From contig NZ_LMUL01000011.1 of NCBI RefSeq assembly GCF_009765965.1, positions 30,542 to 94,541 on the forward strand: a DNA stretch of 64,000 bases, read 5' to 3'. How positions within the stretch are numbered: the stretch's first letter is position 1; every line of letters begins with the position of its first letter. Shown here one piece after another: positions 1 through 64,000 of this stretch. Under the pieces are notes generated by a model. The model ran no database searches. It saw nothing but the letters and a program-made list of their open reading frames with translations, and was not told the origin of the DNA. The stretch is from Caulobacter sp. S45 (GTDB lineage: Bacteria; Pseudomonadota; Alphaproteobacteria; Caulobacterales; Caulobacteraceae). The position numbers and the translations under genes are program-made.

Positions 1-1
1 C

Positions 2-325
2 TCGCCCTCGGGGACGCACAAGGTCAATGGAGTCTCCTGGCAGGCTGATTACACTTACGATCCCTCTAAACTGCACTGGGGGCCGCGCTCCCACGGCAAG
101 CTGCACATCAAACCCGGTCCAAACGGACCAGTCGGTGTGGTGTGGATCGCCCTGAACGCGCCGGATTACGGCCTCCACGGCGCCCCTGATCCTTCCAAGA
201 TCGGTAAGACCGCCTCGCATGGCTGCGTTCGGATGACGAATTGGGACGCCGTGGCTTTGGCGCAGGGGGTAAAGCCCGGCGTGACCGTAGAATTCGTCGG
301 AACGCGGGCCAAACCCCATAGCTGA
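2..325 (+). CDS. L,D-transpeptidase (YkuD/ErfK family), C-terminal part
   Basis: The gene enters the window from the left; only the last 107 codons are present, in frame from position 2. The segment carries the family active-site signature: a conserved His in GLHGAP, then SHGCVRM with the catalytic Cys. Such enzymes form 3-3 cross-links in peptidoglycan or attach proteins to it, in the periplasm. The short tail after the Cys motif (VALAQGVKPGVTVEFV) is the usual end of the YkuD domain, so the C-terminus looks complete. The stop codon is at 323-325. The N-terminal signal peptide and any accessory domain lie outside the window. Family assignment is firm; substrate is unknown. Confidence 0.9.
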   Translation, partial: SPSGTHKVNGVSWQADYTYDPSKLHWGPRSHGKLHIKPGPNGPVGVVWIALNAPDYGLHGAPDPSKIGKTASHGCVRMTNWDAVALAQGVKPGVTVEFVGTRAKPHS

Positions 326-356
326 TGTGTTGTAGGCTTCAGCTGCGACTGAGGTC

Positions 357-538
357 GGCACTGTCAGAGCAAACATATCTGAAGCAGCTGTTCACGCCTT
401 TTTAGGGCGGATGGATCAATTACAGGGTCCGGTGTCCGCATACCTCCGTGTTCTGCAATGGAATGCGATGACGGCTGTCTCCAAGTAGGAAGCAGCCGAG
501 GCGGAGCTAGATCCGGAACATTTGCGCTGACAATGCCC
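357..538 (+). repeat. Dispersed intergenic repeat, copy A (~180 bp)
   Basis: This stretch is similar along its length to 8480-8662 and 42390-42570. Shared landmarks in order are GGCACTGTCA, CACGCCTTTTTAGGGC, TTCTGCAATGGAATGCGATG and CCGGAACATTTGCGCTGA. Copy A is the most diverged, with small insertions near its start. No protein is evident in it. It fills most of the gap after the L,D-transpeptidase. Stretches such as TTTTTAGGGCGGATGGATCAA loosely recall the terminal repeats of IS21-type elements, but this is only a guess. Confidence 0.75.
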
Positions 539-573
539 TTGAGAGCTCGACCGCGATTACTAGAGATCCACAG

Positions 574-690
574 ATGACAGCACCATCAGATCCCATGAAT
601 GGGTCAATCTATGGCCAGGCGGCGTGCGACCTGAAGGTCTCGGCCAATGTGGAGCTTATCCATGAGGACGGGCTGAACGTGGCCGCTTAG
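574..690 (+). CDS. Possible 38-residue hypothetical protein
   Basis: A short open frame starts at ATG 574, nine bases after a weak AGAGA ribosome-binding match, and ends with TAG at 688-690. The product is acidic and has no signal peptide, membrane segment or recognised motif. It lies between repeat copy A and the convergent transglutaminase gene. It could equally be noncoding; nothing apart from the open frame supports it. Confidence 0.18.
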   Translation: MTAPSDPMNGSIYGQAACDLKVSANVELIHEDGLNVAA

Positions 691-717
691 ATCGCGCACA
701 TGGTAGGGACCTACAAG

Positions 718-1647
718 TCACGCGCGTGATCGAGCCCAACGCCAAGCCTCGTCTTCCAAGGTCTGAGTCTCGTTGCCAGGCACCACGTCGACGGCCACTT
801 CGATGGTCTGGTCGCCGGGGCCCAGCACCACGCCTCCCATGGGCGCCACATCGGCGTAGTCGCGTCCCACCGCCAGCACGACGTGGTCCCCAGCTACGAT
901 CAGCGCGTTCGTGGGATCGAATCCAACCCAGCCCAGCGCCTTGCCACACCAGAGATCGACCCAGGCGTGGGTCGCGTCGGCCCCCTCCAGCCGCGGCTTT
1001 CCGGGAGGCGGAATGGTTCGCAGATAGCCGCTGACGTAGGCGGCCGGCAGGCCCAGGCCCCTTAGGCCGCTGATCATGATGTGGGCGAAGTCCTGGCACA
1101 CCCCCCGCCGCGCTTTGAAGGCGTGGATGGCCGGCGTGGAGACCAGGGTGGCGTCCGGGTCATAGGTGAACTCCGCCTTGATGCGGCAGCTCAGAGCGTG
1201 CGCCGCCTCCACCACCGATCGGCCAGGCTGAAAGCACTCAGTCACGTAGGCGGTGATGGCCGGATTCAATCTGGTCATGGCCGTGGGATAGATGAAGTGA
1301 GCGGGCGAGATCATGTCCAGGGACACGGACGCTGCGGCTTCCTCTCGAACACAGTCCCACGAGGCCCCCGTGAAGCCCGGCAGGAGGGAGGCGCGGTGGA
1401 CAGCGACGTCGGAGCGGGCTTCGATCCTCAGCTCGCGGTGGGGTGTATCAATGATGGCGGTGACCACCCGCTCCCCGAATTGGCCGATCCGCTCCTGCAG
1501 CCGGCTCGGCGGCGGCGTGATGGTGATGGAGCTCGTGAGCACGGTCTGGTCCGGGCCTTGTTGCGGCGTGAGGCGCAGGGCGCAGCGGGCGAAGGTCACC
1601 GCCTTGCTGTAGCGGTAGGTGGTCACGTGGCGGAGCTTGTAGTTCAC
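718..1647 (-). CDS. Transglutaminase-like protein with BTLCP N-terminal domain
   Basis: This 309-residue protein starts with the beta-rich N-terminal domain typical of bacterial transglutaminase-like cysteine proteases (YKLRHVTTYRYSKAV). A transglutaminase core follows, with a complete triad: Cys184 in RRGVCQDFAH, His227 in THAWVDLW and Asp244 in GFDPTN. There is no signal peptide, so a cytoplasmic site is likely. It is the last gene of a minus-strand cluster, and its start overlaps the stop of the ATP-grasp/alpha-E gene by 4 bp, which implies translational coupling. Family members may act as proteases, amidases or acyl-transferring enzymes. The partner ATP-grasp protein suggests a pathway that makes and trims amide bonds, but no substrate is known. 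Confidence 0.9.
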   Translation of the reverse strand: MNYKLRHVTTYRYSKAVTFARCALRLTPQQGPDQTVLTSSITITPPPSRLQERIGQFGERVVTAIIDTPHRELRIEARSDVAVHRASLLPGFTGASWDCVREEAAASVSLDMISPAHFIYPTAMTRLNPAITAYVTECFQPGRSVVEAAHALSCRIKAEFTYDPDATLVSTPAIHAFKARRGVCQDFAHIMISGLRGLGLPAAYVSGYLRTIPPPGKPRLEGADATHAWVDLWCGKALGWVGFDPTNALIVAGDHVVLAVGRDYADVAPMGGVVLGPGDQTIEVAVDVVPGNETQTLEDEAWRWARSRA

Positions 1648-4175
1648 GCCAACCCGCCGAGCTTCTTGGTCGGCGTGGCGTTGGCGCCCTGGAGGAAATA
1701 GCGGTCCGTGATGCTGTCGGAGAGATCCAGCAGCATGTGTTCGAAGGCCCTCGCCTGCGGTCCGTCCAGCGCGGCGGCGCCCTGCACCTCCACCTGGCAG
1801 GCCAGGCGAGTCAGGAGCCTTGTCGGCTCTTCCGGCATGCCGTCGTCCTGCAGGACGGGCAGGGCGGCTATGTGGGCCTTCAGGGTGATAACTTGGAAGG
1901 CGACAGAGCGTGGATTGTAGGGGTCCAGCATCACCAGGTCGCGGACGGGCGTGAGCGAAATGCCTTCCAGGTAGCGCGAGCGATAGGTGATCTGGCTGTC
2001 GATCAGGTCCAGTAGGAGATCGAGGTCGTCGATGGTGGCGTCTTCGTCGGCGAGTTTGCGCATCAGGCGGCTGGTGTTGATCCCACGCTCGATGCGGCGC
2101 CCCATGTCGAGAAAGCGCCAGCCCGCGACACGGTTCATATTCTCCTGGGTCAGACCGGAGAGGGTCGACAGATCCTGCAGTGCGGTTTCCGCTTGCTCGA
2201 GTCCCGCGGATTCTGACATGCGGATCTGCTTCTCCTCCTTCAGCCGAGCTTCGAGGCTGAGAAGGCGCTTCCAGAAGTCTTCAGACAGGCGCTCGCGCAT
2301 GCTGGCGGCCGCCCGGCGGGCCGAGCGGACCTGTGACACCACCGAGCCGTACGCCTCCTCATCGTAGAGCGCAGCCTGGGCCACGTCCGTCACCCTGTGG
2401 CCGAGGGACTGTTCTTCTACTGCGCCGGAGTCCACCAGGAGGCCCTTCAGCTTGTCCAGGGTCTCGCCGGCGCTGTGAGTGGCGGCGTCGGGGTCCATCA
2501 GACTGGTGCACAGGCTGCGGACCACGCGCAGGGTGCTTTCCGCGCGCTCAAGGTAGCGGCCAAGCCAGAACAGATTGTCGGCGGCGCGGCTGGGCAGGTT
2601 GCCGGTGATCCGACGAACCCTCGCCCCGTCCCGTTGCGCGAGCAGCGAGATCTTCTCCACAGGCTTTTCGGCGATCACCCAGACGTCGGAGGCCTGCGCC
2701 CCCGCACCCATGGAAAGCGCGCGGGCGTCCTTCTGATCGGAGATGCGGCAGAAACCGCCCGGCATGATGCGCCAACCGTCCTCCGTCCTTGCGGCGTAAA
2801 CCCGCAGGATGAACGGGCTGGGCTGCAGCTTTCCGTCGCGGATAGTCGGGGTGGTGGAGAGGCGCACTACCTCCTGGCCGACAAAGTCCACCGGGCGCTC
2901 GTGCATGGCGACGCGGAGGGCGGAGCGCTCGTCCGGCGAAAGATCCGCCAGCAGCCGTGGCCCGCGGGCCACGGCGAGGTGCGCCTTGCCGCCAAAGGCG
3001 CCGGCGATGGCGAGGGTGTCGATGTTGCGCTCTACGAGTTCCCGTTCCGCCGGTTGGCCGCACCACCAAGTGGCGACGTTGGAAAGCTTCAGCGCTTCGC
3101 CGAGGAGCCGGCGGCTGAGGGCGGGCAGGAAGCTTAAGAGGGCGTTGGACTCCATGACGCCGGAGCCCGGCATGTTGGAGACCACCGCGCCGCCCGCCCG
3201 GATCGCTTCCAGGAGAGCCGGTACGCCCAGGTGGGAAGAGCTGTTCAGCTCCATGGGATCAATGAAGTCCGCATCCACACGCCGCCAGATCACATCGGCC
3301 CGCTTTAATCCGGCGATCGTGCGGACATAGACGACGCCGTCCCGCACCACGAGATCGTCTCCCTCCACGAGGAGGAAGCCCAGATAACGGGCCAGATGCG
3401 CCTGTTCGAAATAACTCTCGCTGAACGGGCCGGGAGTCAGCAGGCAGATACGGGGATCCGTGCGGCTCGCCGCCGCCGTCAGGTTGGCGCGGAAGTCGCT
3501 GAAGAAAGGCGCCAGCCGCTCCACGTTCATGGCGTTGTAGAGATGCGGAAACGCCCGCGACAACACCATGCGGTTCTCGAGAGCGTAGCCGGCGCCGGAC
3601 GGGGCCTGGGTGCGGTCGCCCAGCACCCACCAGCGCCCGTCCGGCCCCCGCCCAAGATCTGCGGCGTAGAGATGCATGGGTTTGCCGCCGGGCAGCTTCA
3701 CCCCCCGCATGGCGCGGACGAAGTCGTCGCTGCCGGTGACGGCGGCGGCGGGGAGGTGGCCGTCGGAGACTAGCCGCCCCTCGCCGTAGAGATCGTTCAG
3801 AACCGCTTCCAGCAAGGTCGCGCGCTGTTCGACGCCGGCCGCGATCTCCGTCCACTCCTTCTCCGCCAGGATCAGCGGCATGGGACTTAGGGGCCAGATC
3901 CGCTCGCTGTCCTCGCCGTAGATACGGTGAGAGACGCCGGCGTCGCGGATGTGGCGGGTGGCCAGGGCGAACCGTTCTGCAAACTCCCCCTCCGGATAGG
4001 CCGCCACGGCCCGCAGGAACCGCAGCCACGGCTCGGGCGTCGATCCGTCCGGCGGCGCCAGTTCGTCGGGGGCGTCGGTAAATGGGCGGTAGTCTTCCAA
4101 CCACCCCTTCAGCCGCGCGGAGGCCGCGTCGTCGTGGGACGGCGCGAGATCTGCGGTCTGCGGGTCAGCGTCCAA
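1644..4175 (-). CDS. Circularly permuted ATP-grasp / alpha-E domain fusion protein
   Basis: This 843-residue protein joins two conserved domains that are often separate genes. Residues ~50-510 are a circularly permuted ATP-grasp domain (DUF404/DUF407 type); recognisable stretches include [42 protein letters not shown] and [10 protein letters not shown]. Residues ~529-830 are the helical alpha-E domain (DUF403 type), starting [20 protein letters not shown]-grasp enzymes of this group are predicted peptide or amide ligases; the alpha-E domain is of unknown function and always accompanies them. The gene overlaps both neighbours (11 bp upstream, 4 bp downstream). No signal peptide is seen. The fusion is complete, with no frameshift. 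Confidence 0.9.
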
Positions 4176-7100
4176 CGGGCATCCTCAGGTCGAGGGTGAG
4201 GGGGAACTCCGCGCTCCGGCTTTCGGCAGGGATATCGATCGTCCCCGGCGTATGGCCGTGCGCCTGGAACCGCGCCAGCCGCCTAGCCTGCGCCTCGTAG
4301 GAGTTGACCGGGAAAGTGTCGTAGTTCCGCCCGCCTGGGTGCGACGCGTAGTAGACGCAACCGCCGAGCGACCGCCGATTCCAGCGATCGACGATGTCAA
4401 AGGTCAGCGGCGCGTGGGGCGCGATGTTGGGATGGAGACCGCTATGCGGCTTCCACGCCTTGTAGCGCACCCCGGCGACGGCCTCTTCCGCGATCCCCGT
4501 GGGGGTCATGGGCAGGGGACGGCCGTTGCAGGTAATCAGATGGCGTTCGGGCACGAAGCCCGAGGCGGCGACCTGCAGCCGCTCCACCGAGGCGTCCACA
4601 AACCGCACCGTCCCGCCGCCGCTGTTCTCCTCGGCCATCACATGCCAGGGTTCCAGCGCATGGCGGAGTTCTAGCCCGACGCCGGCGTATTCCACACGCC
4701 CATGCTGAGGGAAGCGGAACTGGCGCTGGGCCTCGAACCACAGGGGATCGAAAGCGTAACCCGCCCGCTTCAAGTCGGCGAGCACGCTCTCGAAATCCGC
4801 CCAGACGAAATGGGGCAGCATGAAACGGTCGTGCAGGCTGGTTCCCCAGCGCACGAGCGAACCGTCCTGCGGCTCGCGCCAGAACCAGGCGATGAGGGCG
4901 CGGATCAGGAGCTGCTGGGCCAGGCTCATCCGCGCATCCGGCGGCATCTCGAAGCCGCGGAGTTCCAGCAGGCCTAGCCGCCCAGCGGGTCCGTCCGGCG
5001 AATAGAGCTTATCGATACAGATCTCGGTGCGGTGGGTGTTGCCCGAGACATCGGCCAGCAGGTTGCGGAACAGGCGATCCACCAGCCACGGCGGCGGCGT
5101 CTCGCCATCGCCTGGAGCGGGCACCGCGGACAGCGCGATCTCCAGTTCGTAGAGGCTGTCGTGGCGCGCCTCGTCCACCCGCGGCGCCTGGCTGGTGGGG
5201 CCGACGAATAGGCCGGAGAAGAGATAGGACAGGGACGGATGGCGCTGCCAATAGAGCAGCATGCTCTTCAGGAGGTCGGGCCGACGCAGGAAGGGCGAAT
5301 CCAGCGGGCTTGCCCCGCCGACCACCACGTGGTTGCCGCCGCCGGTACCGGTATGGCGGCCGTCGACCATGAACTTGTCGGCGCCGAGGCGGGTCTGGGC
5401 CGCCTCCTCATAGACGCCCGAGGTGATGCTCACCGCCTGCGCCCAAGTCTTGGCCGGGTGGACGTTGATCTCCAACACGCCGGGATCGGGGGTCACCTTG
5501 ATGACGTTCAGGCGAGGGTCGTCGGGAGGCCCATAGCCTTCGAAGCGGAGAGATTGGCCGGCCTCAGAGGCGAGCGCCTCTACCTGTGCGACCAGCTCCA
5601 GATAGTCTTCCACCGTCTCGACCGGCGGCATGAAGACGTAGAGCACATCGTCGCGCACCTCGAAGGTAATGGCGGTCCGAACGTATGGGCGCTCGCTCTT
5701 GGGCGGCTTGGAGGCGGCCGGCGGGGCGGTCAGTTCGTCATAGAGCGGTAGTGGGCCACGGGGCTCGAAGGGATCGCGAACGCGGACGTGGGGGTAGTCC
5801 TTGGGCGCAAGCTCGGGCAGGCTGCCGAGCGGCAGGCGGAAACCGGCGGGGGAGTCCCCTGGAACCAGGAATAGGCGGCCGCGCCGGAGCGCCCAAGCCT
5901 CCGTCATCCAGCCCCGGCGCTTGCCCCTGCTCCAGCGGCGGATGGGCAGAACGTGGGCGCCCGCCTTGGAGACCCCGCCGTCGAAAGCGCGGAGCAGGCG
6001 CTTACGCTCCTGCGCGTCGTCGACCTTCAGCTCGGACGCGTCGAAGTTTTCCGGAAGCTTACCTTCCGTCCCGATCCAGTGGAGCGGATCTTCATAGGCC
6101 GGCTGGATGCACCCGGGGTCGAGGCTCAGCCGGGCGGCGAAACGGGCGGCGAAAGCGGCAACCTCGATGGGCGCCGGCACGGGCTTTTCGGCATCGAGCT
6201 CGACGGGCTCAGGTTCGCCGGTGATGGTGTCGGCGTCCCGCCAGATCGGCTGGCCGTCGCCCCGCCAGTAGAGGGCGAAGGCCCAGCGGGGGAGGGGTTC
6301 GCCGGGATACCACTTGCCCTGGCCATGATGCAGGAGGCCGCCGGATGCGAAGCGATCGCGCAGGCGGCGGATCATCTGGTCGGCCAAGGCGCGCTTTGTG
6401 GGGCCGACGGCGTCGGTGTTCCATTCGGGTGATTCGAAGTCGTCGATGGAGCAGAAGGTGGGCTCGCCGCCCATGGTCAGGCGTACGTCGCCTTCGGAGA
6501 GGTGCTTGTCCACGAGGTTTCCGAGGGCGTTCAGGGCCAGCCAGCGCTCGTCCTCGAAGGGCTTGGTGATGCGGACCGGATCGACTAGCCGGACCACCGA
6601 CATCTCGAACTCGAACTCCACGTTGGCGGGCTCGACGAGGCCGCTGATGGGGGCGGCGGAGCGGTGGTGCGGGGTCGCGGCCAAAGGTAAGTGGCCCTCG
6701 CCGCAGAGGAGCCCGGAGGTGGCGTCGAGGCCAATCCAGCCCGCGCCCGGTAGGAACACCTCGGCCCACGCGTGCAGATCGCAGAAGTCTTCCGTCGTGC
6801 CCGATGGCCCGTCCAGCGCCGCCACGTCGGCCTTCAGCTGGATCAGGTAGCCAGAGACGAAGCGGGCGGCTAAACCGAGTTTCCGCAGCACCTGCACCTG
6901 AAGCCAGGCGCTATCGCGGCATGAGCCGGAGCCGAGGTTCAGCGTCTCCTCAGGCGTCTGCACGCCGGGGTCCATCCGTACAAGGTAGCTGACCTCGCGC
7001 ATGATCCGCGCATTCAGGTCGACCAGGAAGTTGATCGTGCTGGGCGCCGTGGGGGCGAGGGTGTCGACAAAGGCGTCGAGCGTCCCCGAATCCCCCTCCA

Positions 7101-7458
7101 CCATGAGATAAGGCGCCAGCTCTCCCGCGAGATCGCTGGAATAGGCGAAGGGCAAGCCCTCGGCGTAGGGCTCTACGAAGAAGTCGAAAGGGTTGATCAC
7201 CTTCATCTCGGCGGTCAGGTCCACCTCGACGGCGAACTCCCTTACGGGGTCCGGGAACACCAGCCGCGCCAGCCAATTGCCGAACGGATCCTGCTGCCAG
7301 TTGATGAAGTGGTTGGCCGGCGTGATTTTCAAGGCGTAGCTCGGCACCAGCGTCCGGCAGTGGGGCGCAGGGCGCAGGCGTACGGTCTGCGGCCCGAGCT
7401 TGACGGAGCGATCGTAGCGATAGCGCGTCAGATGGTGGAGCCCGGCCGTTACCGTCAT
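4165..7458 (-). CDS. Large transglutaminase-like protein with DUF2126 domain
   Basis: This is a 1097-residue protein. Residues ~1-290 contain the BTLCP-type N-terminal domain and transglutaminase core with an intact triad: Cys180 ([10 protein letters not shown]), His229 (DLHAWAEV) and Asp245 (GLDATSG). The remaining ~800 residues form the DUF2126 region, with conserved stretches such as [37 protein letters not shown] and ENSGGG. It is the standard partner of the ATP-grasp/alpha-E protein encoded directly downstream, with an 11 bp overlap. The DUF2126 part may itself be a ligase-like domain, which I cannot establish from sequence alone. The start at 7458 fits the family N-terminus ([11 protein letters not shown]). 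Confidence 0.92.
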
Positions 7459-7547
7459 CGTTTCTCCATGACTCCGCAGGCGTGCAGAAGGCGGGCTAGC
7501 ACAGGAATCATGCGGTTTGCGACTTCATATGGTCGCGCTTGCCGGGT

Positions 7548-8378
7548 TCAGCGTATTGGGCCGTCCAGCGACGGCGTGTCGACCTCGAAAGTCCAGACCG
7601 TAAAGCGATTCAGGATGTGCGATCCGAAGGAGGTAAGCATGGCGACGTCGGCTGCGTCCCGCCCCCGTGCGAGAGCGATGCGACCAATTCGAGGAATGTT
7701 GTTACGAGGGTCGAAGGTCCACCATCGGTCGCCGAGATAGACCTCCATCCAGGCGCTAAAATCCATGGGATCGCGGATGGGGACGCCGATGTCGCCGAGA
7801 TACCCGTTCACATAGCGCGCCGGAATGTTCATGCAACGGCATAGGGCGATGGCGAGGTGGGCGAAGTCCCGGCAGACGCCCGTCTGGTCCTCATAAGCCT
7901 CGTAGGCCGTGCGGGTCGCGCGTGCATTCTGGTAGTCGAATGCGATCCGCTGGTTGGCGAAGTCGCAGATGGCCTGGACGCGCGCCCAGCCCGGCGTTGT
8001 ATGGCCAAACAGGTTCCATGCGGTTTGGCTCAAGCGGTCGGTCTCACAATACCGACTCCCCATGAGATAGAGGAGGGTGTCGTCGGGCAGGGAAGACACC
8101 TGAATCTGTTCGACGTCGGGTGAGATGACATCGACCTCGCCGCTATCCTCGATAACGCAGTCGCTGCGGATCATCAGGTTGCCTGGCGGCGCGATGAAGC
8201 GGCGGCAGAGGTTGCCGAACACGTCGCGATAAGTGGAGTTTTCGACGTCGGGGTCGGTGAAAAAGACTTCGGGGACACGCACGTCAGGGTGTCGCTTATC
8301 CTCGATGCTCAGCTCTGTGACGATTGGCGTCGAAGACCAGCAGTTGATGACGATCTCGTAGCCAAATCGTATGAGCAT
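7548..8378 (-). CDS. Transglutaminase-like protein, His position replaced by Ser
   Basis: This 276-residue protein is the first gene of the transglutaminase cluster, 89 bp upstream of the DUF2126 gene. It has the transglutaminase core with Cys169 in TGVCRDFAH and Asp223 in FDPRNN. At the position of the catalytic His the sequence is MDFSAWMEVYLG, with Ser208. A trailing segment RIGRIALARGRDAADVA is typical of this subfamily. The Ser may be a subfamily trait or indicate a non-catalytic role. No signal peptide is visible. It is probably cytoplasmic and co-transcribed with the other three genes. Confidence 0.85.
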   Translation of the reverse strand: MLIRFGYEIVINCWSSTPIVTELSIEDKRHPDVRVPEVFFTDPDVENSTYRDVFGNLCRRFIAPPGNLMIRSDCVIEDSGEVDVISPDVEQIQVSSLPDDTLLYLMGSRYCETDRLSQTAWNLFGHTTPGWARVQAICDFANQRIAFDYQNARATRTAYEAYEDQTGVCRDFAHLAIALCRCMNIPARYVNGYLGDIGVPIRDPMDFSAWMEVYLGDRWWTFDPRNNIPRIGRIALARGRDAADVAMLTSFGSHILNRFTVWTFEVDTPSLDGPIR

Positions 8379-8479
8379 CGGGTCTCCTAAATACCTGCTG
8401 TGTGGTCGCCTCGCTTAATGCACGAACCGTCCAGCGGCTCCAGAGACGAGGCTCGAAAGCCGGCCTGGAGGTGGGGCTT

Positions 8480-8662
8480 GGCACTGTCAAACCAAACGTA
8501 CCTGGAGCCGCTGTTGACGCCTTTTTAGGGCAAGTGGATCAAAACTGCAGGAGCCGCCGGTTGAGTCCCTTCTTATTCTGCAACGCAATGCAATGACGGC
8601 TGCCTCCGAACAGGAGGCACGCTGGGGCGGAGCCAGGCCCGGAACATTTGCGCTGATAATGC
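8480..8662 (+). repeat. Dispersed intergenic repeat, copy B (~183 bp)
   Basis: This copy aligns nearly end to end with 42390-42570 and more loosely with 357-538. It starts GGCACTGTCAAACCAAACGT and ends CGGAACATTTGCGCTGATAA. It occupies most of the 340-bp space between the divergently positioned start of the transglutaminase cluster (8378) and the end of the oxidase operon (8719). No open frame of credible composition is present. Confidence 0.8.
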
Positions 8663-8718
8663 CTCAGGGTCGCATAGAGGCTGGCGCGCGTCTGAGTTTG
8701 CGTCCCAGCCCACAGCTT

Positions 8719-9012
8719 TCAGACACGGGTCAGGGTGTCGGCGAAGGCCAGGATGAACATCAGCGATATCCAGAGGAAGGCGGAGACGGCGCACAGGCGC
8801 ACCAGCCAGCTCGCCCGGTTCAGCCGCATGAACACCAGCCCCATAACGATCGCTTGGAGGGCGGCCACGGCCAGGTTCGCTGGCAGTTTGAACACGCCGA
8901 GCGGCAGGCCGGCGAGCACCACGTTCAACGCCAGCAGCGTCAGCAGCGCAGCCCAGGCCAGGATGGGCCCGAGCCATATACCGGGCTGTTCGGTCTGCTC
9001 GCGCCGTGTCAT
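8719..9012 (-). CDS. Cytochrome c oxidase subunit IV (caa3-type small subunit)
   Basis: This 97-residue protein has three hydrophobic segments: WLGPILAWAALLTLLALNV, LAVAALQAIVMGLVFM and a last one near WISLMFILAF. This matches the small subunit IV of bacterial haem-copper oxidases, which assists assembly of the CuB site. It is the terminal gene of the act-sco-cox operon, with its start ATG (9010-9012) overlapping the stop of the subunit III gene by 4 bp. A longer frame extends upstream, but its translation there is only a shadow of subunit III, so the start at 9012 is chosen. Confidence 0.85.
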   Translation of the reverse strand: MTRREQTEQPGIWLGPILAWAALLTLLALNVVLAGLPLGVFKLPANLAVAALQAIVMGLVFMRLNRASWLVRLCAVSAFLWISLMFILAFADTLTRV

Positions 9013-9634
9013 CGGCCGACCAGATACAGGCAGGCGAACACCAGCGCCCAGATGATGTCGACCAGGTGCCAGTAGAGGGTCGTCGCCTCCACCGAGTCGT
9101 TGTTGGCGCGCAGGCGACCGCGCCGCGCCAGCCACACCAGCCGCGAGAGCAGGCCCAGACCGATGGTCATGTGGCAGGCGTGGACGAAGGTCATGGTCCA
9201 GTAGAAGCCGAAGAAGATGCGCGCGGCGGGCGCATGAAGGGCGAAGGTTGCGCCGGGCCAAAGGTGCTCGTCCAGGTCCTCGCGGTATTCCAACCCTTTG
9301 ACGATCAGGAACAGCAGGCCGAGGCCGAGCGTGATCCAGACGCCGATCTCGCTGAGCCCAGGTTTGTCGCGGTCGATGGCCCGGCTGGCCACCGACAGGC
9401 TCAGGCTGGAGGTCATCAGCAGCGCGGTGTTGATCGTGCCGAACAGCAGGTTGACATGCCGTCCGGCCTCGGCGAAGGCGCTCGGGTGGTCGTGGCGGTA
9501 GACGGCGTAGCCCAGGAACATGCCGGCGAACAGCAACAACTCGCTGGCCAGGAACAGCCACACGCCGAAGGTCAACGCCTCGCGCTGGCGCGTCGCGGAC
9601 TCGAACGGCTCGTGCAAAGTGGCGGAGGCCTCGC

Positions 9635-9638
<4 letters not shown>
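9009..9638 (-). CDS. coxC: Cytochrome c oxidase subunit III
   Basis: This 209-residue, five-helix membrane protein belongs to the short (caa3-type) subunit III family. Typical stretches are [17 protein letters not shown] near the N-terminus, [13 protein letters not shown], and the C-terminal [15 protein letters not shown] and [13 protein letters not shown]. Subunit III stabilises the oxidase and its proton uptake path. The ATG at 9636-9638 overlaps the subunit I stop by 4 bp, and its own stop overlaps the subunit IV start, so the four oxidase genes are translationally coupled. Confidence 0.95.
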
Positions 9639-11367
<1,729 letters not shown>

Positions 11368-11371
<4 letters not shown>

Positions 11372-12321
11372 GATCGCCCTCCGGCGTGGGCGGGCAGGGA
11401 CTTCAGGTAGGCGATCAGCGCATTCAGCCCCTCTTCGTCGATCGCCTTGGCGTAGCTGGGCATGGTGGCCGGATAGCCCGCTACGGCGTTGCGGTCGGGC
11501 TGGACGATGGCCTGATGCAGGAAGGTCTCGTCGACCAGGGCGCGCCGTCCGTCGCTCAACATCACCTGCTGGCCGTACAGACCGCCGAGCGACGGCGCAT
11601 TGTGGTTCGGGCCGGCCGCATCGTGGCAACTGCCGCAGCCGAGGCTGCGATACAGGACGCCGCCCTGGCCGGCGAGATCGTTCGGTTGCGGCTGGACGGC
11701 GGTCCAGCGGCCATAGTCGGCCGGGCGCATCACCACCACCTCGCCCAGCATCTGGGAATGGTCGGTTCCGCAGTATTCGGCGCAGTAGAGCGGATAGGTC
11801 CCAGGCCTGTTGGCCTTGAACCAGGTCTCGGTATAGCGGCCGGGCAGCACATCCTGCTTCATGCGGAAGGCCGGGACATAGAAGCTGTGGATCACGTCTT
11901 GGGAGGTCATCACCAGCCTGACCGGCACGCCAGTCGGGGCGTGCAGGGCGTTGATCTCGCGCACGCCGCTGGGATGCTGGGTCTTCCACATCCACTGCTT
12001 GGCGACCACGTGGATTTCCAGCGCATTGGCCGGGGCCTTGAAGCCGCTGAGCTGGGAGGATGACACCCACCAGAAGACGAACAGGAACAGGAAGAAGGTG
12101 GCGACCGTCCAGCCGATTTCGAATTCCTTCGAGACGATCTCCGGCAGCTCGCCACGCTTGGCGCTGGAGCCGCGGCGGTAGCGAACCGAGAACACCACCA
12201 CCAGGCTGACCACCAGCAGGATGATCGCTACCGACAGGCCGAGCAGGCCGAAGAACAGGTGGTCGGTGACCACCGAGCGCGCATCGGCCTCGACCGGGAA
12301 GATCGGCAAGCCGCCCCTCAT
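11368..12321 (-). CDS. coxB: Cytochrome c oxidase subunit II with fused cytochrome c domain
   Basis: This 317-residue protein has two N-terminal membrane helices and a periplasmic CuA domain with [12 protein letters not shown], which provides the two cysteines, histidine and methionine. A C-terminal cytochrome c domain carries the haem motif CGSCH. This fusion defines a caa3-type oxidase: electrons enter the fused haem c and pass via CuA to subunit I. The gene follows sco with a 4-bp overlap. The likely electron donor is the alternative complex III encoded upstream in the same operon, perhaps within a supercomplex. Confidence 0.97.
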
Positions 12322-13100
12322 GCGACCCGCCTCCGTCGTGTGATCAGCAGGCCCAGCCCGCCGGCCAGGGCGAAGAGGGTGGCCGCCCCGCCGATCCTCA
12401 ATCCGGTCAGCACGGCGGCGTTGTTGCGCCCGCCGACCAGGCTCAGGCCGTGGCAGAGCAGGGCGATGCGGTCGATCAGGTCGCCGGTGCGGCCCTCGGC
12501 GGCGTCGCGGATGGCGTTGTCGAGCTGGACGCTGTTCAGCGCCACCTCCGACAGCACCCGCGTCACCCGCCCGTCCGGGGCCAGGGCGAAGGCCGCGACC
12601 GGGTGGGTGTATTGGCCGGTCGCGGGATCGTAGGCGTAGCCGTAGCCCAGCGCGGCGGTCGTGGTGGCGATGGCTTGAGGCGAGCCGCTGAGGAAGCTCG
12701 AGGCCTTCAGCAGGGCCGGGTCGCCCGACAGGCGTGCGGCCCACATCGCCTTGGCGTCCTGCGTCGTCGCCTTCGGGTTCAGGCCGATGGCGATGAGGCG
12801 GAAGTCCGCGCCGGGGTGCAGACCGGCCTTGGCGATCCGGGCGGCGACGATGCTGAGCGCCGGCCCGCACAGCGTGGTGCAGCGATAGTCGGTGAACACC
12901 AGCAAGGCCGGGCCTTCGCCCTTAGCTACGCCAAGGGTGAGCGCGCGCCCGTCCTGGTCGCGGAACATGCTGTCGAGCGGCGCGCGGGCGCCCGGCGGCG
13001 CATGTACTCCGACGCGGGCCAGATCGGCGCGCGCGACCTCCGCCATCGCGGGCGGAGCGAGGGCGAACAGCACGGCGAAAATCGTGGCGGCGAGCCTCAT
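12318..13100 (-). CDS. sco: SCO1/SenC family copper chaperone
   Basis: This 260-residue protein starts with a cleavable signal ([12 protein letters not shown]) followed by a thioredoxin-like fold with the copper-binding motif YRCTTLC (CxxxC) and a downstream His in [10 protein letters not shown]-terminal membrane helix ([19 protein letters not shown]) ends in arginines, which anchors it in the inner membrane. Sco proteins load CuA in oxidase subunit II, and the coxB gene is directly downstream with a 4-bp overlap. A C-terminal anchor rather than an N-terminal one is typical of Sco proteins in ACIII-caa3 operons, from general knowledge of these clusters. Confidence 0.9.
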
Positions 13101-13477
13101 GGCTTAGCTCCCGCCGTCGAAGCTGGTGCGGGCAGGGGGTCGTAGGCGTGCTCGCCCTTGGCTGCGATCGTCGCCATCGCCCGCGCGATTAGGGCCTCGT
13201 CGAGCCGAGGCGGTGTAGGCGTTTGCGGAGCCGCCGGGCCGGCCAGGTCGGCGGGCAGGCTGCGCGGGTCGATGCTGGTCTCCAGCTGCGGGCCGGGGAA
13301 GGGCTTCGGCGGCGCCGAGCTTGGCGACGGGATTTCCAGGTGGAAGTAGAGACCCAGTACGACCAGGGCGAGCGACAGGAAGGCGAACAGGCCGACCACG
13401 ATCACGCCGGCCGGACCGGGGCGGACATCGGTGGGTTCGAGCTCGTCGGCGGCAGGGCGGGGCGTTTCAGCCGGCAT
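13097..13477 (-). CDS. Small single-helix membrane protein of the ACIII/oxidase operon
   Basis: This 126-residue protein is not assigned to a named family. It has one strong membrane segment (GVIVVGLFAFLSLALVVLGLYF, about residues 24-45) and a proline-rich periplasmic tail containing FPGPQLE and TPPRLDEA. The tail resembles exported accessory proteins that accompany alternative complex III genes, where a PxPxLQ-type sequence is frequent. It overlaps actF by 11 bp and sco by 4 bp. A role in assembly or in linking ACIII to the oxidase is an inference from position only. Confidence 0.8.
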   Translation of the reverse strand: MPAETPRPAADELEPTDVRPGPAGVIVVGLFAFLSLALVVLGLYFHLEIPSPSSAPPKPFPGPQLETSIDPRSLPADLAGPAAPQTPTPPRLDEALIARAMATIAAKGEHAYDPLPAPASTAGAKP

Positions 13478-14495
13478 GGGCCGTCTCCCCTCTGCGGGCG
13501 AGGCGCGGCAGGCCGCCCATCGCGGCGATCCCTAGCCCGGCCATGCCAGTCAGGGCCAGGGCGGCGGGCAGCAGGCAGGCGGGTCCGAACTGGGGCGCGA
13601 GCAGCCAGACCTGATAGCCGAGCAGGCCCGCAAGCACGGCGGCCGAGGCGATCTGCAACGCCCTGCGCGGCCCGATCATCCGCCGCACGATCAGCGCCAC
13701 CGTCGCTACGATGCCGAGCGCCAGTGCGATCCAGACCGGCGTCTGCCAAGGCGGCTTGGCGCGCAGCAGATACCAGGCGTCCAAGGGCGGGCGGTCGCCA
13801 TACCAGACAACCAGGAAGCTCATGAACTCCAGATAGGTCAGGCCCAGGATGGCGGCGAACAGCAGGCCGGTGAGGTCGGCGATCGATCCCGCCTGAACCC
13901 GCCGCGCGCCGAGCAGGCCGGCGAGGGCGAAGGCGGCGGCGAGCTGCTGCACCGCCAGGTCCATGCCGAAGTTCGACGAGGTCCAGCCTGGCAGCACCGA
14001 CAGCACCCAGTCCACTCCGACCACGCTGACCGCGATCCCGTGGAAGACCAGGCCCAATCCCGCGCCCAGCCGCCCGCGCGGGCCGGCGATGCGGGAAAGG
14101 CTCAGCGAGATCGCGCTCCAGCCGATCAGCGCGACAACCGAGCGGAGCACGAACAGCGGCATGTTGAGGAAATAGCGATGCACCTCGGCGTCCAGGGCGC
14201 CTGGCATGGCCGCCCAGCGATAGATCAGGGGCGCGCCGAACAGCACCGGCAAGACGTAGAGGCAGAGCAGCGGCGTGGATCGGGCGGCGGCGGTGAGTTC
14301 AGGCGCGAACGCCTCGCCCCAGGCGCCGCCGGTCAGGCGATGGATCAGCACGGAGGCGAGCGCCCCCAGCATCGGGCAGCTCACGGCGACAAAGCCGACC
14401 AGCCAGCCCTGCAGCGCCGCTCCAGGCGCGACAAAGGCCGCCAGCGCCCAGCCGGCGAGCGCGACGAGGCCGACGATGAGGGCGATGCGTCTCAC
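13467..14495 (-). CDS. actF: Alternative complex III subunit ActF (integral membrane)
   Basis: This 342-residue, roughly ten-helix membrane protein is related to the membrane subunit ActC but shorter. It recognisably belongs to the ActF family: LPVLFGAPLIYRWA, SVVGVDWVLSVLPGW and LEFMSFLVVWYGDRP. In ACIII, ActF and ActC form the quinol-facing membrane core. I place the start at GTG 14495, which has GGGAGG nine bases upstream and overlaps the actE stop as GTGA. A longer frame upstream is a shadow of actE. Confidence 0.88.
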   Translation of the reverse strand: MRRIALIVGLVALAGWALAAFVAPGAALQGWLVGFVAVSCPMLGALASVLIHRLTGGAWGEAFAPELTAAARSTPLLCLYVLPVLFGAPLIYRWAAMPGALDAEVHRYFLNMPLFVLRSVVALIGWSAISLSLSRIAGPRGRLGAGLGLVFHGIAVSVVGVDWVLSVLPGWTSSNFGMDLAVQQLAAAFALAGLLGARRVQAGSIADLTGLLFAAILGLTYLEFMSFLVVWYGDRPPLDAWYLLRAKPPWQTPVWIALALGIVATVALIVRRMIGPRRALQIASAAVLAGLLGYQVWLLAPQFGPACLLPAALALTGMAGLGIAAMGGLPRLARRGETAHAG

Positions 14496-15037
14496 GATCC
14501 GCGTCCTCCCGCGGTACGGGGGGATGGCCTGCCCGAGATGTCCAGATCGTGGGTGGTCTCGAGCGCTCGGATATAGGCGACGATGGCCCAGCGATCTTGC
14601 GCCGGGATGCGCTCGGCATAGGGGAACATGACGCCGGAGCCGTGGGTGATGACGTCGAACAGGTGCGCCGCCGTCGCCTGGCGCACGTGCGGGTCCTGGT
14701 AGGACGGTGGGCGGGGAAAGCCCCGGCTGACGATCATGCCGTCGCCTTCGCCGGACACGCCATGGCAGGGCTTGCAGAAGATGTCGTGCCGCTCGCGTCC
14801 CCGCGCCAGCAGGGCGGGCGTGGCGGGCGGCGGCGTCTGGGCCGCCTGTTCCTCGGCCAGCGCGCCTTGGGCTACCGTGTCGTCGGGCGGCGTCTGGGCC
14901 GAGGTCCCGTCTGCGAACAGGGGCGCGGGCGCCTCGGTCTTGTACTTGCCCTGGCGCTCCATAGAGATGTCGCAGCCGGCCAGGGTCGGACAGGCGACGC
15001 CGAGGCAAGCGATCAGGAGCAGGGTGCATGGGCTCAC
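14492..15037 (-). CDS. actE: Alternative complex III subunit ActE (mono-haem cytochrome c lipoprotein)
   Basis: This 181-residue protein has a lipoprotein signal ending in LAGC (lipobox) and a single cytochrome c domain with the haem motif CKPCH and the later Met ligand region SGVMFPYAERI. ActE sits on the periplasmic face of ACIII and accepts electrons for delivery to the oxidase. The start is GTG 15037, eight bases after GGAGG, and overlaps the actD stop as GTGA. The C-terminus (GRPSPRTAGGRGS) runs into the actF start. Confidence 0.9.
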   Translation of the reverse strand: MSPCTLLLIACLGVACPTLAGCDISMERQGKYKTEAPAPLFADGTSAQTPPDDTVAQGALAEEQAAQTPPPATPALLARGRERHDIFCKPCHGVSGEGDGMIVSRGFPRPPSYQDPHVRQATAAHLFDVITHGSGVMFPYAERIPAQDRWAIVAYIRALETTHDLDISGRPSPRTAGGRGS

Positions 15038-15558
15038 AGCGCCACCTCCTCGATCCATACCGCGCCGGCGTCCCATAGCGCCTGCCGCGCCGCGCCGGCC
15101 GCCTGGGCGTCCTCGGGCGCGGCGATGGCCAGCAGGAACTGGTCCTGGCTGGCGCGCTCGAAGGCTCCACATTCGAACAGCGGATGGTGCAGACGGGGCA
15201 GGCCGGCCTTGACCAGCATGGCCACGAAGCCGGTCAGGGCTGCGGTCAGGACGCTGATCTCGACCGTCGCCACGATGAAGGTGGGCCAGCTGTTCAACGG
15301 CCGGCCGCCCTGGTCGAACGGATAGAGCCGCGTCGCGCTCAGCCACTCCATGGCGTAGAACAGCACCGCCATCGCCACGCCGCCGCCGAGCATCCACCAG
15401 GGGATTTGGGTCGGCTTCTGCCCCAGCGCTTCCGACAGGCCCTCGATGGGGTAAGGGGTGAAGGCGTCGATCAAGCCGAGGCTTTTGTCGCGCGCCTGCT
15501 GGACCATCCGCATCAGCGGCTCCGGCGCGGCGAAGGCGGCGAGCAGGGCGTGGCTCAT
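15034..15558 (-). CDS. actD: Alternative complex III subunit ActD (DUF3341)
   Basis: This 174-residue protein belongs to the DUF3341/ActD family. A cytoplasmic part with DAFTPYPIEGLSEALG is followed by two membrane helices (GVAMAVLFYAMEWL and VATVEISVLTAALTGFVAML) and a C-terminal domain with HHPLFECGAFERASQDQFLL. The PYPIEGL motif is diagnostic. It is a structural subunit of alternative complex III. Its ATG overlaps the actC stop by 4 bp. Confidence 0.92.
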   Translation of the reverse strand: MSHALLAAFAAPEPLMRMVQQARDKSLGLIDAFTPYPIEGLSEALGQKPTQIPWWMLGGGVAMAVLFYAMEWLSATRLYPFDQGGRPLNSWPTFIVATVEISVLTAALTGFVAMLVKAGLPRLHHPLFECGAFERASQDQFLLAIAAPEDAQAAGAARQALWDAGAVWIEEVAL

Positions 15559-16927
15559 GGCCGGCGCTCGCGCAGGGCCAGTTCGCGCATCTCGAACATC
15601 GACACCGACGGCAGCAGGCGCACGAACAGCAGGAAGGCCAGCAGGAAGACGCCGAGCGAGCCGACCAGCACCAGATAGTCCCAGATGGTCGGCCAGAACG
15701 CCCGCCACAGGGCCGGCAGGTAGTCGTGGCCCAGCGTGTTCCAGATGATCAGGATGCGCTCGAACCACATGCCGATCAGCACCAGTACGGCGACCATCAC
15801 CATCGTCGGCAGGCTGGCCCGCGCGCGCTTGAACCACAGCACCTGGGGCGCGATCACGTTGCCGAACAGCATGATGGCGTAGAAGGGCGCGTAGGTCCCG
15901 GTGAAGACATAGGCCAGATAGGTGTGCTGGGCCCGCTCGCCGCTGTACCAGGCGGTGAACCACTCCGTGGCGTAGGAGACGCCCATGATGCAGGCGCTCG
16001 CCACGATGATCTTGCCGATGACATCGAAGTGGCGGTCGGTGATCAGCGACTGAAAGTGCAGCGCCTTGCGGATCAGGGCGGCCAGGATCACCACCATGGC
16101 GAAGCCGGAGAACATGGCGCCGACCACGAAGTAGGGCGGGAAGATGCTCTCCTGCCAGCCGGGCATCACACTGGCGGCGAAGTCCATGCCGACGATGGAG
16201 TGGACCGAGCAGACCAGGGGCACGGCAAGGCACGCCATGGTCTTGTAGAAGCTCTGATGGATCGCCCACTGTCGCGCCGAGTTGCGGAAGCCCAGGGCGA
16301 ACACGCCGTAGAGCTTGCGGGTGAACGGCTTGGTCGCCCGGTCGCGCAGGGTGGCGAGGTCGGGGATCAGGCCGGTGTACCAGAACACGATGGAGAAGAT
16401 CAGGTAGGAGGCGATGGCCCAGAAGTCCCACACCAGGGCGCTGCGCCACTGGGGCCAGAGCGTCATCGGGTTGGGGTAGGGCGCCAGCCAGTAGAAGAAC
16501 ATCGGCCGGCCCAGGTGGATGATCGGGAAGATGCCGGCGATGGCGACCGAGAACAGGGTCATGGCCTCGGCGAAGCTGTTGATGGCCGCGCGCCAGGTCT
16601 GGCGGGTGAGCAGGAGCAGGGCCGAGATCAGGGTGCCGGCGTTGCCGATGCCGATCCACCAAACATAGTTGGCGATGGGAAAACCCCAGACGATGGTGGT
16701 GTTGTTGCCGAGCAGGCCGATCCCCTTGGTCAGGATCATGTAGACGCCAAGGAAGAAGACGCCGGTCAAAGGGATGGCGATCCCCATCAGCATCCACCAG
16801 CCGCGCCACTGCTGGCGGCCCCAACCCTGGCGGTCGAGCAGGGGCGCTGCGATCAGCCGGTTGACCGCCTCGCAGCTGTCGATGTCCGGGGCGATCCAGC
16901 CGCCGGCCTCGGGATTCGGCGCCGCGC

Positions 16928-16931
<4 letters not shown>
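15555..16931 (-). CDS. actC: Alternative complex III subunit ActC (NrfD-like)
   Basis: This 458-residue, ten-helix membrane protein of the NrfD/PsrC family is part of the quinol-oxidising core of ACIII. Characteristic stretches are YMILTKGIGLLGNN, VWWIGIGNAGTLISALLLL and HSIVGMDFAASVMPGWQ. Quinol is oxidised here and electrons pass to the iron-sulphur and haem subunits. The gene overlaps actB and actD by 4 bp on either side. ATG 16931 gives the family N-terminus. Confidence 0.95.
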
Positions 16932-19806
<2,875 letters not shown>

Positions 19807-19810
<4 letters not shown>

Positions 19811-20463
19811 CGGTGGCACACCGTGCAGTCGGTCAGGTGGGCGGGATGGATGTGGTAGCGGGCGATATAGGCGCGCGCGTCGTGCAGCGGGTCCTGCGCC
19901 GGGGTCCAGGACGGATCGAACTCCTTGTCCCTGGGCGCCAGGTTGGGTCCGGGATTGCGGTGGCAGTCCAGGCACCATTGCATGGTCATGGGCTTGGTCT
20001 GGCGCATCAGCGGCATCTCATGCACCGGCCCGTGGCAGGTCGAGCAGGGCACGCCCTTGGCCACGTGGATGGAGTGGTCGAAGTAGACGTAGTCGGCCAC
20101 TCGGTGGACCTTGTTCCAGCGGATCGGCGTGTGATGGGCGAAGCTGTCGCGCACCGGGGCCAGCAACGCGGCGTTGGTCCAGATCTGGGAGTGGCAGGTC
20201 ATGCAGGTGGAGCTGGGCGGCAGGCTGGCGAAGGCGGCCTTCTCCACCGAGGTGTGGCAGTAGCGGCAATCGATGCCCAGGTCGCCGACATGGTGCTTGT
20301 GGCTGAACGGGACCGGCTGGTCGACGACGAGATTCTGTTCGGTGGAGTAGGGGGACACGCGTAGCCCATAGGCCAGCGCGACGCCGGCGAACGGCGCGAT
20401 CGCCAGGGCGAACAGGACCACACGCGCGATAGTGTCGGCGCCGGGTCGAAACAGCTGGGCCAC
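19807..20463 (-). CDS. actA: Alternative complex III subunit ActA (pentahaem cytochrome c)
   Basis: This 218-residue protein has one N-terminal membrane helix (VVLFALAIAPFAGVALAYG) and five CxxCH haem motifs: CRYCH, CMTCH, CSTCH, CLDCH and CTVCH, the last at the extreme C-terminus. Pentahaem ActA passes electrons within the periplasmic head of ACIII. It is the first gene of the twelve-gene operon that continues to oxidase subunit IV. No promoter could be fixed in the upstream 260 bp, which also hold the junction with the katG remnant. Confidence 0.95.
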
Positions 20464-20471
20464 GAAGCCTA

Positions 20472-21763
<1,292 letters not shown>

Positions 21764-21916
21764 TCACGCTTACGCGCGTCGGCTATTGTTCTTGCTGTGA
21801 GCACAGACAATGCGCGGGAACCCGTTTTTGTAAAATTGATCGTTCTTATTGTGATAGAGCGAGCTATTACGTTGCATGATCGCAATCGGCCTGGAGGTGG
21901 CGATCCTCGGCGACTT

Positions 21917-22270
21917 TCACACGGCGCTCACACGATCCACCGGCATTTGATCGAACCAATTTAGCCGCGCCCCCCCTTTCCGACGAACGCAGCGCCTCGG
22001 CCGGCACTATAGACGTGGGGTAGCGGCTACGCCCGGTGCGCGGCGTCCAACTGTTCGATGGGATCGGCAGGCTGACAGACGGAAGAGACCGGCGTGCACG
22101 TTGGAGCTCCTGCTGGACTTGCTGAAGCGCGTAGTAAGCCGGTCTTCCGGGGGCATATCTCGACTGGAGGATCCGGACTGCCGCCTCGATCAGATAAAGC
22201 GCTTCGGCGTCGTCCCGCGTTTCTAGCCCCCAAAACGTTCCCCCATTGTTCTTATCGGGGATTGGGAGTC
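21917..22270 (-). pseudogene. Open frame without a start codon, possible frameshifted small gene
   Basis: Reading the minus strand from about 22270 to TGA 21917-21919 gives ~118 codons with a convincing helical, amphipathic middle: WGLETRDDAEALYLIEAAV, then RILQSRYAPGRPAYYALQQV, then QQELQRARR. There is no ATG, GTG or TTG at its beginning. The frame begins where the next upstream frame (22252-22446) ends, offset by one base. This is consistent with one gene split by a frameshift near 22255-22270. I do not recognise the family. The tail after QRARR is rich in Ser, Pro and Arg and may be out of the original frame. Confidence 0.3.
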
Positions 22271-22446
22271 AAGGCCCCCGAGGCGGCTCTGGAGATCCTC
22301 GCGGTTTTGGATTGCTCCATTAGCCGCAGGACCAGATGATCCATGAACGCTTCGAGCAACGGGCGCGCGTATTGTGGCGCGCGGAGATAGATCAGCGTCG
22401 GGTCATGGAGATCGGAACGGTAGCCGGCAAGCTCGCTCTCGTCCAT
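22252..22446 (-). CDS. Small hypothetical protein, possibly N-terminal half of a split gene
   Basis: This is a 64-residue open frame (MDESELAGYRSDLHDPTL..., then EAFMDHLVLRLMEQSK). Its composition is protein-like, with an acidic start and a helical end. It stops at TAA 22252-22254, and a plausible continuation exists in another frame (21917-22270). Two overlapping palindromes lie 55-76 bp upstream of its ATG. No family is recognised. Confidence 0.35.
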   Translation of the reverse strand: MDESELAGYRSDLHDPTLIYLRAPQYARPLLEAFMDHLVLRLMEQSKTARISRAASGALTPNPR

Positions 22447-22500
22447 AGTATGCTATCATCGGAAAGGCGGACGACTTTAGCCGGAACCCAACATAGGCGA

Positions 22501-22521
22501 TTTCCGGAAACCAATTGGTTT
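22501..22521. promoter_or_regulatory. Two overlapping perfect palindromes
   Basis: TTTCCGGAAA (22501-22510) and AAACCAATTGGTTT (22508-22521) are both perfect palindromes and share three bases. They lie upstream of the minus-strand frame at 22446. Such symmetry suits a dimeric DNA-binding regulator, but no factor can be named. Confidence 0.35.
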
Positions 22522-22542
22522 TAGCTGGATTAAATCGGCGGG

Positions 22543-22582
22543 GGGCGGCGGCGAGCTTTTCCCCCTTGCTCCGCCGCCGCCC
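22543..22582. terminator. Strong GC-rich hairpin, possible terminator
   Basis: GGGCGGCGGCGAGC (22543-22556) pairs with GCTCCGCCGCCGCCC (22568-22582) apart from one bulged base, around an 11-nt loop. The tails are not clear T-runs on either strand. It could end minus-strand transcripts from mucR or separate the small genes on either side. Confidence 0.35.
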
Positions 22583-22621
22583 TTCAATCCACAAAACAAT
22601 GGACACGAACCGGATTCCCGG

Positions 22622-22723
22622 ATGCATCACATGCCCCGATGGGTTTGGATTTTGGCGTCGGTGATCGCAGTGGGGGCTTGGCTGGTCGCTGCCGCGTTCG
22701 TGGGCGGCTTTGTGGGAAACTAA
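22622..22723 (+). CDS. Tiny single-helix membrane peptide (33 or 30 residues)
   Basis: Starting from ATG 22622 (or 22631), the frame encodes MHHMPRWVWILASVIAVG followed by AWLVAAAFVGGFVGN and a TAA stop. Almost the whole peptide is one membrane helix. There is no strong ribosome-binding site. It precedes a second tiny hydrophobic peptide on the same strand by 84 bp. The family is unknown, and it may not be expressed. Confidence 0.3.
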   Translation: MHHMPRWVWILASVIAVGAWLVAAAFVGGFVGN

Positions 22724-22782
22724 GCCAGATCGAGCGGATCGCCCCGAATCGCGAAAAAACTATATTGCCAGCTCGAAACATG

Positions 22783-22806
22783 TCTCCACTCTCTCAGAGG
22801 TGGAGA
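22783..22806 (+). promoter_or_regulatory. Hairpin covering the ribosome-binding site of a tiny membrane peptide
   Basis: TCTCCAC (22783-22789) pairs exactly with GTGGAGA (22800-22806), and the adjoining CTCT/AGAG can extend the stem with one bulged T. The right arm contains the purine-rich ribosome-binding sequence and ends one base before the ATG at 22808. The stem would hide the site unless opened, suggesting translational control. Confidence 0.4.
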
Positions 22807-22807
22807 C

Positions 22808-22897
22808 ATGGCGTGGCTAAGAGAGTGGTGGCTTGAGACGGCGTGCTTCTCAATCTTGTTGATGCTCGTCCTAGCCATGGTCCTGACGACATGGTGA
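22808..22897 (+). CDS. 29-residue hydrophobic peptide
   Basis: ATG 22808 follows AGAGGTGGAGAC, a good ribosome-binding site. The product starts MAWLREWWLETACFS and continues as a hydrophobic helix ILLMLVLAMVLTTW to a TGA stop. Size, hydrophobicity and a masked ribosome-binding site resemble type I toxin peptides or small membrane regulators, but no family match is claimed. The convergent mucR gene ends 40 bp away. Confidence 0.4.
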   Translation: MAWLREWWLETACFSILLMLVLAMVLTTW

Positions 22898-22937
22898 GTG
22901 CGGGCTAACGCTTCATCAGCACCAGCCCGCTCACATG

Positions 22938-23423
22938 TTAGGCGGCCTTCTTGGTCTTCGCGCCGGGCTTGGCCTTGGCCACAGTCTTTGCGGGAGCCTT
23001 AGCGGCAACCGGGGTCGGAGCCGCCTTGCGACCCAAACCGAGGCTCTTCGCCAAGCTGGACCGCTGAGCCGAGTAAGCGGCGGCGACCATCGGATAGTCC
23101 TTCGGCAGGCCCCACTTGGTGCGATACTCGTCAGGGGTCATGCCGCGCGTGTTGAGATGGCGCTTGAGCGACTTGTAGGACTTGCCGTCTTCCAGGCTGA
23201 TCAGGAAATCCGGGGTGACGGACTTCTTGATCGGAACCGCCGGGGTCAGCGTGGACGCTACCGGCTCGGCAGGTTGGCCGGCGGCAGAGAGCGCCTTGTA
23301 AGTGGTGGCGATCAGTGCGGGCAGGTCCGCAACCGCAACGTTATTGTTGCCGACATAAGCGGCGACGATATCGGCTGTCAGTTCGATCATGGTTTCGGGG
23401 GCTTCCTGGGTTTCTTCGGTCAC
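22938..23423 (-). CDS. mucR: MucR/Ros family transcriptional regulator
   Basis: This 161-residue protein starts at GTG 23423, eight bases after AGGAGT. The core matches the MucR/Ros family: FLISLEDGKSYKSLKRHLNT, MTPDEYRTKWGLPKDYPMVA, then YSAQRSSLAKSLGLGRK. The zinc ligands of Ros are altered: the cysteine before LEDG is Ser, and the second histidine position reads NTRG. It therefore belongs to the forms that fold without the classical zinc site or use other ligands. The C-terminal ~35 residues are an Ala/Lys/Pro-rich basic tail. Family members repress exopolysaccharide, motility and cell-cycle genes in alphaproteobacteria. The EPS locus at 53-64 kb is a possible target, by inference only. 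Confidence 0.92.
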   Translation of the reverse strand: MTEETQEAPETMIELTADIVAAYVGNNNVAVADLPALIATTYKALSAAGQPAEPVASTLTPAVPIKKSVTPDFLISLEDGKSYKSLKRHLNTRGMTPDEYRTKWGLPKDYPMVAAAYSAQRSSLAKSLGLGRKAAPTPVAAKAPAKTVAKAKPGAKTKKAA

Positions 23424-23522
23424 GGGGGATACTCCTACTCGAATCAGGTGGTGAATACTGAGAGAGTGTTCCAGATCCATTAATTCGGCAATCCGAGCCC
23501 ATCATGATCGTAGATTACGAAG

Positions 23523-23593
23523 TGGCTGTGGGGGAGGATTTGACCCTCCCCACCTGCAGGGTGGTCCCGGCGCTCCGCCTGAGCTACCCACAG
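23523..23593 (-). tRNA. tRNA-like sequence, degenerate (second of two)
   Basis: On the minus strand CTGTGGG (5') pairs perfectly with CCCACAG (3'), followed by an encoded CCA. The T arm GGAGG-GTCAAAT-CCTCC and the D stem GCTC/GAGC are recognisable. The D loop is too short (5 nt) and the anticodon arm cannot form a normal 5-bp stem with a 7-nt loop, so no anticodon can be assigned. It is probably a tRNA relic or a phage-type tRNA with atypical structure. Confidence 0.4.
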
Positions 23594-23681
23594 TGGAGGA
23601 GACGGGAGAAGGATTTGAACCGTAGACCTCCCCTATGTACGATAAAGGGGCGCTCTACCAGACTGAGCTAACGCCGGCTCC
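23594..23681 (-). tRNA. tRNA-like sequence, degenerate (first of two)
   Basis: On the minus strand the D arm GCTCAGTCTGGTAGAGC, a CCCC/GGGG anticodon-arm stem and a TTCAAAT T loop are clear. GGAGCCG at the 5' side pairs at six of seven positions with CGTCTCC before a terminal TCCA. The anticodon arm is 4 nt too long and the T stem is poor. Its CCA directly abuts the 5' end of the next tRNA-like sequence. It is likely a decayed tRNA; the isotype is undetermined. Confidence 0.4.
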
Positions 23682-23703
23682 TTGCCATTATTTATGCGAT
23701 GCG

Positions 23704-23898
23704 TCAGCCGAGCATCAACCCATCGGGCTTGTAGCCCCAATGGCCGATATCCTCGCCGCCGGGCGCTTTTACCATTCCACGGTTGCCATGCTTAAGCTGA
23801 GCGATGATCCGGTGGAGGATTTCCACGACCTTCGCTTCCACCTGCGGCGCGGTCTCTCCAAATTCCGGGCCATTGGTGCGGAACTCAATACAAAACAT
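23704..23898 (-). CDS. Small hypothetical protein, phage-like
   Basis: This 64-residue protein starts at ATG 23898, after GGGAGATGACG. The product begins MFCIEFRTNGPEFGETA and contains HRIIAQLKHGNRG and GHWGYKP. Its sequence looks like a genuine folded small protein with a conserved-type C-terminus (GEDIGHWGY). It sits next to the tRNA-like pair, a setting typical of phage-derived islands. I cannot name a family. Confidence 0.5.
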   Translation of the reverse strand: MFCIEFRTNGPEFGETAPQVEAKVVEILHRIIAQLKHGNRGMVKAPGGEDIGHWGYKPDGLMLG

Positions 23899-24086
23899 CG
23901 TCATCTCCCATTCGCGAGTTGGAGAATTTAGCGCATGGCTAGCGATGGTCGTCAAGCATTTTGTCGATTTTGACGAGATGCCATGTCTCTTGTCACGGAC
24001 GTTATAGTGTCAAGAATTTGGACATCTCTTGATGCGTGACATGACACTGACGCTATTCGCCTCGTTTCATCTTCGCCGTTTCGCGC

Positions 24087-24428
24087 TCAATGATGGCTTG
24101 AGCCAACGTCGCGATGTCCATTTCGTCGCCCTGGGTTAAGGATACATGCCTGGATCAGCTTCTCGGTGCGTTGGTAAAGCTCGTTTTTCTCGGCCCTTTT
24201 GTCATCAAGCAGCAAACGCATGCAGTAGAGCGAAGCGCGACCGGCGTCCTGAAGTTGGGCGTACTCCCGACTTTCGTTAGCCGTCAGTTCGGCGTTCGGA
24301 CAGCCATCTTCACGGTGATCGATCCCATGACACCGGCCTTGGAGATACAGGTCGCTCAAATGCTCACGCAGGCTGTCCAACCACTTTCTGCCGGCTGATA
24401 GCACTGTCGCCCTGATCTGGCGGCGCAC
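24087..24428 (-). CDS. Hypothetical protein, probably with an upstream membrane helix
   Basis: From GTG 24428 there are 113 codons encoding RRQIRATVLSAGRKWLDSLR, then EHLSDLY and a helical C-terminal part. The same frame is open further upstream to about 24560 and encodes a membrane helix (TAVGSTVVAALGVLVGG) just before WNVRRQIRATV. That is the usual layout of a family of short phage or plasmid membrane proteins with a helix followed by RxQIRAxV. No ATG or GTG precedes the helix, so the true start is either unusual or lost by mutation. The function is unknown. Confidence 0.5.
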   Translation of the reverse strand: MRRQIRATVLSAGRKWLDSLREHLSDLYLQGRCHGIDHREDGCPNAELTANESREYAQLQDAGRASLYCMRLLLDDKRAEKNELYQRTEKLIQACILNPGRRNGHRDVGSSHH

Positions 24429-24713
24429 GTTCCACCCGCCGACGAGGACGCCTAGGGCGGCGACTACCGTGGACCCAACGGCGGTCAGAGCGAGCGCATC
24501 CTGTATGTGTTGGGAATCTAGGTCCGCCCTAGGGGCTGGTGGGTCACCGTAAGAATATGCGTGGCGATGTCATGGACCACGGCTGAATCTCCGAGCACTG
24601 CGATCCTAGCGCGAGCGCGCGACCTCCACTACACGAGGCGCACTCTCTGTTTAATGCGCCTCGCGCTCCGCCGGGCCGGGTGGGGAGTGTTGGTCCCAGT
24701 TGAAGACGTTTGG

Positions 24714-24953
24714 CTAAGAGGGGGCTACTTCTCCCTTCGACTCCTTCTTCGGACTTGGCGAAGATTGATCCGTAGACTCTGTCCCGTTCCTCTCGATAAA
24801 AGACGCTTCCGATGGGCCCGTATCAGAAGTCGCCCCGGCTAGATCGCGGGTAGCTTTATCCCAATGATCGACATCGCGGCCCTCAGGCCGGCCTTCCTGT
24901 TCCCAAATCTCGTATGCGCGATTGCGGATGCGTTCATGCTCTACGTCGGCCAT
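24714..24953 (-). CDS. DUF2934 domain protein
   Basis: This 79-residue protein starts at ATG 24953, five bases after GGAGG. The N-terminal half contains RIRNRAYEIWEQEGRPEGRD followed by VDHWDKA, the DUF2934 signature found widely in alphaproteobacteria. The C-terminal half is a Ser/Glu/Lys-rich tail that is probably unstructured. The role is unknown. It stands alone in an intergenic-rich area, with no operon partner. Confidence 0.75.
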   Translation of the reverse strand: MADVEHERIRNRAYEIWEQEGRPEGRDVDHWDKATRDLAGATSDTGPSEASFIERNGTESTDQSSPSPKKESKGEVAPS

Positions 24954-25159
24954 TCTCGCCTCCTGCAAAATGAAAACCGAGACGCACCTGTCCCAGAAGT
25001 GGCCGGAAACACCGCCTCAGGGTGCGCCGCCAACTGCCTAAGCTTCAAAGCGTTCGAGAGGCTGAGCCGATCCATCACATATCGAGTGATGATGGGCGGC
25101 TGAGGTAGATTAACTTTTGGCCGGCCGAGGAAGAGCTTCCTGCGGCTGCGCCTTTCGGT

Positions 25160-25822
25160 CTAGCGGGTCAGCAGCGCGCGGTCGAAGTCTGCGAGTAAGT
25201 CTGATGCATCGTTGTACAAGGCCGCTGCGCCGGCGGAGAGCAGCACCTCATCGCTGAACCCGCCCGAGCGTAACGCCAGGGTTGCGACGCCGCACCGACC
25301 CGCTGCCTGCACGTCGTAAGGGCTGTCGCCTATGGCGAGCGCTTGGTCAGCAGCCACGTGAGCGCGCTTCAGGGCGACGTCGAATATGTCGGGCGCTGGT
25401 TTGGAGTTTCGGACATCGTCGATGCTGGTGGATGCGTGCACGAAAGCGCGAGCATCAAAAAGGTCAAGATAGCGCTCGAGCTCGTCCTGAGACGCCGAGG
25501 ACGCCAGCACGACACGCATCCCGGCGTGGTGTGCGCGGCCAAGGAGATTGTGCGCATGAGGAAACGGCTGCACCCGGGCCAGATACCTGCTCTTGAACAC
25601 CGCGCCGTGCTCGTCGCCCAGGGCCTGAACCTCTTGCTCATCAGCACCGGGGACAAGCGCCGGCACCAGCAGGTCGGCGCCTTTGCCGATTTGGTCGTGA
25701 ATCGCCCGGCGAGACAATCTGATACCTCGGGCGCGAAACACTTCATCCCAAGCGGATACGTGGAGCTCGTTGCTGTCTGCGAGCGTCCCGTCGATGTCGA
25801 AGAGAACCGCCTTGATCGACAT
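25160..25822 (-). CDS. HAD-superfamily hydrolase (phosphoglycolate / beta-phosphoglucomutase-like)
   Basis: This 220-residue protein has all four HAD motifs: FDIDGTLADS (nucleophile Asp and second Asp), VLASSAS, the lysine in SKPAPDIF, and IGDSPYDVQAAGRCG. A helical cap between motifs I and II (~residues 15-85) places it in subclass I, with phosphatases such as Gph. It probably dephosphorylates a small sugar phosphate or phosphoglycolate in the cytoplasm. ATG 25822 is chosen because MSIKAVLFDIDGT is the standard N-terminus; an in-frame extension upstream has no homology features. Confidence 0.88.
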   Translation of the reverse strand: MSIKAVLFDIDGTLADSNELHVSAWDEVFRARGIRLSRRAIHDQIGKGADLLVPALVPGADEQEVQALGDEHGAVFKSRYLARVQPFPHAHNLLGRAHHAGMRVVLASSASQDELERYLDLFDARAFVHASTSIDDVRNSKPAPDIFDVALKRAHVAADQALAIGDSPYDVQAAGRCGVATLALRSGGFSDEVLLSAGAAALYNDASDLLADFDRALLTR

Positions 25823-26098
25823 TAGGCTATCTTCGCCCTTGCGTGCCGCCCGGGCGGCTTTGCAACCGGCGCCGTTTATGCCGAGGCGATCTAGCTGACT
25901 TCGCCTGGCTATTCGAAGCGCCAAACCAGTCGGGCCTTTTATCGCTCAAAATCGCCCGTCACCGGCGTCTCCGATTCAGAAGGTGAAGCTCTCGACGGCG
26001 CGGTCGGTTCCCACTCAGCGTAGCTGAATGGCGGTGAGCTCGAGCCAGCGCGGAACGCCTCGCCGGTGGAGGGCGCTCTGTGATTGGGCGCGAACCTT

Positions 26099-26437
26099 TT
26101 AGTCCGACCCTCCAAACGCGCCGCACCTGATAGCGAGGCCCTTCAACTGTCCAGCGAGACGCGCGAATGACGATGCAGGATGACCCGCCTCGAGGACGCG
26201 GACGCCCATTCGGCCTCCCGCGCGCCAGACCCGTTCGACGGCCACGTATGTCCCGGGCTCAACCTCCAGCTTGAAACGTCTAGGCGCCTGAAGGTCGGGT
26301 CTGATTAGCAGTCCCGCCCCCCGAGGCGAGCGATTGTCTAGGATGCAAACCCTGTACTTGCCGTCAAACCACATGGATGCCGTACGCCGCAGAGCGGTTC
26401 GCGGAAGGTCGGTACGATTGGTTTCGATTTGCGACAC
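26099..26437 (-). CDS. PilZ-like domain protein
   Basis: This 112-residue protein starts at GTG 26437. It contains RTALRRTASMWF, then CILDNRSPRGAGL, which matches the (D/N)xSxxG motif of PilZ domains, followed by beta strands ending in GVRVLEAG. PilZ domains bind cyclic di-GMP, but the N-terminal RxxxR motif here is irregular (RTALRR), so binding is uncertain. It is a single-domain cytoplasmic protein. It lies divergently beside the decayed mucR copy. Confidence 0.6.
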   Translation of the reverse strand: MSQIETNRTDLPRTALRRTASMWFDGKYRVCILDNRSPRGAGLLIRPDLQAPRRFKLEVEPGTYVAVERVWRAGGRMGVRVLEAGHPASSFARLAGQLKGLAIRCGAFGGSD

Positions 26438-26559
26438 GTAAAATCTGTGGCAGGCAACCCCTTAAATGAAGTAAACCGAACCGGTCGCTTGATTGAGCAT
26501 TTGCACAACTTGGTGTTTATTAGAAGAGGCGCTTTCGCTCGCTCCGTCGAGCACGGACC

Positions 26560-26768
26560 GGTAGCCGGCATCCCCTGCAAGGAATCCATCACACCTGACT
26601 TGCCGATCAGCTTGGAAGACGGGGAAAATACAAATCGCTGCGGCGCCATCTGTTCACGCGGGGATGACGCCGAACCGACGATCGCGAGGAATAGGGCTTG
26701 CCAGCGATGACCCGATGAGTTCGGCCAAGCGCTCGGCGCAGGCCAAAACTTAGGGGCTTGGGAAAACG
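26560..26768 (+). pseudogene. Decayed MucR-family gene fragment
   Basis: The plus strand encodes GIPCKESITPDLPISLEDGE, close to VPIKKSVTPDFLISLEDGK of the MucR protein at 22938. After a one-base shift, GKYKSLRRHLFTRG continues, followed after another shift by MTP and then a degenerate stretch ending AQAKT-stop-GLGKT, matching the AKSLGLGRK end. At least two frameshifts and a stop interrupt it. It is a relic of a second mucR-like gene, about 3.2 kb from the intact one and on the opposite strand. Confidence 0.75.
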
Positions 26769-26786
26769 ATGGGCAGGGCCGCAGCT

Positions 26787-26942
26787 TTACCGGCTCCGGA
26801 ACCGACGGTCCGCTGGCCGCTGCAAGGCTCGCGGAAAGCTGTCCCTTCCTGCCGCGACCTGATCGAATTCACGGCGGTACACGGCGAGCCAAAAACCTAC
26901 CCATTCGCCGCCCGAATCGGAAGGGACGACCCGTATAATCAT
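26787..26942 (-). CDS. Small hypothetical protein (51 residues)
   Basis: ATG 26942 follows GGGGGGACGATCC. The frame encodes MIIRVVPSDSGGEWVGFWLA and ends RPADRRFRSR. It is protein-like in its first half; the second half is Arg-rich and may be out of frame. No family is recognised. Confidence 0.3.
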   Translation of the reverse strand: MIIRVVPSDSGGEWVGFWLAVYRREFDQVAAGRDSFPRALQRPADRRFRSR

Positions 26943-27093
26943 GGATCGTCCCCCCGTGCCGAAGGGAGGGCGTGGCCCTCGTCCCATCCCTAGTCGTCAA
27001 TCTTTAACGGGTAATGCTGCATTATGCACGTGCGGGCTGTGGAGGCTGTGACGGGATGGAATTTCGCCACCGGGGCAGCCATCTGCGAAGTTG

Positions 27094-27261
27094 ATGAGCG
27101 ACGAATTGGCCCTGCTGGCTCAGGCCCAGCGCGCCTATGTCAAGGCGCCACTAAAACTGCGCGGGTTTTACGAGCGGCTGATCGACAGCCTGACCGAGAT
27201 GATTCTGGACGGCCGGACATTGGCCGATCCTCTACCGGCGTCAAATCGGTCCGAGGAATGA
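27094..27261 (+). CDS. Small hypothetical protein (55 residues)
   Basis: ATG 27094 starts MSDELALLAQAQRAYVKAPL, then KLRGFYERLIDSLTEMILDG and RTLADPLPASNRSEE. The composition is that of a folded helical protein. GAAG lies a few bases before the start. It shows no membrane segment and no recognised domain. A different reading of this stretch, starting at 27024, has an unlikely composition. Confidence 0.45.
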   Translation: MSDELALLAQAQRAYVKAPLKLRGFYERLIDSLTEMILDGRTLADPLPASNRSEE

Positions 27262-27677
27262 GCGGGTGAAGACGAGGACGGCGAAAAGGCGCAGTCAAAA
27301 AGGTCATCGCCTTTAGAGCGTCAATAGGCGGCTCTCAATTAGCTGCTCGGTGGTCTGATCCCTGCGAAGTGATCCACCAAAGCCAAGCGCTTCAACCGTT
27401 ATCCCATCTAACATTCCACTCGGATCACCCCGTGGGGGCAGCCACCGCAACCTCGTTAGCCGCACAACCTACAAAGACCGACGCTCAGCCGCCCTGGCCG
27501 AGGGGCGGCAGGTCGCCGGATAGGGCTAGCTCGGGTTTGGGCGAGCTATGCCTGACCGAAGACATGTTCGCGTTGGACCGGCAGCCCACTCCCGCGCCTT
27601 CGCGCGGCCAGGACGCCCGCGCCCCCTTCACCAAGCCCACCAATCCCCCCACCTCGCAGTCCGGGAGGGCTGGTCCA
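27262..27677. other. Intergenic region
   Basis: I see no credible gene here. AAAGGCG (27285-27291) and CGCCTTT (27308-27314) could form a short hairpin. The rest is unremarkable and lies between two genes that point toward each other. Confidence 0.5.
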
Positions 27678-28097
27678 TCAGCGCATGGCCTGGACTTCGG
27701 CTGCCGTCACCGGCGCCGCATAGGCGTTGGCGAAATGGGTGCGAACATAGGTGACGACGGCGGCGATCTGGTCGTTGGCCAGCAGCGAACCGAAGGCCGG
27801 CATCCCCTTCTGGCCATGGATCACCAGCCGGATCGGATAGGCGGCCGCCGCCAGCCTGCGGTCGCCGGCCAGGGCCGGATAGACGCCCGCACCGGCCGCG
27901 CCCTTGGCGTCGCGCATGTGGCAGGCGGCGCAGAGGTTGTTGTAGACCGCTTCCCCGCCCTGCATCGTGAGCATTCCGTTCCGGACCATCGGCTGCGGCG
28001 CGGCGGTCTGGGCCCAAGCGGGCAGGGCCGCGAGGAGGGCCGCAGAACAGAGGGCCGCGAGCCCGAGGCGACGGACGCCCATGTGTTTCCTTTTCAT
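27678..28097 (-). CDS. Periplasmic c-type cytochrome, partner of the adjacent amine oxidase
   Basis: This 139-residue protein has an N-terminal signal peptide (LAALCSAALLAALPAWAQ) and a class I cytochrome c domain. The haem motif is CAACH and the distal Met ligand is probably in GQKGMPAFGS. The C-terminal helix reads DQIAAVVTYVRTHF. The gene starts at 28097, three bases after the stop of the flavin amine oxidase gene. It is paralogous to the cytochrome at 32373, which sits in the same position behind the other amine oxidase. It probably accepts electrons from the flavoprotein. Confidence 0.9.
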   Translation of the reverse strand: MKRKHMGVRRLGLAALCSAALLAALPAWAQTAAPQPMVRNGMLTMQGGEAVYNNLCAACHMRDAKGAAGAGVYPALAGDRRLAAAAYPIRLVIHGQKGMPAFGSLLANDQIAAVVTYVRTHFANAYAAPVTAAEVQAMR

Positions 28098-28099
28098 GG

Positions 28100-29692
28100 T
28101 CAAGCGCTCATCACCCGCTGGTGCAGCCGCTTGATGGCGTCGGTCGCGGACGTCACCGAGCCTTCCTGCCAGCCGGCCATATAGGATACGTGCTCGCCGG
28201 CCAGGACGATGCGGCCGTCGATGGCGGCCAGATTGTCGTAGTGCTCGGCTCGGGATGCTTCGGTCCACTGGCTCTTGCAGCCGAGCACCCAGGGTACGCG
28301 GTGCCAGGCCACGGCTACGCCGCAGTCGTACTCGCTCATGTATTGAGGATGGATCTTGGAGCCCCAGTAGAGCGCATCCTTGATCCGCTCCTCGGGTGGC
28401 TTGGCGGCCCAGGTGTAGCACTCGGGCGTCCCCACATAGGCGCCCAGGACGACTCCCTTACCTTTGGAGAAGTAGCCGTGATTGGGATAGCCGATCGAAA
28501 CGTTGGGCATGTCCGTATAGGTGATGCCGCCGTAGATCTGCTCGTCCTGCTCCCAGAACCGGCGCTTGAACTGCAGCCCGACCTTCAGCGACGGGGTATA
28601 GGCCATGTGGTCGATGGCGGCCTTCAGCGGCGCGCCCACGGTCATGGGGATCTGACCGAGCACAGGCAGGGGGATGGTGCAGACGCACCACTGGGCCGTG
28701 GCCGTGCGCGGCGGGCCGCCGGTCTTGGTGTCGACATAGGTGACCGTGACGCCCCTGTCGTCCTGATGAATGTCGATGATCTTGCTGTTGTACCGGATCA
28801 GCGGGCCGAGCTCCCGGCCCATGGCCTTGCCGATCATTCCCATGCCGCCTTTGGGCTGGAAGATCGAAGACTGGTGCATGTGGTCGCTCATCTGGCTCAT
28901 GGCCGTCCATAGACGCGCCGAGAGCACGTCGCCCAGGGCGTCCGGCTCGGAGGGCCGAGGCGCGCCGGTCAGGCCGCCGCCGGGGTCCAGGTCGAAGCCA
29001 CGCCGGTTCGAAGAGGTCATGCCCTTGACGTAGTCGTAGTTCTTGTCGAGCGCGCCCCACTCCCGCAGGGATTCCAGGAGGATTTCACGCTCCTCCTTGC
29101 TCACCTTCTGGTCCAGGGCGCCCTGCTGGGCGCACTTGCCGAGCAACTCAGCCACATGGCCCTGGTAGTCGGCCTGCACCTCGCGGTAACGCCGGGGTTT
29201 GCCGCCGTAGCCGGTCATGGAATGGACGTAGGCGTTGAAGTTGGTCTGGACGAAGGGTTCCATCTCCACGCCGGTCCGCTGCGCATAGTGCAGGATGCCC
29301 TGGTGATGATAGGGGATCCGCCAGGGTCCGGGGTTGAGATAGAGCCCCGGGTCGAACCCGACGTGCTGGGTCGCCCCGCCCAGCTCGGTAAAGGTGTCGC
29401 CGCCGTAGAGCGACCAATTCCGGCCGCCGGGGCGGTCCTGGTATTCCAGCACCTGGACCTTGTAGCCGGCGTCGCGCATCTCCAGGGCGGCGACCATCCC
29501 GGCCACCCCGGCGCCGAGAATCAGCACCGACGTCCCGGTCGGGGGCGTGGACAGCTTGGCCGGGCCCTTGAAGCTGGTGGCCTGGGCATAGCCCAGCTCG
29601 TACATGGCCATGTACATCGCCGTGCTGCCCGCCACGACGCCGATCATGCTGAGCAGGTCTCGTCGGCTCGGCGCTCCAGCGTCACCGGTCAT
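28100..29692 (-). CDS. Exported flavin amine oxidase/dehydrogenase (copy 2)
   Basis: This 530-residue FAD enzyme starts at ATG 29692, after GGGAGATTCTCT. A Tat signal (SRRDLLSM, residues 9-16) is followed by the dinucleotide-binding motif GAGVAG (60-65), PGGRNWSLY and the C-terminal FAD motif LAGEHVSYMAGWQEG. This is the monoamine oxidase fold. Export through Tat implies folding with FAD before reaching the periplasm. It shares motifs and layout with the enzyme at 32819 and is followed by its own cytochrome c. The amine substrate is unknown. Related periplasmic enzymes such as NicA2 pass electrons to a cytochrome c rather than O2. Confidence 0.92.
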   Translation of the reverse strand: MTGDAGAPSRRDLLSMIGVVAGSTAMYMAMYELGYAQATSFKGPAKLSTPPTGTSVLILGAGVAGMVAALEMRDAGYKVQVLEYQDRPGGRNWSLYGGDTFTELGGATQHVGFDPGLYLNPGPWRIPYHHQGILHYAQRTGVEMEPFVQTNFNAYVHSMTGYGGKPRRYREVQADYQGHVAELLGKCAQQGALDQKVSKEEREILLESLREWGALDKNYDYVKGMTSSNRRGFDLDPGGGLTGAPRPSEPDALGDVLSARLWTAMSQMSDHMHQSSIFQPKGGMGMIGKAMGRELGPLIRYNSKIIDIHQDDRGVTVTYVDTKTGGPPRTATAQWCVCTIPLPVLGQIPMTVGAPLKAAIDHMAYTPSLKVGLQFKRRFWEQDEQIYGGITYTDMPNVSIGYPNHGYFSKGKGVVLGAYVGTPECYTWAAKPPEERIKDALYWGSKIHPQYMSEYDCGVAVAWHRVPWVLGCKSQWTEASRAEHYDNLAAIDGRIVLAGEHVSYMAGWQEGSVTSATDAIKRLHQRVMSA

Positions 29693-29727
29693 AGAGAATC
29701 TCCCATCGCTCTCTGGCGTGCGCACCG

Positions 29728-31872
29728 TCAAAAGACATCCCGGCTTTCCAGATTCGCCTCTATGTCTGCGCGCGTCCGCCAGGCGTCGCGCATCTGCTTC
29801 TGCGCCAACAGAGGCAGCTGATCGCCCGCGTGGGCCGAGCCGGGTTGCGAAGACTCGCCATAAGACATCAACACCTTGGCTTTAGCCGGCGTGTCGAAGC
29901 TGACGACGGCGACATAGGTGGCGCCGAAGCTGGCCGTGCGGACGCCGTCCTTTGCAGGGCCGTAGTCGATAACGTTGATGACGCCATAGCGACCCGAAGC
30001 GCCGCTGGCCGGCAGGTTCCGGCCGCCCCAGATCAGCCGCATCTGCTTGGACCACGGCGCATCGAGCGCGCCTTGCGTGGCGAGAAGCTCCTTCGCCGCA
30101 ACGTCCAGGGCTTGCACCCCCGCCAGCGGGTCTGCGAGCCCCCGAGGCGTGGAGAAAGGATCGTGCAGATCGTAAGCCACTCTCCAGCCCGCATTTGTCA
30201 CGCCGTCGGGCTGCTTCAGCTTATCCATCCAGGTCGTGAACAGCAGGGCGCCGCGGCTGTCCGCGTCGGCGGTGCGGTCCCATTTGTCCAACACGTCCAT
30301 CGCGTGCTTGGCGAGATCGTCGTTGGACGCCCGCACCGCCGCGCCCAGATCGGGCAGCAGCCGATCGGCGGCCAGCATGTAGGTGGACCACCGTTTCTGG
30401 AGGAGCTGGTCGAAGCTGATCCTGGCTGGCTCCTTTAGCAGTTGCAGGCCGCGCTCCATTCGGACCTCGAGTGCGTCGCGGCTGATATAGGCCTTGTAGG
30501 GCGCGGGCTCGATGATCGAAGGGAAGGCCGTTTCCCACGGCGGGTCGTTGGAGTTCTGGACGACCCCGCCTGGCGGATCGATCGCCTTGGGCAGTTCGTC
30601 GTAGCTCAGATAGCCGGTCCAAAGCGTCTTGGAGGTGTCGCCCGGGACGGTGGACTTCCAGTATTTCAGGTCGCCGAAGGCGTGGCGCGGCACGAGTCCG
30701 TTGAACAGGTATTCGATATGCCCATCTTTATCTCCATAGATGATGTTGAACGTCGGCACCTGCATCATTCGCAGGGCCGCCTGATAATGCGCGAAGTCTG
30801 GAGCGGTCTCCATCTTCCAGTATTGTTCGAGGGCGTGAGGCCGATCGAGACCTGCCACCCGCATCGCGATCGGCGCGCCGCCACGCTCCCCGACCACCGG
30901 CCCCTGCACGGTGGAACGCACCTGCACGGTCTCGGTGTCGAAGCCCCCATCCGGCCGCAGGACCTTCAGCACGACCTGGCGAGTTTTGAACGGCAAGACC
31001 TTGCCATCGAACATATAGCCGCTTGGCGCGGGCGTGATCTTGTAAAAGGTCACGCCGTTGGTGTTGTCGACGGTGTTGGTGATGCCGAGCTGGTCGCTGA
31101 AGACGAAGCGCAGGACCGGCAGACCTACCTGGGTCGCGCCGTAGAGGTTCACACCCGGCGCGATGAGTTGCGCCTCGTAGTAGGTCGCCCAGCTCGGCCC
31201 CCAGGGTAGATGCGGGTTCATCAGCATCATGGTCTTACCGCTGGCCGAGCGCGACGGGGCGATCGCCCAGCCGTTGGATCCATTGTCGTCGCGCTGGGCG
31301 CCCGACGCCCCGACTGTGTCGGGGGGCAGGCGCCCGGCGACGGCTTGGGGCGCGAGGTAGACGTACTGGAATAGCCTGTGGGCGTAACTGACGACGTCCA
31401 GGCCGGTGATCGGCGCCACCTGCCTGGCCTTGGCCGATAACGCCTCGGGATGCGCTTTGGCGTAGGCGTTCATACCGTCGGCGAAGGCTTCCAGATCGGC
31501 CCGGAACTCGGGCGTCTGCGCGGCGAGCCACGCTCGAGACCGGTCCGAGACGTCGTTGATCGCCATCCATCGGTCGCCGGCCAGCTCCGAAGCGCCGTAG
31601 TACTCGGCCGCCTTGCCGCGGCCTTCGGCGTAAAGCTTCAGCATCAGCTCGCCGTGGCTTTTGATCTGCGCCCAGCCAAAACCGTAGAACAGATCGGCCG
31701 TGGTCTTGGCGTAGACGTGTGGGACGCCGTAGCGATCCCACAGCACTTCCGCCGAATGGGCGGGGTGGGCGAGCACCGAGCCGGCCAAACCGAGCTGAAG
31801 GACAACGGCCAGTCCCGCCACCGTCCGTCGCACCCGTGGGCCACTCCCCGACCTCGCGCCTGCCCCTTCCAC
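29728..31872 (-). CDS. Penicillin-acylase family Ntn hydrolase, exported
   Basis: This 714-residue precursor has a signal peptide (AGLAVVLQLGLAGSVLA). Residues 41-195 form the alpha chain (AEVLWDRYGVPHVYA), then an autocleavage site lies before Ser199 in DDNGSNGWAI, the N-terminal nucleophile of the beta chain. The Asn needed for the oxyanion hole is probably in the later YGDKDGHIEY/NDPPWETAFP region. Family members cleave N-acyl bonds in penicillins, acyl-homoserine lactones, aculeacin and other N-acyl amines. Set between two amine oxidases, it may deacylate an N-acyl amine so that the freed amine can be oxidised. The start is a GTG; another GTG 39 bp inside is possible. Confidence 0.9.
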   Translation of the reverse strand: MEGAGARSGSGPRVRRTVAGLAVVLQLGLAGSVLAHPAHSAEVLWDRYGVPHVYAKTTADLFYGFGWAQIKSHGELMLKLYAEGRGKAAEYYGASELAGDRWMAINDVSDRSRAWLAAQTPEFRADLEAFADGMNAYAKAHPEALSAKARQVAPITGLDVVSYAHRLFQYVYLAPQAVAGRLPPDTVGASGAQRDDNGSNGWAIAPSRSASGKTMMLMNPHLPWGPSWATYYEAQLIAPGVNLYGATQVGLPVLRFVFSDQLGITNTVDNTNGVTFYKITPAPSGYMFDGKVLPFKTRQVVLKVLRPDGGFDTETVQVRSTVQGPVVGERGGAPIAMRVAGLDRPHALEQYWKMETAPDFAHYQAALRMMQVPTFNIIYGDKDGHIEYLFNGLVPRHAFGDLKYWKSTVPGDTSKTLWTGYLSYDELPKAIDPPGGVVQNSNDPPWETAFPSIIEPAPYKAYISRDALEVRMERGLQLLKEPARISFDQLLQKRWSTYMLAADRLLPDLGAAVRASNDDLAKHAMDVLDKWDRTADADSRGALLFTTWMDKLKQPDGVTNAGWRVAYDLHDPFSTPRGLADPLAGVQALDVAAKELLATQGALDAPWSKQMRLIWGGRNLPASGASGRYGVINVIDYGPAKDGVRTASFGATYVAVVSFDTPAKAKVLMSYGESSQPGSAHAGDQLPLLAQKQMRDAWRTRADIEANLESRDVF

Positions 31873-31888
31873 CGCCCAGCCCTTTGTA

Positions 31889-32359
31889 TCAGCGGCAGCG
31901 GGGCGGTGCGCCGGCCCGGTCGCGGGCAGTCAAGGCGGCCAATAGCTTCGGATCGGCGACGCCGGCCGCCGCCGTCACCTGCGACGGCGCGAGGCCGAGG
32001 GCCTGGCGGTGCGCCTCAAGGTGGGTGAAGGCCGCGCGCTCGTCGTAGCAGTCGACGCCGATCGCCTCCTCGTCGCCGCCGTCGCCGGAGGGAGTCTTGA
32101 GGTCGTAATCAAGAGTGGAGGCGGCGCTGATCCATGCGCCCAGCGCGGCGCCCAGCATGAAGCTCGTCGAAGGCTCACGGGTCTGGCGTTCCAGCCGAAG
32201 GGCGGGTTCGTCGCTGGCCCGAGATCCGACCATGGTGAAACCGCGGCGCACGTCCGCCGGATCGACGCTGGTCCCGGCCGCCCGGGCGGTGGACGCTGGC
32301 GCTGCCTGCAGAAACGCTTGCGCCGCGATCAGAAGGACCAGGATGAAGGGTCTCGTCAT
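31889..32359 (-). CDS. Exported hypothetical protein (Rap1a/Tai-like helical)
   Basis: This 156-residue protein has a clear signal peptide (FILVLLIAAQAFLQAAPAS). The mature part contains FMLGAALGAWISAASTLDYD, then GVDCYDERAAFTHLEAHRQA. One cysteine pair is unlikely. The layout loosely resembles small periplasmic Rap1a-type proteins, but I cannot confirm this. It lies 16 bp upstream of the acylase and 13 bp downstream of a cytochrome gene, so it belongs to the same transcription unit. Confidence 0.7.
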   Translation of the reverse strand: MTRPFILVLLIAAQAFLQAAPASTARAAGTSVDPADVRRGFTMVGSRASDEPALRLERQTREPSTSFMLGAALGAWISAASTLDYDLKTPSGDGGDEEAIGVDCYDERAAFTHLEAHRQALGLAPSQVTAAAGVADPKLLAALTARDRAGAPPRCR

Positions 32360-32372
32360 GAAGGAGCCGACC

Positions 32373-32789
32373 TCAGTGGCCCGGCAGGACGGAGCTATCC
32401 TGGTGGGCCGCACCCTTGCCGCCCTGCGCGCTGGCCACTGTGGCGGCGCTCAGGGGCGACGCGTGATTGCCCCAGGAGGTGCGGACGTAGCTCAGCACTG
32501 AGGCGATTTGCTCGTTGGTCAGGTCCTCGCGAAAATTCGGCATGCCGCCGCGTCCGTTCAGCAGGACCTGGGCCACTGCCTTGGGATCGCCGTTCACGAA
32601 GGCGTCGCCGGCGAGCGCCGGGAAGGCGCCGGGAACGCCCTGGGCCCGGGCTTGATGGCAGGCGGCGCAGTTCTGCTTGAAGATCGCCGCCCCGTCCGGC
32701 GGCTCCGCATGGGCGGCCTCGGCTAAGGCCAGCGCGCCGAACAGCATCCACAGGAGCGCGCCATGGGGCGCCCGCACTTTCGAAGACAT
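32373..32789 (-). CDS. Periplasmic c-type cytochrome, partner of the upstream amine oxidase
   Basis: This 138-residue protein has a signal peptide (LLWMLFGALALAEAAHA) and a cytochrome c domain with CAACH, AGDAF and the probable Met ligand in GRGGMPNFRE. The C-terminal helix is EQIASVLSYVRTSWGNH. It lies 29 bp after the amine oxidase at 32819 and mirrors the oxidase/cytochrome pair at 27678-29692. The start at 32789 is chosen over an ATG 12 bp upstream because of its spacing from GGAGG. Confidence 0.9.
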   Translation of the reverse strand: MSSKVRAPHGALLWMLFGALALAEAAHAEPPDGAAIFKQNCAACHQARAQGVPGAFPALAGDAFVNGDPKAVAQVLLNGRGGMPNFREDLTNEQIASVLSYVRTSWGNHASPLSAATVASAQGGKGAAHQDSSVLPGH

Positions 32790-32818
32790 GAACCTCAACA
32801 TCCTCCGCCGCCCGAAAA

Positions 32819-34417
32819 TCAGACCGAGGCCCGCTGGTGCAGCTTGGCGATCTGCTGCCAAGCCGACTCGATGCCGCCCTCCTGCCAGCCGGTGAGGTAG
32901 CTCAGATGCTCCCCAGCCAGATACAGACGACCGTCCGGCTCCAGCAGGGTCGGGTAGTATTTGGCGCGGCCCTCCTCGGTCCATTGCGCCCAGCCGCCCA
33001 TGTTGAACGGCACCCGGTGCCACGTGATCGAGAACGATCCCATGGCGTTTTCGGTATACTGCGGGAAGATCTTCTGGCCGGCGGCGAGGGCGTAAGCCTT
33101 GCGCTCGGCCAGGCTCATGGCGCTGATCCTCGCCGCCGGGGCGCCGTGAGGATAGAAACCCAGGATCACGCCCTTCTGCCCCATCCATCCGGTGGACGGC
33201 ACGCTGATGGTGCCGATCATGGGGTCGTCCACATAGACGTGGCCGCCGTAAATGTCGTAGTCCTCTTCCCAGAACCGGCGCTTCATCTCCAAGCCGATCT
33301 TGCCGACAAGGGCGTAGGACACGCCGCCCATGGCCTCCTTGAATTTCGGCGAGCACTGGACGTCCAGCCCCTTCAGCACCGACAGCGGAATGGTGCAGAC
33401 GCAGTAGTCGGCGGTGACCGAGCCCTTCTGGCCGGCGCCGTCGGTGTAATAGACGGTGATGTTCGTCGGTGTCTGGGTGATCTTCTCCACCGCGTGCTGC
33501 AGCTGGACAGTCGGCTTGAGGTTTCTGTAGAAATGGACAGGAAGCTGGTCCATGCCGCCGACCGGCTCGAACATGGTGCGCTGCATGTCGAGCGCCGAGA
33601 CGGATTTCAGCGTCCGCCAGGTCTGCGACTTCAGAAGGTCGGTGAGCCGATAGGGGGTCGAATCCTTGCCGGGGCCCGGATCGAGGCCGGCGCCCGGGTT
33701 GATCAGGGGGCCGCGGCCCTCCGTACCAATGTATGAGAAGTCATCTTTGGTGAGGTAGCCTTCGCTGCGCAGGTAATCGAGAAACATCTCCTTGTCGCCG
33801 GGCCCGAACTCCGCGTCGAGCGCGCCCTGACGGACCTGCTTCGCCAGCATCTCGGTGGCGTAGCCGCGCATGTCGGCCGCCACTTCGGCCTTGTGGATCG
33901 GCTTGCCGGCCAGGGGACCGGAGCCCTTCTCGAAGTTGATGAAGGAGTGGTCGTTGTCGTTGTTGAACAGCTCCACCGGCATGCCGAACTTGCGAGTGTA
34001 GTGTAGATAGCCTTTGTGAAAGTAGGGAATCCGCCAGGGCCCGGCGTTGATGTAGGAGCCGTCCGAGAAGTCGCAGGTCTCGGTTTCACCGCCGATTTCA
34101 GTCTGGACCGTGCCTTTGCGGGCGGTGAACGAACGGCCGCCGATGCGATTGCGGCCTTCCAAAACGGTGACGTCATAGCCTGCGTTGCTGAGCTCGTATG
34201 CCGCGGTCATGCCGGCCACCCCAGTGCCCAGCACGATCACCTTCTTGCCCTTACCCCCGCCGGACAACGCCGGCGGCGTCGCCGCCCGCGCTTCGATGCC
34301 GAAGCCCAGGGCGCTCATGCCGGCCATGATCAGGGCCGTGCCCCCTACGCCGCCCAGGCTCTCCAGAAACGTGCGTCGACTGAAGGACGCACCTTCGGGA
34401 TTGGCGGCCATAGGCAT
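32819..34417 (-). CDS. Exported flavin amine oxidase/dehydrogenase (copy 1)
   Basis: This 532-residue FAD enzyme starts at ATG 34417 after AGGGGAATTCC. A Tat signal is present (SFSRRTFLESL), then GTGVAG (residues 64-69), RIGGRSF, INAGPWRIPYFHKG, the substrate-domain centre EPVGGMDQLPVHF and the C-terminal FAD motif LAGEHLSYLTGWQEG. It is a clear paralogue of the 28100 enzyme, sharing NAGPWRIPY and GWQEG. It opens the minus-strand catabolic transcription unit and is divergent from the TonB receptor gene. The substrate is unknown; the attached cytochrome suggests a dehydrogenase. Confidence 0.93.
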   Translation of the reverse strand: MPMAANPEGASFSRRTFLESLGGVGGTALIMAGMSALGFGIEARAATPPALSGGGKGKKVIVLGTGVAGMTAAYELSNAGYDVTVLEGRNRIGGRSFTARKGTVQTEIGGETETCDFSDGSYINAGPWRIPYFHKGYLHYTRKFGMPVELFNNDNDHSFINFEKGSGPLAGKPIHKAEVAADMRGYATEMLAKQVRQGALDAEFGPGDKEMFLDYLRSEGYLTKDDFSYIGTEGRGPLINPGAGLDPGPGKDSTPYRLTDLLKSQTWRTLKSVSALDMQRTMFEPVGGMDQLPVHFYRNLKPTVQLQHAVEKITQTPTNITVYYTDGAGQKGSVTADYCVCTIPLSVLKGLDVQCSPKFKEAMGGVSYALVGKIGLEMKRRFWEEDYDIYGGHVYVDDPMIGTISVPSTGWMGQKGVILGFYPHGAPAARISAMSLAERKAYALAAGQKIFPQYTENAMGSFSITWHRVPFNMGGWAQWTEEGRAKYYPTLLEPDGRLYLAGEHLSYLTGWQEGGIESAWQQIAKLHQRASV

Positions 34418-35135
34418 GCGGAATTCCCCTCTCGATCTGGGCACGTTTGGATCGCTGGCGCCCGGCCATCGACCTCTTGCAGGCTTAGCGCTTAGCACAG
34501 TCCAATTGGCGTCAAACGGAATCGCCCTCCGCCCTGCGGCTTGAGTCGGCTTCTGGCTAAGACCCGGGCGCCAATCTTTTGATTCCGCCACAAAACCGAT
34601 CATCGTCGGTAAGTTTATCCTATTGCAACATAATGAAATTCAGAGCGAGTCGAGTCTCGCGCTCGACGCCCACAAGATTGACAAGATGTGCACAAGTTAA
34701 TGGCGGCCATATTTGTCATATGTTTCCTGATGGTCGCAGGCAGCGATGAGAAAAATCTCCCCGTATAGACTCATTTGATTCCGCAACAGGTTATTCGCGT
34801 ACTGCGAATTCAGGCGCACCAGACCTGTTTGGAAGTGATTGTGGCGGGAACGTAGAGGGATGTACGTACTTAACATGTGCAAATCTGGGCCGGACAGGCG
34901 GAGATTGAGCGAGTTTTAGGCAATCGAAATTTTTCTCATGGGGCGAGCCCGAGGCTGTCTTGTTTTTGGCTGTAGTCCTGACCTGACTGAATGCGAAGTC
35001 AGAGAAATTCATTGCAACATAAGCAGCGCTGCAATGGCGACTCGATCTCGTTCTATATTGTCTATATTTCGGCTATTATTGAAATAGGATCGATTCCGAG
35101 TGTTGTAATCCAATGGCTGTCAAAGAGGGGATGCT
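34418..35135. promoter_or_regulatory. Divergent regulatory region, AT-rich
   Basis: This 718-bp stretch separates the catabolic unit (minus) from the TonB receptor (plus). It is visibly richer in A and T than its surroundings, especially 34600-35110. ATTGCAACATAA occurs exactly twice (34622-34633 and 35011-35022), flanking the region. The second copy is about 115 bp upstream of the receptor start. These are candidate operator half-sites for a regulator encoded elsewhere. No gene is seen inside. Confidence 0.5.
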
Positions 35136-37841
35136 ATGAATAGCAGCGGATTATACGTAGGAGTAAGCATATTTGCCTTGATGTCCTGCGCAACTGCAGC
35201 ATATGGCCAAGAATCTAATCCTAAAAATACAGATCCGAACGCGAGCGCTAGCGGGGCTAGCGCCGTTTCCGAGGTCATCGTCACGGGGACGCGCCAAACC
35301 GGCGTGCGGGCGGCCGACAGCGCCGCGCCGGTCGAGGTCGTGGGCGGCCAACAACTGAAGCAAACGGGCTCTGTCGACATCGCGAGCGCCCTGGCGGTCG
35401 CGGTGCCTTCCCTGAACATCCAGACCGACGGCGCCGACGCCTCGGCGGTGCACGTTCTGGCCAACCTGCGGGGCCTCAGTCCCGATGACACCCTGGTCCT
35501 GGTCAACGGTAAGCGCCGACACTCGACATCCAACCTCGCCGTCGACAGCGGCAGCGTGTTTTCCGGTTCGGCTTCGACCGACCTGAATTATATCCCTGAG
35601 GATGCGATCGACCACATCGAGGTGCTGACGGACGGCGCTTCCGCCCAGTACGGCTCGGACGCCATCGCCGGCGTGGTCAATATCATCCTCAAAAAGAACG
35701 CCTCTGGTGGGTTGATCGATGCCAGCGGCGGCCAATACTACATGGGCCAGGGCGTGACCAGTCAACTGGCCTACAACCAGGGTTTCAACCTCAACGACAA
35801 GGGTTTCGTCAATATCACCCTTGAGGAGCGCACTCAGGCTCACACGGTTCTGGGTTGCGGCGACGACCGCCTTCAAAGTGCGAATTGCGCTGCGCTTCCG
35901 GTCGGAGGTGGAACCAACGCCACGGTGGCGAACCTCAATGGCGTCGTAAATGCTTCGGGCTACCCGCATGAAAACCAGATCACGGGCAACCCACAATCCG
36001 CAATCTATAACAGTTTTGTCAACGGAGCCTACGACCTCACGCCGGATATACAGCTCTATGGCTTCGGAAACTACTCTTACAATGCCTCCGAGCACTACGA
36101 GAACTACCGCATTCCCGCCAAGGTCGGCGCCTGTGTCGACAACATCGGCTCCTACAACTCCACCACGGGAGTGTGCACCGGTGGCACGGCGGCTATCCCG
36201 ATTCCGACCGGTTTCAGTCCCAGCGAGAAGTTCGACGAAACGGACTACTCGATAACGGCGGGCGCGAAGGGCTCGAAGTATGGGTGGAATTGGGACCTGT
36301 CCACCACATACGGGGATAACAGCACCAAGGTCTATGTCATCAACACCGCCAATGCTGCCACGTTCACCACCTTGCAGGACGCCTCGGCCACGCCGGTCGC
36401 CTATCCGACCCACACCATCTATGACGGTTCGTTCGACGCCTCGGAATGGACGGGCAACCTGGATGTAGACAAGGCCTTCGAGATCGGCCTGGCGGCGCCG
36501 CTTAACGTCGCCTTCGGCGTCGAAGGACGCCGCAACACTTACAGCATCGGCGCCGGCGAACCTGAGGCCTACTTCGGGTCCGGCGCGCAGTCCTTCTTCG
36601 GTTATGCGCCGACGGACGCGGGCAACTATTCGCGCACAAACGTCGCCGGCTACCTGGATTTAGCGACCAGCCCGCTTAAAAACCTGAAGGTGGACATAGC
36701 CGGCCGCTTCGAACACTACAGCGACTTCGGCAACGCCCCGACGGGGAAGCTCACCCTCCGTTACGACTTCTCAGACGCCATCGCCATTCGCGGCACGATC
36801 AGTGACGGTTTCCGGGCGCCGACCCTGGCGGAGGAGTTCTATTCCGGCTTGAACGTCGGCCCAACGTCGGTGTCCGGCCAATTGCCGCCGAATTCCAGCG
36901 CCGCCGAAGCGGCCGGCTTCTCGGCCCTGAGGCCTGAGCTGTCGACCAACTACAGCTTGGGCCTCGTCCTGCATCCCATTCCCAGGCTCCAGATCACGCT
37001 CGACGCCTATGATATCGTCCTGAGAGACCGGATACTGACCAGCGCCAGCTTCGTGGGTCTGAACGCCTACTGCGTTTCAAATGCCCTGACCGTTCAGACC
37101 GAGCCCAACCCTGTGAACCTCACATGCCCCGCCGGCTCGACGGCCAAAGATGTCGTGGTGGCTCCGGGCGTGCTCTCGGCCATCGCGGGTCGGGGCGTGG
37201 ATATCAACGGCCTGACCAATGTCGGCGTTGCGGCCTTCATCAACGCAGTCAACACCAATACTGATGGTTTGGATGCGACCGCCAGCTATGCGTCGGACTT
37301 CGGAGACTTCGGACATGTGGATTGGTCCCTCGGATTCAACTACAGCCACACCTATGTGACGGCCGTCGCCCCGTTGCCGCCGTCCGTGGCGGTGACCAAT
37401 CCCGCGCTGGTCAGCGGCCTGGGCATCAGCCAGCAAAATTTCTTGACGCAGATTTCCCAGAGCCAGCTGACGACGGCTCAACCCCGTGAAAAGGCGATTC
37501 TCCAGGCCCATTGGACGAAGGGTCCGTTCAGCGTGAACCTGCGTGAGACGGTCTATGCCGACATGTCCGAATACGCGACCTTTCCCACGCTCTCGAAAAA
37601 TGTTCTGGAGACGATTCCCACGACCGGGATCACCGATCTGGACGTGGGCTATCGCATAAATAAATATCTCAAGCTCGATGTGGGCGCCGACAACCTGCTC
37701 AACGTGAAGCCGCCGATCACGCCTCAGGGCTCGACCGGCCAGCCGATCAATGGAAACACCGTCTATAACTTACCTTTGAGCTTTGCTCCCTGGAATCCGA
37801 ACGGCGGCTACTACTACGCCCGTGTGACTCTGACCTTCTGA
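35136..37841 (+). CDS. TonB-dependent outer-membrane receptor
   Basis: This 901-residue protein has a signal peptide (VSIFALMSCATAAYG). The TonB box region SEVIVTGTRQ leads into a plug domain with TLVLVNGKRRHSTSNLAVD and GASAQYGSDAIAGVVNIILK. A 22-strand barrel follows, ending in an aromatic residue (YYYARVTLTF). ATG 35136 follows GAGGGG. It imports a large or scarce substrate across the outer membrane using TonB. Its divergence from the amine oxidase/acylase genes suggests it takes up the compound they degrade. The type resembles receptors for peptides or polyphenols more than classical siderophore receptors, but specificity cannot be read. Confidence 0.93.
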   Translation: MNSSGLYVGVSIFALMSCATAAYGQESNPKNTDPNASASGASAVSEVIVTGTRQTGVRAADSAAPVEVVGGQQLKQTGSVDIASALAVAVPSLNIQTDGADASAVHVLANLRGLSPDDTLVLVNGKRRHSTSNLAVDSGSVFSGSASTDLNYIPEDAIDHIEVLTDGASAQYGSDAIAGVVNIILKKNASGGLIDASGGQYYMGQGVTSQLAYNQGFNLNDKGFVNITLEERTQAHTVLGCGDDRLQSANCAALPVGGGTNATVANLNGVVNASGYPHENQITGNPQSAIYNSFVNGAYDLTPDIQLYGFGNYSYNASEHYENYRIPAKVGACVDNIGSYNSTTGVCTGGTAAIPIPTGFSPSEKFDETDYSITAGAKGSKYGWNWDLSTTYGDNSTKVYVINTANAATFTTLQDASATPVAYPTHTIYDGSFDASEWTGNLDVDKAFEIGLAAPLNVAFGVEGRRNTYSIGAGEPEAYFGSGAQSFFGYAPTDAGNYSRTNVAGYLDLATSPLKNLKVDIAGRFEHYSDFGNAPTGKLTLRYDFSDAIAIRGTISDGFRAPTLAEEFYSGLNVGPTSVSGQLPPNSSAAEAAGFSALRPELSTNYSLGLVLHPIPRLQITLDAYDIVLRDRILTSASFVGLNAYCVSNALTVQTEPNPVNLTCPAGSTAKDVVVAPGVLSAIAGRGVDINGLTNVGVAAFINAVNTNTDGLDATASYASDFGDFGHVDWSLGFNYSHTYVTAVAPLPPSVAVTNPALVSGLGISQQNFLTQISQSQLTTAQPREKAILQAHWTKGPFSVNLRETVYADMSEYATFPTLSKNVLETIPTTGITDLDVGYRINKYLKLDVGADNLLNVKPPITPQGSTGQPINGNTVYNLPLSFAPWNPNGGYYYARVTLTF

Positions 37842-37914
37842 TGCTAGACCCAGCCGGAGGGCCCTTTCCGCATCGGAGGGGCTCCTTCGTGTTGCGCGCT
37901 GCGGCGGTTTCATC
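37842..37914 (+). terminator. Weak hairpin after the TonB receptor gene
   Basis: GGAGGGCCCTTTCC (37857-37870) can pair imperfectly with GGAGGGGCTCC (37876-37886), and TTCGTG follows. The stem is interrupted and has no T-run, so it may only attenuate transcription into the next gene. Confidence 0.25.
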
Positions 37915-39906
37915 ATGGTCATTGCGCCTTTCGGATCGCTGACGGCCGCTGTCGAGCACGCGTCGGCCGTATTGGCGTCCGATCCGGCGACCGCCCAGCG
38001 CGAAGCGGAGGCGATCCTTGCGCTCAGCCCACGCGATCCTCGCGCCTTGCTCGTGCTAGCTTCCGCCCAGCGCCGACAAGGCCACCCGGCGGCGGCCCTG
38101 TCGATCCTGCTTCCGCTCGCCAAAGCGTACCCTCGCGCAGCCCACACTCAATACGAGCTCGGCTGCACGCTCGTCGCCCAGAACCAGCCGGCGCGGGCCA
38201 TGGCCGCGCTTCGCCAGGCGACGGCCCTCAAGCCGGATCTCGCCGAAGCTTGGCGAGCCCTTGGTCAGCTGCTGTTTGCGCAAGGCGACAACCCCGCAGC
38301 CGACGCCGCCTTCGCGGCCAGCGATCGGGCCCTGGTCCGCGATCCCGCGCTCGCGCCCGCCGCAGAGGCGCTTTATCGAGGTCGGCTACAGGAAGCCGAA
38401 CAACGACTTCGCAACCTGCTTACGGCGCGGCCGAACGATGTGGCTGCACTGTGGCTCATGGCGCAGACGCTCGGCCGGCTGGGACGTCATCGAGACGCCG
38501 GGACGCTGCTCGATCACGCCCTGCGCCTCGAACCGGCCCATGACGGCGCAAGGCTCGCCTACGCCAACGCCCTTTTCCAGCAACAGAAGACCGCCGAGGC
38601 TATTGCCGAACTCCAGCCCCTTCTCGACAGACATCCGTCCGAGCCGACCTATCTCAACCTGCTTGCTGGATGCCTGACCCTTCTGGGGGATCTCAAGCGG
38701 GTCATCGCCATCTATGAGACCTTGCTGACCGATTATCCCAGGCAGCCGAAGATTTGGCTCAACTACGGACACGCTCTGCGGACCGTCGGCAAACGATCGG
38801 ACGCCGTGGCGGCTTATCGCCAGGCGATCGCTCTTTCGCCGGATTATGGCGAGGCCTACTGGAGCCTAGCCGATCTCAAGGTGGAACCTCTCTCGCTTGA
38901 CGACGAAAAGGCCATTGGCGGCCAGCTCGGCCGCTCGGACCTGGGCGAGGAGGATCGGCTCCACCTGCACTACGCCTTAGGCAAGGCGTTGGACGATCGC
39001 GGCTGGCACGCTGCTGCGTTCGATCATTACGTCAAGGGCGCCCAGATTCGCTTGCGGATCGCCTGCCACGACCCCGGCGAATTGCCGGCAACGCTTGCGC
39101 AAGCCAAAGTCGCGTTCAGCCGATCCTTCTTTTCGAAACGTCGAGGGTGGGGATGTCCCGCCGAGGATCCGATCTTCATCGTCGGCCTGCCCAGGTCTGG
39201 ATCGACACTGATCGAACAAATCCTGGCCAGCCACTCGATGGTCGAAGGCACGATGGAGTTGTCCGACATCGGCATCATCGCCAAGGACCTCGGATGGCCG
39301 AGCGCGGACTATACCGCCGCGGTGGCCGATCTGGACGCGGCGACGGCGAAGGCGCTGGGCGAGTGCTACCTCCAGCGCACCCGCGTCTATCGCGAGCTCG
39401 GTCTGCCCCGCTTCGTCGACAAGATGCCCAATAACTTCCAGCAGCTGGCCCTGATCCACCTGATCCTGCCCAACGCCAAAATTATCGATGCGCGGCGCCA
39501 CCCGCTGGCGGCCTGCTTTTCCGCCTTCAAGCAGCATTTTGCCCAGGGCCAGGATTTCTCCTACGACCTCGGCGATCTCGGTCGATACTATCGCGATTAC
39601 GTGGACATCATGGATCATGTCGATCGGGTGCTGCCCGGCCGCGTGCATCGGGTGATCTACGAAGACTTGATCGAGAACACTGAGGCGGAGATCCGTCGTC
39701 TGCTTGACTATTGCGGCCTTCCCTTCGAAGAGGCATGCCTGCGGTTCTACGACACTGATCGGGCGGTCAGGACGGTGAGTTCGGAACAGGTGCGCCGCCC
39801 GATCTTCCGCGACAGCCTTGAGCAGTGGCGTAACCACGAGGCCTTCTTAGATCCCCTGAAGGCCTCGCTGGGCGATGTTCTGGATTACTGGCGCGGGACG
39901 AACTGA
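37915..39906 (+). CDS. TPR-repeat sulfotransferase family protein
   Basis: In this 663-residue protein, residues ~1-330 form about eight tetratricopeptide repeats (for example RALLVLASAQRRQGHPAAAL and AEAWRALGQLLFAQGDNPAA). Residues ~415-655 are a sulfotransferase domain with the PAPS-binding loop FIVGLPRSGSTLIEQIL (about residue 420) and the later PNAKIIDARRHPLA, which binds the 3'-phosphate. Such fusions are frequent beside TonB receptors in Caulobacterales and sphingomonads. It lies 73 bp downstream of the receptor on the same strand, probably co-transcribed. The acceptor is unknown. It may modify a surface molecule or the receptor's ligand. Confidence 0.9.
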   Translation: MVIAPFGSLTAAVEHASAVLASDPATAQREAEAILALSPRDPRALLVLASAQRRQGHPAAALSILLPLAKAYPRAAHTQYELGCTLVAQNQPARAMAALRQATALKPDLAEAWRALGQLLFAQGDNPAADAAFAASDRALVRDPALAPAAEALYRGRLQEAEQRLRNLLTARPNDVAALWLMAQTLGRLGRHRDAGTLLDHALRLEPAHDGARLAYANALFQQQKTAEAIAELQPLLDRHPSEPTYLNLLAGCLTLLGDLKRVIAIYETLLTDYPRQPKIWLNYGHALRTVGKRSDAVAAYRQAIALSPDYGEAYWSLADLKVEPLSLDDEKAIGGQLGRSDLGEEDRLHLHYALGKALDDRGWHAAAFDHYVKGAQIRLRIACHDPGELPATLAQAKVAFSRSFFSKRRGWGCPAEDPIFIVGLPRSGSTLIEQILASHSMVEGTMELSDIGIIAKDLGWPSADYTAAVADLDAATAKALGECYLQRTRVYRELGLPRFVDKMPNNFQQLALIHLILPNAKIIDARRHPLAACFSAFKQHFAQGQDFSYDLGDLGRYYRDYVDIMDHVDRVLPGRVHRVIYEDLIENTEAEIRRLLDYCGLPFEEACLRFYDTDRAVRTVSSEQVRRPIFRDSLEQWRNHEAFLDPLKASLGDVLDYWRGTN

Positions 39907-40084
39907 AGCTTTCTGGGACGCGCTGATTGTCCCTCGGGCGATCATGTGTGGACGATGCTGTGAGGGCAGAAGGACCCGTCAGCTCGGCTCCTTGCTCAGA
40001 GGCCACGAGCAGCGTCCATCCCAATTGCCATCGAAAAGAGATTGGCGGAATTTCCCCTCAGCCGGCGGGCTCAGGCCAACGTCG

Positions 40085-40596
40085 AAGGCAGGCCTCACCA
40101 TCTTCGAATTCGCAGACAATCTCGCGCCGGCGTTTCGCGAGATCAACAGCCAGTGGATCAGCTCTGTGTATCGCTGGAGCAGACCGATCTGGATATTCTT
40201 GAAAGCCCGCGTGCGGATCATCGACAGGGGCGGCGATGTATTGTTCGTGGAGGCTGACGGGTTGGGCGTGGTCCGGGCTGCGCCCTTCAGAAGACTGGCG
40301 AAGATCAGTACGAATTGACCAAGATGGGCGTGCTGGAAACCGTTCGCGGCCGCAAGGCTGGGGAATTCCTGCTCAAGGCCGTCATCGCGCGCGCCGGTCA
40401 GAGGGGGGCGAAGCGGTTGTATCTGCTATCGAACAGGAAGTCGGCAGCGGCCATTCACCTCTATGAGAAGCTCGGCTTCCGCCACGACGAGCGCGTCATG
40501 CGCGAGTTCGGCTCCCACTATGAACGGTGCGACGTGGCCATGCTCTATCGCGGGTCCCGCGAGCGGCTGCCCAGGAAAGCGGCGCCGGCGCTATAA
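40085..40596 (+). pseudogene. Frameshifted GNAT acetyltransferase gene
   Basis: Three pieces in two frames reconstruct a GNAT protein. The first is LTIFEFADNLAPAFREINSQ and WISSVY (to about 40172), followed by LEQTDLDILESPRAD in the next frame. The second is IIDRGGDVLFVEADGLGVV, back in the first frame (to about 40287). The third is QKTGEDQYELTKMGVLETVR, then GRKAGEFLLKAV, to TAA at 40596. At least three single-base changes are needed to restore it, near 40173, 40218 and 40287. The C-terminal two thirds from ATG 40315 remain open (93 codons) with the acetyl-CoA loop RGRKAGEFLL, but an N-terminal strand is missing. Confidence 0.75.
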
Positions 40597-40759
40597 CCGG
40601 CCGCCGAACAGCCGCAGGGGGAACGCCGTTCGACGAGATAGTTGACGCCGTCGACTGACCGCGGGAGGCTTTCGTCATGGAAGACGCCACGCTGCGGTCA
40701 GGTCGTTCAATCGCGGAGCGTGGTGAGACTTGGCGGCTGGGCCTTAGGTCGTGAGCCGC

Positions 40760-41329
40760 ATGGGGATCGGGACAGTCGCCGCCGTGGCGCAGCCCACGCT
40801 CCGGATAGCTCAGCTGGGCGACATTCCGCGTTTGGAGGCGCTCATCGAGGCCTCCGTGCGGAGTCTGCAAACCGGCGACTACACACCAGAGCAGATCGAA
40901 CGCGCTCTACGCCTGGTTTTCGGGGTCGATCGCCGCCTGATCGCCGATGAGACCTATTTCGTCTTCGAGGCGGAAGGCGAGCTTGTCGCCTGCGGCGGCT
41001 GGAGCTTCCGGCGAACTCTGTTCGGCGCCGACGCCATCCATAGCCGCAACGACGCCGAGCTAGAGCCCGGGCGGGAGGCCGCCAAGATCCGCGCCTTCTT
41101 CGTCGCCCCGGCTTGGGCGCGGCGCGGACTCGGAGCGCGGCTGTTGGCCCATTGCGAGGCCGAGGCCGCCGCTCGCGGTTTCAGGGCGCTGGAGATGGGG
41201 GCGACGCTCACCGGCGTGCCCCTCTACGCCCGCTACGGCTATGCGGAGGTGGAGCGAATTGAGACGCCGCTCGCCGACGGGCTCGGCCTGCCGATCGTGC
41301 GCATGGGCAAGCGCATCGAGGGGAGATGA
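40760..41329 (+). CDS. GNAT family N-acetyltransferase
   Basis: This 189-residue protein starts at ATG 40760; a GTG at 40751 in the same frame is an alternative. A GNAT fold is clear: TLRIAQLGDIPRLEALIEAS at the N-terminus, IRAFFVAPAWARRGLGARLL for motif A (acetyl-CoA pyrophosphate loop RRGLGA) and LYARYGYAEVERIE for motif B. It acetylates an unknown amine or protein N-terminus in the cytoplasm. It stands just downstream of the broken GNAT but is not closely similar to it. Confidence 0.9.
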   Translation: MGIGTVAAVAQPTLRIAQLGDIPRLEALIEASVRSLQTGDYTPEQIERALRLVFGVDRRLIADETYFVFEAEGELVACGGWSFRRTLFGADAIHSRNDAELEPGREAAKIRAFFVAPAWARRGLGARLLAHCEAEAAARGFRALEMGATLTGVPLYARYGYAEVERIETPLADGLGLPIVRMGKRIEGR

Positions 41330-41739
41330 ATGGGATGGGGATGGCGAACACGGTGGGGGAGGGCGCGGGGCTTCTGGCCGACGACTCCGCAGAGACGGGG
41401 CGGTGCAGGCTCGGCGTGCTGCGTCGTCGGCCATACGATCCGCGCGCTGCCCTGATCGTCGCCTCCGCCGACCTCAACCTCTTGGCCGTCTGCGTTGGGC
41501 TGGGAGGCAAGTACGAGGTGGCGCGCATCAACGCCCGCCTCGTCGCCGAATGTCCCAACCAGTCGAAGGGGAGGCTGAGCCTCGGCCACGTCCCTGCCGT
41601 TTCGACAATGCCCACGGGGACGAGATCGATCCGGAAGCGGTCAAAGCCCCACGCGCCGTCGGCGGCAAGCGCTCCGGCAAAATCAACTCAGCAGAGTAAA
41701 TGGCGCAGTGTCGAACAAAGGTCTTGTCAATTACGATAG
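41326..41739 (+). CDS. Uncertain small gene overlapping the GNAT stop
   Basis: ATG 41326 overlaps the GNAT stop codon as in a coupled gene. The first 85 residues are protein-like: RRRPYDPRAALIVASADLNL, then LAVCVGLGGKYEVARINARL. After about 41585 this frame becomes Ser/Arg-rich, while a neighbouring frame reads FDNAHGDEIDPEAVKAPRAV and GGKRSGKINSAE. That pattern fits a one-base frameshift in a gene ending near 41699. I do not recognise the family. Confidence 0.35.
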   Translation: MNGMGMANTVGEGAGLLADDSAETGRCRLGVLRRRPYDPRAALIVASADLNLLAVCVGLGGKYEVARINARLVAECPNQSKGRLSLGHVPAVSTMPTGTRSIRKRSKPHAPSAASAPAKSTQQSKWRSVEQRSCQLR

Positions 41740-41801
41740 GTAGAGCAGTGTTGGCGCCGGGATAATTGAGCATCCGTCCATTCAAACTTAGGAGTATTGG
41801 A

Positions 41802-42278
41802 ATGAATCGCAGTATTTTCTTGATATCGGCTTTGGCTTTGGCCTTAACGCCAGCCGTGACCCAAGCGCAGGTCACCGTAAAACACATTCAGACCGAGAAG
41901 GCCGCTATCGCCCAAGGTGTGTGGGCCGGCGAGACCTTCTACCTGTCCGGCCAACTCGCCGACCCGGTCTCGGGCACGGGAGAAAGCGCGGTATATGGCG
42001 ACACCAAGACCCAGGCGGCCAGCGTCTTCGCTAAGATCCAGAAGGCGCTGCAGGCCCAAGGGCTCGACATGAAGGACGTGGTCAAGCTGACTGTCTTCCT
42101 CGGGCCGGATCCCAAGACCGGCAAGCTCGACTTCGCCGGCATGCAGTCGGAGTATGTGAAATATTTCGGCACCCCCCAGCAGCCCAACAAACCGGCGCGC
42201 TCCGCCTTTCAGGTCGCCGCCTTGGCCGCGCCGTGGGCTATGCTGGAGATCGAAGCAATCGCGGTACGCGGCCGCTAA
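41802..42278 (+). CDS. Exported RidA/YjgF family protein
   Basis: This 158-residue protein starts at ATG 41802, seven bases after AGGAGT. It begins with a signal peptide (FLISALALALTPAVTQA), unusual for this family, which is mostly cytoplasmic. The core has the RidA features: GETFYLSGQLADP, DVVKLTVFLGPDPKTG and the end RSAFQVAALAAPWAMLEIEA. The Arg that binds the imine carboxylate in true RidA deaminases (usually ARS in the PARSAFQV stretch) is present. It may act on reactive imines or enamines in the periplasm. Imines are also the products of amine oxidases such as those at 28-34 kb. Confidence 0.88.
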   Translation: MNRSIFLISALALALTPAVTQAQVTVKHIQTEKAAIAQGVWAGETFYLSGQLADPVSGTGESAVYGDTKTQAASVFAKIQKALQAQGLDMKDVVKLTVFLGPDPKTGKLDFAGMQSEYVKYFGTPQQPNKPARSAFQVAALAAPWAMLEIEAIAVRGR

Positions 42279-42389
42279 TCCGGGCCTTGTCAGCGCAAAT
42301 TGACGGCGGGAGGAGAGGGGGCTAAGGCCAGCCCCATGGCCGAGGTCAAGCCCCGCCCAATCCGTTTCGCTGGTTCGACAGCTCGCCGG

Positions 42390-42570
42390 GGCACTGTCAA
42401 ACCAAACTACCTGGAGCCACTGTTCACGGCCTTTTAGGGCGGATGGGGCAGAACTGCGGAGCCGCCAGCCGCGCCTCTCCTGTTCTGCAATAGAATGCGA
42501 TGACGGCTGCCTCCGAACAGGAAGCAAGCAGGGGCGGAGCCATGCCCGGAACATTCGCGCTGACAATGCC
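42390..42570 (+). repeat. Dispersed intergenic repeat, copy C (~181 bp)
   Basis: This copy is closest to copy B. It starts GGCACTGTCAAACCAAACTA, keeps GGCCTTTTAGGGCGGATGG, TTCTGCAATAGAATGCGATG and ends CCCGGAACATTCGCGCTGAC. It is followed by strong hairpins at 42578-42710 that are not obvious after the other two copies. Confidence 0.8.
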
Positions 42571-42577
42571 CGCGACG

Positions 42578-42710
42578 GCCATAGGCGGAGCGGCGCTCCG
42601 CCCGCGCCAGGGATCGCCACCCGCAGGGGCCGAGACGCGAAAGCGGCTCGGCGGAGCGTGGAGAGCGCAGCGAGCCTGGCGCAGTAGAGCCCGGTCGCGC
42701 CGATCGGCGC
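42578..42710. repeat. Cluster of strong inverted repeats
   Basis: Three stems follow repeat C. GGCGGAGC-GGC-GCTCCGCC lies at about 42584-42602. GCCGAG-A-CGC with a GAAA loop and GCG-G-CTCGGC lies at 42629-42652. The perfect palindrome CGCGCCGATCGGCGCG lies at about 42697-42712. These resemble bacterial interspersed palindromic (REP-like) units. The remaining bases to the next gene at 42869 show no gene. Confidence 0.5.
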
Positions 42711-42868
42711 GAGGCGCCCAGGCCCATGTCTCGACATCCGGCGCGTTCGGAGTTAGCTCTTGACTGCATCTTCGCCACGCCGTGTTGCGATCCTGTCGAT
42801 TGCCCGCAGGGCTTGCATTGGCGCTCGAACCGCTGGACTCTTAGGCTCCAGAGCGTGAGTGATCGTCG

Positions 42869-43870
42869 ATGCTGGCGCGAGATTTCGACCGGACGGCGCG
42901 TGCGGAGCGCGACCTTGCCAAGCTCAGGCGCAGGGGCGACAAGCGGCGGGTGCGGAGCAGTCTGAAACATCTGCCGGAAGGCAAGCGGCAGGAGCTGCGG
43001 CTGGTGACGCAGATCCTGCAGGCGCAGTTCGCCGAGGCGGTGGCGAGCCGGACGGCCGAGCACCTGGTCAACGGGCGGATCGTCAAGATCATCCTGTTCG
43101 GCAGCTATGCGCGGGGCGACTGGGTCGAGGACCCGGTGGGGCGCTATTTCTCGGACTACGACCTGCTGGTGGTGGTGGACCACGAGCGGCTGACCGACGG
43201 GTTGGAGTTCTGGGAGGGGGCCGAGCAGCAGCTGCTCAGCGAGCTGTCGGCGGGGGTTCGCCTGCGCACGCCGGTGAACTTCATCGTCCACACCCTGGAG
43301 GATGTGAACCACCAGCTGGAGCGCGGTCGCTACTTTTTCATCGACATCGTCCGGGACGGGATCGTGCTGTTCGACACGCCCGAGCTGCCGTTCGTCGACC
43401 CCCAGCCGCTGGTGCCCTCGCATGCCCTGGAAGAGATCGAGCACTATTATAGCGACGGCGAAGAAAGCGCCAACGAGCGGCTTGAATTGGCCAAATTCGC
43501 AAAGAGAAGAGCTTTTAGGAAAGCTGCAGCCTTCGAACTTCATCAGGCTTCTGAGCATCTCTACAATGTAATTTTGCTTGTGCTAACGCTCTATTCCCCC
43601 AAATCTCATAACCTTGTCCGTCTGCGGAAACTCAGCGAGGCGCTAGATGTCCGCCTGGCTGTGGTCTGGCCGGCCGAGAGCAAGTTCGAACGTCGATGCT
43701 TCGAGCTGCTCCGCGCCGCGTACGTCAAGGGACGCTACTCGCGACACTATAAGGTCAGTGATGAGGAGCTGGTTTGGCTGCAGGAGCGGGTGGAGATCCT
43801 GATGGGCATGGTCCGCGAGATCTGCCAGGAGCGGTTGCAGGCCTTGCGCGACGAAAGCTCGCGCGATTAG
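42869..43870 (+). CDS. Nucleotidyltransferase (MNT)-HEPN fusion protein
   Basis: This 333-residue protein has an N-terminal minimal nucleotidyltransferase with KIILFGSYARGDW (about residues 72-84) and the metal-binding FSDYDLLVVVD. The C-terminal ~120 residues form a HEPN domain (AFELHQASEHLYNVILLVLT, then YSPKSHNLVRLRKL). MNT and HEPN usually form a two-gene toxin-antitoxin pair in which MNT modifies and silences the HEPN RNase; here they are one chain. The DNA from about 43470 to 43640 is much less GC-rich than either side, a sign of a mosaic origin. It lies next to an insertion sequence. Confidence 0.85.
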   Translation: MLARDFDRTARAERDLAKLRRRGDKRRVRSSLKHLPEGKRQELRLVTQILQAQFAEAVASRTAEHLVNGRIVKIILFGSYARGDWVEDPVGRYFSDYDLLVVVDHERLTDGLEFWEGAEQQLLSELSAGVRLRTPVNFIVHTLEDVNHQLERGRYFFIDIVRDGIVLFDTPELPFVDPQPLVPSHALEEIEHYYSDGEESANERLELAKFAKRRAFRKAAAFELHQASEHLYNVILLVLTLYSPKSHNLVRLRKLSEALDVRLAVVWPAESKFERRCFELLRAAYVKGRYSRHYKVSDEELVWLQERVEILMGMVREICQERLQALRDESSRD

Positions 43871-44005
43871 GCGCGGGCCTTTCTCCAATTTTAGCGCTCG
43901 TTACCCGAACGAAACGCCATGTGGAGCCTGCTCATTCATTGGCGCGGATTCTCCAAATGGTTGGCGCTACTCGCTGTTTGCAGCTTATCCGCAACGGCAA
44001 ATCAT

Positions 44006-45580
44006 GGCTGAGGCTGAGTAAAAAGAGCAAATCACGGTAGGCTCGTGACGCTATAGCGTTGGGTGCTGAGATGTCCCGCTTCGTTGAAGGTGAAGATCGT
44101 CAGCAGCAAGCGCTGTTGCCCAGCTGCCTCGAAGACTATGTGTCAGAAGACAATCCCGTCCGGATTGTAGATGTGTTTGTCAGCGAGCTGGATCTTGGAT
44201 CGCTCGGCTTTGATGGGATGGCGCCAGCCTCGACGGGGCGGCCAGCTTATCACCCCGCGACGTTGCTGAAGCTCTACATCTACGGCTATCTGAACAAGGT
44301 TCAGTCGAGCCGCCGGTTGGAGCGGGAGACGCATCGCAACGTCGAGCTGATGTGGCTTACGGGACGGCTGACTCCCGACCACAAGACCATCGCCAACTTC
44401 AGAAGAGACAATGGTCCTGGGATCCAGGCCACCTGCAGCCAATTCGTGGTGCTGTGCCGGGAGTTGGGCCTGTTCACCCAAGCCCTCGCGGCGATCGACG
44501 GCAGCAAGTTCAAGGCGGTCAATTCTCGCGATCGGAACTTCACCGCGACGAAGCTGAAGAAGCGGATGGAGCAGGTGGCGGAGAACATCGCCGGTTATTT
44601 GCAAGATCTGGACGCCGCCGACCGGCATGAAGGTGAACTGGCGCAGGCGCGGGCCGTGCGGCTGAGAGACAAGATCGCTCTGCTTCGCGCCCAGATGCAG
44701 GCATTGAAAACCTTGGAGGTGGAGGTCGCCGCCACGCCGGGCGGCCAAATCTCTCTGAGCGACCCCGATGCCAGGGCGATGGCCACCAGCGGACGCCTGA
44801 CGGGGATCGTCGGCTACAATGTCCAGACCGCTGTAGAGGCCGAGCACCACCTCATCGTCGCCCACGACGTGATTATGACCGGCAGCGACCGCCAGCAGCT
44901 CGCCGCCATGAGCGGGAAGGCGAAGGCCGCAATGGGCGACCAAGCGTTGGACGTACTGGCGGACCGCGGCTACTTCTCTGGCGAAGAGATCCTTGCCTGC
45001 GAAGCGATCGGCGTTACGCCCATCGTCCCAAGGCCTCAAACCTCCGGCTCGCGAGCCGACGGACGGTTCGGCAAACAGGACTTCGTCTACCTAGCCGAGC
45101 AGAACGTGTATCGCTGCCCCGCGGGCAGTCTCCTGCCGCAGCACATGACGACGGTCGAGAAGGGGCTGACCCTGCACCGCTACTGGGATCGCGCTAGCTG
45201 CCAGGCATGCCATCTCAAGCCGCAATGCACACCGAGCGTTGAGCGACGGGTGACCCGATGGGAGCATGAGGCGGTGATCGACGCCATGCAGCGACGCATG
45301 GATCTCGCGCCGTACAGCATGCGCACCCGACGAAAACTGGTCGAGCATCCGTTCGGCACGATCAAAGCCTGGACCGGCTCGGCTCACTTCCTGATGAAGA
45401 GGCTAAAGAACGTCAGAACCGAGATCAGCCTGCACGTCCTCGCCTACAACCTGAAGCGGGTAATGGCGATCCTCGGGACCAAGCCGCTCATCGCCGCCAT
45501 GCAGGTCTGACCAACCGCGCTCGCCCTCAATGCGCATTACCGGGCTGCGGAGGCCAAAAGGGTTTTTACACAGCCTCGGC
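44006..45580 (+). mobile_element. Insertion sequence, IS1182 type (first)
   Basis: Imperfect inverted repeats bracket the transposase. GGCTGAGGCTGAGTAAAAA is at 44006-44024, and TTTTTACACAGCCTCGGC is at 45563-45580, the reverse complement except for two positions. The span of about 1.57 kb is normal for the family. No target duplication could be assigned with confidence. The element sits between the MNT-HEPN gene and a second, unrelated insertion sequence. Confidence 0.6.
44071..45510 (+). CDS. IS1182-type transposase (first)
   Basis: This is a 479-residue transposase of the DDE class. It has the conserved N-terminus (YVSEDNPVRIVDVFVSELDL), then SSRRLERETHRNVELMWLTG, AIDGSKFKAVNSRDRNFT with the first catalytic Asp, VLADRGYFSGEEI with the second Asp, and the C-terminal EHPFGTIKAWTG with the Glu. 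A CxxC-type zinc segment (CQACHLKPQC) is present. ATG 44071 is preferred to an ATG four codons upstream because it gives the family start MSRFVEGED. The frame is intact, so the element may still be active. Confidence 0.93.
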   Translation: MSRFVEGEDRQQQALLPSCLEDYVSEDNPVRIVDVFVSELDLGSLGFDGMAPASTGRPAYHPATLLKLYIYGYLNKVQSSRRLERETHRNVELMWLTGRLTPDHKTIANFRRDNGPGIQATCSQFVVLCRELGLFTQALAAIDGSKFKAVNSRDRNFTATKLKKRMEQVAENIAGYLQDLDAADRHEGELAQARAVRLRDKIALLRAQMQALKTLEVEVAATPGGQISLSDPDARAMATSGRLTGIVGYNVQTAVEAEHHLIVAHDVIMTGSDRQQLAAMSGKAKAAMGDQALDVLADRGYFSGEEILACEAIGVTPIVPRPQTSGSRADGRFGKQDFVYLAEQNVYRCPAGSLLPQHMTTVEKGLTLHRYWDRASCQACHLKPQCTPSVERRVTRWEHEAVIDAMQRRMDLAPYSMRTRRKLVEHPFGTIKAWTGSAHFLMKRLKNVRTEISLHVLAYNLKRVMAILGTKPLIAAMQV

Positions 45581-45667
45581 TCTTAGCCGACTCTAGGAGA
45601 GTCCTGTTCCTGGAGGCGCCCTGGGGCCGCTCAGCCAAAATGTCGCTTCGGCCTCGACCTTGCCCCT

Positions 45668-47336
45668 GAGTGGCCGGTTTACCCCTATTCCGTTGAAGAA
45701 GTCGGGTTTTCAGACGAGCTGAAGCAGCCGGCTCGAGCCTGCGAGGGGCCGCTCTCCCCTCATGTGGCTGGGACGGCGGCCGGAGGCGCGACCAGCTTGG
45801 CGAGCTTGCGCAGGTTCTGGGCGGTGGCGGCGAGGAGGAACTTGTCCCGGGCGCCGTTGGGACCTCGCAGTCGCAGCCGACCGAGTTTCAGGATGCGTTT
45901 GAGGTGGGCGAAGAGCATCTCCACCTTCTTCCTCTGACGCCGGGAGGTCAGGTAGGCGTCGGTCTTGGCGATTGCGCGCGCCATGTCCCTCGCACCCTCG
46001 TGGATCGAGCGGGCGACCTTCCTGGCCGGCTCCTTTGGGCAGCACCGGGCCTTCAGGGCGCATGGCGTGCAGTCGTACTTGCTCGCCCGATAGCGGATCT
46101 CGTTGTCGCCGCCGACCGTGCCGCGCGTGGTCAAGGCGCTCCCGCCGGGACAGCGGTAGGTGTCGCTGTCATGGTCGTAGCTGAAGTCGGCGCGAGAGAA
46201 GGTCCCGTCCGTACGCCTGCTCTTGTCGAACACCGGGATATGCGGCTCAATTCCTTGCTCATGGACCAGCCACGCCAGCATCTCAGCGGAGCCATATCCG
46301 GTGTCGGCGGCCAGCCGCTCCGGCCAGATCTCGAAGCGCTCGCGGGTACGCTCGATCATCGTCTTGGCCGCCGCCACCTCCGCCTGGCGCACGGCGGTGG
46401 AGGGCTCAACGTCGACGATGACGGCGTGGTCGAGGTCGATCAGGTAGTTTGTGCAGTAGGCGAAGTAGGCCAGCCCGCCGTCCGCGCCTGTCCAGCGCGA
46501 AGCGGGGTCGGAAGGCGACAGCATCTTGGGCGTCACCGGCGTGGCCGCGCCAAAGGCAGCCTCGTCCAGCACCGCCAGATACTCTTCGACCGCTCGATTG
46601 GTCACATCCGGCGGCAGGCCCTCGGCGCCTGGAACGCAGGTCTGGCGGCTGGCGTCGGCCTCGATCAGGCTGGCGTCCACCGCAAAGCCTTCGCCTCCGA
46701 CCAGGCCCTCGTCCATGCAGCGGCGCACCACCTGCTCGAACAGGCGGCGCAGGAGATCGCTGTCGCGGAAGCGGCCGTGTCGGTTCTTGGAGAAGGTGGA
46801 ATGGTCGGGTACATCGCCCTCCAGCCCCAGCCGGCAGAACCAACGGTAGGCCAGGTTGAGGTGCACCTCTTCGCACAGCCGTCGTTCAGAGCGGATGCCG
46901 AAGCAGTAGCCCACCACCAGCATGAAGCCTGGGTCGAGGTCGGGCGCAGGACGTCCGCGGAGAGCGCCAGCAGCGAGCGGCGGATCGAACCGTGGAAGCA
47001 TGCCGCGCCCACCATGTAGCTTTGGCCCGACAATCTGGTCCAAGTCGGGTCGTTCGGCTGCAACGGCCAACAAGGCCGATGCGAACTCACATGTGGCAGT
47101 GAGCATGCCGATAGGCAAAGTCAAATCTGAGTTCTTCGCTGGACCTCGCCACGTCGCCAAACCGCTCAGAGGTCCATTTCAGCTGTTCGGCTTGACCCTG
47201 TCATTTCTGGTCTCCCGCTAACCAACAGAGGAAGCGCGGCAATCGATGAAGGGATCCGGCTCCAATACCTCCGAATGTCAATCAGGGTGCAAATGCTCCC
47301 TGACTGACCTAACCCGAATAAGGGTAAAAGCCGACA
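45668..47336 (-). mobile_element. Insertion sequence, IS1182 type (second)
   Basis: GGCCGGTTTACCCCTATTCC near 45671 and the reverse complement of 47311-47336 (TCGGCTTTTACCCTTATTCG) are similar and may be the terminal repeats, giving about 1.67 kb. The match is imperfect, so the limits are tentative. The element is in the opposite orientation to the first and not closely related to it. Confidence 0.4.
45760..47160 (-). CDS. IS1182-type transposase (second)
   Basis: This 466-residue transposase has strong family motifs: GYCFGIRSERRLCEEVHLNL, DHSTFSKNRHGRFRDSDLLR, FAVDASLIEADASRQ (first Asp), AADTGYGSAEMLAWLV (second Asp), CALKARCCPK (cysteine segment) and VEMLFAHLKRILKLGRLRLR (Glu). The first ~80 residues do not match the usual N-terminus (only GRPAPDLDPGFMLVVGYCFG aligns), so the 5' end may be mutated or the true start may lie further in, at MLPRFDPPL. 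It is probably a recent but possibly damaged insertion. Confidence 0.85.
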   Translation of the reverse strand: MATWRGPAKNSDLTLPIGMLTATCEFASALLAVAAERPDLDQIVGPKLHGGRGMLPRFDPPLAAGALRGRPAPDLDPGFMLVVGYCFGIRSERRLCEEVHLNLAYRWFCRLGLEGDVPDHSTFSKNRHGRFRDSDLLRRLFEQVVRRCMDEGLVGGEGFAVDASLIEADASRQTCVPGAEGLPPDVTNRAVEEYLAVLDEAAFGAATPVTPKMLSPSDPASRWTGADGGLAYFAYCTNYLIDLDHAVIVDVEPSTAVRQAEVAAAKTMIERTRERFEIWPERLAADTGYGSAEMLAWLVHEQGIEPHIPVFDKSRRTDGTFSRADFSYDHDSDTYRCPGGSALTTRGTVGGDNEIRYRASKYDCTPCALKARCCPKEPARKVARSIHEGARDMARAIAKTDAYLTSRRQRKKVEMLFAHLKRILKLGRLRLRGPNGARDKFLLAATAQNLRKLAKLVAPPAAVPAT

Positions 47337-47360
47337 GCTCCAACTTTCTCAGCAGACATA

Positions 47361-48476
47361 TCAATCTGCAAGCGGGGAGGCTGGATTGAGGACGCTCTTC
47401 GGCATCAGAGCCGGGAAGCTCTTCCGGACCCAGCGACGCACGGGTACGTCATAAAATTTGTAAGCGGCCCAGCTAATGCATGGAGTCCCAACCATGAACG
47501 CTGCGGCAATGGCTGGCGCCTTTGGGCCATTGCCATGGCCGAAAGCGTCCGGCGCCACTAGAGCTGCGACACAGAAGAAGGCGGCCTGCAAAACATAGAG
47601 CGGGTACGAAACCTCGCCACTCTCCACCATCAGCCTTCGAAGTAATCCGGTCGGCTCCGTACAGGCGCCCGCGAGCACGAGCAGTGGGAAGACAATGAAC
47701 ACCTCTAGCAGGTCAACAATGGGACGCGGACCGGGGATCATGAATAAGGCGAACGGAAGGAGCGCTAGAAGCCACGAAGGTAGGCGAGGCGCGCGTACTC
47801 CACTGAGCCACAGCTTGTAAACCGTCACACCTGCGAAGAAGGAAAAAAGGACGCGTATGATCCCGCCGGCCTTCGTGTTCCAGGCCGACCCAAGATCTAA
47901 GCTCCCGCGTTTGAAGGCTTCAAATATGAGAAGTGCGGCCATAACGGTGAGCAGCCCGAGCAAGATGCGGACGGCCAACCGTCGAGCGAACAGAGCATAC
48001 ACCCCGTTGGCCACGAGCTCATAGAACAACGACCAGGCTGGAAAATTGGCTGGAAAGATGGATCCGCGATAGGTGCCAAGTGGCATCGGTTGAGCGGGAG
48101 CTGGCAGGAATAACGCGGCCAGAAGAATGGCGGGTGCCGCCATATGAACGCCATTGTGAGCGATGAGGAACGCTGCCCCAACCGCGGTCCCGAGGATGTA
48201 AAGCGGGTATAGTCGGACTAGCCTGCCAAACATGAACTTCATGCGCCGCTGCCATGTCTGGCCCGTCGTTGCGGCGAGGTACTGATCGTTGGACAGGGCG
48301 AGCACAAAACCGCTCAGCACGAAGAACAGATCGACGGCTAGATATGATCCTGGAATGGGCCATCGGCCAGTAAATCGCACGTGGCGCAACACGACCGCGA
48401 TCGCCGCCACACCGCGCATCCCATCCAAGGTATGGAATTTTCGCGTGAAATCGTCAGCCGCGATGACGCTCGACAT
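47361..48476 (-). CDS. Acyltransferase family 3 membrane protein
   Basis: This 371-residue, roughly ten-helix membrane protein belongs to the OafA/ExoZ family. The N-terminal signature is FHTLDGMRGVAAIAVVLRHV, which has the conserved His of the family, followed by AVDLFFVLSGFVLAL. ATG 48476 is chosen because AGGAGTAGGG lies directly upstream; a longer frame exists from 48506. It transfers acyl groups, usually acetyl, to sugars of exopolysaccharide, lipopolysaccharide or antibiotics. It is isolated beside an insertion sequence. Confidence 0.9.
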   Translation of the reverse strand: MSSVIAADDFTRKFHTLDGMRGVAAIAVVLRHVRFTGRWPIPGSYLAVDLFFVLSGFVLALSNDQYLAATTGQTWQRRMKFMFGRLVRLYPLYILGTAVGAAFLIAHNGVHMAAPAILLAALFLPAPAQPMPLGTYRGSIFPANFPAWSLFYELVANGVYALFARRLAVRILLGLLTVMAALLIFEAFKRGSLDLGSAWNTKAGGIIRVLFSFFAGVTVYKLWLSGVRAPRLPSWLLALLPFALFMIPGPRPIVDLLEVFIVFPLLVLAGACTEPTGLLRRLMVESGEVSYPLYVLQAAFFCVAALVAPDAFGHGNGPKAPAIAAAFMVGTPCISWAAYKFYDVPVRRWVRKSFPALMPKSVLNPASPLAD

Positions 48477-50004
48477 CCCTACTCCTGTGTTCATGGGTGT
48501 CGACAAGCCTGAGCATGGCGCCTCGCAGTTGGCAACCCTGGCTCATCCGGCGAATCGCCTTCGAGGCGTAATCGCTGGATTTTCAACGACGCAGAGATCC
48601 ACCACGACCATCTTTTAACTTCGAGAGACGCCCCGCACCCGATTTGCTGGTAGCGACGATGTCACGGTGAGCGGGTGCGCCCGGTGGCTGGCGCCATGAT
48701 AATCGAAGACGACGGCAATCTCTACGCGTTGCCTAAAAATGGGAAAATAACCGAGCTCTTCAGCGTTCGCTAGATAAGCCCACCAGAGCGCTGATCCAAA
48801 GAATCTAAACCTGGTCCACGGCGCAAACGAAACTCGATGATGCGCTAACCGACACAATGACAGGCATCATCTTCCATCTCACCGTTAGTATTGTTTTACC
48901 AGCGTGGGTTTTTCAACGCACGTTCGTAGAGTAATCTTTGCATTTTCGATTGTTATGGTCATGTTCATCGCCTTGTAAGCACGCGCAAGTCGCGTCCTTA
49001 TGACGTCAGATAAACAAAACCGCCATTATACAACATGGATCATCTGTTGGCGCATTTACGAGCTTAGTTTCATGCCGTAATGCAGCGTGCTTCATTGTCG
49101 GTCTTACGGCTCTTTAGTTCCAAAAGCCGAAATCAAGTTTTCGGTAAAACGCTTAGCTTAGCGTCGTCCGCGACTGACGTTCAGAACCGGCCATGCGTAA
49201 GCGCGCAGCGCCCAAAAAACATGAATGGAATCGATATTGGGGACGTTCCGGTAACTCGCCTGCGGACCGTCTTTAGATCGCCCAAGGGACGGCGATGCAC
49301 ATCGAGGCGCCGCTGCGGCCAAAGGAGACCAACCGTTACACAGGACGAAGCCCGGCTTCAGAGCGAGGCGACGACTAAACTCACGATCGTAGCCTAATGA
49401 TATCTCGGGGTCTGAGCTGGGAGGAGGTCCGGCGCGTCGCCCGTGGAGGCTGGTTCGCGCCGGACTTCCCGCGCCATCGCTTCCCTTTCGGGGACCGGCA
49501 CGCCGGCACCTTACATAAAGCTTCACCATTGGCGAGCGATTTCTGCGCGCCCCGAAGGATCAGCGGCAGACACGGCGGCTCACAGCTGGACCGACGCCAG
49601 CAGGCTGCGACGCCCGCGGACGTGTCCGTGGGGCCGAAAAGACGTAGGCTGCTCGTTGCACGGATGCGGCTGTTGCGGCTGGACGTAGGCTCCGATTGGA
49701 ACGGCGCCAGCAGGCCTGGATCTTCCTGCGTGCGTGATAGCCAATGGGCCCCGTGATCCTCCCGTGATCCTTATGGACGGCATCGTATCAAAGCCGCCTT
49801 AGGGGTAGCTTTTCAGACACGCGTTGAGAGATGTCCGCTTGAGAGGCGTCGCATCGACGAGGAGGGGACCCCGGGCATTAGGGAAACCGCTGTCGATCAC
49901 CTCGATTGGCGGCGCAACCTATGTTTCCCAGCTTGACTTACAAGTGAGCGGTCGAATTGGGGCAACGCGCTTCGGGGGAAAACACGTTCACATCGCGAGA
50001 ATGC
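48477..50004. other. Long gene-poor region
   Basis: More than 1.5 kb has no credible gene on either strand. All open frames are Arg/Ser-rich or short and lack good start sites. A minus-strand frame of 80 codons at 48615-48857 is the least unlikely. 48880-49060 is AT-rich. The region may be the decayed remains of earlier insertions. Confidence 0.5.
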
Positions 50005-50316
50005 TTAAGGTTTGAGGCCGCCCCCCGCAAACTGAGGGGGCGGAGACCTCAAGGAACACTCGGCGAGCGTTGGAGTTGACGGGGCGTCGAGCTGCTCATA
50101 GAAATATCCCACCGGCACCCCAAGGGCGTGGGCAAGGTGCCACAACCGTTCAGCGGATAGGCGCGTTATACCGCACTCATAATTGTGAATTTGCTGGAAG
50201 CCGCAACCCAAGGAACTCGCCACTTTCGCTTGGGTAAGTTTCAATTGAGTGCGGCGCGCTCTTATCTGCTTTCCGATGTGTAGGTTGACGTCAGGCGACA
50301 CGGGCCCCTCACTCAT
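50005..50316 (-). CDS. XRE-family (Cro/CI-type) transcriptional regulator
   Basis: This protein of about 103 residues starts from ATG 50316 (upstream ATGs in frame also exist). The helix-turn-helix is clear: LHIGKQIRARRTQLKLTQAK, then VASSLGCGFQQIHNYECGIT and RLSAERLWHLAHALGVPVGY. The C-terminus (YFYEQLDAPSTPTL) resembles short alphaproteobacterial XRE regulators. It binds DNA as a dimer. Its target is unknown, and no partner gene is adjacent. Confidence 0.85.
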   Translation of the reverse strand: MSEGPVSPDVNLHIGKQIRARRTQLKLTQAKVASSLGCGFQQIHNYECGITRLSAERLWHLAHALGVPVGYFYEQLDAPSTPTLAECSLRSPPPQFAGGGLKP

Positions 50317-50429
50317 CTCAAAACGGTATTTAGACCGCATGGGAGCAAGGATCGTGCCTCCTAGTTGAGCGAGATAGGCGCTAGCAACCAAAGGCGACGA
50401 AATCAAACATTTTCTCGAACTAAGACTCC

Positions 50430-50690
50430 AGCGCTAACCTGGGCGGATCGTTTCCTCCAGGAAAAGACTGGGAAGCGATCCGCCGCCTTCGACGCCGTGG
50501 GACTGCTCGGAAGTGGTCCAGAGGCGGATCAAGCGAGCGGAATGGGGCCACGGCGACTATTGTCGTCGACCCCTCAGGCCCACGACAGGGCGACTACGCC
50601 TCGCCACGACCGATACCGGGTGACGAACAGAGGAGACCCGCTTCTCAGACCCCGCGCGGCCCGTTGGCCGCGCGGGATTGATTTACCTAC
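50430..50690 (+). ncRNA. Candidate structured RNA (unidentified)
   Basis: This gap between two minus-strand genes holds a chain of strong stems. GGCGGATCG (50442-50450) pairs with CGATCCGCC (50476-50484) and encloses TTTCC-tcca-GGAAA. GGGG..CGGCGAC-TATT-GTCGTCG..CCCC lies at 50544-50573. GGCGA/TCGCC lies at 50589-50605. An 11-bp perfect stem closes the region at 50651-50676. The density of pairing is far above the neighbouring DNA. Promoter and transcript ends are unknown. I could not match it to RNase P RNA, tmRNA, 6S or SRP RNA. The strand is a guess. Confidence 0.35.
50651..50676. terminator. Eleven-base-pair GC hairpin, possible terminator
   Basis: CCCGCGCGGCC (50651-50661) and GGCCGCGCGGG (50666-50676) pair perfectly around CGTT. 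On the plus strand ATTGATTTACC follows, a weak T-rich tail. On the minus strand it lies 28 bp beyond the lectin fragment stop, without a T-run. Confidence 0.5.
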
Positions 50691-50704
50691 GGTTGGAAAA
50701 CACC

Positions 50705-51124
50705 TCATCTGGCGTGTTGGTGCAGGTATCGAGAAACCACGGGGGCTCCGTCTTTAGGGGCCGAGGCGATTAGGCATTTGCCCGACGACACCTCATGGAT
50801 GCGGCCATCAGGGGAGAGGGCGAACCGTTGATTGGCGCCAAAATGGCATTGCCACAGTTGCACGGGGGTGCCGTCGGCACGGGACGAGCGGCCACGGACA
50901 TCTAGACATAGGCCACCATCGTCACCGCAACGTCGCCGGTTCGATCTCGCCGACCCGGCGCACGGCAGATCGAGATGCTCAGCTAAGGCGGCTCGGCTGC
51001 GGGCCACGTGGGCGATAGGCAGGGGCTCGCCGGTTTTGCACCTACCTCGCGCCTGTTGAGGAAGGGTCGCAAACACGCAGCACATCCACCGGCCCGCCCG
51101 GTTGCAGCGCGTCGAACACTCCAA
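50705..51124 (-). CDS. Ricin-B-lectin domain fragment
   Basis: From about residue 70, the frame encodes half a beta-trefoil lectin: GGLCLDVRGRSSRADGTPVQ, LWQCHFGANQRFALSPDGRI, then SGKCLIASAPKDGAP. CLDV, QLWxC and the QxF/W position are typical ricin-B features. The first 70 residues are Arg/Cys-rich and overlap the 3' end of the phosphatase gene, so they are probably not genuine. Only about one and a half of the three lectin repeats remain. It is most likely a gene remnant. Confidence 0.45.
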   Translation of the reverse strand: MECSTRCNRAGRWMCCVFATLPQQARGRCKTGEPLPIAHVARSRAALAEHLDLPCAGSARSNRRRCGDDGGLCLDVRGRSSRADGTPVQLWQCHFGANQRFALSPDGRIHEVSSGKCLIASAPKDGAPVVSRYLHQHAR

Positions 51125-51776
51125 CGGTCAATACGCCCGTCCAAAATGCGCCCGTGTCCAGGTTCGTGCGATGGGCGAGCAACTCTGGCTCGGCGGCTTC
51201 ACGCTTGCCCTCCCATTCGGGCGTGTGACCATGGACGATATGTTTTCGGCCAGCGAAATCGGCTGGATCGGCGCGCAGGAACCGTTCTCGAATCCACAAC
51301 AGGGTATGCTCATCCTGGTCGTCCGCAGGTTTCGATGGGTCCAAGCCGGCATGGACATAAATCCGGTGCTCGTCCTCCAAGATCGTGGGGAGCGCTCTCA
51401 GCCAGTCGAGATGAGTTGGCGGAACCAGATGCATCGCCGCCATTAGCCCGCTCTGGCTCCCGTAGGAGCGAAGCGTGGCCTCACCCCCCGCGTGGATCCA
51501 ATAAATCGCCTCGTCGGCGTCCCCTAGAAACGCCCGGAGCATCATGTCCTCATGATTTCCCTTGAGGCAGACCGCCGCGCTCAGGCGCTGGGCCACCATG
51601 AGGCTATCGATCACCTTCGAACTCTGCGGCCCACGATCGACGTAGTCGCCCAAAAACACCACCCGGCCGGACCTGCCCCCCGCATGCTGATTGATCCTCT
51701 CCACAGCTTGGCAGAGCAGATCGTAGCGACCGTGAATGTCTCCGACGACATAGGTGAGAGTCGGACGGACCGTCAT
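51042..51776 (-). CDS. Serine/threonine protein phosphatase (PPP metallophosphatase)
   Basis: This 244-residue protein has all bacterial PPP motifs: VVGDIHGRYDLL, VFLGDYVDRGPQS, CLKGNHEDMML, the His in YVHAGLDP and the C-terminal VHGHTPEWEG. It binds two metal ions and dephosphorylates Ser/Thr or Tyr residues, or acts as a diadenosine tetraphosphatase. ATG 51776 (MTVRPTLTYVVGDIHG) is selected. No kinase gene is nearby. Confidence 0.92.
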   Translation of the reverse strand: MTVRPTLTYVVGDIHGRYDLLCQAVERINQHAGGRSGRVVFLGDYVDRGPQSSKVIDSLMVAQRLSAAVCLKGNHEDMMLRAFLGDADEAIYWIHAGGEATLRSYGSQSGLMAAMHLVPPTHLDWLRALPTILEDEHRIYVHAGLDPSKPADDQDEHTLLWIRERFLRADPADFAGRKHIVHGHTPEWEGKREAAEPELLAHRTNLDTGAFWTGVLTVGVFDALQPGGPVDVLRVCDPSSTGAR

Positions 51777-52337
51777 TGCTGCACGCTCCAAGGATCGTGA
51801 TGGGGCCTTTTATGTAACTCGCCGCTCGCCGCTACCCACCCCTAAGCTACCTTCGTTGCTCTATGTCTCCCGTCCAACGGCTGGAAGGCTCTCACGACGC
51901 TCGCCAACCGCGAGCGCTTAATCGCGTGTTCGCGCGGGCGCAACGGCTCGCACTGTAACGAGCAGGCTCCAAGCCGAGGCTTCGCATCGGGGAGGGGGCT
52001 GATGGCCGTCTTCCTTAAGGGTCAGCCCTACCCCCCGAAAGGCGGGGTGGAAAACGACGCCTCGTCCATATGGTCGAGAAGACGCGATCTCGTCATTTCA
52101 GCGGCGACGGCGCTCCAAGGCGTCCCACTCGGTCGACGCCACCGCGGCGCCTACGCCGCTCGCCTCGTTTCAGGACCGGTGAGCGACAACAGCGCCGACG
52201 CCACTCGGCTTTGGCGGTCGCGCCTCTTTGGATAAACCCTGGGCTGACCGCGCTCGCCGGAACAAAGGCTCACCGACATCCACCCAGTGACCATTCCAAA
52301 GGCCGCTGGATGTCAAAGCGATAAATCTGGCGCCACC
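51777..52337. other. Intergenic region with one possible small gene
   Basis: The only candidate is ATG 52002 (plus strand, stop 52235), which has GGGGAGGGGGCTG before it and encodes MAVFLKGQPYPPKGGVENDA followed by an Arg-rich end. It is not recognised and may be chance. The rest is GC-rich and without features. Confidence 0.3.
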
Positions 52338-52940
52338 TCAATGGTCACTGCTCAGGGGCGACCGACGGGAGCTAGAAGCGTCCGCATTCAGCCGTCCCTC
52401 GGCTCTGAGGCGGTACACAGAGGCTATTCCAATCCCCAAGCGCCTCGCGATCTCAGCTGCGCCGTGACCCTGAGCCTGTAGGTCGCTGACTTTTGCGACG
52501 TCGATCGAGGCCGGCCGCCCCCCCATATAAGCGCCTCGCGCCTTCGCAGCCTTGATGCCTTCAACCTGGCGCTCACGGCGAGCATTGACTTCGAAATCGA
52601 GGAATAACACCAGCATATCGCCAAGGGCCTCCCCAGAGGGCGTGCGGGTATCGATCCCCTGCTCGATCGCTCTAAGCGATGCATCCTTCGATTTCAGCAG
52701 GCTTAGGACGCCTTGAAGCGCACTCATCGACTGGCCAAAGCGGTCGAGCCGGGTGACGACGACGCTGTCGCCCGCTTGCAGCTCGGCAAGGAGGGCGGCC
52801 AATTTGGCGCCGCGACGCCGCGACTTGGCGCTTGCGATCTCAGTGACGATTTTGGTGCAGCCCGCCGCCCGCAAACTCGCGCGCTGCGCCACGACGTCGG
52901 GATCGGTGCTGCTCGCCCGCGCATATCCATAACAGGTCAT
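52338..52940 (-). CDS. Serine recombinase (resolvase/invertase family)
   Basis: This 200-residue protein starts MTCYGYARASSTDPDVVAQR, with the nucleophile Ser at position 10 or 11. The catalytic arginines are in VVVTRLDRFGQSM. A long helix EVNARRERQVEGIKAAKARG and a C-terminal HTH (SDLQAQGHGAAEIARRLGIG, then IASVYRLR) complete the small serine recombinase layout. It cuts and rejoins DNA at short inverted sites, as resolvases of Tn3-type elements do. No transposase or resolution site was found next to it, so it is an isolated gene or the remnant of a mobile element. Confidence 0.92.
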   Translation of the reverse strand: MTCYGYARASSTDPDVVAQRASLRAAGCTKIVTEIASAKSRRRGAKLAALLAELQAGDSVVVTRLDRFGQSMSALQGVLSLLKSKDASLRAIEQGIDTRTPSGEALGDMLVLFLDFEVNARRERQVEGIKAAKARGAYMGGRPASIDVAKVSDLQAQGHGAAEIARRLGIGIASVYRLRAEGRLNADASSSRRSPLSSDH

Positions 52941-53378
52941 CGATTCCCCACCCTAATGGCGCTCAGACCGATTCCCAAGCTCCGCGCCCTGGCCGTCACC
53001 CGGACAGCCACGCCCTTTTAGCCTTCCCCTCGCGCAGATAAATGCAGCGGACTGAGCGCCATTTCGGCATGCTCTGTCACGCAACCCACACTGCGATCAC
53101 GGGCGAGGCTCGGGCGGTCATGGCCGCCGACCGCCCCAACAGACAGCGCCTCTGGCGGACTGGCTGGCGCCGCCTTGACGCCGCCTTCGAAAACAAGCCT
53201 CGCTTCTGCACTGATCGACTGGCCCGCAATGTGGGGGATCCACCTCAACATGATGCGCAGAGATCGTATGAAACGTCCCCGTTCGCCTGAACCGGGCCCA
53301 CAGAAAGATCGGGGGGCCGCCGAGCCCCCGTCCAAGTTGCAATCCTCAGGCCCAAGCCGGACTAGGTTGCTTGGCTCG
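52941..53378. other. Intergenic region upstream of the recombinase
   Basis: It contains the likely terminator of the glucanase gene (53312-53329) and no convincing gene. A plus-strand frame from 53042 (82 codons) has a mixed composition that I cannot support. Confidence 0.4.
53312..53329 (-). terminator. Probable terminator of the GH16/RTX gene
   Basis: On the minus strand GGGGGC-TCGGCG-GCCCCC forms a 6-bp GC stem, followed by CGATCTTTCTG. It lies 50 bp beyond the glucanase stop codon. Confidence 0.5.
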
Positions 53379-56195
53379 CTAAATGAAGGCGTAGTCTTGA
53401 CCCGCCACTAGGTGGGTTTGGCTGCCCATCTCGTGCACAAGAAATTGCCCCAGGACCGAATGGGTCGGGCTCATCACCTGGTACCACTGGAGGCTATCGT
53501 TTTCTGAAGTCGTCCCCTGGCCCGAGTAGGAGGCGAACTGCAAAGTGGCGCCTGAGCCAAATCCGCTAAGATCGAGGAAGTCGTGCTCCGTAGCGGTGCG
53601 GGTGAAATCCGAGATTTGAGTGCCGACGGTAAACCCCGGTTCCAACACGAAAGTGTCGTCGCCCGCGCCGCCCTGAAGGAAATCTCCCCCGACGCCGCCG
53701 ATCAAAACGTCGTTGCCCGCCGTACCCTTTAGCGTGTGATTGACGGTGGTCGTTTCCAAGAGCTGGCCCCCAGCGGTTGGAGACGGGATTCCGCTGCTCG
53801 CGGGGCTGGACGATGTCGTCGAGGAGGGGGTGGTCGTCGAAGAGCTAGGTTGGGCGGCGGCCGATGCTGCAAGAGTCCCCGACGACGTTGCAGGCGTGGA
53901 CGCTGTGGTAGCGGCCGGCGTGGGGGTTGAGGGGGCGGACGTCGTGGAAGAAGGGACGGCGGAAGTGGAAGCCGCAGTCGCATCGATGAAGGCGAAGTCT
54001 TGACCAGCCACTAATTGCGTCTGGCCGCCGATCGTGTGGACAAGGAATTGCGCTTCGACCTTATGGTTTGCGTCCTCCACCGAATAATACTGCAAGGCGT
54101 CGTTTTGACTCGTGGTGCCCTGGCCGGAGTAGGAAGCAAACACAAGCGACGATCCGGTGGAAAATCCGCTCAACTGAATGAAATCATGCTCCGTTGCCGA
54201 GCGCGTAAAATCGGCAATCTGGGTCCCTATCGTGACGCCGGGATGCAACACGAAGACATCGTCTCCGGCGCCGCCTTGCAAATAGGCGGCGCCTGAGTTC
54301 ACGACCAAGACATCGTTACCCGCGCCCCCTTTCAGCGTCGCGAGGGTCGGCGTGGTCTCAAGCAGCGAACCGTTCGTGGACGGCGCCGCCATCGCGGTGA
54401 GAGCGGAAGCTGCCGCAGCGTGCGTCGGAACCGAGGTGGCGGCCGTGGCGGAGGGGGACTGGGTTGCGGTTGGAGTCGAGCTCGCGGCGCTGGAGGCGGC
54501 GGCCGTCGACGTCGTCGAGGACGAACTTGACGTCGTGGCTGGGGTCGTCGTGGCGGGCGCGCTGGTTCCGGTCGAAGTCGAGCTCGTCGTCCCCGAGGTG
54601 GCGGAAGCAGCCGTTGTCGGGGTCGAGCTGGGCGTTGTCGCCGGCGTCGTCGTGGAGGTTGTGCTGGCCCCGGTCGAGGTCGAGCTCGTCGTGCCTGAAG
54701 TGGCGGGCGCTGAGGTCGGGGTGGCGGGTGTGCTGCTTCCCGTCGTGCTCGTCGCGGGCACGCTCACGGGCGAGTCGGCCAAACTATAGGCCCGCACATA
54801 ATTCACCTGCATCGTCGAGGTGAAGGAAGAGCTCGGCGTGCTGGTGGCCGACCCCGAAATCGCCAGGTCGATCAGCATATACATGGGCTTGTTCATGTCG
54901 GCAGGCGTCGCCTCCTGCGCCACCTGAACGCCGTCGACATACCAAGTGATGGTCGAAGCGGTCCATAAGACCCCGTAGTCATGAAAGCCCGTCGTGCTGC
55001 CCGGCACGTAGCTGGATATGGCGTCCTGGGTGGCCACGCCGTTGACAACCGAGTGGGCCGTTTCACTGACCGTGTCGGTGCCGTTGGAGGCCTCAAGCAC
55101 GTCAAGCTCCGGCGGCCAGCTCCCGTCGGCGGGCAGCAGCCAAAAGGCCGGCCAAGCTCCAGATCCGGTAGGTAGCTTGGCGTCGATGTCGAAATAGCCG
55201 TAGGTCTGCTGAAAGGATTCCTTGGTGGTCAGCAGCCCGGACACATAGCTGTAACCATAGAGCGCCGTCTTGTCGGCGGCAGGTGTGGCGCTGGCGGTAA
55301 TGCTCAGCACACCGTTGTTGATCGAAAACGGATTGAGCCCAAGCGCCGTCGTGCCCGCCCCCGTCATCGTGGGATCGACGTAGATTTCCTTCTCACCATT
55401 GGACGTGAGCGTGCGGCTACCTAACGAGTTCGACGTCGCCCCGTAGCCGAAATTCGTGGTCCAGGTCCCTGAGGTGCCGTTGTTGAGGCTCAACGAGTTA
55501 AACTCGTCGTCGAACGTCATTTTCATGGCGCCCGTATTGACGGCTAATTGAAAGTTCGACGCTGTGAAGTCCGATATCTGCTCATTCCTGAACAAAACAG
55601 CATCATTGGCGTCAAGCTGCAGGACAACATTACTGCCGACCTGCGTCATCGCCGCCTGCACCTGGGCAAAGGACGTGAAGTTGACGTAGCCGCCGAGCGA
55701 GACGACATCATGACCTGCGCCGGCGATGAAGCCGTCGACAGCATCGTGCCCGGAATTGGCGTCAAAAATGACCGTGCTTTTGCCGGTCCCCAGCTCAATG
55801 AGATCGTTGCCCGCGCCCCCGTCGATCGTCTGGGTGCCCGAACCCTGACCCCAAATGATGTTGGCGCCTGAATTGCCGTAGGCGACGCCATTGCCGCCGA
55901 TCGCCAGGTTCTCGACGTTGGCGGGAAGCTGATAGTCCATCCCATTGATCTTGACTGTATCGACGCCGCCGTTCGGCTTTTCGACGATCTGGTCAAGCGG
56001 GCTGTAGACATAATAGGTGTTATCGCCCGCCCCCCCGACCAGGACGTTGCCGCCATCGGACCAGATCGCTTGGGCGGCGGTAGCGCTGCCCGTGACGGTC
56101 GTGCCTGGCGCGGTCGCATAGACGCTGGAAACTGGATTGGCGCTGTACGGCAGAGGATTCCCGTAGAAATCCAAGAAAGGATCCGTGGAAGACAT
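53379..56195 (-). CDS. Secreted GH16 glycoside hydrolase with RTX-type C-terminal modules
   Basis: This 938-residue protein has no N-terminal signal peptide. Residues 1-215 contain haemolysin-type repeats (GGAGDNTYYVYS, GGAGNDLIELGTG). Residues ~225-475 are a GH16 domain with the catalytic motif ELDVLE (Glu363 nucleophile, Asp365, Glu368 acid/base) and FWLLPADGSWPPE. A Ser/Thr/Ala/Pro linker follows (~475-640). Two similar 129-residue modules then each hold GGAGND and LQGGAGDD calcium repeats and SDFTR.ATEHDF. The C-terminus (AGQDYAFI) lacks a signal-like KPEL end but resembles type I secretion substrates. GH16 enzymes cut beta-1,3/1,4-glucans; ExoK/ExsH types process the producer's own exopolysaccharide. 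The ABC/HlyD exporter at 59-63 kb probably secretes it. Confidence 0.9.
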   Translation of the reverse strand: MSSTDPFLDFYGNPLPYSANPVSSVYATAPGTTVTGSATAAQAIWSDGGNVLVGGAGDNTYYVYSPLDQIVEKPNGGVDTVKINGMDYQLPANVENLAIGGNGVAYGNSGANIIWGQGSGTQTIDGGAGNDLIELGTGKSTVIFDANSGHDAVDGFIAGAGHDVVSLGGYVNFTSFAQVQAAMTQVGSNVVLQLDANDAVLFRNEQISDFTASNFQLAVNTGAMKMTFDDEFNSLSLNNGTSGTWTTNFGYGATSNSLGSRTLTSNGEKEIYVDPTMTGAGTTALGLNPFSINNGVLSITASATPAADKTALYGYSYVSGLLTTKESFQQTYGYFDIDAKLPTGSGAWPAFWLLPADGSWPPELDVLEASNGTDTVSETAHSVVNGVATQDAISSYVPGSTTGFHDYGVLWTASTITWYVDGVQVAQEATPADMNKPMYMLIDLAISGSATSTPSSSFTSTMQVNYVRAYSLADSPVSVPATSTTGSSTPATPTSAPATSGTTSSTSTGASTTSTTTPATTPSSTPTTAASATSGTTSSTSTGTSAPATTTPATTSSSSSTTSTAAASSAASSTPTATQSPSATAATSVPTHAAAASALTAMAAPSTNGSLLETTPTLATLKGGAGNDVLVVNSGAAYLQGGAGDDVFVLHPGVTIGTQIADFTRSATEHDFIQLSGFSTGSSLVFASYSGQGTTSQNDALQYYSVEDANHKVEAQFLVHTIGGQTQLVAGQDFAFIDATAASTSAVPSSTTSAPSTPTPAATTASTPATSSGTLAASAAAQPSSSTTTPSSTTSSSPASSGIPSPTAGGQLLETTTVNHTLKGTAGNDVLIGGVGGDFLQGGAGDDTFVLEPGFTVGTQISDFTRTATEHDFLDLSGFGSGATLQFASYSGQGTTSENDSLQWYQVMSPTHSVLGQFLVHEMGSQTHLVAGQDYAFI
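53382..53768 (-). repeat. C-terminal 129-residue module, copy 2
   Basis: This encodes GQLLETTTVNHTLKGTAGND through AGQDYAFI. It aligns without gaps over its whole length with the module at 53986-54372; shared blocks include ATEHDF, FASYSGQGTTS and LVAGQD. The two copies are separated by a Ser/Thr-rich linker. Confidence 0.85.
53986..54372 (-). repeat. C-terminal 129-residue module, copy 1
   Basis: This encodes GSLLETTPTLATLKGGAGND through AGQDFAFID. It is the upstream member of the duplicated pair and shows many substitutions relative to copy 2, so the duplication is not recent. Confidence 0.85.
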
Positions 56196-56330
56196 GAACG
56201 TCCCTCGAGAGATTGGGACGGTAACTATCGGAAGGCTATGAACTCACCGTAATTATATAGACTTAATCAGACAACAACATCCAATGTTAAAACACTATTG
56301 CAATCCCGGGCTCATGTTTTGTTAACCAGC

Positions 56331-56564
56331 CTACAGAGGTTCGGCCCAGAAATGTTCAGGATCGTGGCCAAATCGCCTTACAAGCACTGACGGGCTTAGC
56401 GAGCAATCAAATACAGCGGAGTCGGAACCCTCCGCAAACAACGCCTTGGCGCGGTCCAAGGCGTCGTTGATCGCGTTCGTATGTTGATCAAAGTTGGCGA
56501 GAATCGAATCGTCGCGCACCACCTGCCATGCCTGCTCTGTATGCATCACCTTTATCAAGATCAT
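56331..56564 (-). CDS. Small hypothetical protein (77 residues)
   Basis: ATG 56564 follows GGAGTCAACGCC. The product starts MILIKVMHTEQAWQVVRDDS and continues with FDQHTNAINDALDRAKALFA. The alternating strand-helix pattern resembles short DUF2188-like proteins, but this is not certain. A longer frame to 56753 begins with an Arg/Pro-rich stretch and is rejected. It is placed between the glucanase and the polysaccharide genes. Confidence 0.55.
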   Translation of the reverse strand: MILIKVMHTEQAWQVVRDDSILANFDQHTNAINDALDRAKALFAEGSDSAVFDCSLSPSVLVRRFGHDPEHFWAEPL

Positions 56565-56939
56565 GGCGTTGACTCCGCTCCCGATCGTTTGCTCGCAAGT
56601 CGCGGGACCGGGGTCTTGGCTATAACGCGGCGCGCCGCGATCTGGCTCCGGAACGCGCAGCACTTCGGGCCTAGGTCCCATAAGAGCCGGAAGGCGGATT
56701 GGGCGCGATCGCGTCACACCCCGTCGCCGACCGATCCCAAACGCAGTTGCCATTTAGTCACGCTAGTCCCGCCCAAAATGAGCGACCGCCCGATCGGCCG
56801 GGTCGCAATTCCTCCGGCTTTATATTCCGCAGGCTGGACCGTGACGCTCTGATCGAGGCTCTCGATCAAAGGGTTCGGTTCCAACGACGCGAGTTCAGCG
56901 CGGGCTGCTTGTATCGCGTCTCACCCGTCTAAAGGGAAT

Positions 56940-58016
56940 CTAAAGTTGGTGCGGCGTACGGCCGGGCATGGCGGGGCAGGCGAGGGGTTTGTCGCTATCC
57001 TTGCCCGCCAGCCGCGGATAGAGCGCGCCGAAGTCTTGGCCAAGGCGTGCGGTGAGCGCCGCGGCGCCGAACATATTCAGGTGTGCGGGGTCAAACCAAT
57101 AGCTGGGCTGCGCCAACACGTCGTTGGCTGACACTATCGGACCACGACCGCGGTATAGGCTGTCGTCGATAGGGCCAGCCGGCTTGCCGTATCCGGGCAG
57201 ATAGAGGAAAACGACCTTGACGCCGCGCCGCGCCGCCTCAGCCACGATCTGATCGACATAGTAGCGCGGTGCACGATATTCATAAGCGTCGAGCTTTGCA
57301 CCGAGCATATGCAAGCTCTTTTGCCGTGCTGCGTCTTGCGCCGCCCGTTCCAGCCGATCCCTTGGGTAAACCCGGTCTCGAAGCGGGGTAATGGCGACGC
57401 CGCCGACATTTACGATCCGCGTGTTGTCGACGTTTGAGCCATCATAATTGCGGGCGTCGAAACCAGCCTTGAGACCAAATTGCCCTGGGAAAAGGCTTTT
57501 GAAGCCTAGGGATAGCTGGCGAAAGGGAATACGTACGAGGTCATGGACATAGCCAACGTTTATGAATATCGGGGCCGTCAAGACGTCGTGGAGATCAGCG
57601 ACATACGGGAAGAGGGGATGAGGCTTCCGGGACTCGTTTTCCACCACCTCCAGAACAAGCACCTTGACGGGCCTGTTTTTCAATAGCTCCCGCGCGATAA
57701 TCCAGTGCAGACTGCGGCCATACTCGGGGACGGCTAGGTTCACCGCATTGACGCAATGACCTGTGGCCAGGCTCACGCGACGCGACACCTCCGCGGCGTC
57801 GACCCCGTTCATCGTGTGAGAGGTGCCGACAAAGGCGATGTCGATCGGTGTCGGGTCGAAGTGAATCCGTTCGTAGATCCACCCGAGCCGGGCGTAGGCC
57901 TCGGTCCGCATCGCCTGCCACCGCACATAGCGATCATGCGGCAGTAGCGACATCCCAAACAGGGTGGCCGCGGCGACGGCCAATCCAAGACAAACGGTTC
58001 GTACAAGGCGCATCAT
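56940..58016 (-). CDS. SGNH/AlgJ-like exported protein, partner of the MBOAT acyltransferase
   Basis: This 358-residue protein has an N-terminal membrane anchor (LGLAVAAATLFGMSLL). It contains IAFVGTSHTMNGVDAAEVSR near the N-terminus, where GTSH resembles the first SGNH block, and a C-terminal WFDPAHLNMFGAAALTARLG whose Asp-x-x-His is the typical SGNH catalytic dyad. Proteins of this kind cooperate with membrane-bound O-acyltransferases in acetylating polysaccharides, as AlgJ and AlgX do for alginate. It lies 14 bp downstream of the MBOAT gene. Polysaccharide acetylation or deacetylation is the likely role. Confidence 0.75.
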   Translation of the reverse strand: MMRLVRTVCLGLAVAAATLFGMSLLPHDRYVRWQAMRTEAYARLGWIYERIHFDPTPIDIAFVGTSHTMNGVDAAEVSRRVSLATGHCVNAVNLAVPEYGRSLHWIIARELLKNRPVKVLVLEVVENESRKPHPLFPYVADLHDVLTAPIFINVGYVHDLVRIPFRQLSLGFKSLFPGQFGLKAGFDARNYDGSNVDNTRIVNVGGVAITPLRDRVYPRDRLERAAQDAARQKSLHMLGAKLDAYEYRAPRYYVDQIVAEAARRGVKVVFLYLPGYGKPAGPIDDSLYRGRGPIVSANDVLAQPSYWFDPAHLNMFGAAALTARLGQDFGALYPRLAGKDSDKPLACPAMPGRTPHQL

Positions 58017-58030
58017 CGGTGAACCGCCCG

Positions 58031-59500
58031 TCAGAAGTTGAAGTAGAGGAAGATACCGGGGTCGGGCAGTTTCGCCAGGGCGAGAGCGCCGATGAAGCCC
58101 AGGAAGACGCCGGTGAAAACCCAGGACAGCCGCCACTGGAGCGGTCGTAGGGGCGCGCCCTCCGCCTCCTCAGCTCCGGCGATGGCCACGGGATATCGCG
58201 CCATCTCCAAAGCGTTAGGTAGAGCGATCGAACCGATGAGGGCGACGATCACGCCAACCCAAGCGGCCAATGACGGAGGCGCCGCGGACGCGGCGTGGGC
58301 CGCCTGAGGCCAGGGGACCATGGCGCCAAGAATCGCAAGCGCGCCGTGGAAGGTGGCGGCGCGAAACAGCACCCAGGCCAGCACGACGGCGATAAAGGTG
58401 ACACACCAACCGAGGCAGCGTGCGATCACGCCCTCTAAGACGCCAAAGGCGTTCCGCCAGCCGTGGTTGACGATCAGATAGGCTCCGTGCAGCCCACCCC
58501 AAATGATGAAGGTCCAACCCGCGCCATGCCATAGACCGCCCAACAACATGGTGAGGAAAAGATTGAGGTAGCGGCGAGCCGGCCCCTTCCGGTTCCCTCC
58601 AAATGGAATGTAGAGGTACTGCCGCAGAAAACGGGATAGCGTGATATGCCACCGCCGCCAAAACTCGATTATGCTGGTGGATTTGTACGGCGAGGCGAAA
58701 TTTACGGGTAGACGGATGCCAAACAGTAATCCCAAGCCGATGGCCATATCGGAATAGCCAGAAAAATCGTAGTATAGCTGCAAGGTATAGGCCAACGCGC
58801 CCAGCCATGCTTGGGAGAAGCTTAGGTGAACTCCATGTTCCGCAGCTGCGAATATGGGGTTTGCGACAAGCGCGAAGGTGTCGGCTACGACGACCTTTTT
58901 AGCCAACCCCAGGATCAAAACTGCGGCGCCGGTCGAGAAAAACGCAGGTGAAAGCTTACCACGCCCGGCATTTTTAAATTGCGGAAGCATCTCCTTGTGG
59001 TGCGTGATGGGCCCCGCAATCAAGTGGGGGAAAAACATGACAAAAAGGCTGTAGTCCAGGAGGCTGTCGGCGGCCTTCTTTTCTTTATATACTTCCACAA
59101 GATAGGCGATTTGCTGGAAAGTGAAGAAGCTTATGGCCAGCGGAAGGAGTATATGTCTCGCGTTCCAATCCAAGCCGGCAATCGCACTGACAGTGCTCGT
59201 GAAAAAATTTGCGTATTTATAGTATCCGAGAAGACCGAGATTTCCAATAAGTCCGATGATTAAATAGATTCTCGATTGGCGCGGCTTCTTTTCGATAAGC
59301 AGACTAATGGCGTAATTTGCGCCGATCGATATCAGCATCAATGGAACATAGCTGATTTTCCACCAGCCGTAGAAAACCAGCGAGGCCGCGACGAGCCAAG
59401 ATTTGGCTAGAACGGCTTTATCGTTCAGTCGCAGCACGTGATAGATAATAAGAACCGGCGGTAGAAAGCCGAAAAGGAACTCAAGCGAGCCAAACAGCAT
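58031..59500 (-). CDS. MBOAT family O-acyltransferase (AlgI-like)
   Basis: This is a 489-residue, multi-pass membrane protein. Family blocks: LIAGPITHHKEMLPQF, YDFSGYSDMAIGLGLLFGIR, IEFWRRWHITLSRFLRQYLY (conserved His) and LLGGLWHGAGWTFIIWGGLH (the catalytic His of GGLWHG). It moves an acyl group from the cytoplasm across the membrane for attachment to an exported polysaccharide. The gene runs into the SGNH-like gene (14 bp apart). It is 72 bp downstream of the HlyD gene stop and may be in the same operon. Confidence 0.95.
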   Translation of the reverse strand: MLFGSLEFLFGFLPPVLIIYHVLRLNDKAVLAKSWLVAASLVFYGWWKISYVPLMLISIGANYAISLLIEKKPRQSRIYLIIGLIGNLGLLGYYKYANFFTSTVSAIAGLDWNARHILLPLAISFFTFQQIAYLVEVYKEKKAADSLLDYSLFVMFFPHLIAGPITHHKEMLPQFKNAGRGKLSPAFFSTGAAVLILGLAKKVVVADTFALVANPIFAAAEHGVHLSFSQAWLGALAYTLQLYYDFSGYSDMAIGLGLLFGIRLPVNFASPYKSTSIIEFWRRWHITLSRFLRQYLYIPFGGNRKGPARRYLNLFLTMLLGGLWHGAGWTFIIWGGLHGAYLIVNHGWRNAFGVLEGVIARCLGWCVTFIAVVLAWVLFRAATFHGALAILGAMVPWPQAAHAASAAPPSLAAWVGVIVALIGSIALPNALEMARYPVAIAGAEEAEGAPLRPLQWRLSWVFTGVFLGFIGALALAKLPDPGIFLYFNF

Positions 59501-59571
59501 TAAAAATCGCCCTTTCCTCGCGGCGCACTGGATCGATCATGCGAATTCGAGCCGCTGTCGGCGGGCCTTAA

Positions 59572-60933
59572 TCAATGTTCCCGAAAGGACTTCCACAGGG
59601 ATTCAGTCAGCGGATCCAAAAGGTATTGCAGGGCTGAGCGCTTCTTAAGTGGTATCACGATCTGGGTCTGGAGGCCGGGCTTGAGATGCTCGTTGGCCCC
59701 CCGAACTTTTTGGATGGCGGCGAGTTCTCCGGCGGGCACCACGATTTCGGCCGTGTAGTAGGACGCGCCGGTTTTTTCATCGGTGAAGCTATCGGCGGAA
59801 ATCCGACTCACAACTCCATTCAAGATCGGCATCGCCCGCTCATGGAAGGCCTGAATTTTCACCTCGGTGCGTTGGCCTTGGTGAATGTCGTCCGCGTCGT
59901 TTGGCATAATTTGGGCGTTGATAACAAGGGGCGCTTGGTCGGGCACGATATCGAGCAGCTTCTGACCAGGTGCGACCACGCCGCCGATAGTGAAAACCGA
60001 CAGCCCAACGACGGTCCCGCTGACTGGCGCGCGCACCTCTGTATGGGCGACCTGATCGCGAGCCGCCTGGAGCTTGGGCTGCAATTCGCTCAGCTGGTAG
60101 TCGACGTCGCGAAGCTGATTGGTGACCTCTTCGCCGCGTTGACGTTCTCCGGCGGCGATTTGCAGCGACGCCTCGCCAATCTGCTGGTTGACCCCGGCTA
60201 GGGTCGCCGCGCTCTGTCCGTTCGTCCCCTCGAGCTCGGCTGCGGTTCTCTGCAAGGCGCGAACGGTGTTGATCGAGGCGAAGCCGCGCGCGGCGAGGGC
60301 CTGAGTGCCGGAGAGCTGGTCTTGGACCAGCTTTAGCTGACGCGCGTTAGCGGCGATCTGCGCCTGGTAGCCGACCGTCTGCGCGCTAAATTCCGCCTGT
60401 CGCTGCCGAAGAACCGCACGCGTCGAGGCCATGCTGGCGCCATGGGCGCGATGCTGGGCCAGTTGAAGGGTTTCGGCGCGATCGGCGTCGAGCTTGTCGT
60501 CCCCGGTCAAGGTCGCGAAGGAGGCGGGCCATACGATCGGTCGCTGCAACGCCTCGGCCTGCAGACGGGCGTCCTGCGCTTGGAGAGAAATGACCTGGGA
60601 GGACAGGGTGCGTTCTGTGGCGCGCACCTCGTCTCCGGAAAGCCGTAGGAGGATATCGCCGGCCCTGACGTGCTGGCCTTCCTTGACGTTGATGACGGCG
60701 ACCGATCCCCCATCCTTGTATTGTACGGTCTGGCGATGCCCGGCCACCGCGACCTCGCCTTGCGCAATGGCCGCTGCATCGAGCGGCGTAAGCGCCGCCC
60801 AGCCGAGGAACACGACAAAGAAAGCGACGGCGACCCCTAACCCTGCCCGGATTTCGCCGCCCGGATCGTCTTTGACATCGCCGAGCGCAGCGGAGGCGGC
60901 GTCGACGTGGGGATCAAACGATATCTCAGTCAT
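59572..60933 (-). CDS. HlyD-family membrane fusion protein (type I secretion)
   Basis: This 453-residue protein has one N-terminal membrane helix (AVAFFVVFLGWAALTPLD). The biotinyl-lipoyl-like segment GHRQTVQYKDGGSVAVINV, a long coiled-coil (about residues 100-290) and the C-terminal segment REHVAP-type RAPVSGTVVGLSVFTIGGVV follow. It forms the periplasmic channel between the ABC exporter and an outer-membrane TolC-like protein, which is not encoded here. It follows the ABC gene by 12 bp. Confidence 0.93.
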   Translation of the reverse strand: MTEISFDPHVDAASAALGDVKDDPGGEIRAGLGVAVAFFVVFLGWAALTPLDAAAIAQGEVAVAGHRQTVQYKDGGSVAVINVKEGQHVRAGDILLRLSGDEVRATERTLSSQVISLQAQDARLQAEALQRPIVWPASFATLTGDDKLDADRAETLQLAQHRAHGASMASTRAVLRQRQAEFSAQTVGYQAQIAANARQLKLVQDQLSGTQALAARGFASINTVRALQRTAAELEGTNGQSAATLAGVNQQIGEASLQIAAGERQRGEEVTNQLRDVDYQLSELQPKLQAARDQVAHTEVRAPVSGTVVGLSVFTIGGVVAPGQKLLDIVPDQAPLVINAQIMPNDADDIHQGQRTEVKIQAFHERAMPILNGVVSRISADSFTDEKTGASYYTAEIVVPAGELAAIQKVRGANEHLKPGLQTQIVIPLKKRSALQYLLDPLTESLWKSFREH

Positions 60934-60945
60934 CGTCTCACAGCC

Positions 60946-62715
60946 TCAGGGCGTTAGGGCCGGCTGGTCACGCCGGACGACGGGAGTGGGGGGCTGGGGA
61001 GCAAGGTCGTTCATGACCTGCTCTCTTGGCCCAAACGCGGCTACTTGTCCGCCCCTGATGATCATCAGCTTGTCTACGCCGCCTAGGATTCCGGCGCGGT
61101 GAGCCACGACGAACACCGTCACGCCTTTGGCTTTCAGCCGCGCAAGGGTTTGTCCGAGCAACATCTCGCCCTCTGCATCCATATGCGAATTCGGCTCGTC
61201 GAGGATCACCACTCGCGGCTCATCAAAGAGCGCACGAGCCAGTGCGATGCGTTGCAACTGGCCAGCGGACAGCCCGCGCCCAGCCGCCCCCAGCATGGTC
61301 TCGTAGCCTTCCGGCAGCCGCAGGATCATCTGGTGAGCGCCACAACTTTCGGCGGCCGCGACCACCATGGCGTCCAGCGCGTCCTGGTCGGTCTCAAGAT
61401 ATCCGCGGAAACGGGCGATGTTTTCGCGCACGGTGCCCTGAAACAGGTTCGAGTCCTGGGGAAGAAAGCCGATGTGGCGGCCGAGCTGCTCCTGATCCCA
61501 ATCGCTCATGTCCGCCCCGTCGATCCGTACGTGGCCGCGATCTGGCGACTGGGCGCCGGCGAGCACACGCATCAGGGTGGACTTGCCTGCGCCGCTGGGG
61601 CCCACTACGCCGACGATCTCGCCAGGCAGGACGATGAAGCTGGCGCCTGAGAGGATCGGGGCGGTCCGGGCTGCATCGAGCACAGTGACCTGCTCGACCT
61701 CCAAAAGCGCCCGCGGCGTCGGCAGGCGGGTCTTGCGTCCCAGCGCGCCGACCCGATCAAGAAGGATGTCGAGCGCTTTGTACGCCCCCCGGGCGCTGAC
61801 AATTCCCTTCCAAGCCCCCAGCACCTGTTCGATCGGACTTAGCGCACGGCCGATCAGCAAGGAGGCGGCGAAGATCGCGCCCCCCGAGAGCTGACGCTCC
61901 ACTGCGAGATAGGCGCCGACGCCGAGGGCCAAAGATTGAAGCGCCAGCCGAAAAAATCGAGTGGCGGCCATGTATCCTCCAGCGGCGAAGCTAGCCTCGG
62001 CCTGAAGGGAGATGCTCGTGAAGCGATCGTCTAAATGACGTTGGGTGATCGCTTCGCGCATACCCAGAGCCCGCACGACGTCGGAGGCGGCGACGGACTG
62101 TTCGTGGGAGAAGTAGGCCCGAGACGCCGCATCATTGGCGGTCTGCAGGCGCGCCTTGGTGGCCCGCTCGTTTAACAGCGTCAGCCCGATCACGATTACA
62201 GATCCCGCGATGGCGAGACACCCGAGCACCCAATGCAACATGAAGCAGACCAGGATATAGACGGGCGTCCAGGGCGCATCGAACAGGGCGATGATCCCCG
62301 CACCGGTAAGCGTGGCGCGCAGGGTGTCGAAATCGCGCAGAGCGCGAGACGACCGCTCTCCCCCCTCGACCGACCTGAGGGTCGCACGAATGACCGGCGC
62401 GGCCAGCACATGGTCCAGCTTGGCGCTCGCGCGCACGAGCAGCCGCGACCGAACGAGGTCGAGCAGGGTGAGGGTGGCGAGCGAAAACAGCAGAATCACC
62501 GTCAAGAAGGCGAGCGTCGCCACGCCTCGCGTCGGTATGACTCGGTCATACACCTGCAGCATGTAGAGCGTCGGCGCCAGATAGAGTATATTTAGCAGCG
62601 CGCTAAATAATCCGGCAAATACCAAGTGCGATCTACAGGCTCGTAATGCGCCCTTCAGAGACAATGCGATCGGCGCGCGCCGATCCGCCACAGATATTGC
62701 CGCCATGAACGCCAC
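60946..62715 (-). CDS. Type I secretion ABC transporter (PrtD family)
   Basis: This 589-residue protein has an N-terminal six-helix membrane domain (~residues 25-300) and a C-terminal ATPase. The ATPase has Walker A GPSGAGKSTL, signature LSAGQLQRIALARAL and Walker B VVILDEPNS. There is no peptidase domain, in line with PrtD-type exporters that move RTX proteins with an uncleaved C-terminal signal. The nearest likely substrate is the GH16/RTX enzyme at 53379. A 200-bp gap separates it from the glycosyltransferase upstream. Confidence 0.95.
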   Translation of the reverse strand: MAFMAAISVADRRAPIALSLKGALRACRSHLVFAGLFSALLNILYLAPTLYMLQVYDRVIPTRGVATLAFLTVILLFSLATLTLLDLVRSRLLVRASAKLDHVLAAPVIRATLRSVEGGERSSRALRDFDTLRATLTGAGIIALFDAPWTPVYILVCFMLHWVLGCLAIAGSVIVIGLTLLNERATKARLQTANDAASRAYFSHEQSVAASDVVRALGMREAITQRHLDDRFTSISLQAEASFAAGGYMAATRFFRLALQSLALGVGAYLAVERQLSGGAIFAASLLIGRALSPIEQVLGAWKGIVSARGAYKALDILLDRVGALGRKTRLPTPRALLEVEQVTVLDAARTAPILSGASFIVLPGEIVGVVGPSGAGKSTLMRVLAGAQSPDRGHVRIDGADMSDWDQEQLGRHIGFLPQDSNLFQGTVRENIARFRGYLETDQDALDAMVVAAAESCGAHQMILRLPEGYETMLGAAGRGLSAGQLQRIALARALFDEPRVVILDEPNSHMDAEGEMLLGQTLARLKAKGVTVFVVAHRAGILGGVDKLMIIRGGQVAAFGPREQVMNDLAPQPPTPVVRRDQPALTP

Positions 62716-62915
62716 TCGCTATCTCGAGAGCCGATTGGAAATGCGAACGCGATGCTGGGGTTCGGCAAGGCCGACCGCTTCGGCGAGACAAGGTGTCGCT
62801 TTGCTCGATGAAACCGCGACGATCACCTTGGAGCCTCCACAGCGTTAACCGTTCGACCATGCGCGAAACCGGTTAAGGCGGCGTGTAGGCGGCTGTCGGC
62901 CGCCAAGGCGTTCAG

Positions 62916-63857
62916 TCAGTAAAGCTGCAGGTCGCGAATTCCCACGAGCCGAGCGATCACGCCGGCGTGGAGTGCGCCACGCACCAGGGCCTTACGCCAA
63001 CGGGTTGGCGCGGCGACGCCAAGGGCGGCGTCAACTCCGCAGTAGGCCGCCTTCGATGCGGCCGAGACAATTTGGCTTAGCCGGCCGCCGCCACGAGTGG
63101 AAAGGATATGGCCATGGCTCTGGCCCGCCCGGAACGATCGCTGCAGCAGCCAGCCCAACCTTAGACGCGATGCGGAGGTCGGCTCAGACACCCACGCGTT
63201 CGGGCTGAAGGCGAGCGTGGCCCCGTGACTGAAAAGCTGGTGAAAAAACCAGGTGTCCTCGCCGCCGCTGCGGCCGAACTGGGGGTCGAATTGCAGGGCG
63301 CCAATCGTCTTGCGTCGCATCATCACGTTGCAGGTATAGCCCGTAGCGATCTTGCCGTCTGAGCGCACAACCGGCTGGACCGAGTGCAGATCGGCCTGGG
63401 TCGCCCAGGCCGGCGCGTCTTGGGGGTAGGCGGCTCTGACCGGCCCGAACACGACATCGGCCTGCGCCTCGGACAGAGTGGCCCAAAGGGCGGCCAGCCA
63501 TCCTGCGTCCGCGGTTTCATCGTCGTCCAGGAACGCTACAAAGCCGGCCGATCCTGCTGCAAGACATGCGTTGCGAGCGATGGAGATGTTTCGGGCCGGG
63601 GCGTGAACGTAGTGGATCGATATTCCCAGCTCAGCGCCGACGCGCCGCACCAGCCCCTCCGCTGTCGGCGCGTCGTCATTGTCGGCCACGGTTATGTCGA
63701 AGCTCGGTGCGCCGAGCTGGGCGGCGATGGAGCGGAGCGATTGTTCGAGGGACGGTCGACGGAATGTGCAGACGCAGACGTTGACGTCGATCTCGCGGCT
63801 GGGCGGGGCGACCAAATCGCGCGCACTGGAGGGACTTAGATCAAACGGACTTGACAT
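62916..63857 (-). CDS. Family 2 glycosyltransferase
   Basis: This 313-residue GT-A protein starts VNVCVCTFRRPSLEQSLRSI after a short lead. It contains ITVADNDDAPT, RNISIARNACL and the metal-binding FLDDDET. A later GGEDTWFFHQLFSHGA is the usual acceptor-side E/D-D-x-x block. It builds a sugar chain in the cytoplasm, probably for the exopolysaccharide of this locus. It is divergent from the gene at 63909 with a 51-bp promoter space. Confidence 0.93.
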   Translation of the reverse strand: MSSPFDLSPSSARDLVAPPSREIDVNVCVCTFRRPSLEQSLRSIAAQLGAPSFDITVADNDDAPTAEGLVRRVGAELGISIHYVHAPARNISIARNACLAAGSAGFVAFLDDDETADAGWLAALWATLSEAQADVVFGPVRAAYPQDAPAWATQADLHSVQPVVRSDGKIATGYTCNVMMRRKTIGALQFDPQFGRSGGEDTWFFHQLFSHGATLAFSPNAWVSEPTSASRLRLGWLLQRSFRAGQSHGHILSTRGGGRLSQIVSAASKAAYCGVDAALGVAAPTRWRKALVRGALHAGVIARLVGIRDLQLY

Positions 63858-63908
63858 TGGCGCTCTGAACCGTTCTCACGCGAGGGTGGTAGACTGGGTG
63901 CTCATCCG

Positions 63909-64000
63909 TTGACTGACCTCAGTATCATCATCGCTGCATGGAATGCGGAAGATAGCATCCAGAAGGCTATCCACAGCGCGCTCGCCCAGCAAGGCCTCGA
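63909..64000 (+). CDS. Family 2 glycosyltransferase, N-terminal part
   Basis: The frame starts at TTG 63909 and runs off the window. It encodes LTDLSIIIAAWNAEDSIQKA and IHSALAQQGLE, the standard opening of a GT2 enzyme. No ATG is available upstream in frame, so TTG is taken as the start. It diverges from the 62916 gene. Confidence 0.8.
   Translation, partial: MTDLSIIIAAWNAEDSIQKAIHSALAQQGL

Follow-up and report, generated by a model that had tools for sequence, protein, structure and literature searches.

Hairpins between two leftward genes of Caulobacter sp. S45: a candidate plus-strand small RNA

In the window (the whole stretch of 64,000 nucleotides that was analysed, whose positions are used throughout) a row of hairpins sits between a leftward xre-type gene (50005-50319) and leftward lectin-fragment/phosphoesterase sequence (50705-51124 and 51042-51791). 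The hairpins are clearly real, beyond what dinucleotide shuffles give by chance. Our tentative explanation, to which we give a probability of about 0.42, is a small RNA of about 240 nt, specific to this lineage, that would be encoded on the plus strand and end at the hairpin at 50651-50676. This reading is narrowly favoured because the folding excess and a terminator-like tail are both found on the plus strand, where no protein gene is evident that would need a terminator. It is almost as likely that there is no RNA gene, and that two strong inverted repeats (hairpins A and F) have come by chance to lie some 170 bp apart in intergenic DNA without a function, with the sequence between them folding like GC-rich sequence. 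The features of the locus are as follows.

50440-50680, plus strand: structured region and candidate RNA, its ends taken from the outer hairpins; MFE -126.3 kcal/mol.
50442-50484, plus strand: hairpin A, a 14-bp stem with one G-U pair and 3 bp more inside.
50496-50584, plus strand: domain B, two stem-loops under a 6-bp closing helix, including the TATT-loop stem at 50544-50573; pair probabilities 0.74-0.99.
50630-50646, plus strand: small 6-bp hairpin with arms 50630-50635/50641-50646; pair probabilities 0.84-0.88.
50651-50676, plus strand: hairpin F, a perfect 11-bp G-C stem with a 4-nt loop and with ATTGATTTAC after it; resembles a terminator on the plus strand.
50005-50319, minus strand: xre-type regulator gene (HTH_3, E 1.4e-10).
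51042-51791, minus strand: calcineurin-like phosphoesterase gene (Metallophos, E 2.7e-15).

In the predicted fold, the outer stem that a preliminary description had drawn between GGCGGATCG (50442-50450) and CGATCCGCC (50476-50484) is formed. However, the TTTCC/GGAAA stem that was placed inside it is not: the predicted partner of TTTCC (50451-50455) is GGAAG (50471-50475) and not GGAAA (50460-50464), and therefore the first stem is an unbroken helix of 14 bp that contains one G-U pair. The described broken stem of 11 pairs with a TATT loop was recovered (50544-50547/50570-50573 and 50551-50557/50562-50568), as was the perfect 11-bp terminal stem (50651-50661/50666-50676, 4-nt loop). For the claimed 5-bp stem, a stem is indeed predicted in that place, but it is probably the 6-bp one listed above. 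Stems 14 bp long or longer that have no more than one mismatch and a loop of 3-20 occur 12 times in 464 kb of this genome, three of them in the window, and perfect stems 11 bp long or longer that have a loop of 3-8 occur 14 times, once in the window. Both kinds together within a span of 260 bp are found once in the 464 kb, at this locus, which argues against a chance arrangement in non-functional DNA, with the reservation that the limits of this combination were chosen after the locus had been seen.

Bacterial small RNA genes are expected to fold better than shuffled sequence, and the plus strand of 50440-50680 does so: its -126.3 kcal/mol compare with a shuffle mean of -99.1 kcal/mol (z -5.71), and none of 600 dinucleotide shuffles reached this value. 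For the minus strand the z-score is -3.10 (4/600 shuffles). This bias to one strand agrees with an RNA gene on the plus strand and speaks against the absence of an RNA gene. With the ends set to 50400-50700, the plus strand still gives z = -5.02, and in a scan of the window with 24 shuffles per tile, the lowest of 261 plus-strand tiles is the one at 50471 (z -3.80, mean -0.33), part of which falls within the locus.

Most of the folding excess is carried by the 14-bp stem (50442-50484) and the 11-bp stem (50651-50676). When hairpin A is taken out of 50440-50680, the plus-strand z-score is -3.66, and when hairpin F is taken out it is -4.25. Without both, the remaining 166 bases show z -1.85 on the plus strand (28/600 shuffles) and -0.37 on the minus strand (205/600), which is in favour of two isolated hairpins in non-functional DNA. 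On the other side stands domain B, which folded alone (50493-50586) reaches z -3.55 on the plus and -2.67 on the minus strand, its boundaries being set post hoc from the fold already seen.

As a yardstick, 400 kb of the genome together with the window (464 kb) were folded on both strands in 3820 windows, giving 7640 strands, and dinucleotide content was corrected by regression. Relative to these strands the residual of the candidate is -4.1 to -4.2 sd on the plus strand and -2.2 to -2.5 sd on the minus strand. Depending on the exact ends, 23-24 of the 7640 strands are lower than the candidate plus strand, several of them being the two strands or adjacent windows of one place. When 15 other outlier places near the top of this ranking were compared with the candidate, 13 had a stronger residual and two a slightly weaker one. 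The locus does stand out, yet outliers of this sort recur every few tens of kilobases.

Eleven of the 15 outlier places share palindromic sequence among themselves, in groups of three, four, two and two, and the other four do not. The groups consist of L050 11041, L046 5401 and L048 9361; of L052 18961, L044 14281, L049 19321 and L038 19681; of L049 18361 and L045 721; and of L046 14761 and L047 7441. Within these dispersed palindromic repeats the common stretches are 33-160 nt long, 69-91% alike and match in both orientations. That stronger residuals are found at 13 places in 464 kb and that most of the places compared are palindromic repeats supports the explanation without an RNA gene. The candidate is like these intergenic repeats of the same genome in its strong hairpin folding. 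However, it is a row of hairpins instead of one long palindrome and it is single-copy, with one genome match at E <= 0.001 in a search that scored 40 of the 53 candidates from its first look, so that a dispersed palindromic repeat was rejected. It also has no sequence in common with the 15 other outlier places. The single copy and the lack of sequence shared with other strong folds, unlike 11 of the 15, speak for a small RNA. A caution applies here: in this GC-rich genome equally strong folding is not rare, and among the places compared it is mostly that of palindromic repeats, therefore folding energy alone cannot identify an RNA gene.

As far as can be seen the locus is not conserved, no credible relative being found in the collections searched, and more distant relatives may exist. 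The lack of conservation in these genomes is a further point for non-functional DNA. However, the xre and phosphoesterase genes themselves have only distant relatives in two other species of the genus, and for this reason the lack of conservation cannot separate a young RNA gene from junk. In these two species, one genome of which is 85% complete, no match to the locus worth naming was obtained. Among 60 relatives including the strain itself, its own genome was the sole match at E <= 0.001. Plasmids gave no match at 0.01 with 1501 bases and a best E of 0.02 with 301 bases, in short stretches only; for phages the best E was 0.3, again in short stretches only. Viral contigs contained neither an exact match to the hairpin pattern nor a relative of Xre.

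In 390 genomes of the family, the own genome included, 230 had a match at E <= 0.05, where roughly 20 were expected. Apart from the own copy, each of these covers at most 53 of the 301 bases among the matches listed. Nine were aligned, and at five loci the ORFs were inspected: in four of them (L022, L027, L028 and L058) a long ORF contains the match, and in L025 the match is at the edge of such an ORF. We discount the best match (E = 7.1e-6), which is a judgement, since genomes as GC-rich as these inflate E-values.

A covariance model (R1) was also used, which is weak as the single sequence was entered twice with its own predicted structure. It scores 305.6 bits on its own sequence. Over 388 sampled family genomes (own included) it found three others at 19.9-22 bits, whose alignments have large deletions and broken pairs and which were treated as chance matches. 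Over 385 sampled genomes of the class, a sample overlapping with that of the family, only the own genome was found. One other match over 41 relatives (E 0.05) was rejected as it falls in a coding ORF. Elsewhere in 400 kb of the own genome its best matches reach 11.6-13.2 bits. Within the window it finds, besides the locus, only three of the locus's own hairpins read on the minus strand and one match of 7.1 bits. Searches of more than 40 genomes were run with stricter filters, by which weak relatives could be lost.

For the plus-strand small RNA we infer a transcript whose start would lie between xre and 50442 and whose end would be the hairpin at 50651-50676. The RNA would have a hairpin at its 5' end, a branched domain in the middle and a terminator as its last hairpin, and may pair with targets via its loops or single-stranded parts, like ordinary bacterial small RNAs; alternatively, it may affect the divergent xre gene beside it. 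The tail of hairpin F (ATTGATTT) is moderately T-rich on the plus strand. A simple scan of 1501 bases gave one terminator-like site, compared with 1.4 expected by shuffles. No promoter-like site came out of the simple scan. Under two simple consensus models, including the Caulobacter consensus, the best match in 50320-50450 does not stand out either: 907 and 938 of 1000 stretches of that length, drawn at random from the genome, reach it. The absence of a promoter-like site and of a credible relative in the collections searched, the only moderate T-richness of the tail, the weak terminator statistics and the z-score of -1.85 without hairpins A and F stand against the small RNA.

The region lies directly upstream of xre on the strand of that gene, and the structure could belong to the minus strand, as a folded 5' leader or attenuator of xre or as operator repeats for the Xre product. 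GGCGGATC is present three times when both strands are counted, and the minus strand does beat most shuffles (all but 4 of the 600), both in keeping with such a role. However, folding of this strand is weaker (z -3.10 vs -5.71), and GGCGGATCG is common as such, with six occurrences in the window against 2.76 expected. Upstream regions of xre relatives also argue against a leader or operator. Matches were found in 369 genomes, and for 19 of these relatives a one-strand scan covered the 745 bases that lie upstream of the matched stretch; three of the 19 loci are cut by contig ends, so that their offsets may be wrong. In 18 the best residual was no lower than -2.9. The nineteenth, L068, has a residual of -4.1 at the far end of the stretch, which reads as coding by eye and has 12 bases in common with the candidate. 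We regard a leader or operator of xre as unlikely, and as less likely than either the small RNA or non-functional hairpins.

The preliminary description had found by eye no match to RNase P RNA, tmRNA, 6S or SRP RNA. With covariance models, no Rfam 15 family exceeds its gathering threshold anywhere in the window, and a tRNA and tmRNA scan of the window found none. A permissive Rfam search of 501 bases returned only ncr1175 (E 6.5, 14.3 of 60 bits). 6S RNA is a structured bacterial RNA of a few hundred nucleotides and in being structured resembles the candidate; the 6S RNA of this genome (RF00013, 56.6 bits) is located on another contig, and no match to it was found at the locus. Small RNAs of Alphaproteobacteria, e.g., CrfA, are intergenic and structured and have a terminator-like 3' end; the candidate, too, is intergenic and structured and may have such an end. 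It differs from them in that no Rfam family is found over threshold and that its RNA is predicted only. CrfA itself (Rfam RF01527) has a separate locus in the genome (L045 9217-9336, 52.8 bits); it and three tRNAs were found when 14 of 20 stretches taken from the genome were scanned for known RNAs, and its presence fits a Caulobacter-like alphaproteobacterium. If transcribed, the candidate would count as a further orphan small RNA of such a bacterium, without a relative in Rfam.

That no protein frame fits, as the preliminary description stated, holds insofar as no Pfam match over the cut-off was obtained, but plus-strand frames of 130 and 85 codons are open. All nine stop-to-stop segments of at least 30 codons that overlap the region were compared with Pfam, the sole match being DUF4666 with E = 0.039 and 15.1 bits (cut-off 24). 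No clear period-3 GC pattern is seen in 50400-50639. Both results speak against a decayed protein gene, whose codon pattern would yield the short matches in relatives. Several of these DNA matches do lie inside long ORFs, as such a gene would suggest; however, the ORFs of the matches that were opened are unlike one another, and four peptide alignments were equalled by 72, 290, 144 and 192 of 500 shuffles. A decayed gene is therefore very improbable.

Both neighbouring genes point leftward as described before. The start of xre probably lies near 50319, the ORF itself extending to 50406. Relatives of xre are at most 57% identical among the matches listed, and a scan of genome contigs with the Xre protein gave two loci (36-37% identical), which lie beside ORFs that are ssb- and enolase-like by eye. 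The phosphoesterase has a 55% identical paralogue on the same contig (G000 contig C6 141213-141902), and no blastn DNA similarity at this paralogue reaches into the hairpin region. At 50705-51124 of the window, part of a ricin-B lectin domain (positions 10-70 of the 126 in the profile) is encoded in an ORF that begins inside the phosphoesterase gene in another frame and may be what is left of a gene.

Genes for a transposase and a serine resolvase, as well as the partial ricin-B lectin domain, are found within about 6 kb of the locus, and this poorly conserved stretch would suit hairpins without a function. There is also a small chance that the locus represents a new class of structured RNA limited to one lineage, with a 5' hairpin, a branched domain and a terminator; it would be encoded on a strain-specific segment, next to a diverged Xre regulator with which it would act together. 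No flanking repeats of the kind expected at the borders of an insertion are evident around the locus. Two convergent transposase-like genes are located at 44059-47160 of the window, of which 45760-47160 matches DDE transposase families and 44059-45510 was assigned only by eye. An inverted repeat of 16 nt, its arms 77 nt apart (window 52955-53063), lies immediately upstream of the serine resolvase gene (52338-52940) and is possibly the recombination site of the resolvase.
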